Of a stretch of 64,000 nucleotides of DNA, positions 1 to 64,000 are shown piece by piece; positions within the stretch are counted from its first letter, which is position 1; each line of letters begins with the position of its first letter. Under the pieces are notes generated by a model that made no database searches, was not told the origin of the DNA, and saw only the letters and a list, made by a program, of their open reading frames with translations. The position numbers and the translations under genes were made by a program. Source of the DNA: an uncultured SAR116 cluster alpha proteobacterium (GTDB lineage Bacteria > Pseudomonadota > Alphaproteobacteria > Puniceispirillales > Marisalimonadaceae); the NCBI GenBank assembly GCA_902616615.1, contig CACMTN010000001.1, forward strand, positions 84,521-148,520, given 5' to 3'.

Positions 1-909
1 TCTATATTTAATCTTAAACATGGCGAGTTTTTTTTTAGCTGAGTCATATTTTCCAATTCTATATAAAGCAATTAACAGTGCATAATCAGATAAAAAATCA
101 TTCTTGTTTTTTGACAACTTTATAATTTTATAAGGATCAACAGTGAAAGCCTTTATTTTATTTTTTATATATTTCAAAGAAATTATATTTTTATTTATTG
201 ATACTCTCTGTTCTACAACTGAAGAATTCTGATATTGAGATTTATATCTTTTAACTTGTTCTAATCTATTTTTTGAAAAAGGATGTGATCTGTAATAATT
301 ATTAATTGAATATGAATTGGTAATTTCCTGATTTTTTAAATTTGATAATAAGAACTCAAAACCTGTTAAAGAAATTTTTCTCTTTATCATTTGATCTAAA
401 GCAAATTTATCCGCTTGATGTTCTTGTATCCTAGAAAATTGAAGTGAGGATTTTTTAGCTATATCACTTGATCCTATCATTAATCCGATTGCTGAGTTGG
501 TATCTAATTTACCCTCTGCTGACAAGGCTATTCCAGCAATTGTGGCAAGTTTTGAATAATAATTTAAACTTTTAGTGTTTATTAATCTTGAACTATAGTG
601 ATTTAATATCAAGTGTCCAATTTCATGAGCTAATATTGCTTGAATTTCACTCAAAGAATTAGCTTTATCAATCAATCCAGAATTTATGTAAATTTTATTC
701 GACCCAGTAACAAATGCATTATATTGGTTATTTAAAACCAATCTGGGGTAAAAATTATGATTTTTTTTATTATCGAAAGTTAACTCTATCAGTTTGTGTA
801 AAAAAAATTCAATTTCTGCATCTCTAATTATTTGAAATTTTTGAGCAGAATAAACATGATTTGAAAAAAATATAAAAAATATTAATTGAATTAATTTTAT
901 TTGGACCAC
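1..909 (-). CDS. M48-family zinc metallopeptidase with TPR tail, partial at left edge
   Basis: The minus-strand frame is open from 909 to the window edge (303 codons, no stop). The start is read as GTG at 909, inside the last codons of the RNase E gene, and is followed by a hydrophobic signal peptide ending near SNHVYSA. The zinc motif HEIGH is at residues 95-99, and a downstream E-x-x-A-D (in IQEHQADKF) would give the third ligand. The last visible part reads as a TPR repeat (ALYRIGKYDSAKKKL). Signal peptide, M48 domain and TPR are the layout of BepA/YfgC-type periplasmic proteases that act on outer-membrane protein assembly. The start codon is the least certain part. It overlaps rne by 13 bp, suggesting translational coupling. 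Confidence 0.85.
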   Translation of the reverse strand, partial: MVQIKLIQLIFFIFFSNHVYSAQKFQIIRDAEIEFFLHKLIELTFDNKKNHNFYPRLVLNNQYNAFVTGSNKIYINSGLIDKANSLSEIQAILAHEIGHLILNHYSSRLINTKSLNYYSKLATIAGIALSAEGKLDTNSAIGLMIGSSDIAKKSSLQFSRIQEHQADKFALDQMIKRKISLTGFEFLLSNLKNQEITNSYSINNYYRSHPFSKNRLEQVKRYKSQYQNSSVVEQRVSINKNIISLKYIKNKIKAFTVDPYKIIKLSKNKNDFLSDYALLIALYRIGKYDSAKKKLAMFKIKYR

Positions 910-2957
910 CAACCTTTCTTCTTGGGCTTGTCTGAGCTCGATTTTTCATCAATTTGTGTAACTTCAATTGGGGAAGAGGATTTAACTTCTCTTACCTCAG
1001 TTTGATTAATTTCAGTATTTAATTCTGTTGTCTCTTTTTCATCAATGTCTTTGTTTCTAGATGTTGTTGATTTCTTATTTTCATTACTTTTAGAATTTTT
1101 TGTTGCTGGTTTTTTGGTCTTTGTGTGAACTTTCTTTTTTTTGGGTTCATTGGTAATAGTATGATCTATTTTTTCTGCTTGATTAGCTTCTTCTTTTGTT
1201 AAAATATCTTTTATCTGATCGTTAGTCTTTTTAGCAATTTTTTTCTTTCTTTTATTAGGTCTTTTGCTTCTTTTTTTTCTGACTTGGCTTTCATCTTGAT
1301 CATTAGAAACAGAGTCAGATTTAACATCTAATGGTTCTTCATTTGTTAAAGAATTATTTTTAATTATCTCTAGTTTTTTTTGCGGAGGAACAATTGAATT
1401 GTCATTAATAAAATCAATAGATATTTTATATCTTGATTCTATCTCATTTAAATGTGATCTCTTATTATTAAGTATGTGGAGTATAAGATCAGAATGTGCT
1501 GATATTTTAATGCTTACGTTATTTTCTAAATTACCTTCTTCTTCAATAGATCTTAGAATCTGATTTGCACTTACTTCAATTGATTGAATTCTACCTGAAC
1601 CACCACATTGAGGACATAACTCAGATGAATTTTCAACTACTGAAGGTCTTAGTCTTTGACGAGAAAGTTCAAGAAGACCAAAGTTACTAATTTCACCAAT
1701 TTGTATCCTAGCTCTATCTTTTCTCATTGATTCTTTGAGTTTTTTTTCAACTAAATTACGATTTTTACTCTCTTCCATATCTATAAAATCTATTACAACT
1801 AAACCAGATAAATCTCTAAGTCTTGATTGACGAGCAAACTCTTCAGCCGCTTCTAAATTTGTTTTAAGTGCGGTATCTTCTATAGACCTCTCTCGTGTTG
1901 CCTTTCCTGAGTTTACATCTATTGCAACTAGTGCTTCCGTTTGATCAATAATTAGATATCCACCTGACTTGAGTGTAACTCTAGGGTTGAAAATATCATG
2001 TAATTGGGAGTCTAATTTAAATTTTTGAAATAAAGGATTTATATTGTCATTATATTGTTGCACTTTTTTGGCATGGCTAGGCATGACTGCTTTCATGTAG
2101 TTTTTGCAAACTTTATAAGCATCATAACCTTCAACTAACACCTCATCAATTTCACTATTGTACAGATCTCTTATAGCTCTTTTAACCAATGATCCTTCTT
2201 CATGTATTAAAAATGGTGCATTTGACTCTAAAGTAAGATTTTTTACATTTTCCCAAATATCTAAAGAATTAGAATAATCCCTTTTAATTTCAGTTTTAGT
2301 TCTTTTGCTGCCAGCTGTTCTAATTATAACAGCCATTCCACTTGCAACATCAAGCTCATCTACAATTTTCTTAAGTCTTTTTCTATCTGTGATATTAGCA
2401 ATTTTTCTACTAACTCCTCCACCTCTAGGAGTATTAGGCATTAGTACACAATATCTTCCAGCTATAGAAATGTATGTTGTTAAAGCTGCACCCTTAGTTC
2501 CTCGCTCTTCTTTTACGACTTGTACTAATAAGATTTGACGACGAGCTATTACTTCTTGTATTTTATAATTACGATATAAATTCCGTTTAATTTTTTTTAA
2601 TTCTTCTTCATTATAATCATAACTATTATCATCTTCAATTTCTTCATTTATATTTAATTCCTCATCAGTTTTTTCAGAAGCTTCTGCCAATAGTTTCTGT
2701 TTATCTTCAACTGGTATTCTATAATAATCTGGATGTATCTCGCTAAAAGCCAGAAAACCTTGCCTGTTTCCTCCATATTCAACAAATGCTGCTTGAAGAC
2801 TAGGTTCTACTCTTGTAACTCTAGCCAAATAGATATTTCCTTTAAGTTGTCTTCGAGAATGTACCTCATATTCAAAGTCATCAATAATATCATTTGTTGT
2901 AGTTATTACTCTAGTTTCTTCAGTTTGCCTTGCATCAATTAATAAACGTCTGCTCAT
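897..2957 (-). CDS. rne: Ribonuclease E/G family endoribonuclease
   Basis: Single-strand-specific endoribonuclease of rRNA/tRNA processing and mRNA decay, cytoplasmic or membrane-associated. The 686-residue protein starts with the RNase E/G N-terminal motif and an S1 domain (about 36-150) interrupted by an acidic insert at 95-118. The catalytic DNase I-like part holds the Mg-binding DVNSGK at 347-352 and the conserved VVIDFIDME near 387-395. The zinc-link CPQC is at 448-451. The C-terminal 140 residues are lysine-rich, low complexity and probably disordered, as in the degradosome-scaffold tails of alphaproteobacterial RNase E. At 686 aa it is longer than RNase G and shorter than E. coli RNase E. 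It is divergent from the amidase gene across a 419-bp gap. Confidence 0.93.
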   Translation of the reverse strand: MSRRLLIDARQTEETRVITTTNDIIDDFEYEVHSRRQLKGNIYLARVTRVEPSLQAAFVEYGGNRQGFLAFSEIHPDYYRIPVEDKQKLLAEASEKTDEELNINEEIEDDNSYDYNEEELKKIKRNLYRNYKIQEVIARRQILLVQVVKEERGTKGAALTTYISIAGRYCVLMPNTPRGGGVSRKIANITDRKRLKKIVDELDVASGMAVIIRTAGSKRTKTEIKRDYSNSLDIWENVKNLTLESNAPFLIHEEGSLVKRAIRDLYNSEIDEVLVEGYDAYKVCKNYMKAVMPSHAKKVQQYNDNINPLFQKFKLDSQLHDIFNPRVTLKSGGYLIIDQTEALVAIDVNSGKATRERSIEDTALKTNLEAAEEFARQSRLRDLSGLVVIDFIDMEESKNRNLVEKKLKESMRKDRARIQIGEISNFGLLELSRQRLRPSVVENSSELCPQCGGSGRIQSIEVSANQILRSIEEEGNLENNVSIKISAHSDLILHILNNKRSHLNEIESRYKISIDFINDNSIVPPQKKLEIIKNNSLTNEEPLDVKSDSVSNDQDESQVRKKRSKRPNKRKKKIAKKTNDQIKDILTKEEANQAEKIDHTITNEPKKKKVHTKTKKPATKNSKSNENKKSTTSRNKDIDEKETTELNTEINQTEVREVKSSSPIEVTQIDEKSSSDKPKKKGWWSK

Positions 2958-3376
2958 ATTTAATCTCCAAAGAATGGACTATCAAAAGTTTGATAGCACA
3001 TTATATTTGAATGAGTTTATATGAAAAAACGCAGAATTTAACTTACATAAATTATTATTTATTAATTGTTTCTTATACGAAATTTAATAATATTTTTGAA
3101 ACAAAAATACATTTTTGAGATAAAAAAATACAACAATATTTTCATAATTAATAATTATATCCTACTTAATTCCAAACCCATTTAACTTACTAATTTAAAC
3201 TAGCATTAAATTTTTTCATCACAGCTTTTGTAAACTTTTACTAAACTCTAATTTTAACACTAATTTTGTAAAAAAATTCCACATTTGAGTATATAACCTA
3301 AACGTTATCAAGACAAACTTTATTTTTTGTTGTATATTTAATTTATTATATACCTCAAACTATAAATATATTTGTG
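2958..3376. other. Divergent intergenic region between rne and amidase
   Basis: This is a very AT-rich gap separating two divergently transcribed genes. It must hold both promoters and the rne leader, which in other bacteria is long and autoregulated by RNase E. Many TATAAT-like strings occur, but none stands out from the background, and I see no convincing hairpin, small gene or conserved motif. Confidence 0.4.
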
Positions 3377-4609
3377 ATGATTTATAAAAAGTATTCTAGT
3401 AGTTTTGCTTTAGCATATATTTTTATTTTTATAATTTTTTTTATTTCGAATGGGTTTGCCGAAGAAAACAAGAATTTTGCAACTTGTGAAATAACAGATA
3501 TTAATATTAACTGCCATAATTTAAGTTCTAATAAAATTATTAAGGTTAATTTTTTTGACGAACCGTATAGAATTCAATTAGAATTTGAAAATAAATTAAC
3601 TATTAAAAAACATAAGATTAATGAAAGTAAACTTGTAAGAAAAATTAGATTCAACAAATTTGCAAAATTCAAAACAAAGTTAGTCATAGAATTTAAAAAA
3701 CCAACTATTATATCTGATATCAAATATTTTGAAATCAATAATCGAAGTATGCATTTAAGTATGTATTTTTTAGATACTACAAAAACAAATTATGCTATTG
3801 CTAAACATGTTTTACATAAAAATCACGGAAACATATTTTCGTTAGACAATAAATTAAAAATTCTACCTAATCTTGATAATTTCGAATTAAGGAAAAATCA
3901 AAATTTAAAAAAAATAAATCCTTTAAAAAATTTTATAGTTTTTATTGACCCCGGACATGGTGGCAAAGACCCTGGTGCAATTGGTCAATTAGGATCATTA
4001 GAAAAAAATATAACTTTAAAAGCTTCTATTTTGTTGGCTAAAGCTTTAAGCAAAAATAAAAACCTAACTCCAATTCTTTCAAGAAATAAAGATGTTTATT
4101 TATCATTAAAAAAAAGAACAACATTAGCAAAGAAAAATAAAGCAGATATTTTCATTTCAATTCATGCAGATTCTAGTAAGAACAAAAAAGCTAGAGGTAT
4201 TTCTGTATTTAGTTTATCTGACAAAGCTTCAGATAAGGAGGCAAAAATTTTAGCTCAAAGAGAAAATGCAGTTGATACTATATTAGGCAATAATGAAAAA
4301 ATTGAAGATCCCATGATTTTTGGAACTTTAATTAAAATGTTTCAGAGAGAGGCTATGAATGACAGTGCTTTTTTAGCAAAAAATATATTATTTAACCTTG
4401 AAAAAACTAAGTTAGCAATAAATAGGGGTCACAGGTTCGCTGGTTTTACAGTTTTGAAGTCCTATGATATACCATCTGTATTAATTGAAATAGGATTTTT
4501 ATCAAATAAACAAGAAGAAAAAAAACTAATGAATTTAGAATATTTAAATGAATTAAGTAAAGGTTTAGCTATTGCAATTGAAAACTATTTTTATAATAAT
4601 TATAGATAA
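3377..4609 (+). CDS. amiC: N-acetylmuramoyl-L-alanine amidase (Amidase_3)
   Basis: Zinc amidase that cuts the amide bond between N-acetylmuramic acid and the stem peptide during cell separation; periplasmic. An N-terminal hydrophobic signal segment (FALAYIFIFIIFFISNGFAEE) is followed by a beta-rich AMIN-like region, then the Amidase_3 domain from about residue 185 to the end. Its landmarks are DPGHGGKDPGA (zinc His), SIHAD (zinc His), and the C-terminal LIEIGFLSN with the catalytic Glu. The start is taken as ATG at 3377; a GTG just upstream at 3374 is possible. Only 43 bp separate it from the PBP1A gene, so the two peptidoglycan genes are probably co-transcribed. Confidence 0.92.
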   Translation: MIYKKYSSSFALAYIFIFIIFFISNGFAEENKNFATCEITDININCHNLSSNKIIKVNFFDEPYRIQLEFENKLTIKKHKINESKLVRKIRFNKFAKFKTKLVIEFKKPTIISDIKYFEINNRSMHLSMYFLDTTKTNYAIAKHVLHKNHGNIFSLDNKLKILPNLDNFELRKNQNLKKINPLKNFIVFIDPGHGGKDPGAIGQLGSLEKNITLKASILLAKALSKNKNLTPILSRNKDVYLSLKKRTTLAKKNKADIFISIHADSSKNKKARGISVFSLSDKASDKEAKILAQRENAVDTILGNNEKIEDPMIFGTLIKMFQREAMNDSAFLAKNILFNLEKTKLAINRGHRFAGFTVLKSYDIPSVLIEIGFLSNKQEEKKLMNLEYLNELSKGLAIAIENYFYNNYR

Positions 4610-4652
4610 ATTTTGTCCTAAAAATGTCTAAATTAATATATAAATTATCAAA

Positions 4653-7226
4653 ATGAAATTTTTTTCCTATTTTGTAACACTGGTGTTTTTATTAATTTTG
4701 TCTGCAATAGCAATGCTGTTTTATGGGCTTTGGTATTTTGGAAAAGATCTTCCAGATTATAAAGAATTATCAAAATATAATCCTAACGTTGTAACTCGCA
4801 TACATGCTGGAAATGGTGCACTATTAGCTGAATATGCAGTTCAAAAAAGAGTTTTTGTTCCTATAAGTGTAATACCCAAAAAAGTTATTAATGCATTTAT
4901 TTCGGCTGAAGACAAAGAATTCTATAACCATTTTGGAATCGATTTAAAGGCTACCCTTAGAGCTTTAGTAACTAATATTAGAAATATTGGTACGGGTAAG
5001 AGATTAATTGGGGCATCTACAATTACACAACAAGTTGCAAAAAACTTTTTGTTATCATCTGAATTATCATATGAAAGGAAAATTAAAGAAGCTATTTTAG
5101 CAATCCGCATAGAAAGAGCTTTTACAAAAAATGAAATACTAGAACTATATTTAAATGAAATTTATTTAGGTTTTAAATCGTATGGTGTAGCAGCTGCAGC
5201 ATTAAATTATTTTGATAAAAGCTTAGACAAACTTGATTTGTCAGAGGCTGCTTTCTTAGCAGCATTACCCAAAGCTCCTAATAATTATAACCCAATTTAT
5301 AAACAAAAGCAGGCTATCATGAGAAGAAATTGGGTTTTGTCACAAATGAGTAGAAATGGATTTATTGAAAAAAAAGTTAAAGAGACAGAAAGTTTAAAAT
5401 TAATAAATATTCGAAAATCGAGTGGTATAGATCAGGGTTATGCACCTTATTTCACTGAAGAGGTAAGAAAAATTTTATACAACAACAAAAATATTGGTTC
5501 TAAATTATACACAAATGGCTATTCAGTCAGAACTACACTTGATCCTTTTATACAACTAAAAGCTGAAGAAGCCTTAATTGAGGGATTAGAAAATTTAGAT
5601 CAAAGGCAAGGTTGGAGAGGTCCAATTGATAATATTAATAAACTAGAATTTTCAAATAATGAAATCTTAAAATATTTGCAAAATTTTAGAGAACGGCTCC
5701 CAGAAAACAGAATGGCAGCAGTAGTTAAAACATTATCCAAAAATATTATTAATGTTTTAGTTCAAGGTAACAAGGAAGTTAAAATTGAATTTAAAAATGC
5801 TTCTTGGGCTAGACCTCAGACAATCAAAAAAGATAAAAATAACCGTTTAAATATTTTTTTAGGACCAAAGTATAAAGGCTTTAAAGAATTTATATCAAAA
5901 GGGGATGTAATAATTATTAAAGAAAACAAAAATAAAGATATGACCTATTACTCACTTTCTCAGATACCTAAAGTAAATGGTGCAATAGTTGCTTTGGATC
6001 CAAATACAGGCAGAGTATTAGCGATGAGTGGTGGTTATAATTTTAAAATTAGTGAGTTTAACAGAGCAACTCAAGCTAAAAGGCAACCAGGTTCTGCTTT
6101 CAAACCATTCGTTTATTTGGCTGCTTTAGAGAGAAATTATAAACCAACAGATTTGATACTAGATGCAGCATTAGCATTTGATCAATGCTCAGGATGTAAA
6201 AAATGGAAACCTGCTAACTACACAAAGAAATTTTATGGTCCCAGTCCTATGAGATTAGGAATTGAAAAATCCAGAAATTTAATGACAGCAAGACTTGCTA
6301 TTCAATTAATTGAAGAGGAAGAAATTGTAAAAAAATATTTAAAAATGGGATATAAAAATGAATTAATAGCGGATATTCTAAATAAAGATATTCTTGATAT
6401 AAATTATATTGTTAATAATGTTGTAAAAAAACAAAGTAATAAAAAAAATAAAAATATTATTCAAGTTTATGCTGCTAAATTTGGTATAACTGAAAACTTA
6501 TCCTCATATCTATCAATGTCATTAGGCGCGGGTGAAACTAACTTACTAAGTCTAACAAATGCATATGGTATGATTGTTAATGGAGGTAAAAAAATAACAC
6601 CAACATTAATTGATCGTGTTCAAGATAGAAGAGGCGTAACAATTTTTAAACACGATGAAAGAGAATGTATAATTTGTAGTGGAAATTTATCTAATTCGCT
6701 TAAAATACCCTCAGTTGCCATCATAGATTCTAGAGAAAAAATTGTTTCTTCTTCATCTGCCTATCAAATGGTTTCAATGTTAAAAGGAGCAGTTAACAGG
6801 GGTACTGGGCTTGTTATTAATTCTTTAGGAAGACATCTAGCTGGGAAAACTGGCACAACAAATGGAAACACAGATGCTTGGTTTGTCGGTTTCTCAAGTG
6901 ATTTAGTTGCAGGAATTTTTGTTGGTTTTGATGATCCAAGACCACTTGGCTTTAAAGAAACAGGAAGTTCGGTCTCAGCACCAATTTTTAGAGATTTTAT
7001 GAAAAAAGTTCTTATGAATAATCCTGACATTCCATTTAGAAGACCGGCAGGTATTAAGCTCATATCCGTAAATCCAAAAACAGGATACCAAGTCAATTCA
7101 AAAGAAAAAGGATCAATCTTAGAGGCCTTCAAACCTGGGCAACTTCCCAATTTAAATTATGGTAAAAAAATAATTGATTTAAAAAAATCCCATAAAACAC
7201 AAAAATATTTATCACCTTTATATTAA
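4653..7226 (+). CDS. mrcA: Penicillin-binding protein 1A (bifunctional peptidoglycan synthase)
   Basis: Class A PBP that polymerises lipid II (glycosyltransferase) and cross-links stem peptides (transpeptidase) at the periplasmic face of the inner membrane. The 857-residue protein has one N-terminal membrane segment (about 4-28). It is followed by a GT51 domain with the catalytic AEDKEFYNHFGID and the conserved STITQQVAKN, a central linker domain, and a transpeptidase domain. That domain has the active-site serine in RQPGSAFKPF, SRN as the SxN motif, and the KTGTT box. Length and motif order are normal for proteobacterial PBP1A. It is followed after 18 bp by prfB, a pairing common in Alphaproteobacteria. 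Confidence 0.95.
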   Translation: MKFFSYFVTLVFLLILSAIAMLFYGLWYFGKDLPDYKELSKYNPNVVTRIHAGNGALLAEYAVQKRVFVPISVIPKKVINAFISAEDKEFYNHFGIDLKATLRALVTNIRNIGTGKRLIGASTITQQVAKNFLLSSELSYERKIKEAILAIRIERAFTKNEILELYLNEIYLGFKSYGVAAAALNYFDKSLDKLDLSEAAFLAALPKAPNNYNPIYKQKQAIMRRNWVLSQMSRNGFIEKKVKETESLKLINIRKSSGIDQGYAPYFTEEVRKILYNNKNIGSKLYTNGYSVRTTLDPFIQLKAEEALIEGLENLDQRQGWRGPIDNINKLEFSNNEILKYLQNFRERLPENRMAAVVKTLSKNIINVLVQGNKEVKIEFKNASWARPQTIKKDKNNRLNIFLGPKYKGFKEFISKGDVIIIKENKNKDMTYYSLSQIPKVNGAIVALDPNTGRVLAMSGGYNFKISEFNRATQAKRQPGSAFKPFVYLAALERNYKPTDLILDAALAFDQCSGCKKWKPANYTKKFYGPSPMRLGIEKSRNLMTARLAIQLIEEEEIVKKYLKMGYKNELIADILNKDILDINYIVNNVVKKQSNKKNKNIIQVYAAKFGITENLSSYLSMSLGAGETNLLSLTNAYGMIVNGGKKITPTLIDRVQDRRGVTIFKHDERECIICSGNLSNSLKIPSVAIIDSREKIVSSSSAYQMVSMLKGAVNRGTGLVINSLGRHLAGKTGTTNGNTDAWFVGFSSDLVAGIFVGFDDPRPLGFKETGSSVSAPIFRDFMKKVLMNNPDIPFRRPAGIKLISVNPKTGYQVNSKEKGSILEAFKPGQLPNLNYGKKIIDLKKSHKTQKYLSPLY

Positions 7227-7244
7227 ACGCCTAGGTTATTTATT

Positions 7245-8351
7245 ATGCAGACTGAGACTCAACTAAAATTTAATGACATTGAACATACACTGAATATTTT
7301 AAAAAAACATTTCAATTGGGAAAATTCTCTTAATCGGATTAAAGAATTAAATAATTTAGTTGAATCACAAAATTTTTGGAATGAAATAAACAAAGCCCAA
7401 TCAATTATGAAAGAAAAAAAACAACTTGAAAAAATAATTGACCAAATAAAATCCGTAGAAACTGAAAAGAAAAATTTGTTTGAATTGTTCCAATTAGCTG
7501 AAGAAGAAAATGATACTTGTCTGATGGAAGAAACAATTGGGCATATAGAAAATCTAGTTAAAATTTGTAACAAACTTCAATTAGAAAGCTTGTTATCGGG
7601 TGAAGCAGATGCAAATAATTGTTATATTGAAATTCATGCCGGAGCAGGAGGTACTGAAGCTCAAGATTGGGCGTTAATGTTACAAAGAATGTATTCGAGA
7701 TGGTCCGAAAAAAGGGGATTTAAAGTTTCATCTATTGAAGAAAGTTCAGGAGATGAAGCTGGTATTAAGTCGTGTACAATGTTAATAGAAGGATTTAATG
7801 CATATGGATGGGGGAAAACTGAATCTGGTGTTCATAGGTTAGTACGCATCTCACCTTTTGATTCTTCATCTAGAAGACATACTAGTTTTGCTTCTATTTG
7901 GATTTATCCTGAAATTAATGATAATATAGATATTCAAATAGAAGATAAAGATATAAGAATTGACACATATAGAGCTTCTGGGGCAGGTGGTCAGCATGTG
8001 AATAAAACAGATTCTGCTATAAGAATAACTCATTTATCTACTAACACAGTCGTTCAATGTCAAAATGATAGATCACAGCATAGAAATAAAGCTCAAGCGA
8101 TGTCAATGCTTAAAGCTAAATTGTATGAAATAGAATTAAAAAAAAGAGAAGAGGTAAATAATCAAAATGAGGTAGATAAAGGTGAAATTGGATGGGGAAG
8201 TCAAATAAGGTCTTATGTACTTCATCCATACCAAATGGTTAAGGATCTTCGTACCAATGTAGAAGTAGGAAATACACAAGCTGTATTGGATGGAGATATT
8301 GATGTATTTATTGAATCTGCCCTAGCGCTTAAAGTAGGAATGAAAAGATAA
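7245..8351 (+). CDS. prfB: Peptide chain release factor 2
   Basis: Class I release factor that reads UAA/UGA and triggers peptidyl-tRNA hydrolysis. The 368-residue protein shows the RF2 tripeptide SPF (in RISPFDSSS) and the universal GGQ in ASGAGGQHVNKTDSA. The whole protein lies in one frame: the internal UGA programmed +1 frameshift known from E. coli prfB is absent, which is common in Alphaproteobacteria. TGA is used as a normal stop elsewhere in the window (for example the gene ending at 45282), consistent with a functional RF2. Confidence 0.95.
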   Translation: MQTETQLKFNDIEHTLNILKKHFNWENSLNRIKELNNLVESQNFWNEINKAQSIMKEKKQLEKIIDQIKSVETEKKNLFELFQLAEEENDTCLMEETIGHIENLVKICNKLQLESLLSGEADANNCYIEIHAGAGGTEAQDWALMLQRMYSRWSEKRGFKVSSIEESSGDEAGIKSCTMLIEGFNAYGWGKTESGVHRLVRISPFDSSSRRHTSFASIWIYPEINDNIDIQIEDKDIRIDTYRASGAGGQHVNKTDSAIRITHLSTNTVVQCQNDRSQHRNKAQAMSMLKAKLYEIELKKREEVNNQNEVDKGEIGWGSQIRSYVLHPYQMVKDLRTNVEVGNTQAVLDGDIDVFIESALALKVGMKR

Positions 8352-8356
8352 AAAAA

Positions 8357-8821
8357 TTACATATTTATTTTTTTAACAGCTGCTAGCACTTCTTCAGCAT
8401 GGCCAGTTACTTTTACCTTTTCCCAAACATTGGTGATAATCCCTTGTGAATTAGATAAAAATGTAGATCTTTGAATTCCCATATATTTTTTGCCATACAT
8501 CGATTTTTCAACCCAAACACCAAATTGTTCACAAACATTATTTTCAAAATCAGAACCAAGCTCACATGTTAAACCATACTTATTTCTAAATTTACTTTGT
8601 TTTTTTACATCATCTTTCGAAATTCCAATAACAACACATTTTAGTTGTTCAAAGTTTTTTTGAAGATTAGTAAATGCAATTGATTCTGCAGTACAACCAG
8701 AAGTGTCGGCTCTAGGGAAAAAGAAAACTACCATATTTTTCCCAACATGATCTGAAACTTTAAATTCACCCGTATCAGTTGATATTTCAAAATTGGGTAT
8801 TCTATCGTTTATTTTTAACAT
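8357..8821 (-). CDS. bcp: Thioredoxin-dependent thiol peroxidase (Bcp/PrxQ)
   Basis: Peroxiredoxin that reduces H2O2 and organic hydroperoxides with electrons from thioredoxin; cytoplasmic. The 154-residue protein carries the AhpC/TSA fold signature with the peroxidatic cysteine in FFPRADTSGCTAE. The usual PrxQ resolving cysteine five residues later is replaced (CTAESIAF rather than CTxExCxF), so this is a 1-Cys-like variant or it resolves through Cys in the TCELGSD or NNVCEQ segments. It is convergent with prfB with a 5-bp gap and no obvious terminator. Confidence 0.9.
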   Translation of the reverse strand: MLKINDRIPNFEISTDTGEFKVSDHVGKNMVVFFFPRADTSGCTAESIAFTNLQKNFEQLKCVVIGISKDDVKKQSKFRNKYGLTCELGSDFENNVCEQFGVWVEKSMYGKKYMGIQRSTFLSNSQGIITNVWEKVKVTGHAEEVLAAVKKINM

Positions 8822-8926
8822 GAATAATCTCTCATATGATTAGGATTAAATTTATTATTAAGTTATATTATAAGACAAAAATATATCAACAAAGATTTAG
8901 TTGTGAGAATTTAGGAAAAATAAAAC

Positions 8927-11900
8927 ATGAAAAAAAATCTATTTTTATTATTTTTCACTTTAATCCTGATTGTCTTTGGATCAATATCAACATTATTTTT
9001 TTATCCGGAACGAACTCAAACTTTCATTATTGAAACTTTTAATTTTAAAAAAAAAATAAATGACAAGGTTCAATACTTTTTTTCAAGGAAAATAAATGAT
9101 GAAAATATAAAAGTTAATATTGAAACAATAAATTTTCTGAAACCTGAATGGCCAAATATTGCTAAATTTAGGTTAAAAAATGTTAGTATTTTTTCCTTAG
9201 GACAAAAAAGAAAGTCTAATATTAAATTTATTGAAATTGGATTATCTTATCATAATCTTTTTAAAATTTTTCTTTCAAATGAAAATGATATTCATTTCAA
9301 CCACATAGATTTTCAAGATTTAAAATTAAACGCAAGAATTGATAAAGATAAATTTGTACCCGGCCCACTAATTAAAATTTTTTCATTAATTAACCAAAAT
9401 AATTTTCAAGTCTCACCTAATATAAAAAAATTAATAAAAAATAAAGTTGATATTGGAGAAATAAATTTTCTATTAGTTGATAACAGAGATTTGCGAATGA
9501 AACGAATTTTAGAAATAAATTGTGAAAATGTATTCATATCAGAAAGTGTTCGCAAATCTAGACTTGTAGAGATGCTGTGTAAAAAAGAACAAGATAATCT
9601 ATTATTCCTTAAAGCAAATTTATATGAAAATTATAATACTTTTAGTGGAGAGTTTAAAAATTTTGACACTAATTTTTTCATGGATGATTGGTTAATTGAA
9701 AATTTTCAATTTATTACAAAAGGTTTTAATAGTCATTTAAATGGAAGTTATAATATTAGAACTAATAAAGATTTTCGTATAGAAAATGTTAAAATTGAAA
9801 CACACGATTCTTTTTTAATATCATATGACAAATATGATGAAGAAATTTCAGAAATAAGACTTAATGGTGAATTTACTTGGGATAGGAAAAATAATTTGTT
9901 AAAATTTTCTAATATAATTTTAGATAATCAGTTGGTTGCATTTGGTGAAATTGACTTGAAGTCCAAAAAGGGCTCTTTAAATTTTTCAACTAAAACAATA
10001 TTGATGGAAGATTTTAAAATTTATTTAAAAAAATATTCAAATTTTTATCCAACTCTATTTAGATTGAATTTTAATAAAACACTTAATGAATTCAAAGGAG
10101 GTAATTTAACAAATTTAAGTGTAGACCTTAAATTTACTTTATTGAAAAATTTCATCATAGAAGAAATTACTGGTTTATCTAATTTCAGTAATATTCAATT
10201 GGACCGTAATGATAAAATTTTCAAAAAAATACATAGTAGAATGTCAGGAGATTTAAAGTTTGGATTTTATCCAAAAAATACAAAAGAAAATTTGGCTCAA
10301 TTAAAACTAATTGCATCTGATGGTTTTGTTATATTTAATGACTTAAAATTTCAGTATGAATTTACTAAAGCATTAATTAGTGGTAATCTATATGATGACC
10401 ATTTTATAATTTCTCAGGCAGATTTTTTTAAAAAAAATAATTTAGAATATTCATTCCAAAATGTTAAAATAAGCAACAATGAATTCAATATTGAAAAAGT
10501 TCAGTACATTAACAACAATAAATTACAATATGAATTTAATGATACATTAATAAGTAATTTGAATGTTAAAAAAAGTTTTTTGAAAATAAAAAATAATGAA
10601 GAAATATCAAGTTTTATTAAAAGAAGATTTGACATTGAACTCATTGGAGATGTAGAAACTGGAATTAATCTGTCAGGAAATCTTAAAAATTTGAACTTTC
10701 AACTAAACCTGAACTCTAATCTTAAAAACTCATATTTGAACATACATTATTTAGATTTAATTAAGAAAAAAAATATCGCATCTTCAATAATGTCTAAAAT
10801 ATTAGTAATTAAAGGTAATATCGCTGTTTTAAAAAATACGTATTTAAAGGTTGAAAATGATATTTATGAAATAGGTCTTATTGAGTTAAATAAAAATAAT
10901 GTTGGTAAGGTTTCAATTAAAAATTTAAAGACACCTAAATTAAATATTGATGAAATTTTATTCACAAAGGATGGTAAAAATGTGTATGTAGAGGTAACTG
11001 GAAAAAAAATTGATTTGTCTAATCTTAGTAAAAATTTAAAAAGTAAAAACCAAAAAACTAAAAGTATAAATCTTGACTTAACGGCAGATTTAATAAGATT
11101 AAATTCAAAAATATCACTAACAGGCAATTTAAAAGGTAAGATAAAAGACAATTCATTTAACTCAATAGCCTATGGGAAATTACTATTAGGAGGAAAGTCT
11201 TTAATTGATAATGGTGAATTTAAATTAAACGTAAATAATAAAATTTCTAGATTAGAAGGTTTAGGTTCAGTTGGAGGAGCAGAAACAAAAATTAATTTAC
11301 AAAAAAAAATTAATAGCTTTCCGAGTTTGCTTTTTGAAACTTCTGACGGAGGAAAGCTTCTAAGTGCGCTTGGTTTTACAAAAAATATTAAAAGTGGTGA
11401 TATGAAAATTAATATAAATTTTTTAAATAATGAATATAATCATTATAATGGGAATATAAAATCCAAAAAATTTAGTTTAATAAATGCACCGGGAATAATA
11501 AACGCTCTTTCTGTGTTAAGTTTTTCAGGGATAGGGTCAATAATTTCTGGTGAAGGAGTTTTTTTTGATAAAGGACAAGTAAATATAAATGTACAAAATA
11601 AAATCTTTAATTTTGATAAACTTTATCTCTCAAGTGAATCATTAGGAATAGCTGCTCAGGGAAAAATTAACTTCAAAAAAAAATCTATTAATATGAATGG
11701 TTCAATTGCTCCAATTAAGTTAATATCAAAAATATTGAGTGTTGTACCTGCTGTTGGTGAATTATTAACAGGTTTAAAAAAAGAAGGACTTTTTGCAGGG
11801 CAATTCAAAATGGTAGGTTTAATAGAAAAACCTGAAATAAAATTGAATACGATGTCTTTCGCGCCAGGTATTTTAAGGGATTTGTTTTCAGAGAATTGGC

Positions 11901-11944
11901 TTGATAATAAAAATAATTTTTTTATAAACAAAACTATAAATTAA
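8927..11944 (+). CDS. AsmA-like / DUF3971 inner-membrane-anchored protein
   Basis: This is a 1005-residue protein with one N-terminal transmembrane segment (about 4-25), followed by a long, repetitive, beta-rich, asparagine/lysine-rich periplasmic region. The C-terminal part (GSIAPIKLISKILSVVPAVGELLTG and neighbouring GLIEKPEIKLN) matches the AsmA/YhdP C-terminal signature. Proteins of this family (YhdP, TamB, AsmA) are bridge-like lipid carriers between inner and outer membranes; by family, the role here would be phospholipid transport or outer-membrane homeostasis. The tyrS gene follows in convergent orientation with directly abutting stop codons. The start is the ATG preceding KKNLFLLF, at the first hydrophobic run. 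Confidence 0.8.
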   Translation: MKKNLFLLFFTLILIVFGSISTLFFYPERTQTFIIETFNFKKKINDKVQYFFSRKINDENIKVNIETINFLKPEWPNIAKFRLKNVSIFSLGQKRKSNIKFIEIGLSYHNLFKIFLSNENDIHFNHIDFQDLKLNARIDKDKFVPGPLIKIFSLINQNNFQVSPNIKKLIKNKVDIGEINFLLVDNRDLRMKRILEINCENVFISESVRKSRLVEMLCKKEQDNLLFLKANLYENYNTFSGEFKNFDTNFFMDDWLIENFQFITKGFNSHLNGSYNIRTNKDFRIENVKIETHDSFLISYDKYDEEISEIRLNGEFTWDRKNNLLKFSNIILDNQLVAFGEIDLKSKKGSLNFSTKTILMEDFKIYLKKYSNFYPTLFRLNFNKTLNEFKGGNLTNLSVDLKFTLLKNFIIEEITGLSNFSNIQLDRNDKIFKKIHSRMSGDLKFGFYPKNTKENLAQLKLIASDGFVIFNDLKFQYEFTKALISGNLYDDHFIISQADFFKKNNLEYSFQNVKISNNEFNIEKVQYINNNKLQYEFNDTLISNLNVKKSFLKIKNNEEISSFIKRRFDIELIGDVETGINLSGNLKNLNFQLNLNSNLKNSYLNIHYLDLIKKKNIASSIMSKILVIKGNIAVLKNTYLKVENDIYEIGLIELNKNNVGKVSIKNLKTPKLNIDEILFTKDGKNVYVEVTGKKIDLSNLSKNLKSKNQKTKSINLDLTADLIRLNSKISLTGNLKGKIKDNSFNSIAYGKLLLGGKSLIDNGEFKLNVNNKISRLEGLGSVGGAETKINLQKKINSFPSLLFETSDGGKLLSALGFTKNIKSGDMKININFLNNEYNHYNGNIKSKKFSLINAPGIINALSVLSFSGIGSIISGEGVFFDKGQVNINVQNKIFNFDKLYLSSESLGIAAQGKINFKKKSINMNGSIAPIKLISKILSVVPAVGELLTGLKKEGLFAGQFKMVGLIEKPEIKLNTMSFAPGILRDLFSENWLDNKNNFFINKTIN

Positions 11945-13186
11945 TTAACTCAAAATAAGAAGACCATGTTTTTTTTTCCCGAATGAAATTTTTGCTTTGC
12001 CATTTTTATAGTCTTTGTTTGATAAAGTATAGTACTCATCATTTACTATTTTTCCATTGATCTTTGCTCCATTACCTCTAATTAACCTTCTAGCTTCTCC
12101 ATTAGTATTCAAAAAATTTAAAATTCTAAGTGCATCGATGAATTTTATCTCACTATTAGTGATTTTTACACTAGGCAAATTATCATCAGTTTTAGATTTA
12201 GAAAATAAATTGGCTGAGGATAAAGAAATTTTATTCGCAGCATCCTCACTTCTACATAATTTTGTAACTTCATTTGCCAAAATTATCTTAGCCTCGTTAA
12301 TTTCAGCTCCTTTTAATTTTTCTAATTTACTTATCTCTGTTATAGAAAGTTCTGTAAATAATTTCAAAAATTTGACAACATCTAAATCTTCTGTATTTCT
12401 CCAATACTGCCAAAAATCCCAATCAGATAGTTGATCATTATTTAACCAAATAGCTCCAGTAGCAGTTTTGCCCATTTTAGCGCCGCTACTTGTTGTTAGA
12501 AGTGGAGAAGTTAAACCATAAGTTTGTTTTGAAGATACTTTTCTTACCAAATCCAAGCCAGTTATAATGTTACCCCATTGATCTGAGCCACCCATCTGGA
12601 TTTTACAATCATAATTTTTTGCTAGCTGTAAAAAATCAAAAGCTTGAAGCAAAGAGTAATTAAATTCTAAAAAAGATAAATTTTGTTCTCTTTCAAGTCG
12701 AAGTTTTACACTTTCAAGATTAATTAATTTGTTCACTGAAAAATAAGATCCATAATCTCTTAAAAAGGATATATAATTTAAGTCTTCTAACCAGTCCGAA
12801 TTATCAACCATAATAGCATCATTATCTTTTTCACCAAATTCTAAAAATTTTTCGAAAATAGTTTTTATATTTTTTTTATTGTAAATAATTTTTTCAGAAG
12901 AGATAAGAGGGCGGGCACTGTCTTTGCCAGAAGGATCTCCAATTTTCGTTGTACCACCTCCCATCAAAACTATAGGTTTATTTCCTGTTTTTTGGAACCA
13001 ACGTAACATCATTATTTGAATTAATGACCCGACATGCAAAGAAGGTGCAGTACAATCAAATCCAATATAACCAACTATCGGATTAATTAACATTTCCTTT
13101 TGAAGATTTTCTTTATCAGTAATTTGATGAATAAAACCTCTTTCAGACATAATATTGATAAAGTCATAGTTATTTATTTTAACCAT
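11945..13186 (-). CDS. tyrS: Tyrosyl-tRNA synthetase
   Basis: Charges tRNA-Tyr. The 413-residue class Ic synthetase has the HIGH-equivalent HVGS in APSLHVGSLIQ, the tyrosine-binding region with QMGGSDQWGNI, and the KMSKS-equivalent KMGKT. A C-terminal S4 RNA-binding domain is present (about 345-410, ARRLIRGNGAKINGK). Size and motif order are those of the bacterial TyrS family. The upstream hydrolase gene lies 22 bp away on the same strand, so the two may be co-transcribed. Confidence 0.95.
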   Translation of the reverse strand: MVKINNYDFINIMSERGFIHQITDKENLQKEMLINPIVGYIGFDCTAPSLHVGSLIQIMMLRWFQKTGNKPIVLMGGGTTKIGDPSGKDSARPLISSEKIIYNKKNIKTIFEKFLEFGEKDNDAIMVDNSDWLEDLNYISFLRDYGSYFSVNKLINLESVKLRLEREQNLSFLEFNYSLLQAFDFLQLAKNYDCKIQMGGSDQWGNIITGLDLVRKVSSKQTYGLTSPLLTTSSGAKMGKTATGAIWLNNDQLSDWDFWQYWRNTEDLDVVKFLKLFTELSITEISKLEKLKGAEINEAKIILANEVTKLCRSEDAANKISLSSANLFSKSKTDDNLPSVKITNSEIKFIDALRILNFLNTNGEARRLIRGNGAKINGKIVNDEYYTLSNKDYKNGKAKISFGKKKHGLLILS

Positions 13187-13208
13187 TTTATAATCTCATA
13201 ATTGATTG

Positions 13209-13868
13209 TTATAGCTCAATATATTCTGAAGAATCTAAAACGTTATTTAGATATTGTTTTATTGAAACCATTAATTCTTGATCATGGTATGAAAACATAT
13301 GATTAGCTTCTTTTACGTATTCTACTTCTATTTTAATACCTTTTTGAATAGATATTTTATCTACAAGTCTTTGTATTACCTCGCTAGGGACTCTTTTATT
13401 ATTTTCTCCATGGATAATTAGACCTGACGCTGGACATGGTGCTAAAAAAGAAAAATCAAATTTATCAGCAGGTGGTGAGACTGCAATAAAACCTGCAATT
13501 TCTGGTCTACGCATCATTAATTGCATTCCTACCCAAGATCCAAAAGAAAATCCAGCAATGAAAGTATATCTTGATTGGAGATTTTGTGATTGAATCCAAT
13601 CTAAGACAGCTGCAGCATCTGCAAGTTCACCTTCACCGCCTTCGTAAATACCTTCACTTCTGCCTACACCCCTAAAATTAAAACGTAAAACTGAAAATCC
13701 TCTATTTCTAAATTCGTGATACATTCCATAGGTTACTTTATTGTTCATGCTTCCACCCTTATTAGGTTCAGGATGAAGTATCAAAGCTATTGGGCTATCT
13801 GGTGATGGTCCAGAATTATATCTACACTCTATTCTCCCGTGGGGTCCATTAAGAATTACCTCAGGCAT
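13209..13868 (-). CDS. Alpha/beta hydrolase (COG2945-type)
   Basis: This is a 219-residue alpha/beta-hydrolase fold protein. The nucleophile elbow is GFSFGS (Ser in G-x-S-x-G), FRGVGRSEG precedes it, and a His in EANHMF near the C-terminus would complete the triad. An early LILHPEPNKGGS replaces the common HG oxyanion motif, as in the COG2945 family. The substrate is unknown; by family it is a small esterase or peptidase-like hydrolase, cytoplasmic (no signal). Start ATG at 13868 is preceded by GGAGAAAAC, a good ribosome site. It lies directly upstream of tyrS on the same strand. Confidence 0.75.
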   Translation of the reverse strand: MPEVILNGPHGRIECRYNSGPSPDSPIALILHPEPNKGGSMNNKVTYGMYHEFRNRGFSVLRFNFRGVGRSEGIYEGGEGELADAAAVLDWIQSQNLQSRYTFIAGFSFGSWVGMQLMMRRPEIAGFIAVSPPADKFDFSFLAPCPASGLIIHGENNKRVPSEVIQRLVDKISIQKGIKIEVEYVKEANHMFSYHDQELMVSIKQYLNNVLDSSEYIEL

Positions 13869-14085
13869 TTGTTTTCTCCAGAAAATAAATATATACTTTA
13901 TATCACAAATTAAAGATTGTATAAAACTATAAAGGCACTAACATAAAATATGAATGCTCATCGAATAATTATTAAACTGACATATGTCAACATTAATTAA
14001 GTTTTAGAACTAATGAAGTATTAATCATTTAAAATTCATCTATTTTTAATGCAGATTAAATAATGATTTCTTATGGAAAAATAAA

Positions 14086-14772
14086 ATGATTTTTAAAAAT
14101 CTTTTAAAAGAAATAGACTCTATTATAGATAGGGATCCTGCCGCAGGAAGTAGGATAGGAGTTGTTTTTTTATATCCAACCTTTCACGTTATGTTTTTTT
14201 ATAAAATTGGAAATATATTTTGGAGATATAATTTAAGATTTTTTGCTAGGATGATTATGTATTTTGCAAGAATTTTCACAGGTATTGAAATACATCCAGC
14301 AGCAAAAATAGGAGCTAATTTCTTTATGGATCATGGATTAGGTATAGTTATAGGTGAAACTACTGAAATAGGTGATAACGTTACTATTTATCAAGGTGTT
14401 ACATTAGGTGGTATAATGCCTTCAATAGAAAGTGATTTACAAAGAAATCAAAAAAGACATCCTACAATAGGTAATAATGTAATCATTGGATCTGGTGCTC
14501 AAATTTTAGGTGCAATTAATGTTGGTGAGAATGCTAGAATTGGAGCAAATTCTGTTGTTTCAAAAGATGTTCCAGCAAATGTTACTGTAGCTGGAGTGCC
14601 TGCAAGAGAATTTGCAAGATCAAAGAAAAAAGAATCTTTTAGAGCTTATGGAATATCAGCAAATCATTCTGACCCAAGAGAAAAAATTTTAGTTGATCTA
14701 CTTAAAAAAGTAGAAAATTTAGAAAAGAAAATTAAAGCATTAAGTAATGAAAAAAATGAAAAAAAAATTTAA
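14086..14772 (+). CDS. cysE: Serine O-acetyltransferase
   Basis: Catalyses acetyl-CoA plus L-serine to O-acetylserine, the first step of cysteine synthesis. At 228 residues it is the short bacterial form. The left-handed beta-helix is visible from IHPAAKIGANFFMDH (catalytic His/Asp region) through TEIGDNVTIYQGVTLGG, HPTIGNNVIIGSGAQILG and IGANSVVSKDVP. The lysine-rich C-terminal tail is predicted helical. It opens a four-gene run (cysE, desulfurase, ferredoxin, mnmA) that makes and spends cysteine sulfur; the gap to the next gene is 24 bp. Confidence 0.93.
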   Translation: MIFKNLLKEIDSIIDRDPAAGSRIGVVFLYPTFHVMFFYKIGNIFWRYNLRFFARMIMYFARIFTGIEIHPAAKIGANFFMDHGLGIVIGETTEIGDNVTIYQGVTLGGIMPSIESDLQRNQKRHPTIGNNVIIGSGAQILGAINVGENARIGANSVVSKDVPANVTVAGVPAREFARSKKKESFRAYGISANHSDPREKILVDLLKKVENLEKKIKALSNEKNEKKI

Positions 14773-14796
14773 TTTTTCAGGTATTAAGTTTTAGTT

Positions 14797-15915
14797 GTGA
14801 ACAGACAAATTTATTTAGACTATAATGCAACCGTGCCCTTATTGCAGGAAGTTAAAAAATCCATAATCAATTGTATGGATGTTGGCCCACTAAATGCGTC
14901 TTCAATTCATTACTATGGTAGAAAAGGCAAAGATATAATTGAGGATGCTAGGACACATATTGGTAAATTAATTAATACAAATAAGAATAATATAGTTTTT
15001 ACTAGTTCAGCAACTGAAGCCATTAATCTGCTATTTAGTAATTTTGAAACAATTGTTGTAAGTTCTATTGAACATATGGCAGTATTGTCTTCATCTAGAG
15101 GTGATCATATAATTCCTGTTAACCATGATGGCATTGTGGATTTGAATTTTCTTGAATTATACCTAGAGAAATTAGTTAAACATAATAAAAATACTTTAGT
15201 CTCCGTAATGTGGGTTAATAATGAAACGGGTGTAATACAGCCAATTGAAGACGTTGTTAAAATTGCTAAAAAATATGAGTGTTTTGTTCATTGTGATGCT
15301 GCACAAGCTCTTGGTAAAATAAAAGTAAATCTTTCAGAAATAGAACTGGATTTTTTAACAATCTCAGGTCACAAAATTGGTGCACCTACCGGAATAGGAG
15401 TTTTAGTTTATAATGATAGTGTGAATTTAAAACCACAAATTCTAGGTGGTGGACAGGAAAAAGGAATGAGAGCAGGAACAGAAAACATTCTTGGAATTAG
15501 AGGGTTTGGAGAGGCAGCTAAAATAATGACTAACAAACTTGATAATGATAGTACTCAAGTGAAATATTTAAGAGATTATCTTATAAATAAAATAAAGATA
15601 TTAACTCCTGAAACTATAATTTTTGGAGAAAATGCAAATAGAGTTGCAAATACAATATTAATGGCTCTACCTTCTGTACCTGGAGATTTAGCATTAATGA
15701 AATTAGACTTGGATTACTTTTCAGTAAGTTCTGGTTCTGCTTGTAGCTCTGGTAAAATTTCAAAAAGTCATGTCGTTAGTGCAATGGGATATGAAAAACT
15801 TGCCTACAATTCTGTAAGATTATCCTTTCCTCCAAATGATATAGTTCTAAATTCAGAAAACTTGATAACCATTCAAGAATTAGATAGATTAGCTCAATGT
15901 TGGTCAAATTTGTAA
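14797..15915 (+). CDS. Cysteine desulfurase (NifS/IscS family)
   Basis: PLP enzyme that takes sulfur from cysteine as an enzyme persulfide for Fe-S clusters and tRNA thiolation. The 372-residue protein starts at GTG 14797 (NRQIYLDYNAT is the family N-terminus). The PLP lysine is in TISGHKIGAPTG, and the persulfide cysteine lies in the loop SSGSACSSGK near residue 315. The loop is long, as in class I (IscS/NifS). Neighbouring ferredoxin and mnmA suggest it serves 2-thiouridine formation and probably Fe-S assembly. The exact name (iscS or nifS-like) is left open because no iscU/sufE neighbour is seen. Confidence 0.9.
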   Translation: MNRQIYLDYNATVPLLQEVKKSIINCMDVGPLNASSIHYYGRKGKDIIEDARTHIGKLINTNKNNIVFTSSATEAINLLFSNFETIVVSSIEHMAVLSSSRGDHIIPVNHDGIVDLNFLELYLEKLVKHNKNTLVSVMWVNNETGVIQPIEDVVKIAKKYECFVHCDAAQALGKIKVNLSEIELDFLTISGHKIGAPTGIGVLVYNDSVNLKPQILGGGQEKGMRAGTENILGIRGFGEAAKIMTNKLDNDSTQVKYLRDYLINKIKILTPETIIFGENANRVANTILMALPSVPGDLALMKLDLDYFSVSSGSACSSGKISKSHVVSAMGYEKLAYNSVRLSFPPNDIVLNSENLITIQELDRLAQCWSNL

Positions 15916-15942
15916 GTTAAATATTATGATATGGAGTGAAAT

Positions 15943-16254
15943 GTGCCCAGACTTGTATTTGTTAATTCAGATGGCAATGAAAAATCTATAGAAGCAGAAA
16001 ACGGCTTATCTTTGATGGAAGTAGCTAGGGACAACGATTTAGGTATTGAAGGGACTTGTGGAGGATCAATTTCTTGTTGTACATGTCATGTTATAATAGA
16101 TAAAGAATGGTTTAAGATAGTTGGAGGTCCTAATCCAGATGAAGAAGATATGCTTGATTTAGCTGATGGATTACAGCCAACTTCCCGATTAGGTTGTCAA
16201 ATTGAAGTAACTGATAAGCTTGACGGTCTAAGAGTTTCAATACCTGAAGAGTAA
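15943..16254 (+). CDS. fdx: 2Fe-2S ferredoxin, ISC/adrenodoxin type
   Basis: A 103-residue electron carrier. Cluster ligands are visible as C-x5-C-x2-C in GTCGGSISCCTCH, with the fourth cysteine in RLGCQ near residue 87; this spacing is the adrenodoxin/ISC ferredoxin type. One extra cysteine sits beside the second ligand. It starts with GTG at 15943, preceded by GGAGTGAA. Gene order with the desulfurase and mnmA suggests it donates electrons for Fe-S assembly. Confidence 0.92.
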   Translation: MPRLVFVNSDGNEKSIEAENGLSLMEVARDNDLGIEGTCGGSISCCTCHVIIDKEWFKIVGGPNPDEEDMLDLADGLQPTSRLGCQIEVTDKLDGLRVSIPEE

Positions 16255-16259
16255 GGTTA

Positions 16260-17450
16260 ATGATAAATATTAACCATGTTATTAAAGAAATGGATTTAGA
16301 AGGTAATCCATCTAATCATCGAGTGGTTGTAGCAATGTCAGGGGGTGTGGACTCTTCTGTAACGGCCGCATTGCTAGTTGAAGCAGGTTATGACGTAGTT
16401 GGATTAACAATGCAACTATATGATTATGGTAAAACTCTTCAAAAAAAAGGTGCATGTTGTGCGGGTTCGGATATCAATGACGCTAGATTAGTTTCAAGTA
16501 AACTTGGAATTCCTCATTATGTGCTAAATTATGAAAGCCTTTTCCAAGATCAAGTTATGAATGACTTCGCTGATTCATACCTAAGAGGTGAAACACCGAT
16601 ACCATGTGTAAGATGTAATCAGACAGTGAAATTTACAGATATGTTTGATAGAGCAAAAAAATTGGGTGCAAGTGCTCTGGCTACTGGACATTACATTAGA
16701 AGAAAAAAAAGATTTGGTATAACAAGTTTATACACAGGGTTAGATCCTATTAAAGATCAATCTTATTTTTTATTTGCTACAACCAAAAAACAACTTGATT
16801 TTGTCAGGTTTCCTCTTGGTTCATTGACAAAAGACGAGACTAGGTCTGTCGCTAAACGTCATGAACTTAATGTGGCAGACAAACCTGACAGTCAAGATAT
16901 TTGTTTTGTTCCTGAAGGAAAATATGCAGATGTCGTAAGAAAATTAAGACCAGGAAGCGTCGATAAAGGTTATATTATTGATGTAAATGGCAATGTTTTA
17001 GGAATGCATAGCGGTATAATTGATTTCACTATTGGTCAAAGAAAAGGGATTGGTATTGGCGGTAGAAAAGGAGTTGATGATAATGACAGTATCTTATATG
17101 TAATAGCTCTTGATACAAAAAAAAATAATGTGATAGTTGGTCCTAGAGAGTTTTTATCGTGCAATAAAATCAAAATATCAGATTGCAACTGGATAATTGA
17201 TCTACCACAAGAGTCAGAATTTAATGTTTTAGTTAAATTAAGAAATTCATCTCAACCAGTAATTGGTAAAATTAAAATTAATTTTGAGAATAACTTTGCA
17301 TATTTACTATTTGATCAACCTCAATTTGGAGTTTCTACTGGTCAGGCTGCTGTTTTTTATAACATTAAAGAAAGTTCACATGTCTTGGGTGGTGGCTGGA
17401 TAGCCGAAGCCCCAAATAAGTTAGCTGATAATAATCTTAAAAATGTATAA
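16260..17450 (+). CDS. mnmA: tRNA 2-thiouridylase MnmA
   Basis: Transfers sulfur to C2 of wobble uridine-34 in tRNA Glu/Gln/Lys using ATP. The 396-residue protein has an N-terminal PP-loop SGGVDSS (about residues 29-35), the first catalytic cysteine in IPCVRCN, and the second in SQDICFVPEGKY. The C-terminal beta-barrel holds FTIGQRKGIG. It follows the ferredoxin gene by 5 bp and overlaps the next gene by 8 bp, so it belongs to the cysE operon. Confidence 0.95.
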   Translation: MININHVIKEMDLEGNPSNHRVVVAMSGGVDSSVTAALLVEAGYDVVGLTMQLYDYGKTLQKKGACCAGSDINDARLVSSKLGIPHYVLNYESLFQDQVMNDFADSYLRGETPIPCVRCNQTVKFTDMFDRAKKLGASALATGHYIRRKKRFGITSLYTGLDPIKDQSYFLFATTKKQLDFVRFPLGSLTKDETRSVAKRHELNVADKPDSQDICFVPEGKYADVVRKLRPGSVDKGYIIDVNGNVLGMHSGIIDFTIGQRKGIGIGGRKGVDDNDSILYVIALDTKKNNVIVGPREFLSCNKIKISDCNWIIDLPQESEFNVLVKLRNSSQPVIGKIKINFENNFAYLLFDQPQFGVSTGQAAVFYNIKESSHVLGGGWIAEAPNKLADNNLKNV

Positions 17451-18093
17451 ATTAGATCATATTGTGTTTGGTGCCTATACTTTAGAAGAGGGAACAGAAT
17501 TTGTTGAAAATATACTACAAGCTAATCTAAGTGATATTGGATATCACAAGGATATGGGAACCCACAATAGAGTTATAAGAATTAGCGACCAAGTCTATTT
17601 AGAAGTAGTAGCAATTGATCCACAAATCAGAAATTTAAAAAATAAAAAATGGTTTAATTTGGATAACCCTAAATTACAGTATAAATTAAAGAAATCACCA
17701 CAAATCATTAGTTATGTAATTGAAAATAACGATTTAAAAATACCTAAATATTATGATCCATTTTTTGATGCTTCGCGTGACAATTATAGATGGCAGTTTG
17801 CAATGCCAACTTGCAAAAAAAATATTTTGCAAAGTGAAATTGTAGAGTCAGGTATAATACCGAGTCTAATTTCTTGGAAAAGTGAGAAACCAATATATCA
17901 AATGAAAAAAAATCAATTCGAACTAATTAGCTTTGAAATTAGCTTTTCTAAAACACAAAAATACTTTAATAATATTTTAAGATCATTTGGAGAAATTGAG
18001 AATGTTTCAGTTTCATCGACAATTCAAGAAAACTCTTCAAACTTTAAATTAAAACTTAGAGATAATTTAAGAAACATTGTTGTTTCACTATAA
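17443..18093 (+). CDS. Glyoxalase-like (VOC fold) protein
   Basis: The 216-residue protein has the Glyoxalase-like N-terminal signature LDHIVFGAYTLEEG, then GTHNRVIRI and YLEVVAIDPQ with the Glu expected at a metal site. The C-terminal half is less conserved. Function is not known; members of this family are annotated only as glyoxalase-like domain proteins. It overlaps mnmA by 8 bp, so it is translated from the same transcript. The tRNA gene begins 65 bp after its stop. Confidence 0.7.
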   Translation: MYKLDHIVFGAYTLEEGTEFVENILQANLSDIGYHKDMGTHNRVIRISDQVYLEVVAIDPQIRNLKNKKWFNLDNPKLQYKLKKSPQIISYVIENNDLKIPKYYDPFFDASRDNYRWQFAMPTCKKNILQSEIVESGIIPSLISWKSEKPIYQMKKNQFELISFEISFSKTQKYFNNILRSFGEIENVSVSSTIQENSSNFKLKLRDNLRNIVVSL

Positions 18094-18158
18094 TTTCAAT
18101 TTAAGGATGTAATTGCTTGACTAGAAAATAATTTATATTTAGTAAATATTTAATCGTT

Positions 18159-18235
18159 GGCGGAGTAGCTCAGCTGGTTAGAGCACCGGAATCATAATCC
18201 GGGTGTCGGGGGTTCAAGTCCCTCCTCCGCTACCA
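18159..18235 (+). tRNA. tRNA-Met (CAT), elongator type, island integration site
   Basis: A 77-nt cloverleaf with encoded CCA. The acceptor stem GGCGGAG pairs with CTCCGCT (first pair G-U). The D-arm contains AGCTCAGCTGGTTAGAGC, the anticodon stem CCGGA/TCCGG encloses loop ATCATAA with anticodon CAT, and the T-arm GGGGGTTCAAGTCCCTC is normal. The GGC start and loop resemble elongator tRNA-Met rather than initiator (no C-A mismatch at 1-72) or tRNA-Ile(CAT). The 3' 48 nt are repeated at 28568-28615, marking it as the attachment site of the downstream island. Confidence 0.96.
18188..18235 (+). repeat. attL: direct repeat, tRNA side
   Basis: 48 bp identical to 28568-28615, running from the 3' half of the anticodon stem-loop through the encoded CCA. 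The flanking bases differ (C against G before it, A against T after it), so these are the exact limits of identity. It lies within the functional tRNA gene. Confidence 0.96.
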
Positions 18236-18243
18236 AAAAACCT

Positions 18244-18306
18244 AATAAAAACAATGACTTAGGTAATTTGGTAAAAAATCAAATTGACATTGACACACAT
18301 TGACAC
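18244..18306 (+). promoter_or_regulatory. Left-end candidate integrase arm sites
   Basis: Contains the 18-mer at 18244-18261 (AATAAAAACAATGACTTA), repeated exactly at 28536-28553, and two copies of CATTGACAC at 18288-18296 and 18298-18306. Two copies of the same 9-mer occur near the right end. Repeated short motifs just inside both ends of an element are typical arm-type binding sites for tyrosine integrases. The 9-mers also sit at the integrase gene start, so autoregulation is possible. Confidence 0.6.
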
Positions 18307-18319
18307 TAATTTTGTATCA

Positions 18320-19498
18320 ATGTCACAAACTCAAGCTAGAACACAAACAGAGAGTATTTTTAGAGGTTTATCAATCTTTAAGAGTGTTCGTTCACCCAAA
18401 TATCATTGTCGAATCTATGTTGGTAATAATAAACACATAGTAAAATCAACAGGTGAAACAAGTAAGATTGAGGCAAGAAAAGTTGCTATGGAACTTTTCC
18501 ATGATTTGCAAAATAAAAAACGTATTGGAGTTCCAGATAATCAAACATTCAAATTTTTTTCCAATAAATTAATAGAACAAGAATTATTAAAAAAAAGTAA
18601 AAGGTTAGGGTCTGATACTAAGTCATACATTCTTAGAGATGAATATGGGTTAGATGCATACTTTGGCGATACAAATATTAAACAAATTACAACACACGAT
18701 ATAAGATTATATTTGGAAAAATTAGATAAGTCTTCTTCCAAACCATTGGCACACTCAACTAAAAGTAAATATCTTATAGCCATAAAAAAGGTCTTTAGAA
18801 TTGCATATGAGATGACAATTATTGATAAGATACCATTACTTCCAAAATTAGACTCAAGGTTAAAAGATAATCCAAGACCATCATTTAATGAAAAAGAGTA
18901 CAAAAAATTATTAAAGGTGACTCGTGAAGAAGTTGAAAAGGGTGTAAAGGTGAGGGGGATACCTCTTACAATGGAACATTATTATTTCATAGTGTTTATG
19001 GTTCATACTTTTTTAAGGCCTATTGAGTCAGAAATTTTTTCAATCAAACATAAAGATATAAAGGTTATTAAAGAAAAGCCTGAAAGATTAGAAATTCAAG
19101 TGATGGGTAAAACTGGCTATAGACAAGTTTCATCATTATCTTATGCAGTAGATTTTTATGAAAAACTTTGTGAATTAAATAAAGGTCATACTGAAGATGA
19201 TTTTGTATTTTTTCCAGATTATAAGAATAGAAGAACAGCCCTAAGAAATTTTAATAGACAATTTGGTTATCTGTTAGACCAGAGCAATTTAAGAACAGAT
19301 TCATTTGGAACAAGAAGAACACCTTATGGACTTCGTCATTATTCATTACAAACAAGATTAAGAATGAGCAAAGGAAAAGTTAATATATATTGGTTGGCCA
19401 AAAATGCAGGTACATCAGTTGAACAACTAGAAAGATTTTATCTTAAAAATATGGAATTGAATGATGAGATTGTCCAAAATCTACAAACATTTGGTTAA
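18320..19498 (+). CDS. int: Tyrosine recombinase / integrase of the island
   Basis: Site-specific recombinase that would insert and excise the island at tRNA-Met. The start is taken as ATG 18320; the frame is open upstream to a TTG at 18284, inside the arm-site repeats. The 392-residue protein has an N-terminal arm-binding-like region, a SAM-like core-binding domain (about 60-170), and a catalytic domain. Catalytic Arg I is in HTFLRPIESE and the Arg II box is PYGLRHYSLQTRL (first His of H-x-x-R replaced by Tyr). The nucleophile Tyr is in QLERFYLKN near the C-terminus. It lies directly downstream of its target tRNA, as in other integrative islands. Confidence 0.92.
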   Translation: MSQTQARTQTESIFRGLSIFKSVRSPKYHCRIYVGNNKHIVKSTGETSKIEARKVAMELFHDLQNKKRIGVPDNQTFKFFSNKLIEQELLKKSKRLGSDTKSYILRDEYGLDAYFGDTNIKQITTHDIRLYLEKLDKSSSKPLAHSTKSKYLIAIKKVFRIAYEMTIIDKIPLLPKLDSRLKDNPRPSFNEKEYKKLLKVTREEVEKGVKVRGIPLTMEHYYFIVFMVHTFLRPIESEIFSIKHKDIKVIKEKPERLEIQVMGKTGYRQVSSLSYAVDFYEKLCELNKGHTEDDFVFFPDYKNRRTALRNFNRQFGYLLDQSNLRTDSFGTRRTPYGLRHYSLQTRLRMSKGKVNIYWLAKNAGTSVEQLERFYLKNMELNDEIVQNLQTFG

Positions 19499-19753
19499 TT
19501 ATCTATATAACAACCCTCTATGTTCATATTCCTCTATACTCTTAAATTCTTCACATCTATGAGTTCGAGCTTGATATTCTGGGTCATGTTTATATAAATT
19601 ATCTGCAATCTCTATTGCTCTTTCTTTACATGCTTGTCTTGAAGAATAAGGGCCTCTCGTATCCATAAACTCTATACAATACTGGTTCTCAGTTGGTTTT
19701 CCCCATAAACAGGCAAGTACAAATGTTTCAAATAACATATTATTATGCACCAT
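19499..19753 (-). CDS. Small protein of unknown function
   Basis: 84 residues, not recognised. The stop abuts that of the integrase (convergent). The sequence contains CIEFMDTRGPYSSRQAC and EIADNLYKHDPEY, giving a compact helical look with four cysteines and no membrane segment or signal. It might be a small regulator or excision factor because it sits next to the integrase, but nothing in the residues shows this. A 16-bp perfect palindrome lies 55 bp upstream of its start. Confidence 0.55.
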   Translation of the reverse strand: MVHNNMLFETFVLACLWGKPTENQYCIEFMDTRGPYSSRQACKERAIEIADNLYKHDPEYQARTHRCEEFKSIEEYEHRGLLYR

Positions 19754-19808
19754 AAAGTTTCAGTTAATTAATCATTCAAAAAGAATGTGTTGTAATTATG
19801 AACAGCCG

Positions 19809-19824
19809 TTTCCTATAGGAAACA
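19809..19824. promoter_or_regulatory. 16-bp perfect palindrome, candidate operator
   Basis: GTTTCCTATAGGAAAC is its own reverse complement. It lies upstream of the minus-strand gene starting at 19753 and before the terminator at 19836. With no loop it is more likely a dimer-binding site than an RNA hairpin. The binding protein is unknown; the island's RHH protein (21449-21619) is one candidate. Confidence 0.5.
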
Positions 19825-19835
19825 CTTGAGAAGTA

Positions 19836-19865
19836 AAAAAGGGTATATCTCTACACCCTTTTTTT
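19836..19865. terminator. Bidirectional intrinsic terminator
   Basis: The stem AAAAAAGGGT / ACCCTTTTTT encloses a 10-nt loop, with A-runs on one side and T-runs on the other, so it could act in both directions. It separates the integrase-proximal genes from the structured non-coding stretch. Confidence 0.65.
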
Positions 19866-20034
19866 TACCCCAATGACAAAACCAGAAAGAAATTTATGGC
19901 TGCAGAACTATATTCAAATGGAGATTAAAAATAAAACTGCAACCTAATACTATTTATAATTTTGTAGATGCAAAATAATTTAATTTTTTTTGCTTTTTTG
20001 CCAATCCGGTATGTACAACTTGTATAAATAGTAA
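19866..20034. other. Non-coding leader stretch before the structured region
   Basis: No gene is recognised here; short open frames lack ribosome sites. It contains the promoter-like pair listed separately and leads into the inverted-repeat-rich region. With 20035-20561 it makes up about 0.8 kb of the island without a convincing protein gene. Confidence 0.45.
19998..20028 (+). promoter_or_regulatory. Sigma-70-like promoter upstream of the structured region
   Basis: TTGCCA at 19998-20003 and TATAAA at 20023-20028, with 19 bp between them (18 bp if GTATAA is the -10). Transcription would start near 20035 on the plus strand and run into the inverted-repeat-rich region. The spacing is slightly long, and AT-rich DNA gives chance matches. 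Confidence 0.4.
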
Positions 20035-20525
20035 TGAAGAATGTAGATGTTCTTTTAATGTTAGATAGACTTGAGTAGGTCGGTTGTAATACTCCAAGAG
20101 CCTTGATGGAAGTTGAGGCCGAATTCCTTTGAGTTAACACAAAGGTGCAATTCCATACTTGAGTATTGTGAGTCAGTTTTACATCAATACATTCCTAATC
20201 ATTGAAAAATGTCTGCCCAGGCTAAAATGGCAGTAAATAATTATTAGAAAGACAAGGGACTAATCATACCCTTATTAGATATACAAGGTAATCACATCTG
20301 CAGTATATCTAAACCGAAGTTGAGTAGAGAAAGAGGTCTTAATGCATAATCCCAGAGATATGGTTTTGACTGAATGTGAAGCACAGGTTCTTCCCTCACA
20401 ACTTAATTGATTCCAAAGGTGATACTATTGGTTAATTAAGTTTCTCTGATGTGATGTGTTCTTCTGGTTGCCAGACTCAAGTAATAGAAATTCATACTTA
20501 ATCTACATGGTTAAGTATGTCTTTT
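20035..20525 (+). ncRNA. Candidate structured non-coding RNA (unclassified)
   Basis: This stretch of about 490 nt has no plausible gene but a run of local stems. They are 20070-20077/20090-20098 (one bulge); GAATTCCTTTG 20121-20131 with 20140-20153 (3-nt bulge); 20213-20217/20229-20233; a perfect 10-bp TTAGATATAC stem at 20275-20284/20303-20312; CTTAATT 20402-20408/20434-20440 with CCAA/TTGG inside; TCTGG 20463-20467/20471-20475; and a perfect 9-bp CATACTTAA stem at 20493-20501/20511-20519, followed by TCTTTT. ACTTGAGT (20069-20076) and ACTCAAGT (20475-20482) could pair across nearly the whole region. It resembles in style the large mobile-element RNAs, but I cannot assign a class. Confidence 0.45.
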
Positions 20526-20561
20526 AATTGCCTACTCAAATAATTAAAACTGGAGAGAGAA

Positions 20562-20768
20562 ATGAAACAAATAACAAACACTAGAATTGAATCAATAAAA
20601 GTTTTTTTAGAAGATATTAGAACTAGAGATAAGAATGATTGGTACACTAAAATTATTTTAGATGCAGGTATCCTAGAATATTATCAAGAAAAATTAAGAA
20701 AAGAATATATCAAATTAGGTTTACACCCTTATCCACTTGAGTATTTGCAATCAAGAAAAGTTGTATAA
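20562..20768 (+). CDS. Small hypothetical protein
   Basis: 68 residues, charged and helical (IKVFLEDIRTRDKND, EYYQEKLRKEYIKLG), with no membrane segment and no recognised family. A clear ribosome site GGAGAGAG precedes the ATG. It is the first gene after the structured non-coding stretch and is followed after 28 bp by the 219-aa gene, so both may lie downstream of, and be controlled by, that region. Confidence 0.6.
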   Translation: MKQITNTRIESIKVFLEDIRTRDKNDWYTKIILDAGILEYYQEKLRKEYIKLGLHPYPLEYLQSRKVV

Positions 20769-20796
20769 ATAGTAGGGTACTTATTAAGGATTTAAC

Positions 20797-21456
20797 ATGA
20801 CTATAATACCTTTAGAATTTGGCCATAATGAAAAGTTAAAGAAAGAACAAAACAAAGTTCAATCTTATGAAATGGCGCTAAATCAGATTAACAATTCACA
20901 ATCAAATTACACAGATTCAATTAATGCAAAAAATGACAAATATATTTTTGATGCCATGAAAAAAGTTAGTAAATCTGTATCAGGAATTAATGAAGATTTA
21001 AGTAGAAGAAATGGTTCATTCTTTTTCAATAATCCATCATCCCATACAGCAGCACAGAAAAGTATCCGTGCTTTAACGGATAAAGAAGATAATGAAAATG
21101 CAAATGATTATAAGAAAACTTTGTATGGTCAAAAATTAATAAAAAAATTTGGTAATCCAGATGAGTTGAAAGTAATGATGAACATTAAATCAAGACATGA
21201 TACCAATGGTCAACTTGGTATCCGTCATAAAAAGATAAGAAACAAATTAATTGATAAATATAAAAATCGATTGCAAAAACCAATAAAAATTCCAGAAGTG
21301 AAAGTCGAAAAGATAACACACCAAAAAGAAGAATTACTTTTAGGTGTAAAACCTCGTTGGAAAGGCAATAAAAGAACTTATTTTAATAATTTAAATGAAT
21401 CTTTACAGGTCAAAACAATGGGAAAATTTAATAAAGAGGAAATAATTTATGACTAA
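20797..21456 (+). CDS. Hypothetical protein, 219 aa
   Basis: Not recognised. It is a hydrophilic, lysine/asparagine-rich, mostly helical protein without signal or membrane segment. The C-terminal third is basic (RHKKIRNKLIDKYKNRLQK, PRWKGNKRTYF), suggesting nucleic-acid contact. The ribosome site AAGGAT precedes the ATG. The gene contains an internal inverted repeat TATCCGT-6-ACGGATA (21063-21082) and another TATCCGT at 21219-21225, both related to the repeat just after the next gene. It overlaps the RHH gene by 8 bp, indicating coupled translation. A replication or regulatory role is possible but unsupported. Confidence 0.6.
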   Translation: MTIIPLEFGHNEKLKKEQNKVQSYEMALNQINNSQSNYTDSINAKNDKYIFDAMKKVSKSVSGINEDLSRRNGSFFFNNPSSHTAAQKSIRALTDKEDNENANDYKKTLYGQKLIKKFGNPDELKVMMNIKSRHDTNGQLGIRHKKIRNKLIDKYKNRLQKPIKIPEVKVEKITHQKEELLLGVKPRWKGNKRTYFNNLNESLQVKTMGKFNKEEIIYD

Positions 21457-21619
21457 GCAATTACATTTTCATGCACCTAAAGAAATTGTAGAAAAATTTC
21501 AAACCATTACTGAAAAAGAAGATAGGTCACAATCGTATCTTTTACGAAACATTGTTACTCAATTTGTACAAAATTATGAAAATAATAATGTCAGTACTCC
21601 TCTATCCGTGCAGAGGTAA
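21449..21619 (+). CDS. Small ribbon-helix-helix-like DNA-binding protein
   Basis: 56 residues: a beta-strand KQLHFHAP, then helices KEIVEKFQTITEKED and RSQSYLLRNIVTQFVQNY. This is the strand-helix-helix pattern of CopG/Arc-type repressors and antitoxins. The ATG at 21449 overlaps the stop of the 219-aa gene by 8 bp. No toxin partner of recognisable type is adjacent. Its 3' end lies within a perfect 9-bp inverted repeat (21603-21632) that could be its own operator. The fold assignment is from sequence pattern only. Confidence 0.6.
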   Translation: MTKQLHFHAPKEIVEKFQTITEKEDRSQSYLLRNIVTQFVQNYENNNVSTPLSVQR

Positions 21620-21632
21620 AATAGCACGGATA
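21603..21632. promoter_or_regulatory. Inverted repeat TATCCGTGC, candidate operator
   Basis: TATCCGTGC (21603-21611) and GCACGGATA (21624-21632) are perfect complements with a 12-bp spacer. No T-run follows, so a terminator is unlikely. The core TATCCGT also occurs at 21063-21069 (with ACGGATA at 21076-21082) and 21219-21225, giving a repeated motif within 570 bp. It may be a binding site for an island-encoded regulator or replication protein. Confidence 0.4.
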
Positions 21633-21666
21633 ACTTTATGATTTACATCTTCCAAAACTATGAATC

Positions 21667-21712
21667 GGACAGAACATAAAAAAGGCTTAAAAAAGATATC
21701 TGTGTTCTGTCC
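21667..21712. terminator. 10-bp inverted repeat between convergent transcripts
   Basis: GGACAGAACA (21667-21676) and TGTTCTGTCC (21703-21712) pair perfectly around a 26-nt AT-rich loop and are followed by CTTTTAC. It lies between the plus-strand RHH gene and the end of the minus-strand modification operon, where a terminator is expected. The loop is long for an intrinsic terminator, so a protein-binding or recombination site is also possible. The rest of 21620-21841 shows nothing else recognised. Confidence 0.45.
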
Positions 21713-21841
21713 CTTTTACTTCCAAGTTTGAAATATATCGGTTCAAAAAATTGTCATACATTGGCGATTTATCGTTGGGTCATATATATACAAAAAGTAT
21801 AAAAACGCCTATCAGTCGTGCTTAAACGAACCTGATTTATA

Positions 21842-22147
21842 TTAAAACCTAGTCTTTCTTGGAACATATTCTTTACAAAATGTATTGAAGAGTTTGGTAT
21901 ATGCATCTACTTCTTTATAAAAATAATCTAACCACATAATACTCTCTTTATCATATGGCATATTAACAATTTCTTGGTCAGTCCTCTTTTTTCGTTTATG
22001 TAAAACTATGTTTTGATAACTACTTTCCGTTAAAATTTCTATTACTGCACAATGTTGTGATGTGAAACCTTGGTCAGTTTTAGGGTCGTTGGCATATGAA
22101 CCAAAACTAATGAACATAAATGTAAGTGTTGTAATGAATAGTTTCAT
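21842..22147 (-). CDS. Small exported protein, paralogue of the 22620-22889 protein
   Basis: 101 residues with a signal peptide (MKLFITTLTFMFISFGSYA), presumably periplasmic. The C-terminal half (LDYFYKEVDAYTKLFNTFCKE) is almost the same as in the 22620-22889 protein, and the signal peptides are nearly identical, so the genes arose by duplication. Two cysteines (CAVIE, FCKEY) could form a disulfide. Function unknown. It is the last gene of the minus-strand run that starts at 26896; ribosome site AAAGGAGT. Confidence 0.7.
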   Translation of the reverse strand: MKLFITTLTFMFISFGSYANDPKTDQGFTSQHCAVIEILTESSYQNIVLHKRKKRTDQEIVNMPYDKESIMWLDYFYKEVDAYTKLFNTFCKEYVPRKTRF

Positions 22148-22221
22148 AATGACTCCTTTAAGTTTTACCTACTTAATGGATTCAATACTTTATTATATAA
22201 ACTATCAACTAAATGTTTTGT
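22094..22221 (-). repeat. 128-bp direct repeat, downstream copy
   Basis: Matches 22836-22963 with four mismatches by hand alignment. It contains the start and signal peptide of the 21842-22147 gene plus a non-coding relic of the last 15 or so codons of the methyltransferase fusion gene (TKHLVDSLYNKVLNPLSR read on the minus strand). The relic has no start of its own. The lipoprotein gene ends at the repeat boundary (stop at 22223). Confidence 0.85.
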
Positions 22222-22222
22222 T

Positions 22223-22540
22223 CTATCTGGTTCTATCACAGTTCTTTTTTGACATTATACCTTTTAAGTACATTTCTCTTTGATTTGCTGCATCTATTGC
22301 CTGATTAGCATTTTCATAAGTTGCCCAGATTCCGATTGGAAAAACAAGTAATCTTCCGGCATTATTCCAGTTTACTCCTTTTTCACTTTCCGCCTCTTTA
22401 ATGAATTTGTCTAGTTCATCAACTTCATTTTGTAAACCTACACAAGACAGTTGTTCATCATTTGGTTGGATAATATCGACAACATGAGGTGTTGCACATG
22501 ATGTAAGAAATAGAAGACTAAAAACAAATATATATTTCAT
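22223..22540 (-). CDS. Small lipoprotein
   Basis: 105 residues with a lipoprotein signal and lipobox LTSC (Cys at about residue 15), so probably a membrane-anchored periplasmic protein. The middle has a helical acidic stretch (QNEVDELDKFIKEAESEKG) and a possible short hydrophobic segment (RLLVFPIGIWATY). No family recognised. It is inserted between the two copies of the small exported-protein gene in the same orientation. The 79-bp gap upstream (22541-22619) contains the hairpin TACAATA-TTTC-TATTGTA. Confidence 0.65.
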   Translation of the reverse strand: MKYIFVFSLLFLTSCATPHVVDIIQPNDEQLSCVGLQNEVDELDKFIKEAESEKGVNWNNAGRLLVFPIGIWATYENANQAIDAANQREMYLKGIMSKKNCDRTR

Positions 22541-22619
22541 AAAATCATACTCCAGAGTAATGTTTCATAAACATCATACAATATTTCTATTGTAATGTCT
22601 TTCTCCCAAAATAAATTAA

Positions 22620-22889
22620 CTAGTCTTTACAAAATGTGTTGTAAAGTTTGGTATATGCATCAATTTCTTTATAAAAATAATCAAGGAATTTAATAGAATC
22701 AGAATTGTAAGGTCTACGAACAATATCTTTACCTGTACCACTTTTTTTAAGATTAAAGATATTGTCCCAAGCAGTATCGGCCTCAAGTTTTAAGATATAA
22801 CAAGCCTTACCATCGAAAAGTTTTCTTTCATCAGAATATGAACCAAAACTAATGAACATAAATGTAAGTGTTGTGATTAATAGTTTCAT
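22620..22889 (-). CDS. Small exported protein, first copy
   Basis: 89 residues with a signal peptide (MKLLITTLTFMFISFGSYS), then a helical domain ending in LDYFYKEIDAYTKLYNTFCKD. It is a paralogue of the protein at 21842-22147. Two cysteines are present (ACYIL, FCKD). It begins 17 bp after the methyltransferase fusion gene with ribosome site AAAGGAGT, so it is probably co-transcribed with the modification operon. Function unknown; an exported protein makes an odd partner for DNA modification. Confidence 0.7.
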   Translation of the reverse strand: MKLLITTLTFMFISFGSYSDERKLFDGKACYILKLEADTAWDNIFNLKKSGTGKDIVRRPYNSDSIKFLDYFYKEIDAYTKLYNTFCKD

Positions 22890-22963
22890 AATGACTCCTT
22901 TAAGTTTTACCTGCTTAATGGATTCAATACTTTATTATATAAACTTTCAACTAAATGTTTTGT
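22836..22963 (-). repeat. 128-bp direct repeat, upstream copy
   Basis: Parent copy of 22094-22221. It spans the real 3' end of the methyltransferase fusion gene, the intergenic ribosome site and the signal-peptide codons of the first small exported-protein gene. The arrangement shows that a segment containing the fusion gene tail and the small gene was duplicated downstream. Confidence 0.85.
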
Positions 22964-25048
22964 GAGTAATGGCGGAACCATTCTACCAATTCTTTCGGCT
23001 CTTTGATTAAACGAACCAGATAGTTTGAAATCATCTGGTAAAGAAGTAAGTCTCTTTAATTCATTAAGAGTGAAAGTTCTATTTTCTAGAGGGTGATATT
23101 GTCCACCAAAATTTTTTAACTGTGCCCCAGTTTGTGTAAGAGTATTAATTGGTTGGTGAAATGCTGCACGATTAGTATTGAAGTATAAATTCTTAAACTC
23201 TGGGTTATCGTAATTAGCCCTATAATTTTCTGATGGGTCAGTAGGTATCAATTTAAGAATTTCATATGCAGTTGAAGTTCTACATTTTCTTTTAGTAAGG
23301 TTTACTTCTTTTTTATTTAATTCTACACCCTGAAGTGCATCATATAATGATGTTTCAAAAGAACTACCTTTAGGATAAAGACTCAATATGTCATTATCAG
23401 ATTCAATATTTGTTTGTATTGCTATATCTTTTCTTACACCTACTAAAAAGAGTCTTCTTCTTTTTTGTGGAACACCAAAATTAGAACTCTTTAATACCTT
23501 AAAATTTACAAAAAATTTATCTCTTAACTTCTGAAGTGAATCTTCAAAAACAGCTGATGTTTGTATTTCTGGAACATTCTCTAAAATAATTATTCTAGGT
23601 GTTATAGAGTGAGCCAATTCAACAAATTCATATATCAGTAATCCAATATCATCTTGAACTGTGTCAGAATATTTTACATTCTTTTGTTCAATCTTTTTCT
23701 CACCTTTTCCAACTTGTGAAAAAGTAGAACATGGTGGAGAGCCGTCTAAAATATCTAATTCATTTTTTTCGATACCATATGAATTAAACCATTCAATTAT
23801 ACCTTTTTCACCCTTACCAGATTTAGTGATTTTTCTAATATCACTTCCATCAATTGGAGTATCTGGAAAGTTCATAGAATATGTTTTTATAGCCTCTGGA
23901 ATGAATTCATTTATGAGTAATACTTTTCCACCTGCAAGTCTGTATCCAGTACTAGAACCACCACCACCTGCAAATGTAGAAACAACTGTAAATAATTCTC
24001 TACTAGATGATTCATAAACATCTTTCATTTTGTAGGGTTCAAACTTAATTATCTTTCCATCATCAGGTGTAAAATTAATTATGTTTTTTGCGTCAGCATA
24101 ATTTCTTAAATTTTTTGAAATCCATAATCTATGAGCCTCATTTGATTTTTGATGTTTTTTAATTTTTTTCTCATCTAATGTTGAATGTAGTCTTGTAAGT
24201 GATGTAAGACATTTTGTTACATCATCAGTTTTATAATTTTTGAAATTTATTTCCTTATCAAAAATAATTGGTTCAAAAAAATCAGTCATAGAACCACCTT
24301 TTTGTAATGGTTCATTTTTAACTTTCATCATTCCAATTTTTTCAAACTTCTCTGGGAAACAATCTTTATAAAAACTCTTGTTATATGGTTTGTTCATATC
24401 GTTATCAGACAATCCATATAGAGTTTCTTTGAAAGTCTTACCCTGTAATGGACAACAAATAATTATGCCCATTTCTTTTGCCACAGCAACAATTTTTTTT
24501 GATGCATCTGAGGTGATATTATTATTTACAATATAATCCCAAAATTCTTTTGAATTTTTTTTATTCCAAACTGCATGTTTTCTGTTATCTGGTGAGGGAT
24601 TAAAACCACAGACTATTTTATCTAACCCTAATTCTTTACATTTCTGAAACATTGACAAAAAGGGATAAAGAACTTCAAGTTCAGTTTTTTTGTTTACGCC
24701 ATATTCATAGACAAGTTTTTCAAAAATATCTCTAGGATTTTCTTTAGGTATTATTACTTTATGAAATTCCCAACCTAAAATTTTACAAGTTTTTTCAGCC
24801 TGTTCACAATCTCTGGAATATACGCCTTCTCTTTCATAAGAAATACAGATTGGTTCTAACCCAAGATACCAACCCATCAATCCGAGTAATGTAGAATCAA
24901 CACCACCAGATAAAAATATTGGAAGTTTATTATTTGCTGTAGCAGATAAAAATCCCATCTTAGTGTACTGTTTTGTAATTTCGTTGATGATATTTTTTTG
25001 GAGATTATTCAATGCAACACAACCAATCTTTTCGTTTAGTTTTTTCAC
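22907..25048 (-). CDS. PP-loop ATPase (asparagine-synthetase-like) fused to cytosine-5 DNA methyltransferase
   Basis: 713 residues, two enzymes in one chain. Residues 1-230: N-type ATP-pyrophosphatase domain with PP-loop SGGVDST (47-53) and an Asn-synthetase-like second strand (ICISYEREG, then EQAEKTCKILGWEFHKV); no glutaminase domain. Residues 352-713: C5-methyltransferase with motif I FAGGGGSSTGY (359-369), catalytic Cys440 in SPPCSTFS, ENV 490-492, QKRRRLFLVG 528-537, a target-recognition region about 545-650, and motif X ending IGRMVPPLL. In motif X the usual GN is GR (Arg689), the position where Asn to Lys/Arg is recalled to switch engineered M.MpeI to carboxy-SAM. It starts inside the preceding gene (44-bp overlap). 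Inference: it transfers a carboxymethyl group to cytosine, and the PP-loop domain activates the carboxylate for amidation or another conjugation. Plain methylation remains possible. Confidence 0.88.
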   Translation of the reverse strand: MKKLNEKIGCVALNNLQKNIINEITKQYTKMGFLSATANNKLPIFLSGGVDSTLLGLMGWYLGLEPICISYEREGVYSRDCEQAEKTCKILGWEFHKVIIPKENPRDIFEKLVYEYGVNKKTELEVLYPFLSMFQKCKELGLDKIVCGFNPSPDNRKHAVWNKKNSKEFWDYIVNNNITSDASKKIVAVAKEMGIIICCPLQGKTFKETLYGLSDNDMNKPYNKSFYKDCFPEKFEKIGMMKVKNEPLQKGGSMTDFFEPIIFDKEINFKNYKTDDVTKCLTSLTRLHSTLDEKKIKKHQKSNEAHRLWISKNLRNYADAKNIINFTPDDGKIIKFEPYKMKDVYESSSRELFTVVSTFAGGGGSSTGYRLAGGKVLLINEFIPEAIKTYSMNFPDTPIDGSDIRKITKSGKGEKGIIEWFNSYGIEKNELDILDGSPPCSTFSQVGKGEKKIEQKNVKYSDTVQDDIGLLIYEFVELAHSITPRIIILENVPEIQTSAVFEDSLQKLRDKFFVNFKVLKSSNFGVPQKRRRLFLVGVRKDIAIQTNIESDNDILSLYPKGSSFETSLYDALQGVELNKKEVNLTKRKCRTSTAYEILKLIPTDPSENYRANYDNPEFKNLYFNTNRAAFHQPINTLTQTGAQLKNFGGQYHPLENRTFTLNELKRLTSLPDDFKLSGSFNQRAERIGRMVPPLLTKHLVESLYNKVLNPLSR

Positions 25049-25967
25049 CTACAAGTAAATAGGGGGCTGTTCCTAATTGTTCTGCATACTCTAATAAGTG
25101 TTGTAAATTACTCGATTTAATTGGAAGTTTATTTGATTTAGAGATACCTCTTACACCTCTTACAAATACAGTTGAATCATTCAAACTAGAAAACCCAGAT
25201 ATATTTTGTTCTGGTATCAAAGTATCTCTGTAATTAAACCCAAAGGCATATAAACATTTTAAGGCTGTTTCAATATCATTCATTGTACTTTGAAAAACAC
25301 AATGTAATGTTCCGGAGTGTGAAGTTTTTCTAATGTCAGCCAATGGATATTCTTCATAAATGTAATCATCTAATTCTAAATTTCTCCATCTCGACAATTG
25401 TTCTGGAGTAGGAATTATTACAAAAGTAGAAAAATATTTCTTAGCACTGATTAATTTTTCAAGGTTAAAAACATTACCTTGTAGTTCTGTTGATTTTCCA
25501 AAGGCATTTTCAATTTTATTTTGTGTGTCAGTTGTCTTTGCATCTCGAACAATTTCTCTGTGCTCTCTCATAGTTTGGTCTACAAAGGTTTTTTCTGTAT
25601 CAGGTGTAATTTTATCTTCAATAAGTGTTACAAATTTTTGAGAGCCTTCATCTTCTCCATAATGTGATTGATATTGTCTATCTAAATTAGTTAGTTCATA
25701 TAATGTCGAAAATGAACCTGGCAGTTTATTCCTATAATTCAATAGATTTTGATTTGAACCTATAGATACCCATTTAGATAATGTACCTTTGGACATTCCT
25801 ATTTTTTCTGCCAATTGATTTTGAGAAGTATCATCAAGTTGAGTTACTGCTTCATTTATTACAATAGCCATATCGATTATACTTTTTTGAACTTCGGTTT
25901 TGGCTTGTAAAATTCTTTTTACATGCTCATTAAGGGTGAGAGTATTTGGTAAAATTACTTCATTCAT
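25005..25967 (-). CDS. Helix-turn-helix protein with degenerate MT-A70 methyltransferase domain
   Basis: 320 residues. An HTH of KorB/ParB style lies at about 49-70 (NQLAEKIGMSKGTLSKWVSIG), followed by a helical linker. The C-terminal 178-320 matches MT-A70 in order: an early strand (TFVIIPTPEQ), YPLADI, a strand and helix DIETALKCLYAFGFNYRDT, TVFVRGVRG where active enzymes have LLLVGxRG, and the terminal AEQLGTAPYLLVGEKTKRKDW. The catalytic DPPW is replaced by IPTPEQ (185-190), so it is probably inactive. By analogy with METTL14-type partners it may bind DNA and guide or activate the neighbouring enzyme. It lies 2 bp from the CmoA-like gene and overlaps the fusion gene by 44 bp, so tight coupling is expected. 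ParB itself is less likely, because no ParB N-terminal CTPase motifs are seen. Confidence 0.75.
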   Translation of the reverse strand: MNEVILPNTLTLNEHVKRILQAKTEVQKSIIDMAIVINEAVTQLDDTSQNQLAEKIGMSKGTLSKWVSIGSNQNLLNYRNKLPGSFSTLYELTNLDRQYQSHYGEDEGSQKFVTLIEDKITPDTEKTFVDQTMREHREIVRDAKTTDTQNKIENAFGKSTELQGNVFNLEKLISAKKYFSTFVIIPTPEQLSRWRNLELDDYIYEEYPLADIRKTSHSGTLHCVFQSTMNDIETALKCLYAFGFNYRDTLIPEQNISGFSSLNDSTVFVRGVRGISKSNKLPIKSSNLQHLLEYAEQLGTAPYLLVGEKTKRKDWLCCIE

Positions 25968-25969
25968 AC

Positions 25970-26896
25970 TTAATCTTTTTTGATTGCAATCAGACCAATA
26001 AAATTAAAGTTTCTCCAAAAAACCTGAATATCTTTGAAACCAACTTTTTTAAGATTATTGATTATTGTTTCTTCAGTATCCAACTTGGCCAATTTTCGTA
26101 ATACTTGTTCTTTATCTAACAACTCTTCTTCTGAAAAGAACTGTCTCTTGTATCCCATATACATGAAATCCATCATGTTCTGGAACTTTGCATCAGGAGA
26201 GAATACTTTTTCACACAAAACAAAACCACCACCTTTGATTAGGTCATAATTGAAAATGTCATCTAACATTCTTTCTCTATCAGCCTCCGGAATAAATTGA
26301 AGCGTGAACATAGACACCATGAATGACGAATACTTTTCTTTTCGTTTCATTCTTTCTGGGGCTTTCCAATTACGAACATCACAAGGTAAATTAATCATTA
26401 TGGTACTCGTATCATTTTTTATTATCTTCTTTTTTTTACCTCTCAAATCTGCATCTGTGAAATGTTTGAGAAATGTAGGATTACCCTCAACACCAAAATA
26501 ATTCACATTATCTATGTCAATATTTGCAGCCATGATTCTCCTAATCATAGTACCCTCACTACAACCTAAATCGTAAACACTACTATTAGGTGTAATAAAA
26601 TACTGACTAATCTTTTCGACATCATCTCTTAGATGGTCATAACCTCTTATGGATTTGTGTATGTGGTCATCAAAATAAGGTGCCATGTTAGAGAATGAGA
26701 ATTTTTTATAATCACGAGCATACTCACCATATTTTTTCACATTTTTTTTCTGATTTTTTTCTGAAATTTTATCGAGTCTTTTATACTCTTCCTGTACGGC
26801 CTTTAATTTATCTTTCATATCTTTCATTGCTGCATATTCAGCCTCTTTCAATTTAAGAGCCTTTTCTTTTATACTTTTATACAGTTCATCATTCAT
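25970..26896 (-). CDS. CmoA-like carboxy-SAM synthase family protein
   Basis: 308 residues. After a lysine-rich helical extension (1-65) absent from E. coli CmoA, the match is close: DDHIHKSIRGY (76-86), VYDLGCSEG (107-115, SAM loop), CDVRNW, FTLQF (197-201), GGGFVLCEKVFSPDAKF, YKRQFFSEEELLDK, and the C-terminal FNFIGLIAIK. CmoA turns SAM and prephenate into carboxy-S-adenosyl-methionine, normally used by CmoB on tRNA wobble uridine. Here no cmoB is present, and the neighbour is a DNA cytosine methyltransferase. E. coli Arg199, recalled as contacting the carboxylate from the second subunit, aligns with Glu263, so the product needs proof; a divergent methyltransferase is the alternative. It is first in the operon, behind the promoter at 26967-26995. 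Confidence 0.85.
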   Translation of the reverse strand: MNDELYKSIKEKALKLKEAEYAAMKDMKDKLKAVQEEYKRLDKISEKNQKKNVKKYGEYARDYKKFSFSNMAPYFDDHIHKSIRGYDHLRDDVEKISQYFITPNSSVYDLGCSEGTMIRRIMAANIDIDNVNYFGVEGNPTFLKHFTDADLRGKKKKIIKNDTSTIMINLPCDVRNWKAPERMKRKEKYSSFMVSMFTLQFIPEADRERMLDDIFNYDLIKGGGFVLCEKVFSPDAKFQNMMDFMYMGYKRQFFSEEELLDKEQVLRKLAKLDTEETIINNLKKVGFKDIQVFWRNFNFIGLIAIKKD

Positions 26897-26966
26897 AGTT
26901 TTATTCCTGATAAAATAATAAGATAATTATGTAATCTTTGCAGTAAAAAATAAATAATTCAGTTAA

Positions 26967-26995
26967 ATTATTGCCGTACCTAAAACCTATGTCAA
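26967..26995 (-). promoter_or_regulatory. Sigma-70-type promoter of the modification operon
   Basis: On the minus strand TTGACA (26990-26995) is followed after exactly 17 bp by AATAAT (26967-26972). This is a perfect -35 and a 5/6 -10, about 70 bp upstream of the CmoA-like ATG at 26896. No palindromic operator is obvious between the promoter and the gene, so strong, possibly constitutive expression is suggested. Confidence 0.7.
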
Positions 26996-27006
26996 TTTGA
27001 AAAAAT

Positions 27007-27031
27007 AAAACCCTTGCTGAACAAGGGTTTT
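27007..27031 (-). terminator. Intrinsic terminator after the serine recombinase
   Basis: AAAACCCTTG-CTGAA-CAAGGGTTTT is a perfect 10-bp stem with a 5-nt loop. On the minus strand it is followed by TATTTTTTC. It ends the recombinase transcript 45 bp after its stop and insulates the modification operon promoter. Confidence 0.85.
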
Positions 27032-27075
27032 GAATCTTCTAATTTGATGTTCCTATAACAAGTATTAAAGGTACA

Positions 27076-27705
27076 TTATCGTGCATACTCCAAATCTCCA
27101 CCTAAGTCTTCAATACTATCAATCAAATCTTTCTCAATAACTTTTTTGATGGTATCACTGCCAACTTTCAATTGTGACTTAATGTTTCTGATTGATGCTC
27201 CAGCTTTTTTCATTTCAAGAATTTTGTTTCTTGTAAGACCATTGATAGATTTCTTTCCGCCAATTCTACCTTTCTTCCTAGCCTTTTCCAAACCAGACCT
27301 TACTCGTTCAGAAATAAGGTCTTTCTCATATTGAGAAACTGCATTCATTACGTTAAAGAAAAAATCTCCAACAATAGTACTCGTATCTACATTTTGATTC
27401 TTAATTAACAAATCAATTTTTTTAGATTTTAATATTGCCGATATCTCACACATATTTTGAACTGAACGACCAAGTCTACTCAACTCAAGTGTAACTACCA
27501 TTTCAAACTTTCTGGTCATTGCATCTTTCAACATTTGGTCTAATGCAGGTCGTGATTTTATTGAACCAGAGATTCCCTCATCAACATATTCTTTGATGAT
27601 TGTGTAATTATGATTATCACACAATTCTCTCAACTCTATGAGTTGTCTTTCACAAGACTGTTCTGTGGTGCTCACACGAGCATAAATACAAACTTTTTTT
27701 GTCAT
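27076..27705 (-). CDS. Serine recombinase (resolvase/invertase family)
   Basis: 209 residues. Catalytic Ser12 lies in YARVSTTEQ, the Arg motif is ELSRLGRSVQN (about 74-84), and the long E-helix follows with ISERVRSGLEKARKKG. The C-terminal HTH of Hin/resolvase type is at about 157-190 (LTRNKILEMKKAGASIRNI). Size and layout match small serine resolvases and invertases. It may resolve dimers of the excised island or invert a segment. No paired inverted crossover sites were recognised by eye. It ends at the terminator 27007-27031. Confidence 0.9.
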   Translation of the reverse strand: MTKKVCIYARVSTTEQSCERQLIELRELCDNHNYTIIKEYVDEGISGSIKSRPALDQMLKDAMTRKFEMVVTLELSRLGRSVQNMCEISAILKSKKIDLLIKNQNVDTSTIVGDFFFNVMNAVSQYEKDLISERVRSGLEKARKKGRIGGKKSINGLTRNKILEMKKAGASIRNIKSQLKVGSDTIKKVIEKDLIDSIEDLGGDLEYAR

Positions 27706-27775
27706 AAGTACCTCGTAAAATGTAATGGAATATGTAATAATTTTACTAAATTGGAGTAGGGGAGTCCATGCATAT

Positions 27776-28000
27776 ATGAGCTATTATTGTATGAAATGTC
27801 AGTATCCATTTAAGAAATTATGGAGGTGTAAGTACGGCCATCATAAAGAATGGATATCTATATGTTACAACTGCATAATAGATATAAGAAGTCTCAGGGT
27901 TCGATTTATTAGTCAAATTGAGAATATTAGAATGAGGTTTGCATTTCCAAGTAAGAATCCAAGTGTTCTTAGGTTAAAGTTATTTACTGTTACAATTTAG
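27776..28000 (+). CDS. Small cysteine-rich (zinc-ribbon-like) protein
   Basis: 74 residues from ATG 27776, which has AGGGGAG 11 bp upstream; the frame is open further upstream to 27725. The N-terminal half carries CMKC, a C-x3-HH segment (CKYGHH) and CYNC, a spacing suitable for one or two zinc sites. The C-terminal half is basic. No family recognised. It is divergent from the serine recombinase. Confidence 0.5.
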   Translation: MSYYCMKCQYPFKKLWRCKYGHHKEWISICYNCIIDIRSLRVRFISQIENIRMRFAFPSKNPSVLRLKLFTVTI

Positions 28001-28080
28001 GCCCCCACCCAAAACTGAGTGTTTATACATAATCTATAAAATCAAGGTACAGATACCTGAAAAATTATAAGGAGGTTTAT

Positions 28081-28257
28081 TTGTTTTTTAAAAAAAAATG
28101 GGAATACAGTTGGATGACAACTAAATCAACAGCAGATATGGAAGTTACACGACATGAGCTCAATCGTAAAGGTGAAGAGGGATGGGAACTTGTAAACTCA
28201 ATGTATTATAATGATACTGGACACACAGAATTTTGGTTTAAAAGAAGATGTTTATAA
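28081..28257 (+). CDS. DUF4177-like small protein
   Basis: 58 residues starting at TTG 28081 behind an excellent AAGGAGG site. The pattern WEYSW, then LNRKGEEGWELVNSMYY, then EFWFKRR is the DUF4177 signature (a strand, a helix ending in GxEGWELV, and a last strand with FKR). Function of the family is unknown. It is followed 25 bp later by a second protein of the same pattern. Confidence 0.7.
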   Translation: MFFKKKWEYSWMTTKSTADMEVTRHELNRKGEEGWELVNSMYYNDTGHTEFWFKRRCL

Positions 28258-28282
28258 CATCCAAAATTATGAGGAAATAGTA

Positions 28283-28483
28283 ATGAGTGAGAATCCATGG
28301 AAAGGTGATAAATTTGAATATTATTGTGAGACTAATAATTTTGAATATCCAATTGATGAACAAAAATTTCTTAATCAGATGGGAAAATATGGTTACGAGT
28401 TAATTCTTATTAGACCTAAATTGCAAAACAGTTCTAGATATTATTTCAAAAGAAAAATAAAAAACATTGATACAAAATTATAG
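28283..28483 (+). CDS. Second DUF4177-like small protein
   Basis: 66 residues from ATG 28283 (ribosome site GAGGAAAT). KFEYYCET, FLNQMGKYGYELILIRP and RYYFKRK repeat the strand-helix-strand pattern of the preceding gene in more diverged form, with GYEL for GWEL. Tandem small proteins of this fold at the right edge of the island suggest a local duplication. The frame is open upstream to 28211, but that part lacks a ribosome site. Confidence 0.6.
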   Translation: MSENPWKGDKFEYYCETNNFEYPIDEQKFLNQMGKYGYELILIRPKLQNSSRYYFKRKIKNIDTKL

Positions 28484-28499
28484 GAAAAAATATATAAAA

Positions 28500-28553
28500 C
28501 ATTGACACTATACATTGACACAAAATAATTTATACAATAAAAACAATGACTTA
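28500..28553 (+). promoter_or_regulatory. Right-end candidate integrase arm sites
   Basis: Two copies of CATTGACAC (28500-28508 and 28513-28521) and the 18-mer AATAAAAACAATGACTTA (28536-28553), all identical to copies at the left end. They lie 15-68 bp inside the right attachment repeat. Confidence 0.6.
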
Positions 28554-28567
28554 TAATAAAGATTCAG

Positions 28568-28615
28568 GGAATCATAATCCGGGTGTCGGGGGTTCAAGTC
28601 CCTCCTCCGCTACCA
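28568..28615 (+). repeat. attR: displaced 3' part of tRNA-Met
   Basis: 48 bp identical to 18188-18235, ending in the CCA. Upstream sequence does not continue the cloverleaf, so it is not a second tRNA gene but the leftover 3' end of the original target after integration. Confidence 0.96.
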
Positions 28616-28841
28616 TTAGTACATCAAATAATAAGCCATCAATAAACGAATAGCAAAAAAAAAGCTATGATAACAAGATATTAATTAATCATTTTATTGC
28701 TTTTCCTAATACTTTGGTTAATGCACCACTGACCTTTTCTGTTAAGTTTTTGTTGAGTTTATTTAGTTTAAAAAGCTTTTTACTTTTTTGATAAGTATTG
28801 ACTCATAAATTGAAAAATGCTGAGATTTTAAAATACTTATC

Positions 28842-30275
28842 ATGTTAATTAAATACATATTGGAGAAAAAATTGTTATTTAAAAATTTATTTTGGATTTT
28901 ATTATTTTTTACATTAGTTGGTTGTGGAGGAGGAGGTGGTGGTGGACTAGCAAATGCTCCAGTTTCTCTAACTGTTTCCGCTCCTACTGCAATTAGTTCT
29001 TCTTTATTAACTCAGGGATCTACATATTCTGGTTCTACTGGAAATTATGGACAGTCAACTTCCATATCAATGAGTCAATATAGTTCTTATGGTGTACAAA
29101 CATTAAACAATACTTCAGCTAATCAAATTCATCCTAAAGCTCATTTAACAGACACAGGTGCAACAACAGCCTGGTCAAGTGGATGGACAGGGTATGGAAA
29201 AAATATTGCTATTCTTGATGATTTCTCAAGTGCAGTGAATATATACTCAGAAGTAACATTGTCCAGAACAGCCACTCAAACAGGTTATGATAGCGATACT
29301 TTTCCCAGAAATGCAGTAACAATGACTGGAACCTATGACGTTGATTACAAAGTTAAGTTTTCTACAACACATGGTGATCTAGTATCTAATATAGCCGGTG
29401 GAGATGCTAGCGCAGCTTCGACAAGTACAACATATAATTTTGATGCATCAGCTGTTACAGAAACAAATTGTGATAAAAATGGTGCAACCGCTTCATACTC
29501 ATGTACTCGTGACAATTTATCCTTTATTTGGGACGATTCTTCAACAGATTTAACTTTTAATAAAGTTGCAGGTGTTGCAAAAGATGCAACAATGGTTCAT
29601 TCCTCTCTTAATCTTAGTAGTGGAAATGCAACAAGTTTTACAACTATTAGTGAAAAATTTAACAATCTAACATCTGGAAATCATGTCATAAATATGAGCT
29701 TTGGTGTACTTTGGAATTCTGGTGTCACTTGGTCTGATATTGAGTCTGGATGGTCACCTTATAACTATGGTGCATATTTCAATTCTACAGATGCCGTTGT
29801 CGTGGTTGCAGCAGGTAATTACGCAGCTCCTTGTGCTACTAATGATATGGGGAGCTGTAATGCTGCTGCTACAATTCTTACAGTCGACGGAGATACAGCT
29901 AATCAAACTATTGTAGCCGGAGCATTAGATGCTGCTGGTACAGGTATTGCAACATATTCTAATCAAGCAGGTACTCTGAAACAACGTTATTTAATGGCGA
30001 GTGGAGAAACAGGTTATAAAAACCAATCTGATAATGCTTCTACAGTTGGAACATCCTTTTCAGCACCTCGTATTTCTGGAGCAGCTGCATTAGTAAGGCA
30101 TAAATTTCCAAATTTAACTGGTGCACAAACTGCATCAATACTTCTTCTTACTGCAGATAAAGATATAGATGGGAACGGTGTTAACGAATTTAGTGGTGTC
30201 TCAGATATCTATGGACATGGAAAATTAGACTTAGGAACTGCTCTTTCACCAGTTGGTTCATTGGCGGTGCAATAA
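28842..30275 (+). CDS. Subtilisin-like (S8) serine protease, lipoprotein
   Basis: 477 residues. An N-terminal lipoprotein signal with lipobox LVGC is followed at once by a run of glycines, then a low-complexity Ser/Thr linker (about 40-95). The S8 domain has Asp in AILDDFSS, His in TTHGDLVSNIAGGD, the oxyanion Asn near AAGN, and Ser in GTSFSAPRISGAAAL. Four to six cysteines (ETNCDKNG, YSCTRD, CATND, SCNAA) fit a secreted, disulfide-containing protease. Normal island-edge chromosomal context: it is the first gene after attR. The next gene encodes a small barrel-like protein; autotransporter proteases of this type usually carry their own barrel, which is missing here. Confidence 0.88.
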   Translation: MLIKYILEKKLLFKNLFWILLFFTLVGCGGGGGGGLANAPVSLTVSAPTAISSSLLTQGSTYSGSTGNYGQSTSISMSQYSSYGVQTLNNTSANQIHPKAHLTDTGATTAWSSGWTGYGKNIAILDDFSSAVNIYSEVTLSRTATQTGYDSDTFPRNAVTMTGTYDVDYKVKFSTTHGDLVSNIAGGDASAASTSTTYNFDASAVTETNCDKNGATASYSCTRDNLSFIWDDSSTDLTFNKVAGVAKDATMVHSSLNLSSGNATSFTTISEKFNNLTSGNHVINMSFGVLWNSGVTWSDIESGWSPYNYGAYFNSTDAVVVVAAGNYAAPCATNDMGSCNAAATILTVDGDTANQTIVAGALDAAGTGIATYSNQAGTLKQRYLMASGETGYKNQSDNASTVGTSFSAPRISGAAALVRHKFPNLTGAQTASILLLTADKDIDGNGVNEFSGVSDIYGHGKLDLGTALSPVGSLAVQ

Positions 30276-30276
30276 C

Positions 30277-30816
30277 ATGAAAAGACTTTTTATTACGTTC
30301 AATTGTTTCTTCTTAATTTTGATGTCGGGCTATCATACAGCATATGGAAGTAATTGGGGAATTAATGAGCTAAGAGGAAACTCTGATTACGTCAGAGGGC
30401 CAATATGGTCAGGTATTTTCAAAAGTTATAATGGAGAAACTTATGACGCCTCTGAATTTTACAAACAAAAAAATACAAATGTAACATTAGAAAGTTCAAT
30501 ATATTATTCTACTGAAAAAATTATATTTTTCTTCCCAACATATTTTGACAATGGTTATAAATCTGACCTATTTAAATCTGAACCAATAATTAGTTTTGGT
30601 ATAGGAGCATATACAAAAATGGGCCCTTATTCTATAGAATTTGTTGGGAAAAACCTTGTTGAATTAGGTGGAAATACATCTGAAAGACCGTGTGTAGATA
30701 GTTTTGAAAGACAATATCACTGCGGATTAGGTGTTGCATGGTCTGATTATGGTACATCAAACCTAAATCATGATTTAGAATCAACTTTAAATCTAGTTAT
30801 AAAATATGATTTTTAG
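30277..30816 (+). CDS. Putative small outer-membrane beta-barrel protein
   Basis: 179 residues from ATG 30277, one base after the protease stop region. It has a signal peptide (RLFITFNCFFLILMSGYHTAYG), alternating beta-strand pattern rich in Tyr/Phe/Gly, two C-terminal cysteines (RPCVD, YHCGLG), and a final strand ending in IKYDF; a terminal Phe is the usual BAM recognition feature. No family recognised. Adjacent to a lipoprotein protease and overlapping the next lipoprotein gene by 11 bp, it is probably one operon. Confidence 0.6.
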   Translation: MKRLFITFNCFFLILMSGYHTAYGSNWGINELRGNSDYVRGPIWSGIFKSYNGETYDASEFYKQKNTNVTLESSIYYSTEKIIFFFPTYFDNGYKSDLFKSEPIISFGIGAYTKMGPYSIEFVGKNLVELGGNTSERPCVDSFERQYHCGLGVAWSDYGTSNLNHDLESTLNLVIKYDF

Positions 30817-31219
30817 AGTAATTATTTCTATTTCTTTATGTTTTTTTCTTTTTGGTTGTTTTTTTACAGGATCAAATAATAAATATTTAAACTGTTTCAT
30901 GACTGAAAGAAATATCAACGATAAAAAGGCTAAGAAAAAGTGGATAGAAAAATACTTACCTAGAAGTTTTCACTACTCAATTACTAACTCAGAGATCCGT
31001 TTTAATTCACTAAATAAAACGATTAATTTATCTGAAGCTAAAAAAATTAACGGTCAATTAATTTTATCTGGAGATATATTCTTGAAAAATTCTAATGGAC
31101 ATAATTTCCCAATGACGTATCAAATGACGTACAATGAGCAAACAAAATTATATATATTAAAAGCATCACCTCATAAATTGTTTAAATTTGGAGAACAAAA
31201 AGGTTTTTGTGTTAATTAA
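30806..31219 (+). CDS. Small lipoprotein of unknown function
   Basis: 137 residues. A lipoprotein signal (VIISISLCFFLFGC) with the lipid cysteine near residue 18 precedes a beta-rich domain (FHYSITNSEIRFNS, KINGQLILSGDIF, TYQMTYNEQTKLY) that ends GFCVN. It resembles no family I can name. It overlaps the upstream barrel-like gene by 11 bp. Confidence 0.6.
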   Translation: MIFRVIISISLCFFLFGCFFTGSNNKYLNCFMTERNINDKKAKKKWIEKYLPRSFHYSITNSEIRFNSLNKTINLSEAKKINGQLILSGDIFLKNSNGHNFPMTYQMTYNEQTKLYILKASPHKLFKFGEQKGFCVN

Positions 31220-31331
31220 TATTCACAAATGATCCAAAATTTTCTTGTTAATATTTCATATTATACTACATAAATCATTTATAATGACGTATTATTTTGT
31301 AAGCTAAAAATAATAAAATTTGGAGTTTATT

Positions 31332-31556
31332 ATGTCGGTTTATGCAATTAAAGTATGGTTGTCTAAAAATGAAAAAGACTGGTTTTTTTATAAAGATTTA
31401 GAAGACAACATAGTGCATACATGGAGTAGAAGGGAAAAGGCAGAAGAAGTTTTGAGCCTTTTAACTTGTCATAAAGCTGAAATCACAGAAGATATACCTG
31501 CTCCAGCGTTAGCAAGATCAACTGAAAAAAAACAAAAATTAAAAGAAGAAAGTTAA
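31332..31556 (+). CDS. Small hypothetical protein
   Basis: 74 residues starting at ATG 31332 behind TTTGGAG. Sequence: a strand-like VYAIKVWLSKNEKDWFFYKD, then REKAEEVLSLLTCHKAEI and a lysine/glutamate-rich tail. No signal or membrane segment; no family recognised. It is followed 13 bp later by another small gene, so they may be co-transcribed. Confidence 0.55.
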   Translation: MSVYAIKVWLSKNEKDWFFYKDLEDNIVHTWSRREKAEEVLSLLTCHKAEITEDIPAPALARSTEKKQKLKEES

Positions 31557-31569
31557 TAATTGATCTAAA

Positions 31570-31866
31570 GTGCAGGGATCAAATAAAAATAATTGGAATG
31601 TAAGATTTGAGGTTACATTTTACGGTAATGATCCAAACAAAGGATCGTTTAGAGAAATTAAAGAAGATAATATAGTTTTTAATGATGAATTTGAAATTAA
31701 AAATAAATTACCGTTTAGTAATAATGCAAATGTTGAAATAAACTTTTTACTTTGGGTCGAAACATTACCAATTGAAAAGCTAACAAAATTACCCCATGAT
31801 TATAATGATCCAACAATAAAGTATGATCAAGAATCAATCCAAGTTTTAGAAGTTAAAAAGTTATAA
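31570..31866 (+). CDS. Small hypothetical protein
   Basis: 98 residues from GTG 31570, which has a weak ribosome site. It is beta-rich and acidic (WNVRFEVTFYGND, NVEINFLLWVETLP) with no signal or known motif. Its placement between two other small cytoplasmic proteins offers no functional clue. Confidence 0.5.
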   Translation: MQGSNKNNWNVRFEVTFYGNDPNKGSFREIKEDNIVFNDEFEIKNKLPFSNNANVEINFLLWVETLPIEKLTKLPHDYNDPTIKYDQESIQVLEVKKL

Positions 31867-31899
31867 TTTTGAGATGAATAAATTAGGAGGTTAGTTATT

Positions 31900-32301
31900 A
31901 TGAACTTAAAAGGTGGATGTTACTGTGGTGAAATACGATACGAATCCAAAGGAGAAGTTCAAGCCTCAATACAATGTCATTGTAGAGAATGCCAATATAT
32001 AACTGGTGGCAATCCTAATGTTATTATGATAATGCCACTAGAAGGATTTAAATTTATTAGCGGAAAACCTAGAGAGTTTAAAAGAAGTGATCTGGAAAAT
32101 GCTGTGACTAGACTTTTTTGTCAAAAATGTGGAACAGCAATTGGAACAAGAAATCCAATGAGACCAGAATCAATAATTTTGAAAGTAGGTACGTTTGATG
32201 ACCCATCGATTTTTGATCCTAAAATAGCAATTTTTACAATTGATAAACAAAAATTTCATCATATAGATGATAATTTAAAATGTTTTGATAAAAGGCCTTA
32301 A
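31900..32301 (+). CDS. GFA/CENP-V family zinc protein
   Basis: 133 residues. The GFA signature is clear: GGCYCGEIRY at the N-terminus, CHCRECQ in the middle and FCQKCGTAIG for the structural zinc. Named family members include S-(hydroxymethyl)glutathione synthase, but most members have no known substrate, so only the family is claimed. The ribosome site AGGAGG precedes the ATG. It precedes the glycosyltransferase gene by 14 bp. Confidence 0.88.
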   Translation: MNLKGGCYCGEIRYESKGEVQASIQCHCRECQYITGGNPNVIMIMPLEGFKFISGKPREFKRSDLENAVTRLFCQKCGTAIGTRNPMRPESIILKVGTFDDPSIFDPKIAIFTIDKQKFHHIDDNLKCFDKRP

Positions 32302-32315
32302 AACAAAAATTGTTA

Positions 32316-33185
32316 ATGTCAAATTTTCTAGATACTTCAGATATATCTGTTGTAATACCCACATATAATAGATGTAAATTGCTAAATAGAGCTATAAGTT
32401 CTGTGTTAAACCAAACTATTAGTGTCAGAGAAATTATTATTGTCGATAATGGTTCGACAGATAACACGCTTGAAATGATTTCGTCGTTATATCCTGAAAT
32501 AACATATATTTATGAAAAGAGAAAAGGGGTAAGTATAGCTAGAAACATAGGAATTAAGAATTGTCAGTCGACATGGATTGCTTTTTTAGATTCTGATGAT
32601 GCCTGGGAACCGCAAAAACTAGAAAAACAACTTTTTTTTACAAATAATATAAATAAAAAATATAGACTTATTCATACTAATGAAATTTGGTTTAAACATA
32701 ATAAATTTCAAAATCAATTAAAGAAACATGAAAAATCTGGTGGAGATATTTTTAAAAAATCTCTTAAACTTTGCTGCATATCACCAAGTAGCGTTTTTAT
32801 TAAAAAAGAAATCTTTGATGATTATGGTTATTTTGATGAAGATCTAGAAGTTTGTGAAGATTATGATATGTGGATAAGAATAACATCAAAAGAAGAGGTT
32901 GGTTTTCTAGATAATCCATTAGTAATAAAATATGGAGGACATGAAGACCAACTCTCAAAAAAATATTGGGGAATGGATAGATTTAGAATCAAATCTTTAG
33001 AAAAAAATTTAAATAATAATTGGTTTACAGCAGAGCAAAAAAAAAGTGTTCTCAATATTTTAATAAAAAAATTGTCTATTATATCAAATGGAGCAAAAAA
33101 AAGAGATAATGAAGAAATATATAAAAAATATTTGGATAAATTGAATTACTGGTCTTTGGAATTAAATAAATATAAAAATGAATAA
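32316..33185 (+). CDS. Family 2 glycosyltransferase
   Basis: 289 residues from ATG 32316. GT-A fold features are VVIPTYNRCKLLNRAI, the nucleotide-binding DNGSTDN and the metal-binding DSDDAW, with the acceptor-side acidic DEDLEVCEDYDMWIRI. Substrate unknown. It is the first of four tightly spaced genes (overlap of 8 bp with the nucleosidase), suggesting that it and the following enzymes act in one process. Confidence 0.88.
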   Translation: MSNFLDTSDISVVIPTYNRCKLLNRAISSVLNQTISVREIIIVDNGSTDNTLEMISSLYPEITYIYEKRKGVSIARNIGIKNCQSTWIAFLDSDDAWEPQKLEKQLFFTNNINKKYRLIHTNEIWFKHNKFQNQLKKHEKSGGDIFKKSLKLCCISPSSVFIKKEIFDDYGYFDEDLEVCEDYDMWIRITSKEEVGFLDNPLVIKYGGHEDQLSKKYWGMDRFRIKSLEKNLNNNWFTAEQKKSVLNILIKKLSIISNGAKKRDNEEIYKKYLDKLNYWSLELNKYKNE

Positions 33186-34029
33186 TCTTAAAATAAAAAA
33201 AACTTCTATTAGATGGGTAGTAGCTTTAAAGGAAGAGGCTCAAATAATTTTAGAATATTTTAAATTAAAAGCAGTTGATGAAAAAACCATTTACCCAATT
33301 TATAAAAACGAAGAAGAGACACATTGGTTAATTATATCTGGTATTGGCCGAAGTAATGCATCAGCTTCAACAGCTTACCTTTACTTGTATAGTAAAGCAT
33401 CAAAATGTACATCATGGATTAATGTAGGAATTGTAGGATCAGATAAGGGTAATTATGGAGATTTGTTTTTAGTGGATAAAATTTCAACAGATCAAGGGAA
33501 AAAAAGCACATATCCATCAACAATGCCAAAGACATCTTTGCCAAAGATGCATTTATATACCTCTGATATTCCTATAACAGATTATTCAACTCATGAATTG
33601 ATTGACATGGAAGGAAGTGCTTTTTTTGATATTGCCAGTAAGTTAACTTCCAAAGAATTTATTTGTTTGATAAAGGTAATATCTGACGGCCCAAAAAATA
33701 GTATTAAAGAAATAACTAAGTCAAAAATAAGTAATTTAATAAAAGATAACCTAACGAAGATTATTGATGTGGTTTCATATTACGAGAGACTATCAGAGGA
33801 AGAATTTCAAATAAAAGAAAAACCTAAATTATTTTATGACATCACTTCGAAATGGCATTTTACAGCAACACAATCTTATAAACTTGAAACGTTATTAAGG
33901 CGCGTTGAAGTTTTTTGTAATAAAAGAGATTTAAAAGAAATAATTAAAAGTTGTGAAACGTCTAATTCTGTTATTAATGTTTTAAATTCGAAGATTAAAA
34001 AAAATATAGTCAATTGGAGTAAATTTTGA
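33178..34029 (+). CDS. MTA/SAH-nucleosidase-like purine phosphorylase family protein
   Basis: 283 residues. The nucleoside phosphorylase fold is visible in VVALKEEAQII, ISGIGRSNASAST and WINVGIVGSDKG, and in the purine/ribose site LIDMEGSAFFDIA followed by IKVISDGP. A C-terminal helical extension of about 80 residues (after 210) is not part of the core enzyme. It probably cleaves a nucleoside such as methylthioadenosine, S-adenosylhomocysteine or 5'-deoxyadenosine. Its 4-bp overlap with the SPL-like radical SAM gene makes removal of 5'-deoxyadenosine an attractive guess. Confidence 0.8.
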   Translation: MNNLKIKKTSIRWVVALKEEAQIILEYFKLKAVDEKTIYPIYKNEEETHWLIISGIGRSNASASTAYLYLYSKASKCTSWINVGIVGSDKGNYGDLFLVDKISTDQGKKSTYPSTMPKTSLPKMHLYTSDIPITDYSTHELIDMEGSAFFDIASKLTSKEFICLIKVISDGPKNSIKEITKSKISNLIKDNLTKIIDVVSYYERLSEEEFQIKEKPKLFYDITSKWHFTATQSYKLETLLRRVEVFCNKRDLKEIIKSCETSNSVINVLNSKIKKNIVNWSKF

Positions 34030-35018
34030 TTGAAACAATATACGTTGAAAAAGCAATTAAAAACCATCCAAGAACGAAATTAATTTTAGAGAAATTTAAA
34101 AAATCTAGAATAATATCAATAAATAAATATGGAGAAATATTTAATAAAAGAAATCAAAATTTTAGAATTCAAAAAACTAATCCTTGTCTAATCCTTGCTT
34201 ACAAAAAAGATAGTTTTGTATTGCCAGCACCCAAAGGATTTGGGATAGGCTCATCAAATAACTTTTATTTTTCACACATGTATAATTGTATTTATGATTG
34301 TAGATACTGCTTTCTACAAGGAATGTATTCATCAGCTAATTATGTGGTTTTTGTTAATTTTGAAGATTTTGATAATGCTATTAAAAAGACAATAAAAAAT
34401 AATAATGGTTCAAAAATAACTTTTTTTTCTGGTTATGATTGTGATTCACTGGCATTGGAAAATGTTACAGGATTTGCAAAACACATTTTATCATTTTTTA
34501 AAACATACTCGCAAATTGAAATAGAATTTAGAACAAAAAGTATTCAAAAAGAACCATTTTTGTCAATGAAACCAATGCAAAATGTTATTTTAGCATATAG
34601 CTTAATGCCAGAATTAATGTCAAATTCTTTAGATAATAAGGCACCTTCTATTTCAAAACGTATCCGAGTGATTTCTGAATTAGCCTCAAAAGGGTGGAAA
34701 ATAGGTTTGAGATTTGATCCATTGATATTTGGCCAAAATTGGAAAGAATTGTACCGAGAACTTTTAGAAAATATTTTCAAAAATATAACACCTAATAATT
34801 TACATTCCGTAAGCTTTGGATCATTAAGGTTTCCAAAAAAAATGTTTAAAAATATTTTTAAACTTTATCCAAAAGAACCTCTATTTACTAGTCCCTTTTC
34901 TCTTAACAACAAAATGATATCATATGACATTGAAATAGAGGAAGAAATGACTTCATTTTGTAAAAACTTATCATTAAAGTATATTAATGAAGATCAAATA
35001 TTTAAATGTTCTATCTAA
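34026..35018 (+). CDS. Spore photoproduct lyase-like radical SAM protein
   Basis: 330 residues from TTG 34026, overlapping the nucleosidase stop. The radical-SAM cluster motif C-x3-C-x2-C is Cys88, Cys92, Cys95 in YNCIYDCRYC, followed by FLQG as in SPL. A cysteine at 139 (GYDCDSL) lies close to the conserved hydrogen-donor cysteine of SPL (about 140/141). Later landmarks IGLRFDPLIFGQNWKELY and VSFGSLRFPKKM also match SPL. True SPL repairs the 5-thyminyl-dihydrothymine UV lesion in spores; in a non-sporulating bacterium the substrate is unproven. Confidence 0.82.
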   Translation: MIETIYVEKAIKNHPRTKLILEKFKKSRIISINKYGEIFNKRNQNFRIQKTNPCLILAYKKDSFVLPAPKGFGIGSSNNFYFSHMYNCIYDCRYCFLQGMYSSANYVVFVNFEDFDNAIKKTIKNNNGSKITFFSGYDCDSLALENVTGFAKHILSFFKTYSQIEIEFRTKSIQKEPFLSMKPMQNVILAYSLMPELMSNSLDNKAPSISKRIRVISELASKGWKIGLRFDPLIFGQNWKELYRELLENIFKNITPNNLHSVSFGSLRFPKKMFKNIFKLYPKEPLFTSPFSLNNKMISYDIEIEEEMTSFCKNLSLKYINEDQIFKCSI

Positions 35019-35036
35019 ATTTATTGGTAAATATTT

Positions 35037-35741
35037 ATGAAAGATAAATGTATTTTGATTACAGGAAGTTCAAGTGGAATAGGTTATGAAATTACCTCAA
35101 AACTTCTTGATTTAGGAGCAAAGGTAATTGGAATTGCCAGAAATTATGACAGAAGTAAATTAGAAAATAAGAATTATATTACATACAAATGTGATGTAAG
35201 TGCTCGTAAAAAATTAGAATTACTTTTAAAGCAAATTTTAAAAAGTCACCCAGAAATTAATTGTCTCATAAGTAATGCTGGATATGGTGATTTTGGTCCT
35301 CTTGAAAATTTTTCTACATTAAATATCGAAAACTTTGTGTCTACAAACTTAACATCACATATAGTCATAACAAAACTTTTATTACCTCATTTTAAAAAAA
35401 TTAAAATGGGAGACATCATTTATATTGGATCTGAAGCCGGACTATTAGGTGCAAAGAATGGAACTCTTTATTGCGCAGCAAAGTTTGGGTTAAGAGGTTT
35501 TTCTGAAGCTTTGAGTAAAGATGTTGCAAGAAAAAATATAAGAGTAAGTATAATAAATCCAGGTATGGTTAGAACTAGTTTTTTTGAAAATTTAAATTTT
35601 GAGCCAGGAAATAATGAAGAAAACACTATTAACATAAAAGATATATCTTCAACTATAGCTTATATCCTAAATCTTAGTAGAAATACTATTGTAGATGAAA
35701 TTAATCTTTCACCTTCAAAGAAGGTAATTAAATTCAAATGA
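35037..35741 (+). CDS. Short-chain dehydrogenase/reductase
   Basis: 234 residues. Rossmann motif TGSSSGIGYE at the N-terminus, NAGYGDF, catalytic Ser in YIGSEAGLLG and Y-x3-K in YCAAKFG; a classical SDR with the coenzyme-specificity region RNYDRSK suggesting NADP. It begins 18 bp after the SPL-like gene and ends that four-gene run. Substrate unknown. Confidence 0.88.
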   Translation: MKDKCILITGSSSGIGYEITSKLLDLGAKVIGIARNYDRSKLENKNYITYKCDVSARKKLELLLKQILKSHPEINCLISNAGYGDFGPLENFSTLNIENFVSTNLTSHIVITKLLLPHFKKIKMGDIIYIGSEAGLLGAKNGTLYCAAKFGLRGFSEALSKDVARKNIRVSIINPGMVRTSFFENLNFEPGNNEENTINIKDISSTIAYILNLSRNTIVDEINLSPSKKVIKFK

Positions 35742-35742
35742 C

Positions 35743-36264
35743 TTAATCAATAATAGTAACTGCACGTCTATTTTTAGACCAAGCCATTGTATTTGATCCA
35801 ACTACAGCTGGCTTCTCTTTTCCATAAGAAATAACCTTAATCCTATCAGGGTCAATTCCTTGAATAACTAAGTAGTCTCTCACTGCTGTAGCTCTTTGCT
35901 CACCTAAAGCTAAGTTATACTCTCTAGTGCCACGTTCATCACAATGACCTTCGACTATAAAATTAAGATCTGTGTTAGCTCTTAAAAACCTTGATTGTGC
36001 ATCAAGAAGTATTTTTGCGCTGGTGTCTAATTTTGCAGAGTCATAGTCAAATAATACTCTATCACCTACAGCAATTAGTTTGTCTGCAGCAGTTTGTTTT
36101 GCAGCAGCAAAAAGGCTTTTCTTTTTATCAACAGAGCTTGAAGCTGAAGTATTACCTGATGCTGATGAAGATGTATCACTTACTACCTTTTGCGATGCAG
36201 TCTCACATGCTGAAAGTAATAAAATTGAAGAAATAGCTGTTGCCATTAAAGTTTTATTTTTCAT
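35743..36264 (-). CDS. pal: Peptidoglycan-associated lipoprotein Pal
   Basis: 173 residues, outer-membrane lipoprotein that binds peptidoglycan in the Tol-Pal system. Lipobox LLSAC, a Ser-rich linker, then the OmpA C-terminal domain (about 65-173) with VLFDYDSAKLD, the diaminopimelate-binding VEGHCDERGTREYNLALGEQRA and the final WSKNRRAVTI. Usually pal follows tolB; here it stands apart, next to a small gene that overlaps its start by 11 bp. Confidence 0.95.
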   Translation of the reverse strand: MKNKTLMATAISSILLLSACETASQKVVSDTSSSASGNTSASSSVDKKKSLFAAAKQTAADKLIAVGDRVLFDYDSAKLDTSAKILLDAQSRFLRANTDLNFIVEGHCDERGTREYNLALGEQRATAVRDYLVIQGIDPDRIKVISYGKEKPAVVGSNTMAWSKNRRAVTIID

Positions 36265-36535
36265 TTGATTTTCCTATAATATACCCATTTTTTATTATTT
36301 TAGTAAACAATCTAGAAACAGAGTTTTTTGGCTGTTCACAATGTTTTGCTTCAGTAACGAATCTATCATTTATGGCATGTTCACTTAAAAAAATTTCTTC
36401 AGAATTCTCAGATTTTAATTTATAGTGAAGTATTCCATTCAAAAATTTTTTTCCAGTTATAGAATAAACTATATCTAAATTATCTTTTCTAAAAATTTTA
36501 GTATTTAATTCAATTTCGGCCATTTCCATACCCAA
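36254..36535 (-). CDS. Small hypothetical protein upstream of pal
   Basis: 93 residues, cytoplasmic, beta-rich at the start (IELNTKIFRKDNLDIVYSITG) and basic. Not recognised. The stop lies 11 bp inside pal, so it is likely translated with it. The start could be TTG 36535, ATG 36529 or ATG 36523; none has a strong ribosome site. Confidence 0.5.
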   Translation of the reverse strand: MGMEMAEIELNTKIFRKDNLDIVYSITGKKFLNGILHYKLKSENSEEIFLSEHAINDRFVTEAKHCEQPKNSVSRLFTKIIKNGYIIGKSNEK

Positions 36536-36632
36536 TTATTGAAATAAAAATATAAACCATTTTTTTAGGGGTCGGCCACCTATCTAAACGGACAAGCATA
36601 AATATTTTTTTTAATTAGTCAATTCCTAATGT

Positions 36633-36647
36633 TTCACGAAACGTGAA
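36633..36647. promoter_or_regulatory. Palindrome TTCACG-AAA-CGTGAA in the regulator promoter region
   Basis: A perfect 6-bp inverted repeat with 3-bp spacer in the 283-bp gap before the HTH regulator (36819). The flanks TGTTTCACG and CGTGAATACA resemble two parS half-sites spread by three bases. It could be the operator of the adjacent regulator. Confidence 0.4.
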
Positions 36648-36818
36648 TACACTATCTTAATTTATTATTAAATTTTAAATCTATATTTAATAGTGAGCTA
36701 GGTAATTTTTCTACTACTAAGACTAATTTCACTTTATTAACATGATAATTAATACCATATAGATCTTTTTTAGTGTTTGTTTTAATCTATAAATTCCTGG
36801 TTAGTTGAGGAACGTCAT

Positions 36819-37295
36819 TTGAAAAATCAAATGGAAAATTTTTTGCTTCAAAACTTTGTTAATATTTGGCATCATTTTTTATCATTCGAAATTAATAGAT
36901 CAAAATATGCAGTTGAAAATTTTGGGAGTGCAAATGCATATTTGATCTTTCAGGTTATAGCTTGGCATCATATTTTAGTAATGATGGATGAAGCTGAAGC
37001 TCAAATAAGAGATGAAGCTGTAGAATTGTGGTTTAAATTAACAAGATCTGGATTTAAATCACGCACCGTTTTAACCTATAGTCTTATATCATCTTTGACC
37101 TCTTTAAGTATAGAAACAGTTAGAAGACAAGTTAAAAAATTAGAAAAAAATAATTGGGTATCTTATTCAAAAAAAGAAGGCGTTAAATTTAGTCCAAGCC
37201 AAGAAAATAATAAGTTTCTAGCAAATGATTTTAATGTTAAAGAAGTTAAAGATTTAGGTCGTTTTCTTGATGTAATTGAAAAACAAAAAAGTTAA
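36819..37295 (+). CDS. Winged-helix transcriptional regulator
   Basis: 158 residues from TTG 36819, preceded by GAGG at a fitting distance (ATG 36831 is the alternative). After an N-terminal helical part (FVNIWHHFLSFEINRSKY, FQVIAWHHILVMM) comes a winged-helix with SSLTSLSIETVRRQVKKLEKNNWVSY. The HTH and wing order fits MarR/GntR-type regulators; family not certain. It lies 17 bp before an SDR gene it may control. The palindrome at 36633-36647 is a candidate site. Confidence 0.65.
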   Translation: MKNQMENFLLQNFVNIWHHFLSFEINRSKYAVENFGSANAYLIFQVIAWHHILVMMDEAEAQIRDEAVELWFKLTRSGFKSRTVLTYSLISSLTSLSIETVRRQVKKLEKNNWVSYSKKEGVKFSPSQENNKFLANDFNVKEVKDLGRFLDVIEKQKS

Positions 37296-37312
37296 GTAAT
37301 TAGGATTTAATT

Positions 37313-38071
37313 TTGAAAATAGAAAATAGAGTTATTGTTATTACTGGTGGATCTGGAGGGATAGGTCAAGCTTTAGCCAATAGTTTTGTATATGAAAATG
37401 CAAAAGTAATCGTACTCCTTGATATAAATTTTGATAATTTTGAGCCAAAAAACAATAAGATAATTTCTAAAATTTGTGATGTAACAAACGAAAAAAATTT
37501 AAATAGAATAATTGACGAAATTAGTGATGAATTTGGTCTTATCGATATTTTCTGCTCTAACGCTGGAATACTAAGTTTAGGTAATGAACAGACATCTATG
37601 GAAGATTGGAATAAAAACTGGTATTTGCATGTAATGTCTCATGTTTTTGCAGCAAGAAAACTTATACCTAAAATGTTAAAAAGAGGTAGTGGATATTTTG
37701 TAAACACATCTTCTGCAGCAGGCTTACTGAGCCATATTGATTCAGTCACATATTCAACTACTAAACATGCTGCTATTGGCTTTGCTGAGTGGATTGCCAT
37801 TACCTACGGAAAGCAAGGGATAGGTGTTTCAATATTATGTCCACAAGCCGTAGAAACAGCTATGACAAAAGGTAGAGAAAACGAAGTTTCTGCACTGGAT
37901 GGAATGATGAAACCTGAGCAGGTAGCTTTAGATGTTATAAAAGCTATTAAAGAAGAAACTTTCCTAATTTCACCTCATAACCAGGTATTAGGTTACTTCC
38001 AAAACAAAGCTAACAATTATTCTCGATGGATTGGAGGTATGCAAAAATTAAGGCAGAAGCTGAAGTCTTAA
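37313..38071 (+). CDS. Short-chain dehydrogenase/reductase
   Basis: 252 residues from TTG 37313. Classical SDR motifs are TGGSGGIGQAL, NAGILSLG, NTSSAAGLL (catalytic Ser) and Y-x3-K in YSTTKHAA. LLDINFDNF after the second strand has the Asp that favours NAD. It continues ILCPQAVETAMTKG. Substrate unknown; convergent with the tartrate dehydrogenase-family gene (3-bp gap). Confidence 0.88.
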   Translation: MKIENRVIVITGGSGGIGQALANSFVYENAKVIVLLDINFDNFEPKNNKIISKICDVTNEKNLNRIIDEISDEFGLIDIFCSNAGILSLGNEQTSMEDWNKNWYLHVMSHVFAARKLIPKMLKRGSGYFVNTSSAAGLLSHIDSVTYSTTKHAAIGFAEWIAITYGKQGIGVSILCPQAVETAMTKGRENEVSALDGMMKPEQVALDVIKAIKEETFLISPHNQVLGYFQNKANNYSRWIGGMQKLRQKLKS

Positions 38072-38074
38072 ATT

Positions 38075-39145
38075 TTAAAGTGCATCTGCTATTGCCGATC
38101 CGCAACTAATAGTGCTTGCTTTTCCACCTAGATCTCCAGTTCTATATTCTTCTTTTTCTAAAACTTCCTCTATTGCTCTAACAATATTTATTGATGCTTC
38201 CTTAAATCCTAAATGTTCAAGCATCATAGCACCTGCCCAAATTTGACCAATAGGGTTGGCAATTCCTTTTCCAGCAATATCTGGTGCAGATCCATGTACT
38301 GGCTCAAATAAAGATGGAAATTTTTTTTCAGGGTTAATATTACCAGATGGAGCAATACCAATTGTTCCAGTACATGCAGGTCCCAAATCTGATAAAATAT
38401 CACCAAACAAATTTGAAGCTACTACAACATTAAATTTGTCAGGGTTGAGTACAAAATGTGCACAAAGTATATCAATATGATATTTATCCCATTTAACATC
38501 TGAATATTGTTTGGCCATTTCTTCTACCCTTTCATCCCAATAGGGCATGGTTATAGAAATACCATTAGATTTTGTAGCAGATGTTAAATGTTTTTTTTCT
38601 GTTTTATTTGCTAATTCAAATGCAAATTTAAGAACTCGATCTACGCCCACTCGTGACATAATAGTCTCTTGCATCACAATTTCTCTTTCAGTATCTGGGA
38701 ACATTTTCCCACCTATAGAAGAGTACTCTCCTTCAGTATTCTCTCTAATAATATAAAAATCTACATCTCCTGGTTTCCGATTTACCAGAGGAGAGGGAAC
38801 ACCAGGCATTAACTTAACTGGTCTAAGATTTATATATTGATCAAACTCTCTTCTAAATTTTAATAAAGACCCCCATAATGAAATATGGTCAGGAATTTTA
38901 TCAGGCCAACCTACTGATCCAAAAAACAGAGCATCGTGCTCTCCAATTTGCTTCTTCCAGTCATCTGGCATCATTTGACCATGTTTTGAATAATATTTAT
39001 AAGAGCTAAAATCAAAATGATCAAAATATAGATTAATACCATATTTGTTTGAAACTACATTCAATACTTTTAGAGCTTCAGGCATAACCTCAGTCCCAAT
39101 GCCATCACCAGGTATTACAGCAATATTATATTTGTTTTTTTGCAT
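38075..39145 (-). CDS. Tartrate/D-malate dehydrogenase family protein
   Basis: 356 residues of the isocitrate/isopropylmalate dehydrogenase family. IPGDGIGTEV, the substrate-site arginine region LLKFRREFDQYINLRP, ENTEGEYSSIGG, the metal-site Asp in FGDILSDLGP and the coenzyme loop EPVHGSAPDIAGKGIANP all fit. Features such as GGKMFP and the length place it with tartrate dehydrogenase / D-malate dehydrogenase (TtuC/DmlA) rather than LeuB. It would oxidise and decarboxylate D-malate or tartrate with NAD. It is 9 bp from the NIPSNAP gene. Confidence 0.85.
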   Translation of the reverse strand: MQKNKYNIAVIPGDGIGTEVMPEALKVLNVVSNKYGINLYFDHFDFSSYKYYSKHGQMMPDDWKKQIGEHDALFFGSVGWPDKIPDHISLWGSLLKFRREFDQYINLRPVKLMPGVPSPLVNRKPGDVDFYIIRENTEGEYSSIGGKMFPDTEREIVMQETIMSRVGVDRVLKFAFELANKTEKKHLTSATKSNGISITMPYWDERVEEMAKQYSDVKWDKYHIDILCAHFVLNPDKFNVVVASNLFGDILSDLGPACTGTIGIAPSGNINPEKKFPSLFEPVHGSAPDIAGKGIANPIGQIWAGAMMLEHLGFKEASINIVRAIEEVLEKEEYRTGDLGGKASTISCGSAIADAL

Positions 39146-39154
39146 TATATTTTC

Positions 39155-39481
39155 CTAAGCAGTTTCATAAGGTGTCCATGGAGCAGCTGTCATTAATTTA
39201 TTTTCTTGTGTTAAAACAAGTGGTCTAAATTCAGTGGCAAATTTTATAAAATTCTTATCACTATATATGGTTTTCCACAATTCTCTTCTACTATTATCAT
39301 CTTGGAATTGCCAAATATGGATTATTTGATTTAATGCACCCACATCACCAATATAATATTGTATAATATTATCTTTATATTTTTTTAAAGCTGGCCAACC
39401 TAAATCCTCATAAATTTTTATAGCTGCTGATAATTTACCAACATGTAGTGTGTAAGTTCTTAATTCAAAAATTTTCAACAT
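39155..39481 (-). CDS. NIPSNAP family protein
   Basis: 108 residues with the ferredoxin-like NIPSNAP pattern: LKIFELRTYTLHVGK, an IYEDLGWPALKK helix, IIHIWQFQDDNSRRELW and a C-terminal LMTAAPWTP. GGAGG lies immediately before this ATG, so the ATG at 39481 or the TTG directly after it is the start. Members are dimeric alpha/beta-barrel proteins without a settled enzymatic role, often next to dehydrogenases as here. Confidence 0.8.
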   Translation of the reverse strand: MLKIFELRTYTLHVGKLSAAIKIYEDLGWPALKKYKDNIIQYYIGDVGALNQIIHIWQFQDDNSRRELWKTIYSDKNFIKFATEFRPLVLTQENKLMTAAPWTPYETA

Positions 39482-39576
39482 TTCCTCCAATTTAAAATAA
39501 ACCTTATTCCAACGGCATTATTGAGTTTTATAATATTTTATTTAATAATGTATATTAGAAACAATAGGAAGATTTA

Positions 39577-40716
39577 ATGGAAATTTTAGAAATTAAAGAT
39601 TTAGAAACGTTAGCAAAAAAGCGTGTTCCAAAAATGTTTTTTGACTATGTAAATTCTGGTTCATGGACTGAAACAACATACAATGAGAATGTTTCTGACT
39701 TTCAAAAGATTAAGCTTAGGCAAAGGGTTGCAATTGATATGTCAAATAGAACTCTAGAAACCAAGATGATTAATCAACCGGTTTCAATGCCAGTTGCTAT
39801 TGCTCCAACAGGTTTGACAGGAATGCAAAGAGCAGATGGAGAAATATTAGCAGCACAAGCTGCAGAAGAATTTGGTATCCCTTACACTTTATCAACAATG
39901 AGTGTTTGTTCTATTGAAACAGTGGCTGAAAAAACAAAAAAACCATTTTGGTTTCAACTTTATGTTATGAAAGACAAAAAATTTATGGAACGTCTAATTG
40001 ATAGAGCAAAAGAAGCAAAATGTAGTGCTTTAGTTTTAACACTTGATTTACAACTTTTAGGCCAAAGGCACAAAGATTTAAGAAATGGATTATCAACTCC
40101 ACCCAAATTAATCCCCAAGCATATATATCAAGTATTAACTAGGCCCATGTGGTGTTTAAGAATGCTAACAACTAAAAATCATTTTTTTGGAAATATTGTT
40201 GGTCACGTTGAAGGAATAAAAGACGTAAGATCCTTAGGTTCTTGGATAAGCACTCAGTTTGACCAAAAACTTGATTGGAAGGAAGTAGATTGGATAAAGA
40301 AGAAATGGGGTGGTAAATTAATAATAAAAGGTATTTTAGATTCTGAAGATGCCCTCTTAGCCTCTAAAACAGGAGCTGATGCTATAATTGTTTCCAATCA
40401 TGGAGGAAGGCAACTGGATGGTGCATCATCTACTATAAATATTCTACCTGAAATAGTAGATAAGGTTGGTAAACTTGTTGAAGTTCATTTAGACGGTGGA
40501 ATTAGAACTGGTCAGGATGTTGTTAAAGCAATGTGTTTAGGTGCAAAAGGAACGTATATCGGTCGAGCATTTTTGTATGGTTTAGGAGCTCTTGGAAAAG
40601 AAGGTGTAACAAAAGCTCTTAATATCATTAAAAAAGAAGCAGATATGACAATGGCTTTATGTGGAAGAAGAGATGTTCATGATTTAAGTAGAGAAAATAT
40701 TTATAATCCAAAATAA
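39577..40716 (+). CDS. FMN-dependent alpha-hydroxy acid dehydrogenase (LldD-like)
   Basis: 379 residues. Flavoprotein that oxidises L-2-hydroxy acids such as lactate. FMN and substrate residues appear in order: FDYVNSGSWTE, APTGLTGMQRADGE, FWFQLYVMKD, LVLTLDLQLLGQR, then LIIKGILDSEDA (FMN Lys), VSNHGGRQLDG (catalytic His and Arg) and VHLDGGIRTGQDV. No membrane segment; possibly membrane-associated through the variable loop (about 180-235). The exact substrate cannot be read from sequence. Confidence 0.88.
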   Translation: MEILEIKDLETLAKKRVPKMFFDYVNSGSWTETTYNENVSDFQKIKLRQRVAIDMSNRTLETKMINQPVSMPVAIAPTGLTGMQRADGEILAAQAAEEFGIPYTLSTMSVCSIETVAEKTKKPFWFQLYVMKDKKFMERLIDRAKEAKCSALVLTLDLQLLGQRHKDLRNGLSTPPKLIPKHIYQVLTRPMWCLRMLTTKNHFFGNIVGHVEGIKDVRSLGSWISTQFDQKLDWKEVDWIKKKWGGKLIIKGILDSEDALLASKTGADAIIVSNHGGRQLDGASSTINILPEIVDKVGKLVEVHLDGGIRTGQDVVKAMCLGAKGTYIGRAFLYGLGALGKEGVTKALNIIKKEADMTMALCGRRDVHDLSRENIYNPK

Positions 40717-40768
40717 TTGCAATTAAAACTTATAATTTTGAATTTAGCTTGATTCTAATAATTATCAA

Positions 40769-41725
40769 TTATTTAGACGTTGAAAATATTGTAATAGCGG
40801 CCTGACTCATTTCTTTTATGCATATTAGAGCTGTTGGCAATTGTACAGAATTACTAACAAAAGCGTGCATTTGACCAGGGAACAGGCGATAATGAACTTC
40901 ATTTCCAAAAGACAAAAGTCTTCTTTTATAAGCATCACCTTCATCAACTAGAGGATCTAGACCAGCTCCAAAAATATATGTTGGTGGCATATTTTCTAAG
41001 TTAGGTGTTAAAATTGGAGATGCCCTCCAATCTATTTGTTCTTCATAAGAATTTAAATAATGATTCATAAAATACTCTATAGTTTTTTTATTAAGGATCA
41101 TTCCCTCAAGTTCTATATCCATTGATCTTCTGCACATAGTCATATCTACCCAAGGATAAACTAATATTTGACCATGTACTTTTGGGATTATTTTATCTCT
41201 CGACATAATCGTACCAACAGTTGCTAATGCGCCGCCAGCACTATCTCCACACAAAATGATTTTATTTTCATCAATTTTAAGTTCACTTGATATTTTTATA
41301 ATTTCTGTAATTGCATCTTTTGTTTCAGTAATTTGAGATGGAAATTTAAATTCAGGAGCAAGTTTATAATCAACCGCAATCACTATCGCATTGGTTTGCT
41401 TGCATAGATGTCTACATACTAAATCATGACTTTCAAGATCACCCATTACAAAGCCACCTCCATGAAAATATATTATTAAAGGTAACTTATTTTTATTAAT
41501 ATTATGAGAAGATTTGTTAAGATATTTCCTTAATGGAATATTTCCAAGAGTACCATTAACTGAGAAATTTTCTACATCTGTTATATCAACCTTCAAGTCT
41601 TCAGGAGTTTCTGCCATTTTTGCTCTTAAGGCTCTAAGCTCCTGCGGAGTAAAGCTCTCAAGAGCAGGTGCATTATTATTTATACGTTCATCAATTAAAG
41701 TTTGTGTATCTTTATCAATTTGCAT
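40769..41725 (-). CDS. HSL-family alpha/beta hydrolase (esterase)
   Basis: 318 residues from ATG 41725, preceded by AAAAGAGAA; the frame is open upstream to 41761. Hormone-sensitive-lipase signature: oxyanion HGGGFVMGD, nucleophile GDSAGGAL, Asp in GLDPLVDEG and His in GQMHAFVS. Typical substrates are short-chain esters and small lactones. Cytoplasmic, no signal. It stands alone between two plus-strand genes. Confidence 0.85.
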   Translation of the reverse strand: MQIDKDTQTLIDERINNNAPALESFTPQELRALRAKMAETPEDLKVDITDVENFSVNGTLGNIPLRKYLNKSSHNINKNKLPLIIYFHGGGFVMGDLESHDLVCRHLCKQTNAIVIAVDYKLAPEFKFPSQITETKDAITEIIKISSELKIDENKIILCGDSAGGALATVGTIMSRDKIIPKVHGQILVYPWVDMTMCRRSMDIELEGMILNKKTIEYFMNHYLNSYEEQIDWRASPILTPNLENMPPTYIFGAGLDPLVDEGDAYKRRLLSFGNEVHYRLFPGQMHAFVSNSVQLPTALICIKEMSQAAITIFSTSK

Positions 41726-41814
41726 GTAGTTTCTCTTTTTTATTAATATATTTATAACCATATCAAAATTTATTTTAAATTAAATATTTTAAATCTTAAT
41801 AAACTTTAAAATCA

Positions 41815-41842
41815 AATAAAATTAGCCATAGCTAATTTTATT
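41815..41842. promoter_or_regulatory. Perfect 12-bp inverted repeat upstream of the metal-exporter-like gene
   Basis: AATAAAATTAGC (41815-41826), loop CATA, GCTAATTTTATT (41831-41842). It could be an operator for a metal-responsive regulator or an RNA hairpin in the leader. It is also a possible terminator, but the arms are symmetric and it lies upstream of both flanking genes (divergent arrangement), which favours regulation. Confidence 0.5.
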
Positions 41843-41907
41843 AGTAGGTTGACGTTATTAATGTTGTGTGCAATATAAAGTGTTTAAACGAATTTTATAG
41901 AGAATAT

Positions 41908-43077
41908 ATGAATTATTACTCATCACAAGCATCTATCTACCCATTAATTATTAGGTATCAGCAAATATTTAGTTATTTGTTTTTATTTGTTGGAGTTTAC
42001 CTATTTTTTAATATTGATAATCAGACATGGGAAATTATAAAATCATCAGTTTCTGATGCTTATATAGGTGTTACTAGTTTTGTGGCTGGAACATTATTGC
42101 TTTTTTTTACATTAGAGAAATATCTAAAAATTGATGTAAAAAATATTCTTTTAAATAAACCAAAATTAGAAGTCTTTATAAGTTCCTTTCTTGGAGCTCT
42201 CCCTGGCTGTGGAGGAGCCATTATTGTTTTAACTCAATACTCAAGAGGCAAAGCATCGTTTGGATCTGTTGTTGCAGCTTTGACTGCGACAATGGGTGAT
42301 GCGGCTTTTCTATTAATTGCTAGAGAACCATTAACTGGATTATTAATTCTATTAATTGGTTTTTTTGTAGGATATGTGTCCGGTTTACTAGTTAATTCAA
42401 TTCATGGAAAGAGTTTCATGAAGATGAATGGTTGTGATTTGATTAGATTAAATTGCAAACCATCAAAGTATAATACATCAAAAACTTTAGATTTAATCTG
42501 GGTAGCCTTAATGATACCAGGCATAGTTTTTGGAATTTTATCAGCTTTTCAAATTGATCTTGATGCCTATTTTTCAAATAATTTTATTGAGAAACCAATA
42601 ACATTTTTTGGCTTTTTTGCAGGTTCTTTGTGTTTTATTATGTGGATTATACCAATAATTAGTGGTTTTAAGTATAGTCCTTCAGGTCTCAACGAAAAGA
42701 TAATTAGAAGAACTGTTTCAGATACTAACTTTATAACAGGTTGGGTGATACTAGCTTTCCTTGCTTATGAATTAACTGTTCATTTTGGAGGTTTTAATTT
42801 AGAAACTATCTTCAAATCATATTATATATTAATTCCAATAATTGCTATTCTGATAGGTTTTTTGCCTGGTTGTGGACCACAAATATTGGTTACCACGCTA
42901 TATTTAAATGGTATAATACCGCTATCCGCACAAATCGGTAATGCAATTTCAAATGATGGTGATGCTTTATTTCCTGCAATTGCACTGCACCCCAAGGCTG
43001 CCTTCATAGCTACAATCTACTCAGCTTTTCCAGCAATAATCGTTAGTTATGGTTACTTATTTATATTTGAATTTTAA
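41908..43077 (+). CDS. Putative 10-TM heavy-metal/manganese exporter (ArsP_2/DUF2899 family)
   Basis: 389 residues from ATG 41908 (the frame extends upstream to GTG 41866). About ten membrane segments are arranged as two repeats, each with a signature LPGCGGA (SFLGALPGCGGA) or LPGCGPQ (IGFLPGCGPQ) followed by a small-residue-rich helix with an acidic pair (TMGDAAF, SNDGDALFP). This duplicated LPGCG pattern is that of the putative manganese/heavy-metal transporter family. Substrate is not proven. A strong palindrome lies about 65 bp upstream of the start. Confidence 0.7.
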   Translation: MNYYSSQASIYPLIIRYQQIFSYLFLFVGVYLFFNIDNQTWEIIKSSVSDAYIGVTSFVAGTLLLFFTLEKYLKIDVKNILLNKPKLEVFISSFLGALPGCGGAIIVLTQYSRGKASFGSVVAALTATMGDAAFLLIAREPLTGLLILLIGFFVGYVSGLLVNSIHGKSFMKMNGCDLIRLNCKPSKYNTSKTLDLIWVALMIPGIVFGILSAFQIDLDAYFSNNFIEKPITFFGFFAGSLCFIMWIIPIISGFKYSPSGLNEKIIRRTVSDTNFITGWVILAFLAYELTVHFGGFNLETIFKSYYILIPIIAILIGFLPGCGPQILVTTLYLNGIIPLSAQIGNAISNDGDALFPAIALHPKAAFIATIYSAFPAIIVSYGYLFIFEF

Positions 43078-43138
43078 AATTTAGTTAGTTTTTCAAACAT
43101 TATGGTATTTTTTTTAATTTAATAATAAGTGATACTTG

Positions 43139-44020
43139 ATGAATGGAAAGTGTAAAGTTAATATAAACAACAATTTCAAATTGCTAATGAAAAATGAAGT
43201 ATGCTTAATGAATTTTAAACCAGCGAATACACCTTCCAATGATGCACTTAGAGTTAAAGCAGTTCAAAGAACTGGTGTATTAGATGAAAGCAAAGCAGAG
43301 TTATATGATATTTATTGTTTTCTTGCAAAAGAAATAACTGGTTGTCCGGTAAGTTGGACTGGTGTTATTGATAGTGAAAAACAGTTTGTTTTAGCAAGAG
43401 ATGGTTTTCCAGATGAAGTGCCAATGGAGATGCCAAGAGACCAAACACTTTGTCAATTTGCAATTGAAAAAACAGAACCTTTAATCATCAATGACATGAC
43501 TATTGACTATCGTTTTAAGAACCATCCAGCTGTTATTGATTTTGGAGTAAAGTTCTATGCAGCATTTCCCGTTACTACTTCAGATGGTTATACTCTTGGA
43601 ACGTTATGTGTAAGTGATAATAGAGTGAGAAGATTAACAAAAAACAAAATTAAATTATTAAAAGGTTTGGCCTCAAAGTTGTCTTATCAACTAGAAGTAC
43701 AAGTTAATCAAAGAAAAGGCACCGCTGAGTCTGTAATTAACATATTAAACAAATTAATTGGAAATTTTAAAAACCTTCAAATAATAGAAGCAATTACAAT
43801 TTTAAAATTTATTATAAATGAACAGATTTCAAGAGATGACGAAGAGTTGTTAATACAATTTGGTATAGCTCATAAAAAGAATGATATTCTAGAACTATCC
43901 TCACAAGGTAAGAATTTAAAATCAGAATTAAACCTGAACATAGGAACATTGAAACGTGTAAAAAATCTTTCATCTGACAATGAACAACTTATGAATATGT
44001 TAGATCAAATTAAAGGTTAA
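43139..44020 (+). CDS. GAF-domain protein
   Basis: 293 residues; start ATG 43139, with later ATGs (43187, 43208) possible. A GAF domain spans about 35-180: LAKEITGCPVSWTGVIDSE, RDQTLCQFAIE, PLIINDMTIDYRF, VKFYAAFPV, TLGTLCVSD. The C-terminal 100 residues are helical with no kinase, cyclase or EAL/GGDEF domain. It is probably a sensor or regulatory protein. The next gene starts 2 bp after its stop, so the two are translated together. Confidence 0.75.
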   Translation: MNGKCKVNINNNFKLLMKNEVCLMNFKPANTPSNDALRVKAVQRTGVLDESKAELYDIYCFLAKEITGCPVSWTGVIDSEKQFVLARDGFPDEVPMEMPRDQTLCQFAIEKTEPLIINDMTIDYRFKNHPAVIDFGVKFYAAFPVTTSDGYTLGTLCVSDNRVRRLTKNKIKLLKGLASKLSYQLEVQVNQRKGTAESVINILNKLIGNFKNLQIIEAITILKFIINEQISRDDEELLIQFGIAHKKNDILELSSQGKNLKSELNLNIGTLKRVKNLSSDNEQLMNMLDQIKG

Positions 44021-44022
44021 AA

Positions 44023-44334
44023 ATGTTTGGAAAAATTTTAAATTTTAAATTCACATCTATAAGCGAAGCAAAACTGGCTGCATCATTTTGCTCTGAAAAG
44101 TTTGGTTCTAAAATAAGTGAATATAATATTGTAGGTCTTAATATTTTCATTAGTCAATCAGGTGATCTAAATGTTTCCATTAAATTTGAAAATCCAGATG
44201 CATTAAAAAGCTTTGAAACTAATTATCTAAACATTATTGCAGATCTAAAAGGAAGTCTGGTTTTTAAAGAAAATAATTTTGTAGGTGTTTGTACTTTTAC
44301 GTATGAGAAGGAAGCCACAAGTACAGAAATGTAG
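44023..44334 (+). CDS. Small protein partner of the GAF protein
   Basis: 103 residues, cytoplasmic, alpha/beta (KLAASFCSEKFGSKISE, LNVSIKFENPDALKSFE, KENNFVGVCTFTYEKE). Not recognised. Its start is 2 bp after the GAF gene stop, which points to a functional pair. Confidence 0.55.
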   Translation: MFGKILNFKFTSISEAKLAASFCSEKFGSKISEYNIVGLNIFISQSGDLNVSIKFENPDALKSFETNYLNIIADLKGSLVFKENNFVGVCTFTYEKEATSTEM

Positions 44335-44358
44335 ATTTATTTCTAGAAAGTTTTATAA

Positions 44359-45282
44359 ATGATAAAAGCGTCAGAAACATTTGAAGGAACATGGCCATTT
44401 CTGCCTAATTTTTTTGATGGAAATGGTTTTCTAATGCATTACGTAGATGAGGGGCCAAGACAGGCTAATCCAATTATCCTTCTTCATGGCGAACCTACCT
44501 GGGGCTATTTATATAGAAAATTCATACCTAAATTATCAAAATCATACCGGGTTGTTGTTCCAGATATGATGGGTTTTGGTAAATCAGAAACTCCGCAAGA
44601 TAAAGAATATACTTTAAAAACTCATGTTGAAAATTTGAGTAGATTAATTGACTATTTAAAATTAACCAATATCACGTTTGTTGGCCAAGATTGGGGTGGT
44701 CCGATAACAGCTGCTTATTCGATAAGAAATCCAAATAAGGTAAAAAGTTTTGTTTTAATTAATACATTATTTGGATATAGCAAAGAAGAAAGGCCAAAGA
44801 ATTTATCTCCATGGTTTCAGTGGATAAATAAACATTATCAAGATAAAACATTAGACGGTATCTTGGGTGAGCTTGGATCTACACTTCTTTCTGTGATGAA
44901 GATTCCTAACTTTACAAATAATAATATTATAAATGATATATGGATTAATGCTTATTCATCTCAGTTTCCTGATAGAGCAAGTTGTATAGGAGCTATTAAT
45001 TTCCCATTAGATGCTCTTTTAAATAGGATTGTACCTTATATTGTAGAAGGTATTAAAAAAGGTGACCTTAAGTCTTTATGTTCGAAACCAGCTGTTTTGG
45101 CATATGGAATGAAAGATAAAGCAATTGAACCTGATTACGCTATAAGAGACTTTAAAGCTCTTTTTCCTGGTTCTAAGGTTGTTGAAATGCCAGATGCTGG
45201 TCATTATTCTCAAGAAGATGAACCAGAACTTTTAATAAACTTAATAGAAGAGTTCATGACAGAAAATGAAAACAAATTATGA
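44359..45282 (+). CDS. Haloalkane dehalogenase-like alpha/beta hydrolase
   Basis: 307 residues. The motifs are those of haloalkane dehalogenases: HGEPTWGYLYR (oxyanion Glu and halide-stabilising Trp), nucleophile Asp in VGQDWGGP (Asp rather than Ser, next to a second halide-contact Trp) and catalytic His in DAGHYSQED. Family members hydrolyse carbon-halogen bonds. Length matches DhaA/LinB types. The natural substrate is unknown; marine halogenated organics are plausible. It overlaps the DUF952 gene by 4 bp. Confidence 0.8.
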   Translation: MIKASETFEGTWPFLPNFFDGNGFLMHYVDEGPRQANPIILLHGEPTWGYLYRKFIPKLSKSYRVVVPDMMGFGKSETPQDKEYTLKTHVENLSRLIDYLKLTNITFVGQDWGGPITAAYSIRNPNKVKSFVLINTLFGYSKEERPKNLSPWFQWINKHYQDKTLDGILGELGSTLLSVMKIPNFTNNNIINDIWINAYSSQFPDRASCIGAINFPLDALLNRIVPYIVEGIKKGDLKSLCSKPAVLAYGMKDKAIEPDYAIRDFKALFPGSKVVEMPDAGHYSQEDEPELLINLIEEFMTENENKL

Positions 45283-45626
45283 ATTTAGTTTATAAAGTCT
45301 GTTCTAAAGATGAATGGAATCAAGCAATTATTAATCAATTTTATTCTGGTTCAGATGTTGATAATAAAGATGGTTTCATTCATTTGTCTACAAAAAAACA
45401 GTTAAATGAAACGGTAACAAAACATTTTCGGGGAAAGAAAAATTTGTTAGTTATCTCCTTTAGCACTAAAAAAATACAAGATAATCTTAAATGGGAAGTT
45501 TCTCGAAATGGTGATCTTTTTCCTCATTACTATGGGAATTTAGATGCAAAATTTGCAGAAAAGATTTATAATTTAAACTTAAATGCTGATGGTATCCATG
45601 AATTTCCTGAAAACTTTTTCTCCTAA
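45279..45626 (+). CDS. DUF952 family protein
   Basis: 115 residues with the DUF952 pattern: YKVCSKDEWNQA, DGFIHLSTKKQLNETVTKHF, LKWEVSRNGDLFPHYYGNL. Family function is unknown; the fold resembles ADP-ribosyltransferase-type folds according to published family descriptions as I recall. It overlaps the dehalogenase-like gene upstream. Its last 48 bp overlap, tail to tail, the end of the glycosyltransferase gene on the other strand. Confidence 0.85.
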   Translation: MNLVYKVCSKDEWNQAIINQFYSGSDVDNKDGFIHLSTKKQLNETVTKHFRGKKNLLVISFSTKKIQDNLKWEVSRNGDLFPHYYGNLDAKFAEKIYNLNLNADGIHEFPENFFS

Positions 45627-46658
45627 AAAACTTTGTAAAAATTGTTTTTCTGCATTTAGTCCGTATTTTTGTCTAAGATGTTTATTATTGATAGCATCTT
45701 TTAAAACCTCAGCTAGCTGATCTTGATTTAGAGGATCTACACACCAACCTGTTTTTGAATCAATTACGGCATCTGTTACTCCTCCATCTAAGCCCGCAAT
45801 CGATGGAATTCTAAAAGCGGCTGCTTCAATATAAGATATACCAAAACCTTCAATAGACTCGTTCACTTTATATGATGGCATTACAAAAACATCAGAGCTT
45901 TCTAAGAACTTTTGTTTTAAATTATTATTTATTTTTCCAATTAAAAACACTTGGTCTGTTAAATTTAATTTTTTAATATTTTCTTTTATTTCCTTAAACT
46001 GTAATCCCTCACCACAAATATTCCACTGAAATGGTTTTAATAACTTATTTTTATTTAAATTTGATAAACATCTTAATACTGGAAGAATACCTTTTCTTTT
46101 TTCAAGTCTACAAATTGTTAAAAGAGAGACTGTTTTTGAATTTTCTATAGATTTTATTTTCTTTTTTGATGACTTTTCAAGTGAATAGGTAGGAGATATA
46201 ACTATTTTTTTAGTATTTGTAATTTTTAATTTATCAATCAAGCTAGATGTGTAATTAGAACTACAAATAATACAAGAAGCTCTGTTTAAAGAATTTTTTA
46301 TTTTTTTAATTTTTTTTTCTTTTGATAAAAATTCTTGTCCATGAGCAAATACATATACTTTATTGATAGTTTTAGGAACCGCATTTAGAGATTTCCAGCT
46401 GTCGCAAATAATAATATCATTACTTTTGCAGATTACTTTTAATAAAATTTTTTTTATAAATGGTCTAAATATTTTAGGAGAAAAATTGTTATGAATATGA
46501 ATGTTCAAATTTGTACTACCATACTCTTTTGATAAATAGTGATCTGGAAAAACATGTGTTTCATTATATATTGACAATTTTTTGCTAATTGAATCCATTA
46601 CATTTTGCATACCACCAGTTTTAGGAGGAAAAGTTTGTGTAACAATCATATATTTCAT
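45579..46658 (-). CDS. Family 4-type glycosyltransferase (GT-B)
   Basis: 359 residues from ATG 46658 (a TTG lies at 46667). The GT-B landmarks are N-terminal TQTFPPKTGGMQNVM, the middle TICRLEKRKG, and C-terminal VFVMPSYKVNESIEGFGISYIEAAAFRIPSIAG, which has the E-x7-E motif. It retains the donor nucleotide-sugar. Substrate unknown; probably envelope glycan or lipid glycosylation. Cytoplasmic or membrane-peripheral, no signal. Confidence 0.85.
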   Translation of the reverse strand: MKYMIVTQTFPPKTGGMQNVMDSISKKLSIYNETHVFPDHYLSKEYGSTNLNIHIHNNFSPKIFRPFIKKILLKVICKSNDIIICDSWKSLNAVPKTINKVYVFAHGQEFLSKEKKIKKIKNSLNRASCIICSSNYTSSLIDKLKITNTKKIVISPTYSLEKSSKKKIKSIENSKTVSLLTICRLEKRKGILPVLRCLSNLNKNKLLKPFQWNICGEGLQFKEIKENIKKLNLTDQVFLIGKINNNLKQKFLESSDVFVMPSYKVNESIEGFGISYIEAAAFRIPSIAGLDGGVTDAVIDSKTGWCVDPLNQDQLAEVLKDAINNKHLRQKYGLNAEKQFLQSFLGEKVFRKFMDTISI

Positions 46659-46750
46659 AAATATCAACTATAATTAAAACTATATTAAATCAAAATGTAT
46701 GGTTAAATGCTATCTCATATTATAATATAAAAATATTTATAGAGGTTATT

Positions 46751-47356
46751 ATGTTAAAATTAACTTTTAGTCCAGCTTCCCCATATGTACGTAAAGTTCT
46801 ATTATCAGCTTACAGGGCTGGAATTCAAGATAATATAGAACTTGTGGATGCAGGTACTGAATATGACAAATTATTGAGGAGTAAAAATCCTCTTGGAAAA
46901 ATCCCTGTCCTTCAAAAAGATGATGGAGATTTCTTATTTGATAGTAGAGTAATAGTAGAGCATTTAAATAAATTAGGAGGTGGTTTAATACCTGAATATG
47001 GCTCTGAAAGAGATATAATATTGAGAAGATCAGCTCTTGCTGAAGGGTTAACAGATGCATCCCTTCTTGTAGTTTATTCAGAGAGATATGCAGGTGGTGA
47101 GACACCTTCAAAATTATGGTTAGACTTACAAATAGGTAAAATAGACAGAACATTAGATTTTTTAGAAATTGATATCATTAATTGGTCAAACCCCATAGGA
47201 TTTGATGCAGCAAATATTGCTTTAGCCACGGCGCTTGATTATATGTCATTTAGGAATGTAAGAGACTGGAAATTAAACAGGTCAAAATTAAGTCAATGGT
47301 TTGATAATATGTCATCAAAACTTTCAGGTTTTGCTAAGACATCTCCTAAATCATAA
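46751..47356 (+). CDS. Glutathione S-transferase-like protein
   Basis: 201 residues. Thioredoxin-fold N-terminus with FSPASPYVRKVLLSAYRAG (Ser as candidate glutathione-activating residue), the cis-proline NPLGKIPVL and DSRVIVEHL, then the all-helical C-terminal domain. Bacterial GSTs of this type have varied roles (detoxification, reductive dehalogenation, stringent-response binding). Ribosome site GAGGTT precedes the ATG. Confidence 0.85.
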   Translation: MLKLTFSPASPYVRKVLLSAYRAGIQDNIELVDAGTEYDKLLRSKNPLGKIPVLQKDDGDFLFDSRVIVEHLNKLGGGLIPEYGSERDIILRRSALAEGLTDASLLVVYSERYAGGETPSKLWLDLQIGKIDRTLDFLEIDIINWSNPIGFDAANIALATALDYMSFRNVRDWKLNRSKLSQWFDNMSSKLSGFAKTSPKS

Positions 47357-47362
47357 TTAAAT

Positions 47363-48610
47363 CTAAGGTTGAATTAAAACAGCTCTAAAGTCATTTACAT
47401 TTGTTAAGGTAGGTGAAGTAAAAATCAAATCGTCAATTTTTTTAAAAAACTCATATGAGTTATTAGCATTTAAAAAACTCATTGGGTTCATTTTCAGCAA
47501 GGATGCTTTTTTTAGAGTTTCTTGTGAGACATATGCTCCAGCGTTATCCTCAATACCATCAATCCCATCTGTATCAATTGCAAGGCAATTTATACCACTT
47601 GCATTTTTTAGGTGAATTGCCATTGATAGCATAAACTCGGTATTTCTCCCCCCTTTACCATTGCCTTTAACTGTTACCGTGGTTTCTCCACCAGACAAAA
47701 GTAATATTGGCTTTCGTAGGGTAATATCTTTATATTTTTTCTCTTTTTTAATTTTGATGGCTAATTCAGCCATTTTTTTACCTTCAATTTTTGATTCTCC
47801 CTCAAGTGAATCTGAAATAATGATAGGAATGAAATCTTGTTTTTTAGCTGCTTCAGCGGCTTTTTTTAGTGCCATCATTGGGGTTGCAAGCATATATACA
47901 GGAGATTTATTTAATTTTGGTAATGTATTTTTTTTAATAATATCCTTTAATTGGTTATCAATAGAAATTTCATACTTTTCTAATATTTCAATTGAATCTT
48001 CATTTAAACCATTTGCTTGTATAGTTGGACCAGAACCAATATAAGCAGGGTCATCTCCAGGGATATCAGATATCATATAAGTCGTAAGTTTTGCTGGATA
48101 AATTGCTTGAGCAAGACGACCTCCTTTGATTTTGGATAAAGATCGTCTTACAATATTCATTTCATCTATTGGTGCACCACAACGTAAAAGTTCTTTATTA
48201 ATCCTTTGTTTTTCTTCAAAAACAACTCCTTTTGCAGGAAAGGTTAGTAAAGAAGATGCACCTCCTGAAATAAGAAAAACAATATGATCGTCTTTTGATG
48301 ATTTTGTTGCTAATTCAAAAACTTTTTTAGACGCTAAAAGACCATTTTCATCTGGTTCGGGATGAGAGGCTTCAACAATTTTTATAAATTTAGTTTTAGT
48401 ATAATGACCATATCTTGTTACAACTAAACCATCTAGAGGACCATCATAAGTGTTTTCGAATTCTTGCGCCATACTTGCACCTGCTTTACCTGCACCTAAT
48501 ACAATAAGTTTACCTTTAGGCTTTTGAGGAAGATTTCTAAATTTACCTTTGGGTTTAGCTGCATCAAGTGCCGATTTCATAATCAATTTGAGTGATTTTT
48601 CAAAATTCAT
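47363..48610 (-). CDS. gckA: Glycerate 2-kinase (MOFRL family)
   Basis: 415 residues. Phosphorylates D-glycerate to 2-phosphoglycerate with ATP. The glycine-rich LVLGAGKAGASMA-type loop (GKLIVLGAGKAGAS), VFLISGGASSLLTFP and the C-terminal MOFRL part LLLSGGETTVTVKGNGKGGRNTEF with IDTDGIDG match the GckA/TtuD family. It may return glycerate from the glucosylglycerate cluster at 52-56 kb or from tartrate/hydroxypyruvate metabolism to glycolysis; this link is inference. Confidence 0.9.
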   Translation of the reverse strand: MNFEKSLKLIMKSALDAAKPKGKFRNLPQKPKGKLIVLGAGKAGASMAQEFENTYDGPLDGLVVTRYGHYTKTKFIKIVEASHPEPDENGLLASKKVFELATKSSKDDHIVFLISGGASSLLTFPAKGVVFEEKQRINKELLRCGAPIDEMNIVRRSLSKIKGGRLAQAIYPAKLTTYMISDIPGDDPAYIGSGPTIQANGLNEDSIEILEKYEISIDNQLKDIIKKNTLPKLNKSPVYMLATPMMALKKAAEAAKKQDFIPIIISDSLEGESKIEGKKMAELAIKIKKEKKYKDITLRKPILLLSGGETTVTVKGNGKGGRNTEFMLSMAIHLKNASGINCLAIDTDGIDGIEDNAGAYVSQETLKKASLLKMNPMSFLNANNSYEFFKKIDDLIFTSPTLTNVNDFRAVLIQP

Positions 48611-48700
48611 AATAAATTTGCAATTTTAGTTAGTTTCTTAAAGAATGACTTTATAAGTTTTTAAATTCAATCATTAAATAAATTAAAGTGCAGGAATGAA

Positions 48701-49489
48701 ATGGCTATTATAGAAAATAAATTAATTGGTAATACTTTGTTAGTAACTATTAATAATCCTTCTAAACGAAATTCAATGATCATTGGTTTTCACGATGAAT
48801 TACAATCAACAATCAAAATGGGGGAAGAAAATAAGAATGTAAACTCAATTATCATCACTGGTGCAGGAGATTTCTTTTGTGCGGGTGGTGACCTGAATGG
48901 TCTTAAAACAAGAAGATCAATGACAGAAGATGAGAGATATAATGCATTAGGTCAGTTAAATGGAACAATTCAAGCTATATATGACTGCTCAAAACCAATT
49001 ATTTCAGCTATTGAAGGTGGAGCAGCTGGTGCTGGTGTTTCACTAGCTATGGCTTGTGATTTAGTAGTGATGAGTGAACATACATTTTTTTCTTTAGCGT
49101 ATGTTAAAATTGGATTAACACCTGATGGCAATGCAACTAAATTCTTATCCGAAACTATGCCACGTCAGATGCTTTCTGAAATGGCAATGATAGGAGGTAA
49201 AATAGATGCCTCTAGATTATATCAAATAGGGGCTATTAATGTTTTATCACAAAAAGGAAATGCAAAAGAAACTGCTTTGGAATTATCTAAAAATTTTAAC
49301 AATCTTCCTAAAAATTCAATTTCCAGAATAAAGAAATTATCTAGATCTGCTTATGGAAATAATTTTTCAGATCAGCTTAAAATGGAAACTGATCTAATGG
49401 TGAAATCTATGGGTGACAAAGAGAGCATAGAGGGTATTGATGCTTTCTTAGAAAAAAGAGAGCCGGATTATAAAAAATTAAGAAAGTAG
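48701..49489 (+). CDS. Enoyl-CoA hydratase/isomerase family protein
   Basis: 262 residues of the crotonase fold. CoA/oxyanion residues are in FFCAGGDLNGLK and IEGGAAGAGVSLAMACDLV. The usual first catalytic Glu of hydratases is not obvious (SLAYVKIGLTPDGN), so an isomerase or other crotonase activity is possible. Pathway unknown; it stands beside a lytic transglycosylase gene without functional link. Confidence 0.85.
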   Translation: MAIIENKLIGNTLLVTINNPSKRNSMIIGFHDELQSTIKMGEENKNVNSIIITGAGDFFCAGGDLNGLKTRRSMTEDERYNALGQLNGTIQAIYDCSKPIISAIEGGAAGAGVSLAMACDLVVMSEHTFFSLAYVKIGLTPDGNATKFLSETMPRQMLSEMAMIGGKIDASRLYQIGAINVLSQKGNAKETALELSKNFNNLPKNSISRIKKLSRSAYGNNFSDQLKMETDLMVKSMGDKESIEGIDAFLEKREPDYKKLRK

Positions 49490-49521
49490 ATTGTATGGCA
49501 CATTGATTGCTTATAAAAAGC

Positions 49522-50214
49522 ATGAAATTATTCAAAGCTTCTATAATATTAACTATATCATTTCTTTTCTTAATAAAGGAATCACATGCAGATAATATTG
49601 AAGAATTAAAACTATGCGAGAATACAATCAAAAGTATAGAAACACAAACTGATATTCCAAAAGGGCTTCTTATAGGTATAGGGAAAGCTGAGGCAATTAG
49701 AAAAATAAAAAATCAATTCGTTATCTGGCCTTGGACATTAAATCATGCTGGTAAAAGTATGTTTTTTGATACGAAAAAACAAATGAGAAATTATGTTTTT
49801 AAAAATTTAAAAAGAAATGATTATAATATGGATGTTGGTTGTATGCAGATTAATATCAAATGGCATAAAAATAATTTTAAGAAAATCTCCGATATGTTTG
49901 AGGTTAATCCTAATATTTCATATGCAGCTTCATTCTTAAAACAATTAAAAATAAAGTATGGTTCATGGGATAAAGCAATTAAACATTACCACTCTTCTAA
50001 CCCCAAAAAAAATAAACCTTATCTAATTAAAGTTAAAAGTTTTTGGAAAAAAGTTGAAGAAGACAGAATAATCAAAGCTAAAAATGTTAAATATGAAAGT
50101 TTTAAAAAAATAAATGAAACTTCACTCGCTAATATGATTAGAAAAAGACAACCTTATTTATTTGAGAGAATTGAGAAAGTTGAATTTTTTAGAAATTTAT
50201 TCTCACAAAATTAA
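49522..50214 (+). CDS. Lytic transglycosylase-like (SLT) exported protein
   Basis: 230 residues from ATG 49522 (frame extends to TTG 49507). Signal peptide ending near ESHADN. The SLT-like domain starts with IPKGLLIGIGKAEAIR, where the Glu is the catalytic candidate (KAE for the more usual ES). It continues WPWTLNHAGKSMFF, DVGCMQINIKWH and IKHYHSSNPKKNKPYL, which is the pattern of a widespread alphaproteobacterial transglycosylase group. It cleaves peptidoglycan glycan strands in the periplasm. The C-terminal 60 residues are a basic extension. Confidence 0.82.
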   Translation: MKLFKASIILTISFLFLIKESHADNIEELKLCENTIKSIETQTDIPKGLLIGIGKAEAIRKIKNQFVIWPWTLNHAGKSMFFDTKKQMRNYVFKNLKRNDYNMDVGCMQINIKWHKNNFKKISDMFEVNPNISYAASFLKQLKIKYGSWDKAIKHYHSSNPKKNKPYLIKVKSFWKKVEEDRIIKAKNVKYESFKKINETSLANMIRKRQPYLFERIEKVEFFRNLFSQN

Positions 50215-50293
50215 ATTAATTAATTGATTAATAATTAAATAACGTAAATAGTTAAAGTGTTATTTATTTAATTTTTATGGTGAGATTTTGAGC

Positions 50294-50965
50294 ATGAATG
50301 TAAAGGAAGCTTTCATTTCAAGAAGATCAGTTAGAAGGTTTCTTCCAGACCCAATACCAAAAGACAAGATAAAAAATATTCTAGAGTGTTCTGCTTTTGC
50401 GCCAAGTGGACATAATATACAGCCTTGGCATGTATATGTTGTAGAGGGTAAAAAAAAGCAAGCAATTACAAATTCTATTTTAGAATCTATTGAAAATGGT
50501 TCTGCAAAAAATTTTAAACAAGAATTTGATTATTATCCAACTGAGTGGTTTGAACCATTTATTTCTAGAAGAAGAGCAGTTGGTTTTGAACTTTACAAGC
50601 TTCTTAACATTAAAAGAGATGATTTTGAGGCTAGAGATAAACAAATGCAGGAAAATTTTCATTTTTTTGGTGCCCCCCTTGGGATGTTTATAACCATGGA
50701 TAGACGACTTGCCACTGGAACATTCATGGACGTTGGTATGTTTATTCAAAGTATATTAGTTGGCGCTAGAGGAGAAGGATTGCATTCCTGTGGTCAAGTT
50801 GCTTTTACGAGATTTCATACTTTAATTGCAGACCATTTAGGTTTCAAAGAAAACGAAATGTTAGTATGTGGAGTTTCAATTGGTTACGAGGATATAAATG
50901 CTCCTGAGAATGCTTTGCGAGTTGAAAAATTAAATTATACCGACTTTACTACTTTTTTGTCATAA
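50294..50965 (+). CDS. Nitroreductase family flavoprotein
   Basis: 223 residues from ATG 50294 (TTG 50288 is upstream). FMN-binding R-R-S-V motif SRRSVRRFLPDP, then FAPSGHNIQPWHVYV and the C-terminal GLHSCGQVAF and CGVSIGYED. Members are dimeric NAD(P)H-dependent reductases of nitro compounds, quinones or flavins. Ribosome site GGTGAGA. Cytoplasmic; substrate unknown. Confidence 0.9.
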   Translation: MNVKEAFISRRSVRRFLPDPIPKDKIKNILECSAFAPSGHNIQPWHVYVVEGKKKQAITNSILESIENGSAKNFKQEFDYYPTEWFEPFISRRRAVGFELYKLLNIKRDDFEARDKQMQENFHFFGAPLGMFITMDRRLATGTFMDVGMFIQSILVGARGEGLHSCGQVAFTRFHTLIADHLGFKENEMLVCGVSIGYEDINAPENALRVEKLNYTDFTTFLS

Positions 50966-50996
50966 TTAAATTTAATTTACAAAAGACCTACTAAAT

Positions 50997-52223
50997 ATGA
51001 AATTACTAAATCTTGATAGTTCTAAAACTTACTTAATACCAGATCTATATCTTAATATAGGGCATTTGTTAGATCATTTTATGATGCTTATTTTTGCCAA
51101 GGCAGCATTTGATGCGGGTAGAGAATTTGGGTTATCTTACGAAGAAATTATTATTTATGGAACTTTAGGTGTGGTTTTATTTGGAGCTGCAGCACCCTTA
51201 GCGGGTTGGTTAGCTGACAAATTTTCAAGAGCTATACTAATTACAATTTATCCTTTTGGTTTGGCCCTAGGTGCATTACTAACTGCTTTTTCAAATTCTG
51301 TAGAGATGTTAGGAATATCATTAGGCATATTGGGGTTTTTTGCAGCTATTTACCATCCTGTTGGTATTGCGATGATTACAAAAAGGCCAGGTAAAGTAGG
51401 TTTAAGGTTAGGTATAAATGGTGTTTGGGGTAATATGGGGGTGGCCCTAGCACCAGTCCTAACTGGATTTCTTATAGCATATGCCGATTGGAGACTAGCT
51501 TTTATGCTACCTGCAATTTTTTGTAGTATATTTGGAATTACTCAATTATTTTCTTTTATAGAGTTAGAAAAAAGTGCGTCAAATTCAACATCAGAAACCC
51601 AAAATGAAAAAAATCAAGTTGTAAAGGACGGATGGAAAACAGTTCTTATTTGCTTAAGTATTGTTACATTATCTGGAGGATTTATCTTTGGTTCTATGAC
51701 ATTTCTAATACCAAGATTATTTGAAATTAACTTATCAGAAATTTCAAATGACATTGCATTAACAGGAATATTAGCGGGATTAGTTTATGCTTTTGCTTCA
51801 TTTGCTCAAATTGGAACAGGTTGGTTGGCTGATAAAATTCCTCCAAAATATGTTTTATCATCTATGGGTATTGGTCAATTAATTTTTATTTACTTAGCTA
51901 GTTTTTCATTTGATTATAGCTTATTGTTTATTATGTTAGCTGGAATGTTATTTGTATTCGGACAAGTTCCCATAACAGATATTATTTTGGTAAAATATGT
52001 TCAAGATAGTTGGAGAGGTCGAGTGCTTTCAATCAAGTTTATGGTAAACTTATGTGCTGGTGCTGCAGTTTTGCCTACAATATCTTATTTGTTAAAAAAT
52101 GGGTATGATTTTTCTCATGTTTTAAAATCATTGGCTTTTATTTCAATTGCTGTAATTGTTTTTGGCATGCTTTTGCCTAATAAATCATCAAATTTTATAA
52201 TGGCCAAACAAAAATCTTTATAA
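50997..52223 (+). CDS. MFS transporter
   Basis: 408 residues with twelve likely membrane segments. The loop 2-3 motif is GWLADKFSRA and its repeat is GWLADKIPPK in the second half, with a soluble central loop (about 190-205, SASNSTSETQNEKN). Substrate cannot be read. It is followed after 27 bp by the phosphatase of the glucosylglycerate cluster and could be co-transcribed, but a role in that pathway is not supported. Confidence 0.88.
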   Translation: MKLLNLDSSKTYLIPDLYLNIGHLLDHFMMLIFAKAAFDAGREFGLSYEEIIIYGTLGVVLFGAAAPLAGWLADKFSRAILITIYPFGLALGALLTAFSNSVEMLGISLGILGFFAAIYHPVGIAMITKRPGKVGLRLGINGVWGNMGVALAPVLTGFLIAYADWRLAFMLPAIFCSIFGITQLFSFIELEKSASNSTSETQNEKNQVVKDGWKTVLICLSIVTLSGGFIFGSMTFLIPRLFEINLSEISNDIALTGILAGLVYAFASFAQIGTGWLADKIPPKYVLSSMGIGQLIFIYLASFSFDYSLLFIMLAGMLFVFGQVPITDIILVKYVQDSWRGRVLSIKFMVNLCAGAAVLPTISYLLKNGYDFSHVLKSLAFISIAVIVFGMLLPNKSSNFIMAKQKSL

Positions 52224-52250
52224 ATGCCAAATATTACATAAGTTTACGCC

Positions 52251-53075
52251 ATGAAAAATAGCCAAATATTAATTTTTACAGATCTTGATGGTTCATTATT
52301 GAATCATAATAACTTTGGGTTTAGAGAGATAAAAGATTTTATTTTAAATTGTATTAAAAATGGTATCAAAATCATACCAAACACAAGTAAAACAAAGTCA
52401 GAAATTCAAGTGTTTCTTGACCAATTAGGACAAAATCTTCCTTTTGTTGTTGAAAATGGTGCAGCAATACATAATCTGGATCTAATTTATCCTAAATTAA
52501 AATTAAAAAAAAACTCCCTTGTTTTTAGCAGGTCTGTGTCTGAAATCCTAAAGCTATTTGAGAAGAGCATACCAATAGAATTTCAAAAGAGATGTCTTTT
52601 TTTAAAAGATATGAGCTCAATAGAACAGATGAAAATCCTTGGTCTTAATAAAAAATATCTACCATTTGCATTAAATAGAGATTATTCAATGCCATTAGTT
52701 TTTGATGGTTCTAAAAAATTAGTAAATGAATTCACCGTTCTTTTAAAAAAAATTGGGATGAAACTGCATGAAGGTGGAAGGATTTATAATATATGTGATG
52801 ATTGTTCAAAAGGTAAAGCGATGATTACATTAATTGAAAAGTTAAAAAATCAATTTGATTTTAACTCTTATACAATAGTTATAGGGGATAGTCCTAATGA
52901 TATTTCAATGTTAAATGTTTCTGATCAACCTTGTATAATTCCTTTACCAAATAAAAAGAATTTATGTCATTTAAAAGATAAAAAAATAATTAGAGCAACT
53001 CAAAGCGCACCACAAGGATGGGAAGAAGTGGTGAGAGCCTCGCTTAAAAAAATTAATTTTGAATTAGAAGGGTAG
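52251..53075 (+). CDS. Mannosyl/glucosyl-3-phosphoglycerate phosphatase (HAD)
   Basis: 274 residues. HAD-IIB motifs: FTDLDGSLL (nucleophile and acid Asp), PNTSKTKSE (motif II Thr/Ser and family-specific), KGKAMITL (Lys) and IGDSPNDISML. The MPGP family dephosphorylates mannosyl- or glucosyl-3-phosphoglycerate to the free glycoside. The following gene is a GpgS-type synthase, so the product is most likely glucosylglycerate. The gap to that gene is 4 bp. Confidence 0.88.
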   Translation: MKNSQILIFTDLDGSLLNHNNFGFREIKDFILNCIKNGIKIIPNTSKTKSEIQVFLDQLGQNLPFVVENGAAIHNLDLIYPKLKLKKNSLVFSRSVSEILKLFEKSIPIEFQKRCLFLKDMSSIEQMKILGLNKKYLPFALNRDYSMPLVFDGSKKLVNEFTVLLKKIGMKLHEGGRIYNICDDCSKGKAMITLIEKLKNQFDFNSYTIVIGDSPNDISMLNVSDQPCIIPLPNKKNLCHLKDKKIIRATQSAPQGWEEVVRASLKKINFELEG

Positions 53076-53079
53076 TTAT

Positions 53080-54315
53080 ATGGGTAGTTTTTATCAAAAT
53101 GGTATAGTTGCAAATTTACATGATTTTTCATATGGAACGTCTTCTGAAGAGAATTATAAAAAGTTAGAAAATGATTTAATGAAATTTTCTAAAAACAATC
53201 CAATGGAACTAATTCTACCATGTTTATTTTCTGAAATAAGCGGAAAGGCACTGCCTAAGATTGTTAATGAAATCAATAAAACCAAATTTTTAAACCACAT
53301 AGTAATAGGTTTAGATAGAGCAAATAAAAATCAATACCTAGAAGCTTCTAATTTTTTTGAGAATTTAGAAATACCTCATTCCATTCTTTGGAATGATGGA
53401 CCAAGATTAATTGAACTTGACAATGAGTTAAAAGAAAAAGGTTTGTCACCCAAAGAATTTGGAAAAGGTAGAAATGTGTGGTTCTGCATAGGTATGACCC
53501 TTGCTAGGGGGCATGCAGAATCTATTGCTTTACACGACTGTGACATCTTAACATACGAAAAATCTTTATTAGCAAAATTATTTTACCCTGTGGCTAATCC
53601 AGTATTTAATTTTCAGTTTTGTAAGGGATATTATCCTAGAGTTGCAGATGGGAAAATGAATGGAAGAGTTTCTCGTTTACTTGTTTTTCCTCTATTACTG
53701 GCAATGGAAAAAACAATTGGTCGAAGTGAATATTTAGATTTTATGAAATCATTCAGATATCCTTTAGCTGGGGAATTTTCTTTTCGAAGAAACTTGTTGC
53801 CAAGACTAAGAATACCTTCTGATTGGGGGTTAGAGATTGGAGTTTTGTCTGAAATGCAAAGAAACCACGCCAGTAACAGAATCTGCCAAGTTGATTTAGC
53901 TCAGAAATATGACCATAAACATCAAGATTTGTCAGAAAATGACGATAATTCTGGATTATCAAGAATGTCTATTGATATAACCAAGGCATTAATAAGAAAA
54001 CTTGCAACTCAGGGAAATATTTTTACTCTAGAGACATTCAGAAGTATTAAAGCAACATATTACAGGGCTGCACTTGATATGATAGATATATATAGAAGTG
54101 ATGCACAAATGAATGATTTGAATTTTGACTCTCATATTGAAGAAAAAACTGTAGAATTATTTGCATTAAACATAATGAAGGCTGGGGAATCTTTTTTTGA
54201 AAATCCAATGGAAACGCCTTTTATTCCAACGTGGAATAGAGTTTTGAGTGCAATCCCAGATTTTTTAGATAGATTGAAATTAAGTGTTGAATTAGATAAT
54301 GCAGAAGTCAAATAA
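53080..54315 (+). CDS. gpgS: Glucosyl-3-phosphoglycerate synthase (GT81)
   Basis: 411 residues. Transfers glucose from a nucleotide sugar to 3-phosphoglycerate, first step of glucosylglycerate synthesis. GT81 features are LILPCLFSEISGKALPKIV, GLDRANKNQY, GKGRNVWFCIG, the metal-binding DCD in ALHDCDILTY, and the acceptor/loop region YPLAGEFSFRRNLL. Glucosylglycerate is a compatible solute of salt-stressed, often nitrogen-limited bacteria. It overlaps the next gene by 17 bp. Confidence 0.88.
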   Translation: MGSFYQNGIVANLHDFSYGTSSEENYKKLENDLMKFSKNNPMELILPCLFSEISGKALPKIVNEINKTKFLNHIVIGLDRANKNQYLEASNFFENLEIPHSILWNDGPRLIELDNELKEKGLSPKEFGKGRNVWFCIGMTLARGHAESIALHDCDILTYEKSLLAKLFYPVANPVFNFQFCKGYYPRVADGKMNGRVSRLLVFPLLLAMEKTIGRSEYLDFMKSFRYPLAGEFSFRRNLLPRLRIPSDWGLEIGVLSEMQRNHASNRICQVDLAQKYDHKHQDLSENDDNSGLSRMSIDITKALIRKLATQGNIFTLETFRSIKATYYRAALDMIDIYRSDAQMNDLNFDSHIEEKTVELFALNIMKAGESFFENPMETPFIPTWNRVLSAIPDFLDRLKLSVELDNAEVK

Positions 54316-56065
54316 TAAATTTAAAGAAAATATTAATTTAGATATTTTAAAAAGATTAAACTACATTTACGATAAGATAATTTCTAAAGAGAAAACTTTA
54401 GAGTACTCAAAAAAAATTAATAGACTTATTAATCATTACAAAAAATTCGAAGTTAAAACTAAAAAAAAAGAAGCTTGGTCTGAAAGCACAATATTACTAA
54501 TCACATATGCAGACAGTATAAGTAAAGGTATATCAGGCAAAAGCCTTAACAACTTTGGAATATTTTACAATAAATATCTTAAAAAATTTATTGAAAGTAT
54601 TCATTTTCTTCCGTTTTTTCCCTCAAGTGGTGATGGCGGTTTCTCTGTCAAAAATCATTTTGAAGTAGATGAAACCTATGGAACATGGGAAGATATCAAA
54701 GAATTATCAAAAAATGCTAACATAATGACTGATTTAGTTTTAAATCATGCATCTTCCAAAGGTCAATGGTTTAAAAATTTTTTAAAAGAAAAAAGACCAG
54801 GAAAAAATTATTTTTATATTGTTGATAAAAACTATGACTGTAGTAAAGTTGTAAGACCGCGTGACCATAATCTTCTTTCAGAGATTAAATTTTCAAATGA
54901 AAAAAAATTTTTATGGTGTACTTTTAGTCATGATCAAATTGATTTAAATTTTAAAAATCCTGAAGTTTTATTAGAATTTATCAAACTAATACTCACACTT
55001 GCATCCTATGGAATCAAAATTTTTAGATTAGACGCGGTTGCTTTTATTTGGAAAAAAACTGGAACAACTTGTCTAAATCTACCTCAAACTCACGAGATTA
55101 TAAAATTATTAAGAGATATTGTAGATCAATTAGAGCAAAATATAATAATTGTTACTGAAACGAATTTACCCAAACAAGAAAATTTAAGTTATTTTGGTAA
55201 AAATGATGAGGCTCACTGGGTATATAACTTTCCATTACCACCATTAATTATAAATACCTTTTTATTTGAGGATTCAAGTGCTCTCACAAAATGGAGCATG
55301 AAAATGCCACCTGCTCAGATAGGAAACGCCTATCTTAACTTTATCGCATCACATGATGGGATTGGGATGCGACCTGCTGAGGGTGTTTTAAATGACAAAG
55401 AAATAAAAAAAATGCTTTTAAGACTAAAGAAAAATGGAAGCCAGTTTTCAATGAGAAAACTATCTAATGGTGAAGAAAAAGTATATGAAGCTAATATTTC
55501 ATTATTTGACGCTCTAAAATACACTGATAATGATGAAAAAGGAAGATTTGACTTAAAAAGATTTATTGCCGCTCATTGTATAATTTTAGCAATTGAGGGA
55601 GTCCCAGCTTTTTATTTTAATTCATTGTTTGCAACAAAAAATGATAAGAAAGCCTTTGATACTTCTGGCATTAAAAGAAACCTGAATAGATATAAGTGGG
55701 ATTATTCATCTTTAGTTAATTTAATAAATAAAAAAGATAGTATCGAGTGTATGAGTTATGAATCATTTAAAAATATTATTTCTATAAGAAAAGCACAGCC
55801 TGCTTTTCACCCTAACGCAACTCAATTTACTCTTAATTTAGGTGGAAATATTTTTTCTGTTTGGAGACAAAGTAGAGACAGAAAACAGAGCATTTTTGCT
55901 TTAACAAATGTATCTCTAAAAACTGTCAAATTAAATACTAACAAGATTAATTTAATTGACGATGAACAGTGGTTTGATTTATTAAGCTCAAATAAAATAA
56001 TAGATGGGAAATTTATAAAACTTAATCCATATCAAACTGCATGGATTACAAATTTTAGAGTATAA
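54299..56065 (+). CDS. GH13 sugar phosphorylase (glucosylglycerate/sucrose phosphorylase type)
   Basis: 588 residues of the GH13 subfamily that contains sucrose and glucosylglycerate phosphorylases. LVLNHASSKGQW, nucleophile Asp in KIFRLDAVAF, acid/base Glu in VTETNLP and FIASHDGIGMR are the catalytic motifs; AFYFNSLFATKND and the KRNLNR following it match the phosphorylase type. Gene context points to glucosylglycerate as the substrate, giving glucose 1-phosphate and glycerate. It overlaps gpgS by 17 bp and is convergent with ureG. Confidence 0.85.
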   Translation: MQKSNNKFKENINLDILKRLNYIYDKIISKEKTLEYSKKINRLINHYKKFEVKTKKKEAWSESTILLITYADSISKGISGKSLNNFGIFYNKYLKKFIESIHFLPFFPSSGDGGFSVKNHFEVDETYGTWEDIKELSKNANIMTDLVLNHASSKGQWFKNFLKEKRPGKNYFYIVDKNYDCSKVVRPRDHNLLSEIKFSNEKKFLWCTFSHDQIDLNFKNPEVLLEFIKLILTLASYGIKIFRLDAVAFIWKKTGTTCLNLPQTHEIIKLLRDIVDQLEQNIIIVTETNLPKQENLSYFGKNDEAHWVYNFPLPPLIINTFLFEDSSALTKWSMKMPPAQIGNAYLNFIASHDGIGMRPAEGVLNDKEIKKMLLRLKKNGSQFSMRKLSNGEEKVYEANISLFDALKYTDNDEKGRFDLKRFIAAHCIILAIEGVPAFYFNSLFATKNDKKAFDTSGIKRNLNRYKWDYSSLVNLINKKDSIECMSYESFKNIISIRKAQPAFHPNATQFTLNLGGNIFSVWRQSRDRKQSIFALTNVSLKTVKLNTNKINLIDDEQWFDLLSSNKIIDGKFIKLNPYQTAWITNFRV

Positions 56066-56074
56066 AGTTAAATT

Positions 56075-56695
56075 TTAATTTAAGGACAGCCCACCTTGTT
56101 CATTAAGAAAAGATGTTATTGAGTCCACACCAGTATTATTTCTCATCTGACCAAAAACATAAGGTAATTTATTTCTAGCTATTTCAACATCATTTCTCAT
56201 TTTATTAAGATCAACGCCAACATGTGGTGCAAGATCTGTTTTGTTTACAAGCAAAAAATCTGATTTTGTAATAGCAGGCCCTCCTTTTCTAGGAATATCA
56301 CCGCCCATTCCTACATCAATTACATAAATAGATAAATCTACCAATTCAGGGCTAAAAGTAGCAGCTAAATTATCACCTCCTGATTCAATTAATATTAATT
56401 CTAAGTCAGGAAACTTTTCTTTTAATTCATCGACTGCTAACAAATTAATTGAAGCATCTTCTCTAATAGCGGTATGTGGACATCCACCTGTTTCAACTCC
56501 TTTAATTCTTTCCAAAGGAAGTGCTTGTGCTTTCATAAGATATTCTGCATCCTCTATTGTATAAATATCATTAGAAATAACTGCCATTGAGACTTTTTTA
56601 GAAAGTTTTTTGCATAAAGCCTCTGTTAAACTAGTTTTCCCTGCACCTACAGGGCCTCCAATTCCTACTTTAAGTGGTCCAAAGTTATTAATCAT
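56075..56695 (-). CDS. ureG: Urease accessory GTPase UreG
   Basis: 206 residues. SIMIBI GTPase that supplies energy and nickel to apo-urease. P-loop [10 protein letters not shown] (about 14-23), metal-binding Cys-Pro-His in [24 protein letters not shown] and base motif [11 protein letters not shown]. Last gene of the operon; its ATG overlaps the ureF stop by 4 bp. Confidence 0.97.
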
Positions 56696-57348
56696 GTTTG
56701 ATATATCCTATTATTTAATGTTTCATGATACATGCTACTTAAGTCAGACAAAAAAGCAGAACTTCCTAAATCATTGATTTGTGAAATTTTATTTATGTTT
56801 GCTTGTTTTTCAATAATTGGCAATAAGTTAATAAGAATTTTCTGTCCCTCGCTCTGACCTAAGGGAATATGTTTAATTCCAACGTTAATAAGATTTGATA
56901 TAAAGCTCTGTAGAAAAGCAATTAATAATTTTTCTAGTGGTATCTTAAAATATGAACCAGCTTTTCCAATAGCTGTTGGATAAGCTAAATTTGTATCAAT
57001 TTTATAACCCCAATTTTCTTTAATGTTTTTACAAAAAGCTTTTCCTAGATTTGAAGATTCAATCCATCTTTCTTTGGAAGGGCAAAGAGCAAATGCAAGT
57101 TCATTTACTTCTTCACCATTATAAGCGTTGGCAAGTAAAATACTGTCAGTTTTCGCAGTGCCATTTACAATTAAATGTTTTATCCACTCTTCCAAACTAA
57201 TTTTGTCATATACAAATTCATATTCAATTGCGGCTTCCAATCCATGAGAAAAGTTAAAGCTACCTATAGGAAAGCTTGGTGAAAACCAAGAAAGTAGTAA
57301 CTGATGATAATCAAAAGTTGATTGTTTTTGTTTAATGCTTGTGTCCAT
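56692..57348 (-). CDS. ureF: Urease accessory protein UreF
   Basis: 218 residues, all-helical scaffold that links UreD/UreH to UreG in the nickel-insertion complex. [20 protein letters not shown] near the N-terminus and [28 protein letters not shown] are the family's conserved segments. It overlaps ureE by 17 bp and ureG by 4 bp. Confidence 0.95.
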
Positions 57349-57772
57349 GAGTTCTACCTAAACCATATGCACCACCTTCTGGGTTAAATTCTTCTTTTAC
57401 TTTTTTTACAGATCCACCCAGCTTTATGACTAAGTTTTCAATTACCTTATCAACTTGTATTAAAAGTCTCTCATTTTCAATTTGGCAAGGTATATGTCTA
57501 TTACCAATATGCCAAGTTATTTTCATAAGGTTATTACTTGTAATTTCAAATAGCTCTTCCTCAGCAGATTTAATTAAAATGATTGATCCATTATCAAGTA
57601 AAAATCCGTCATTTTTTTTTAAAGAAACAGTCTCTGATAAATTTACTAAAAACCCAAAATTATTGTCAGAGACAAGCTTTTTTCTTCGAATAAACTTTTG
57701 ATCATAAGTTAAGGTTATAGTATCGACTATATTTTTATTTTCTGGATTAACTAAAATTTTTTCTGAAATCAT
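57332..57772 (-). CDS. ureE: Urease nickel metallochaperone UreE
   Basis: 146 residues from ATG 57772, which has AGAGAAA upstream and lies 8 bp after the ureC stop; a longer frame to 57832 would run into ureC. UreE N- and C-terminal domains include WHIGNRHIPCQIENERLLI (nickel-site His of the HIGNRH motif) and end in a short His-rich tail GRTHGHKH. Confidence 0.95.
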   Translation of the reverse strand: MISEKILVNPENKNIVDTITLTYDQKFIRRKKLVSDNNFGFLVNLSETVSLKKNDGFLLDNGSIILIKSAEEELFEITSNNLMKITWHIGNRHIPCQIENERLLIQVDKVIENLVIKLGGSVKKVKEEFNPEGGAYGLGRTHGHKH

Positions 57773-57780
57773 TATTTTCT

Positions 57781-59490
57781 CTAAAATAAAAAATATCTCT
57801 GAGCCATAGGTAATTCTGTAGCTGGCTCGCATGTAAGAATTTCCCCATCAGCTGTAACTTCATATGTTTCAGGATCAACAGAAATATCTGGGCAATAATT
57901 ATTATAAACCATATCTTGTTTGGAGATATCTCTCGTTTTCTCCACCGCAACAGTATTTTTAGCAAGTTTTAATGAGTCTAAACTTCCAGATGTAATAGAA
58001 TCTTTACTTACAAAAGTAATTGAAGATGTCTCTAGAGATCTTCCATAAGAAGAAAACATTGGTCTTGTATATATAGGTTGAGGAGTTGGAATTGATGCAT
58101 TAGGATCACCCATTTGAGCACAAGCAATGCTTCCACCAAGCATCACAATCTCTGGCTTTACTCCAAAAAAAGCTGGATCCCATATCACAATATCAGCTCT
58201 TTTACCTTCAGTTATTGATCCTATATGTTTAGATAAACCGTGAGTTATAGCTGGATTAATTGTATATTTAGCTACATATCTTTTAACTCTAACATTATCA
58301 TTATCACCTTTTTCTTCCTTTAGACGACCTCTTTGAACTTTCATTTTGTGAGCTGTTTGCCAAGTTCTGATAATAACTTCTCCAACCCTTCCCATTGCTT
58401 GACTGTCAGAAGCTATAATTGAAAAGGCACCTAAATCATGGAGGATATCCTCTGCAGCTATAGTCTCTTTTCTAATTCTGCTTTCAGCAAAGGCAACGTC
58501 TTCTGGAATTGATTTATCTAAATGATGACATACCATGAGCATATCCAAATGCTCCTCTAAAGTATTTATAGTATAGGGTCTTGTTGGATTAGTTGATGAT
58601 GGTATTACATTTTCATTCCCGCATACTTTAATGATATCAGGTGCATGGCCTCCACCAGCACCTTCAGTATGAAAGGCATGAATTGTTCTATTATTAATAG
58701 CTTTTATAGTATTTTCTACAAATCCACTTTCATTCAATGTATCTGTATGTATCATTACTTGAACATCCATTTTGTCAGCTACATTTAGACAGTTATCTAT
58801 AGCGCCAGGAGTGGTTCCCCAATCTTCGTGTAATTTAAGTGCGCAAGCTCCAGCATTTACCTGTTCAATTAATCCCTCTGGTTTAGAAGAATTGCCTTTA
58901 CCAGCAAATGCAAGATTCATAGAAAAAGCATCCGCTGATTGTATCATTTTACCTATATGCCAAGATCCAGGTGTGCATGTTGTTGCCAATGTTCCATGAG
59001 CAGGTCCAGTACCACCTCCTAGCATTGTTGTTAAACCTGAGTGCAGAGCATCGTCAATTTGTTGAGGACATATATAGTGGATGTGAGAATCAAATCCTCC
59101 TGCTGTAATGATTTTACCTTCACCTGCGATTATTTCTGTGCCAGGTCCAATAATAATATCAATTTTTGGTTGAGTGTCAGGATTTCCCGATTTTCCAATT
59201 TTTTGAATAATACCATCTTTAATTCCAATATCGGCTTTAAATATTCCATTTATATCAACTATCAGTGCGTTTGTAATAACAGTGTCAACAGCGCCATCTT
59301 TTCTTGTAACTTGTGATTGGCCCATACCGTCTCTAATTACTTTTCCACCCCCAAATTTAACTTCCTCGCCATAGACAGTTAAATCATTTTCAACTTCTAT
59401 AAACAAGTCTGTGTCAGCCAATCTAACTTTGTCACCAGTCGTGGGGCCGAACATTTCTGCATATGATGATCTTGTTATTTTTGAACTCAT
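57781..59490 (-). CDS. ureC: Urease alpha subunit UreC
   Basis: 569 residues, catalytic subunit hydrolysing urea to ammonia and carbamate. Nickel and active-site residues are in place: His136/His138 (SHIH), carbamylated Lys219 in ALKLHEDWG, His248 (MIHTD), His274 ([11 protein letters not shown]), and the mobile-flap Cys321-His322-His323. Length is that of the free alpha subunit. Overlaps the ureB stop by one base (TAATG). Confidence 0.98.
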
Positions 59491-59795
59491 TACAAGGCTC
59501 CCATAATTTTCTGATTAAACCCAAAAATATTTTTATCACCTTTGATATTGATTAAATTTACCTCTCTTGTTTGACCTGGTTCAAAGCGAACTGCAGTTCC
59601 AGCTGCAATATCTAGTCTCATTCCTTTTGTTTTATCCCTGTCAAAAGATAAAAATTCGTTTGTTTCGTAAAAGTGATAGTGGCTACCAACTTGAATTGGT
59701 CTATCGCCTGTATTTGAAACTTTGATCTTTAAAGCATCAGAATCTTTATTTAAAACTATTTCATCAGATTTTGTAATAATTTCTCCAGGTATCAT
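59490..59795 (-). CDS. ureB: Urease beta subunit UreB
   Basis: 101 residues, small structural subunit of the (ABC)3 urease trimer. [15 protein letters not shown], the conserved [16 protein letters not shown] and [17 protein letters not shown] are typical. A separate gene, not fused to ureA, as in most Proteobacteria. Confidence 0.97.
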
Positions 59796-59806
59796 TTAAA
59801 TCTCCA

Positions 59807-60109
59807 TTATCTTATAGGATGATGAACTGTGACTAATTTTGTGCCATCGGGAAATGTTGCTTCAACTTGAACTTCATGAATCATTTCAGGAATTCCACTC
59901 ATACATTCATCCTTTTTTACAACATGAGCACCAGCTTCCATTAAGTCTGCAACGGTGCGTCCCTCTCTAGCTCCTTCAACAACAAAATCTGAAATTAAAG
60001 CTATAGCCTCAGGGTAGTTAAGTTTAATTCCTCTACTTTTTCTACTTCTTGCAACTATTGCAGCTAAGCTAATTAAGAGTTTATCTTTTTCTCTAGGTGA
60101 TAATTTCAT
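59807..60109 (-). CDS. ureA: Urease gamma subunit UreA
   Basis: 100 residues, small structural subunit. [34 protein letters not shown], EGARxGRTV and the C-terminal [18 protein letters not shown] are the family hallmarks. It lies 9 bp downstream of ureD. Confidence 0.97.
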
Positions 60110-60118
60110 GTCCTCTCC

Positions 60119-60928
60119 CTAACTGTTCCATACTTTTGGAATGTTATCATCAGCAAGTATTGATAATAATTTTTTTTGTATTGATTTCAAATCATAAGCA
60201 TCTTTGGCAACCATTCTGACTAAAATTTTATCATTCCATATAGAATGAGACAACAACACTGTTTCTGAGTTTTTTAGAATTTCAGGTAAAGTATTCTCAT
60301 AGGATAATAGTTTTTTTCCGTAGATAAAAATATTAGATATTGCAACTCCATCCTTAGCTGAAGCAATGTTTGATAGAGTTTCTCTAATATCTCCATTTAA
60401 ATTTAATGCTTCAGCGTGAATCAAATTTTTATTTACATTTATTCTCCAATTATCATTGAAATAACCCTTTTCAAGATATTCACCCATAGCTGTTCTTCCA
60501 AATATTGTGGTTTCAGCTAATAAAAAATTTGAATTAGGATTTAAATTTACTTCAATGTTTCTATCAAAATTACAATTGTTAAATAAAATTAATTCTTGTG
60601 GTATCCAAAAAAGATTACTTGTTTCATCTACTGTCAATGAAATTTTAATTTTAGCCTTTTCATTAAATCCCTTATAAGCTCTTTCTGCAGTTTGCGTAGT
60701 TAAAAAAATTTTGGATTTATTTACAATTTCAAAATCATAAGAAAAATTATCACCACTTGTAATTCCACCAGCAGTGTTGACTAAAACTAATTCTTTAAAC
60801 TTTTGAGAAGATTTAGGGTAAAATACTTTTGCAGAACCTGATTGATAGAAGCGATTTATTTCATTATTATTTATTTTAACATCAATTTTACCGTGAGCTC
60901 TTTGAAAGGTTGCTTTTTTATTTAACAT
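60119..60928 (-). CDS. ureD: Urease accessory protein UreD
   Basis: 269 residues, beta-helical scaffold of the UreDFG nickel-loading complex. KELVLVNTAGGITSGDNFSYDF and QTAERAYKG match the UreD/UreH family; N-terminal QRAHGKIDVKI is also typical. First gene of the operon, so its promoter lies in the short 60929-60979 gap. No nickel transporter or urea ABC genes occur in the window. Confidence 0.93.
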   Translation of the reverse strand: MLNKKATFQRAHGKIDVKINNNEINRFYQSGSAKVFYPKSSQKFKELVLVNTAGGITSGDNFSYDFEIVNKSKIFLTTQTAERAYKGFNEKAKIKISLTVDETSNLFWIPQELILFNNCNFDRNIEVNLNPNSNFLLAETTIFGRTAMGEYLEKGYFNDNWRINVNKNLIHAEALNLNGDIRETLSNIASAKDGVAISNIFIYGKKLLSYENTLPEILKNSETVLLSHSIWNDKILVRMVAKDAYDLKSIQKKLLSILADDNIPKVWNS

Positions 60929-60979
60929 TTATATGTTTATACCCTTCGTTAGTTTTATATTATATTTTGCTCTTTATAA

Positions 60980-61993
60980 TCATATTTTAGAATAATGAAC
61001 TGTTCCACGCTCATCAACTTTACTTTTGGCTTGATTGGTTACATCTAGGTGGATTAGATGAGCTCTTGCTTCTCCAATTGCAAAGTGCATTTGTTCATCA
61101 CCAATTTTTCTATCAAAAATAATTTCAATAGAATCCATAATAGTTATATCTTTTTCATTAAGGGCATCTAATATTAAACTTAATCTATGATTATGATGTT
61201 TAATTAAGTCTTTCGCTCGTTGATCACCATTTGTAAATGGCCAATCATGACAAGGAAATACTTTTGTATCTGGTTCCATGGTTGATATTTCATTTAGATA
61301 TTTAAAATAACCACCTAATCTATCATCTAATGGGTCAAAAAAATTATCAGAAATGTTTGGTGAAATCCTAGGTAACAAAAAATCTCCTGAAAGATATAAC
61401 TTTCTTTTATGATCTATTAAAGAAATATGTTCAGGTGAGTGACCAGAGTCTGTCCTAGCTATCCATAATCCATCATTAGACTCAATTTCGTATCCAGCTT
61501 TAATGATTTCAAACTCAGGTAGTTCATACACTCTATTTTTGTATAGCCTTGTTGCTGGGTCCTTAGCAAGAATATCTTCTTCACTCATTCCAGCTCTTAC
61601 AAAAACATTACGAAATATTTTTGCATATTCATCATCTGGCATTGATCTAAAAGTATTGGCAGTGAATAATTCTTTTGCTGTTGTAAAACATTTAATATCT
61701 AATTTTTTTTGAAGCCAGCCTGCCATTCCAATATGATCAGGGTGATAATGTGTAATTAATAGACCCGCAAATCTTTTAGATTTTAATGGACCATTTATAA
61801 GCGCTTCCCAATGTTCTTCTGAATGTTCAGATTTTAGGCCAGCATCTAATATTAATAGTCCCTTAGGAGTATCCATTAAAAATAAATTTACATGGTTTAA
61901 TCTAAAAGGAAGCTCAAAATGTACCCAATATAAATCAGAAGCGATTTGAGTTAATTGACCAAATTTAGGTTTATCAATTTCTAGTTTCGTCAT
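60980..61993 (-). CDS. Metallo-beta-lactamase-fold hydrolase
   Basis: 337 residues. Zinc motif THYHPDHIGMA (H-x-H-x-D-H), distal His in DSGHSPEHISLID, Asp in LYLSGDFLLPRIS and His in VFPCHDWPFTN. The C-terminal helical domain holds LIKHHNHRLSLILDAL. This layout is that of cytoplasmic MBL hydrolases of the YqjP/LACTB2-like type; substrate (thioester, nucleic acid or other) unknown. Adjacent to, but separated from, the urease operon by 51 bp. Confidence 0.85.
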   Translation of the reverse strand: MTKLEIDKPKFGQLTQIASDLYWVHFELPFRLNHVNLFLMDTPKGLLILDAGLKSEHSEEHWEALINGPLKSKRFAGLLITHYHPDHIGMAGWLQKKLDIKCFTTAKELFTANTFRSMPDDEYAKIFRNVFVRAGMSEEDILAKDPATRLYKNRVYELPEFEIIKAGYEIESNDGLWIARTDSGHSPEHISLIDHKRKLYLSGDFLLPRISPNISDNFFDPLDDRLGGYFKYLNEISTMEPDTKVFPCHDWPFTNGDQRAKDLIKHHNHRLSLILDALNEKDITIMDSIEIIFDRKIGDEQMHFAIGEARAHLIHLDVTNQAKSKVDERGTVHYSKI

Positions 61994-62163
61994 TTATTGC
62001 TCGTCAAGAATTATCGTGGTAATTTTTATTTAAGATGTTAAGAATATACATTAAATCTAAATTAGATCTAGCAAATCTAAAATAAAATTTTAAAAATGAA
62101 AATATAAGGTTTTTAGCGTATATTTTTCTACTAACATATAGATTAAACATTAAGAGATACATT

Positions 62164-63381
62164 ATGAAAAATTCATTAGACGGAATAAAGGTATTAGATC
62201 TAACAAGAGTTTTAGCAGGGCCTTATTGCACCCAAATGCTTGGTGATCTTGGTGCAGAGATAATAAAAGTTGAAAGGCCAGGAGGAGGGGATGATACCAG
62301 AGGATTTGCTCCACCATTTGTAAAAGATGAAAACGGAGAAGAGACGGATTTAAGTGCGTATTATTGTGGAGCAAACAGGAATAAAAAATCAATAACTGTC
62401 AATCTTAGTAAAAAAGAAGGGCAGGATTTAATAAAGAAACTACTTAAAGATTGTGACATATTAGTAGAAAATTTCAAAACAGGTACATTAGAGAAGTATG
62501 GACTTGGTTATAATGATTTAAAGATCGAGTTTCCAAGATTAATTTATTGTTCTATCACAGGTTTTGGACAGACTGGTCCTTATGCATCTAGACCAGGCTA
62601 CGATGGTTTAATTCAAGCAATGGGCGGTGTCATGGCTCTTACTGGAGAACCTAGTGGAGAGCCAATGAAAGTTGGAGTTCCTATTGGAGACTTGATGGCA
62701 GGAATGTTTGCATCAGTAGGAATTCTTGCAGCTCTTAGACATCAAATTCAAACTGGAGAGGGTCAATTTATTGATATTGGTATGTTAGATACACATGTTG
62801 CATGGCTTGCTAATCAAGGAATGAATTATTTGTCTACAGACAAAAACCCTGAAAGACTTGGCAATCAGCATCCTAATATTGTTCCTTATCAAGTTATGCC
62901 TACATCTGATGGATATATCGTCCTTTCAGTTGGAAATGACCCAACTTTTGAGAGATTTTGTAAATTAGCTGGCGAAGAAAAGTTAATTAATGATCCAAAA
63001 TTCAAAACCAACGCGGACAGAGTGTCAAATAGAGAATTTGTTACTAATGTTTTAAATGAAATTACCAAGAAACACACATCCGAGTGGTGGCTAGAAGAGT
63101 TAGAGAAAGAAAAAATTGGATGTGGTCCAATTAATACTTTAAGTCAAGTTTTCTCAGACCCGCATGTTAAAGCTAGAGAAATGATAGTGAATATGGATCA
63201 TAAAAAAACAGGCAAATCTCCTCTAAAATTAATAGCAAACCCAATTAAAATGCATGAAACACCACCAAGTTATAGAATGCCACCTCCTTTACTTGGAGAA
63301 CATACAGATGAAATTTTGTATGAAGAAATTGGTCTCAGTGAAACTGAGATAAAAAATCTAAAAGATAATGAGATAATTTAA
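62164..63381 (+). CDS. Family III CoA transferase (CaiB/BaiF)
   Basis: 405 residues. Family III features are LDLTRVLAGPYCTQMLGDLGAEIIKVERPGGGDDTR, NKKSITVNLSKKEG, the catalytic Asp in KVGVPIGDLMAG, and IQTGEGQFIDIGMLD. It transfers CoA between carboxylic acids; the particular acids cannot be read. Followed after 21 bp by an MFS transporter, which may import a substrate. Confidence 0.92.
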   Translation: MKNSLDGIKVLDLTRVLAGPYCTQMLGDLGAEIIKVERPGGGDDTRGFAPPFVKDENGEETDLSAYYCGANRNKKSITVNLSKKEGQDLIKKLLKDCDILVENFKTGTLEKYGLGYNDLKIEFPRLIYCSITGFGQTGPYASRPGYDGLIQAMGGVMALTGEPSGEPMKVGVPIGDLMAGMFASVGILAALRHQIQTGEGQFIDIGMLDTHVAWLANQGMNYLSTDKNPERLGNQHPNIVPYQVMPTSDGYIVLSVGNDPTFERFCKLAGEEKLINDPKFKTNADRVSNREFVTNVLNEITKKHTSEWWLEELEKEKIGCGPINTLSQVFSDPHVKAREMIVNMDHKKTGKSPLKLIANPIKMHETPPSYRMPPPLLGEHTDEILYEEIGLSETEIKNLKDNEII

Positions 63382-63402
63382 TAAATTATTCTAAAAGAAT
63401 TT

Positions 63403-64000
63403 ATGGTTCAGGCACAAAACAAAAATCTCATTTCTGATATTGAGTATGACAGTATAAGTTCTTGGATTAGATTAATTCTTTTATTTATTGTTGGTGTTGT
63501 AGGTATTGTAGGTATGTGGTCCGTTGTAGTTGTAATGCCAGCATTAGAAACTGAATTTGCTATTGATAGAGGTAAGGCAAGTTTGCTTTATGCTACTACT
63601 ATGGTTGGTTTTGGATTAGGTAATTTTTTAATTGGAAAAGTAGTAGATAAATTTGGGCTTAAATTTCCAATTATTGTTGGAGTTATTCTCCTTTCATCAT
63701 CCTATTTAGTAGCAATGATTTCCAATGAATTTTGGCATTTATTGGTTTTGCAAGTTTTTATGGGTACAGCTGCATCAACTTTTTTTGGTCCCTCTATGGC
63801 GGATATTGGAAATTTTTTTGAAAAATATAGAGGACTAGCAGTAGCTATAGTTGCTAGCGCTAATTACGTAGCAGGTGGTTTGTGGCCACTCTTTATTAGT
63901 CATTTGCTAGAGTTTAGTAACTGGAAAGAAGTCTATTTTTATATTGCAATAATCTGTTTGGTAATCATCTTTCCAATTTCATTAATTTTGAAAAATAATA
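63403..64000 (+). CDS. MFS transporter, partial at right edge
   Basis: N-terminal 199 codons, open at the window end. Starts at ATG 63403 with a hydrophilic N-terminus, then membrane segments (IRLILLFIVGVVGIVGMWSV and onward). The loop 2-3 motif is GKVVDKFGLK, a form of the MFS signature, followed by three further membrane helices. Twenty-one base pairs from the CoA transferase gene, so possibly one operon for uptake and CoA activation of an organic acid. Confidence 0.85.
   Translation, partial: MVQAQNKNLISDIEYDSISSWIRLILLFIVGVVGIVGMWSVVVVMPALETEFAIDRGKASLLYATTMVGFGLGNFLIGKVVDKFGLKFPIIVGVILLSSSYLVAMISNEFWHLLVLQVFMGTAASTFFGPSMADIGNFFEKYRGLAVAIVASANYVAGGLWPLFISHLLEFSNWKEVYFYIAIICLVIIFPISLILKNN

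What the first reader, a model, noticed from the sequence alone, without database searches (positions are those of the whole stretch)
22907..26896. Candidate natural DNA carboxymethylation and amidation system: CmoA-like enzyme, pseudo-MT-A70 and PP-loop/C5-methyltransferase fusion
Seen in sequence: three tightly coupled genes (gaps of 2 bp, then a 44-bp overlap) encode a CmoA homologue, an HTH protein with a dead MT-A70 domain, and a fusion of an Asn-synthetase-like PP-loop domain with a C5 DNA methyltransferase. Established: CmoA makes carboxy-SAM, which CmoB uses on tRNA; PP-loop enzymes of the Asn synthetase group adenylate carboxylates for attack by an amine. Inference: carboxy-SAM is used by the methyltransferase to write 5-carboxymethylcytosine in DNA, and the PP-loop domain converts it to 5-carbamoylmethylcytosine or another conjugate. 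The parts form a complete donor, writer and tailoring set. I know of no described natural system with this composition.
Basis: partly seen in the sequence, partly recalled or inferred. Interest (0 to 1): 0.96.

Follow-up and report, generated by a model that had tools for sequence, protein, structure and literature searches.

The report
Mobile-island DNA carboxymethylation-and-coupling operon
A small mobile island in a bacterium carries three adjacent genes predicted to put a carboxymethyl group on cytosines in DNA and then likely couple it to an amine; the basic chemistry was reported from a phage in 2025, but this version, with writer and coupling enzyme fused in one protein, belongs to a separate branch that was not seen in the viral sequences examined.

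Summary
In detail: CmoA-like (25970-26896), HTH/pseudo-MT-A70 (25005-25967) and PP-loop/C5-methyltransferase fusion (22907-25048), all on the minus strand. The window proteins are homologues of all three (37%, 41%, 29% identity) and keep CmoX's diagnostic SPPC and Arg350. New here: (1) the operon lies on a 10.4-kb island at tRNA-Met (perfect 48-bp repeats, empty site in a relative, no virion gene recognised); (2) CmoY and CmoX are one protein, in a CmoX clade separate from the phage clade; 0 of 160 distinct viral CmoX frames read were fused or closer to it; (3) three of 14 positions invariant in stand-alone CmoY are changed (D126, R150, H224) and no glutaminase domain is present, so the amine may be neither glycine nor glutamine-derived ammonia; (4) the partner is an MT-A70 fold without DPPW, not ParB. 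Product, amine and purpose are untested. New variant of a known kind.

The parts
22907..25048 (-). CmoY-CmoX fusion: PP-loop (asparagine-synthetase-like) amide ligase, residues about 37-285 (24940-24194), low-confidence linker 313-330, C5-cytosine carboxymethyltransferase residues about 335-713 (24046-22910). PP-loop SGGVDS 24910-24893; SPPC 23740-23729; carboxy-SAM Arg (R689 = SpCmoX R350) 22984-22982
25005..25967 (-). P2: HTH protein with an MT-A70-fold domain that lacks DPPW
25970..26896 (-). CmoA-like predicted carboxy-SAM synthase of the phage (SpCmoA) type, with an N-terminal extension of about 65 aa
27076..27705 (-). small serine recombinase/resolvase upstream of CmoA, same strand (a resolvase also precedes CmoA in L009)
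18284..19498 (+). tyrosine integrase beside tRNA-Met
18159..18235 (+). intact tRNA-Met(cat), integration site
18188..18235 (+). 48-bp att repeat, tRNA copy
28568..28615 (+). 48-bp att repeat, distal copy, 100% identical

Best explanation
The operon is predicted to make a hypermodified cytosine in DNA: the CmoA-like protein would convert SAM to carboxy-SAM, the C-terminal CmoX half of the fused protein would transfer the carboxymethyl group to C5 of cytosine, the N-terminal CmoY half would likely activate that carboxylate with ATP and join it to an amine, and the pseudo-MT-A70 protein is likely a DNA-binding partner that positions the enzyme. Shown directly: the gene order, the fusion, the diagnostic residues, and a 10.4-kb island between perfect repeats of tRNA-Met with its own integrase. 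Inferred from characterised homologues: each catalytic step. Inferred from residue differences only: an amine other than glycine. Inferred with no direct test: the mark serves the mobile element as camouflage or self-tag against nucleases met on transfer.
Against: No biochemistry. E. coli CmoA Arg199, described as the Cx-SAM anchor (PMC3663124), is Glu here; it is Glu in active SpCmoA too. The CmoA score (103 bits) is below the NCBIfam cut-off of 193. P2 is not tied to CmoX: related resident genes occur in the genus without it, and P2 was not detected in L010 and L030, which have CmoX. The P2 tree warns of long branches. Eleven of 14 positions invariant in stand-alone CmoY are kept, so glycine is not excluded. 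No nuclease that would make the mark useful was recognised.
Confidence: 0.78

Rival explanations
1. The CmoY half uses glycine, so the base is 5-glycylcarboxymethylcytosine as in phage S-B43; only the gene fusion and host are new.
For: Homology to SpCmoY over most of its length; 11 of the 14 positions listed as invariant in 40 stand-alone rows are kept in the window protein.
Against: The other three differ: D126 is a gap, R150 is V174, H224 is N245; in 92 fused rows the commonest letters there reach only 43%, 27% and 29%; R251 (95% in stand-alone rows) is Y272. The alignment is at 29% identity, and the paper's own list of glycine-binding residues is in supplementary files that I could not read.
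Confidence: 0.32
2. The product is 5-carbamoylmethylcytosine, made with ammonia.
For: Phage ligases with a glutaminase domain are suggested to use glutamine-derived ammonia (PMC12783734).
Against: The PP-loop begins at residue 47; no glutaminase domain matched.
Confidence: 0.14
3. It is an ordinary 5-methylcytosine methyltransferase using SAM, with leftover neighbours.
For: PF00145 family membership.
Against: Arg at the position that is Asn in HhaI; R350N SpCmoX accepts neither cofactor (PMC12783734); recurrent CmoA and CmoY partners.
Confidence: 0.05
4. The island is a restriction-modification or defence island whose partner nuclease recognises unmodified DNA.
For: Related loci hold candidates: an Mrr-like gene about 5 kb from CmoYX in L010; a 200-aa ORF of unknown family beside CmoX in G042.
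Against: No nuclease was recognised in the window island: of nine non-operon island ORFs searched with PHROGs, seven had no match and two were integrase and invertase; the 25 of 56 PADLOC models shown for the fusion are methyltransferases. Smaller or overlapping ORFs were not searched.
Confidence: 0.15
5. The CmoA-like protein serves tRNA wobble modification and its place in the operon is accidental.
For: TIGR00740 similarity.
Against: No CmoB over cut-off in the genome, 0 of 136 genomes of the order with CmoA over cut-off, clear relation to SpCmoA. The genome is 75% complete, so absence is not proof.
Confidence: 0.03

Closest known systems
CmoA-CmoY-CmoX of Synechococcus phage S-B43 (Yang et al. 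2025, PMC12783734; MN018232)
   Same: All three enzymes are homologous; same order CmoA, CmoY, CmoX; SPPC and Arg350 kept; CmoA with Glu at the E. coli Arg199 position in both.
   Different: CmoY and CmoX are fused; P2 (pseudo-MT-A70) sits between CmoA and CmoYX; located on a bacterial integrative island; 3 of 14 invariant CmoY positions changed; separate CmoX clade (100/99 support).
Pseudomonas phage PaBG cluster
   Same: C5-methylase, CmoA-like and asparagine-synthase-like genes together.
   Different: Separate genes with a ParB-like protein; no significant similarity between that ParB-like protein and P2.
Inactive MT-A70 partners (METTL14, MTA9)
   Same: MT-A70 fold without DPPW; the partner role of METTL14 and MTA9 is recalled.
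   Different: No active MT-A70 protein was seen in the operon; P2 has its own HTH.
Small marine phage satellites (PICMIs, tycheposons; seen only in a search listing)
   Same: Small size, chromosomal, no virion gene recognised; tRNA site and tyrosine integrase as a common trait are recalled.
   Different: No satellite hallmark gene identified; not shown to be a satellite.

Membership tests
CmoX (DNA cytosine C5-carboxymethyltransferase) | SPPC motif | tested here: met
   C440 in SPPC
CmoX (DNA cytosine C5-carboxymethyltransferase) | Arg at SpCmoX position 350 | tested here: met
   R689; of 120 listed rows, the window's own included, 118 have R and 2 have N
CmoX (DNA cytosine C5-carboxymethyltransferase) | Uses Cx-SAM and not SAM | not testable with these tools
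   needs enzyme assay
CmoX (DNA cytosine C5-carboxymethyltransferase) | GC recognition motif (of SpCmoX) | not testable with these tools
   known for SpCmoX only
CmoA, NCBIfam equivalog TIGR00740 | score over curated cut-off 193.3 bits | tested here: not met
   103.3 bits
CmoA, E. coli type | Arg199 salt bridge to the carboxylate | tested here: not met
   Glu here, and Glu in active SpCmoA
SpCmoA-type phage Cx-SAM synthase | sequence relation to SpCmoA | tested here: met
   37% identity over 241 columns, E 1e-51
CmoY (AMP-forming amide ligase) | PP-loop and catalytic-region positions shared with SpCmoY | tested here: met
CmoY, glycine type | positions invariant in the stand-alone set | tested here: inconclusive
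   11 of 14 kept; D126, R150, H224 not; which of them bind glycine was not seen
CmoY, glutamine-dependent type | N-terminal glutaminase domain | tested here: not met
   PP-loop starts at residue 47; no such domain matched
Active MT-A70 methyltransferase (P2) | DPPW motif | tested here: not met
   absent in 20 of 20 members
MT-A70 fold (P2) | fold | tested here: met
   Foldseek to MTA1 E 9e-7, probability 1.00; TM 0.35 by query, 0.49 by target
Integrative element | integrase, direct repeats at a tRNA, empty site in a relative | tested here: met
   the one clean empty site also lacks a further 2.6 kb
Prophage | virion or packaging genes | tested here: not met
   12 island ORFs searched with PHROGs: no virion or packaging family; smaller or overlapping ORFs not searched
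Restriction-modification system | cognate nuclease | tested here: inconclusive
   none recognised; seven island ORFs have no PHROGs family

The most novel reading that the evidence does not exclude
A cellular, non-phage branch of 5-carboxymethylcytosine hypermodification: one bifunctional enzyme writes the carboxymethyl group and couples it to a new amine, giving a DNA base not yet described, guided by a pseudo-MT-A70 DNA-binding partner, and spread as cargo of small tRNA-integrated islands that use the base as their own passport through bacterial and phage nucleases.
Probability: 0.33. Interest if true: 0.82.

Novelty: new variant of a known kind. Interest (0 to 1): 0.57.

Why it matters
The 2025 report presents 5cxmC hypermodification as a phage trait. 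Here the same donor-writer-ligase logic sits in bacterial chromosomes on a mobile island, as a fused enzyme in its own clade, with a ligase that differs at some positions invariant in the phage-type enzymes. That makes three things directly testable: whether bacteria carry carboxymethyl-derived DNA bases, which amine this branch attaches, and whether an inactive MT-A70 protein can steer a C5 writer. A single-chain writer-plus-ligase would also be a handy tool for DNA labelling.

Tried and rejected
Rejected or disfavoured: tRNA role of CmoA; ordinary 5mC; relation of P2 to the ParB-like protein of PaBG or to the 340-aa gene beside Bradyrhizobium CmoYX. Led nowhere: a single-protein viral scan with the fusion (7 stretches, none confirmed) and a P2 viral scan (31 stretches, none confirmed); plasmids (3626 of 72,556 records match, 0 with one place covering 80% of the fusion); PADLOC. 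The VIA-align rows cover mainly residues 315-713, so the fold of the PP-loop half was not tested against PDB. Not tested: ligase pocket geometry, DNA target motif, expression.

Limits of the surveys. I first counted 221 reading frames on 199 of 203 loci, then recounted with the 40 loci left out there and with identical or contained frames merged: 160 distinct frames on 235 of 243 loci. 111 of the 160 had not been used to build the viral HMM. Absence of fused copies holds for these, not for all of IMG/VR. The tree used 28 of 91 full-length rows plus Bradyrhizobium and L009, 11 unfused database rows, and every fourth long viral row; unfused database rows come from short contigs and some may be fragments, while G042 is unfused on a complete contig. 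L009's contig ends before the Arg. Working notes (G042 CmoA 'broken?'; the ORF is intact; '27 relatives'; N199 'not kept') are corrected here. On recheck the glycine rival was raised from 0.28 to 0.32 and the novel case lowered from 0.35 to 0.33, because N199 is kept.

Full report
What is there. A small serine recombinase lies upstream on the same strand at 27076-27705. The start of the fusion is uncertain (GTG 25048 or ATG 24958).

The chemistry is known from a phage. Yang et al. 2025 (PMC12783734; abstract, introduction, results and discussion read; supplements not read) showed that Synechococcus phage S-B43 CmoA makes carboxy-SAM, CmoX writes 5-carboxymethylcytosine at GC, and CmoY couples it to glycine. 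They searched for CmoX by SPPC and Arg350, which replaces Asn304 of HhaI. A library search for CmoX, CmoY or carboxymethylcytosine since 2019 gave no other relevant title among the 15 listed of 41 papers; preprints and most subscription papers are not in the library.

CmoA. The score is below the NCBIfam cut-off (103 against 193 bits). E. coli Arg199, called the cofactor's anchor by Byrne et al. 2013 (PMC3663124, passages read), is Glu here. It is also Glu in SpCmoA, which is active with a kcat about ten times that of the E. coli enzyme, and in 62 of 67 viral rows, the other 5 being gaps; PaBG has Arg and L020, L027 and L028 have Gln. Loss of the anchor may ease release of carboxy-SAM; that is inference. 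The genome has no CmoB over the cut-off, and none of 136 genomes of the order has a CmoA over the cut-off.

The ligase half. The table lists 14 positions that are invariant in 40 stand-alone rows. The window protein keeps 11 of them, among them K98, E102, N199, K204 and N247 of SpCmoY, and has the PP-loop. It lacks D126 (gap), R150 (V) and H224 (N); in 92 fused rows the commonest letters there reach 43%, 27% and 29%. No glutaminase domain is present. A different amine is a fair reading, not shown; glycine remains open. The paper itself foresees ligases with other amines.

A mobile island. tRNA-Met (18159-18235) is followed by a tyrosine integrase, and the 48 bp at 18188-18235 recur perfectly at 28568-28615, which gives a 10,380-bp unit. 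The tRNA with its left neighbour was present in all 11 relatives whose loci were returned, of 27 relatives with a match to the left gene. Four of these were fetched with more flank. In G012 the tRNA is followed after about 30 bp by sequence 86% identical to window 31238-36000, so the island and a further 2.6 kb are absent there; G036 has 2.5 kb of other sequence, G019 showed no right-flank match and the G015 contig ends. PHROGs searches of 12 island ORFs gave no virion family. The fusion was found in none of 36 other genomes of the genus examined; among 60 relatives only G042, of the same order, has a match, unfused; 2 of 385 genomes of the class, the same two.

Relatives on chromosomes. G042, a one-contig genome of 2,753,527 bp (recalled as the size of Candidatus Puniceispirillum marinum IMCC1322, SAR116; not verified), has CmoA-P2-CmoX some kilobases from a resolvase and an integrase. 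An alphaproteobacterial MAG (L009) has a glmS-like gene (by eye), resolvase, CmoA, P2, CmoYX. Bradyrhizobium jicamae (L010) has an integrase, CmoYX and CmoA, no P2 detected; Reichenbachiella faecimaris (L030) has a CmoA-CmoX fusion of 764 aa with a separate CmoY. Others look like prophages by eye (terminase-like ORFs near L012, L020, L027), so bacterial location alone does not mean non-phage.

A separate clade. In a 77-row tree the fused rows, G042 and the 11 unfused database rows form one clade (100/99), sister to a clade of 26 viral rows plus one contig binned as Chloroflexi (99/97); PaBG, Endozoicomonas and three Bacteroidota rows fall outside both. Fusion looks ancestral in the first clade, with later loss of the ligase half at least in G042. 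Of 160 distinct CmoX reading frames on 235 of 243 viral loci read, none scored closer to the island clade, none was fused to CmoY or CmoA, and no locus has P2; 111 of the 160 were not used to build the viral model. P2 had no match in 50,697 phage records.

P2. The model (pLDDT 85.6, pTM 0.61) has a helical N-terminal part and an MT-A70 fold, Pfam finds HTH_3 just over its cut-off, and 20 of 20 members lack DPPW. Against a tight link with CmoX, P2-family genes occur in 31 of 136 genomes of the order (29 of them of this genus), including a second copy in this genome (G000:C3); in the six such loci read, no CmoA or CmoX was detected. The six resident copies form their own clade. So P2 is probably a lineage-specific DNA-binding protein recruited to the operon. 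The paper reports ParBc proteins beside many phage CmoX genes, but I found no sequence relation to the one tested.

Verdict. What remains new is a bacterial, mobile-island branch with a fused writer-ligase, a partly altered ligase and a pseudo-MT-A70 partner.

Noticed in passing
L030:7116-10227 (Reichenbachiella faecimaris): CmoA and CmoX fused in one 764-aa protein with a separate CmoY next to it, a second way of fusing the same pathway.
   Followed up: partly
L210, L211, L212 (G023, G072, G073): CmoA-like genes inside clusters that look, by eye, like surface-sugar synthesis (sialic-acid-like synthase, cytidylyltransferase, amidotransferases), with no CmoX detected in the stretch; perhaps another use of carboxy-SAM.
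   Followed up: no
L209 (G013): glmU- and glmS-like genes (by eye), a C5-methyltransferase with Asn (GNAVP) not Arg, a CmoA-like gene and the start of a glutaminase-type asparagine synthase at a contig end; the operon of L009 also sits after a glmS-like gene.
   Followed up: partly
CmoA proteins beside CmoX: The E. coli Arg199 position is Glu in 62 of 67 viral rows (5 gaps) and Glu or Gln in the bacterial rows read, Arg in phage PaBG; this may separate DNA-type from tRNA-type CmoA.
   Followed up: partly
window 20218-20321: Rfam Methylobacterium-1 RNA (61.5 bits) inside the island; 27 of 136 genomes of the order have one, and one of ten loci read (G042) has a relative of the island's integrase beside it.
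   Followed up: partly
window 22094-22221 and 22836-22963: A 128-bp direct repeat (97%) that includes the last codons of the fusion gene and the start of a small secreted-looking protein gene, which is present twice.
   Followed up: no
G000:C3:71616-72539 and relatives L184-L188: A second, resident P2-family gene at a conserved place (beside a MazG-like gene, AzlC/AzlD-like genes and endonuclease III, by eye); function unknown.
   Followed up: partly
L169:7984-8586 (G042): A 200-aa ORF with no Pfam match directly after CmoX; could be a partner enzyme.
   Followed up: no
window 59051-59335: Rfam 5' ureB small RNA (77.1 bits), far from the island.
   Followed up: no
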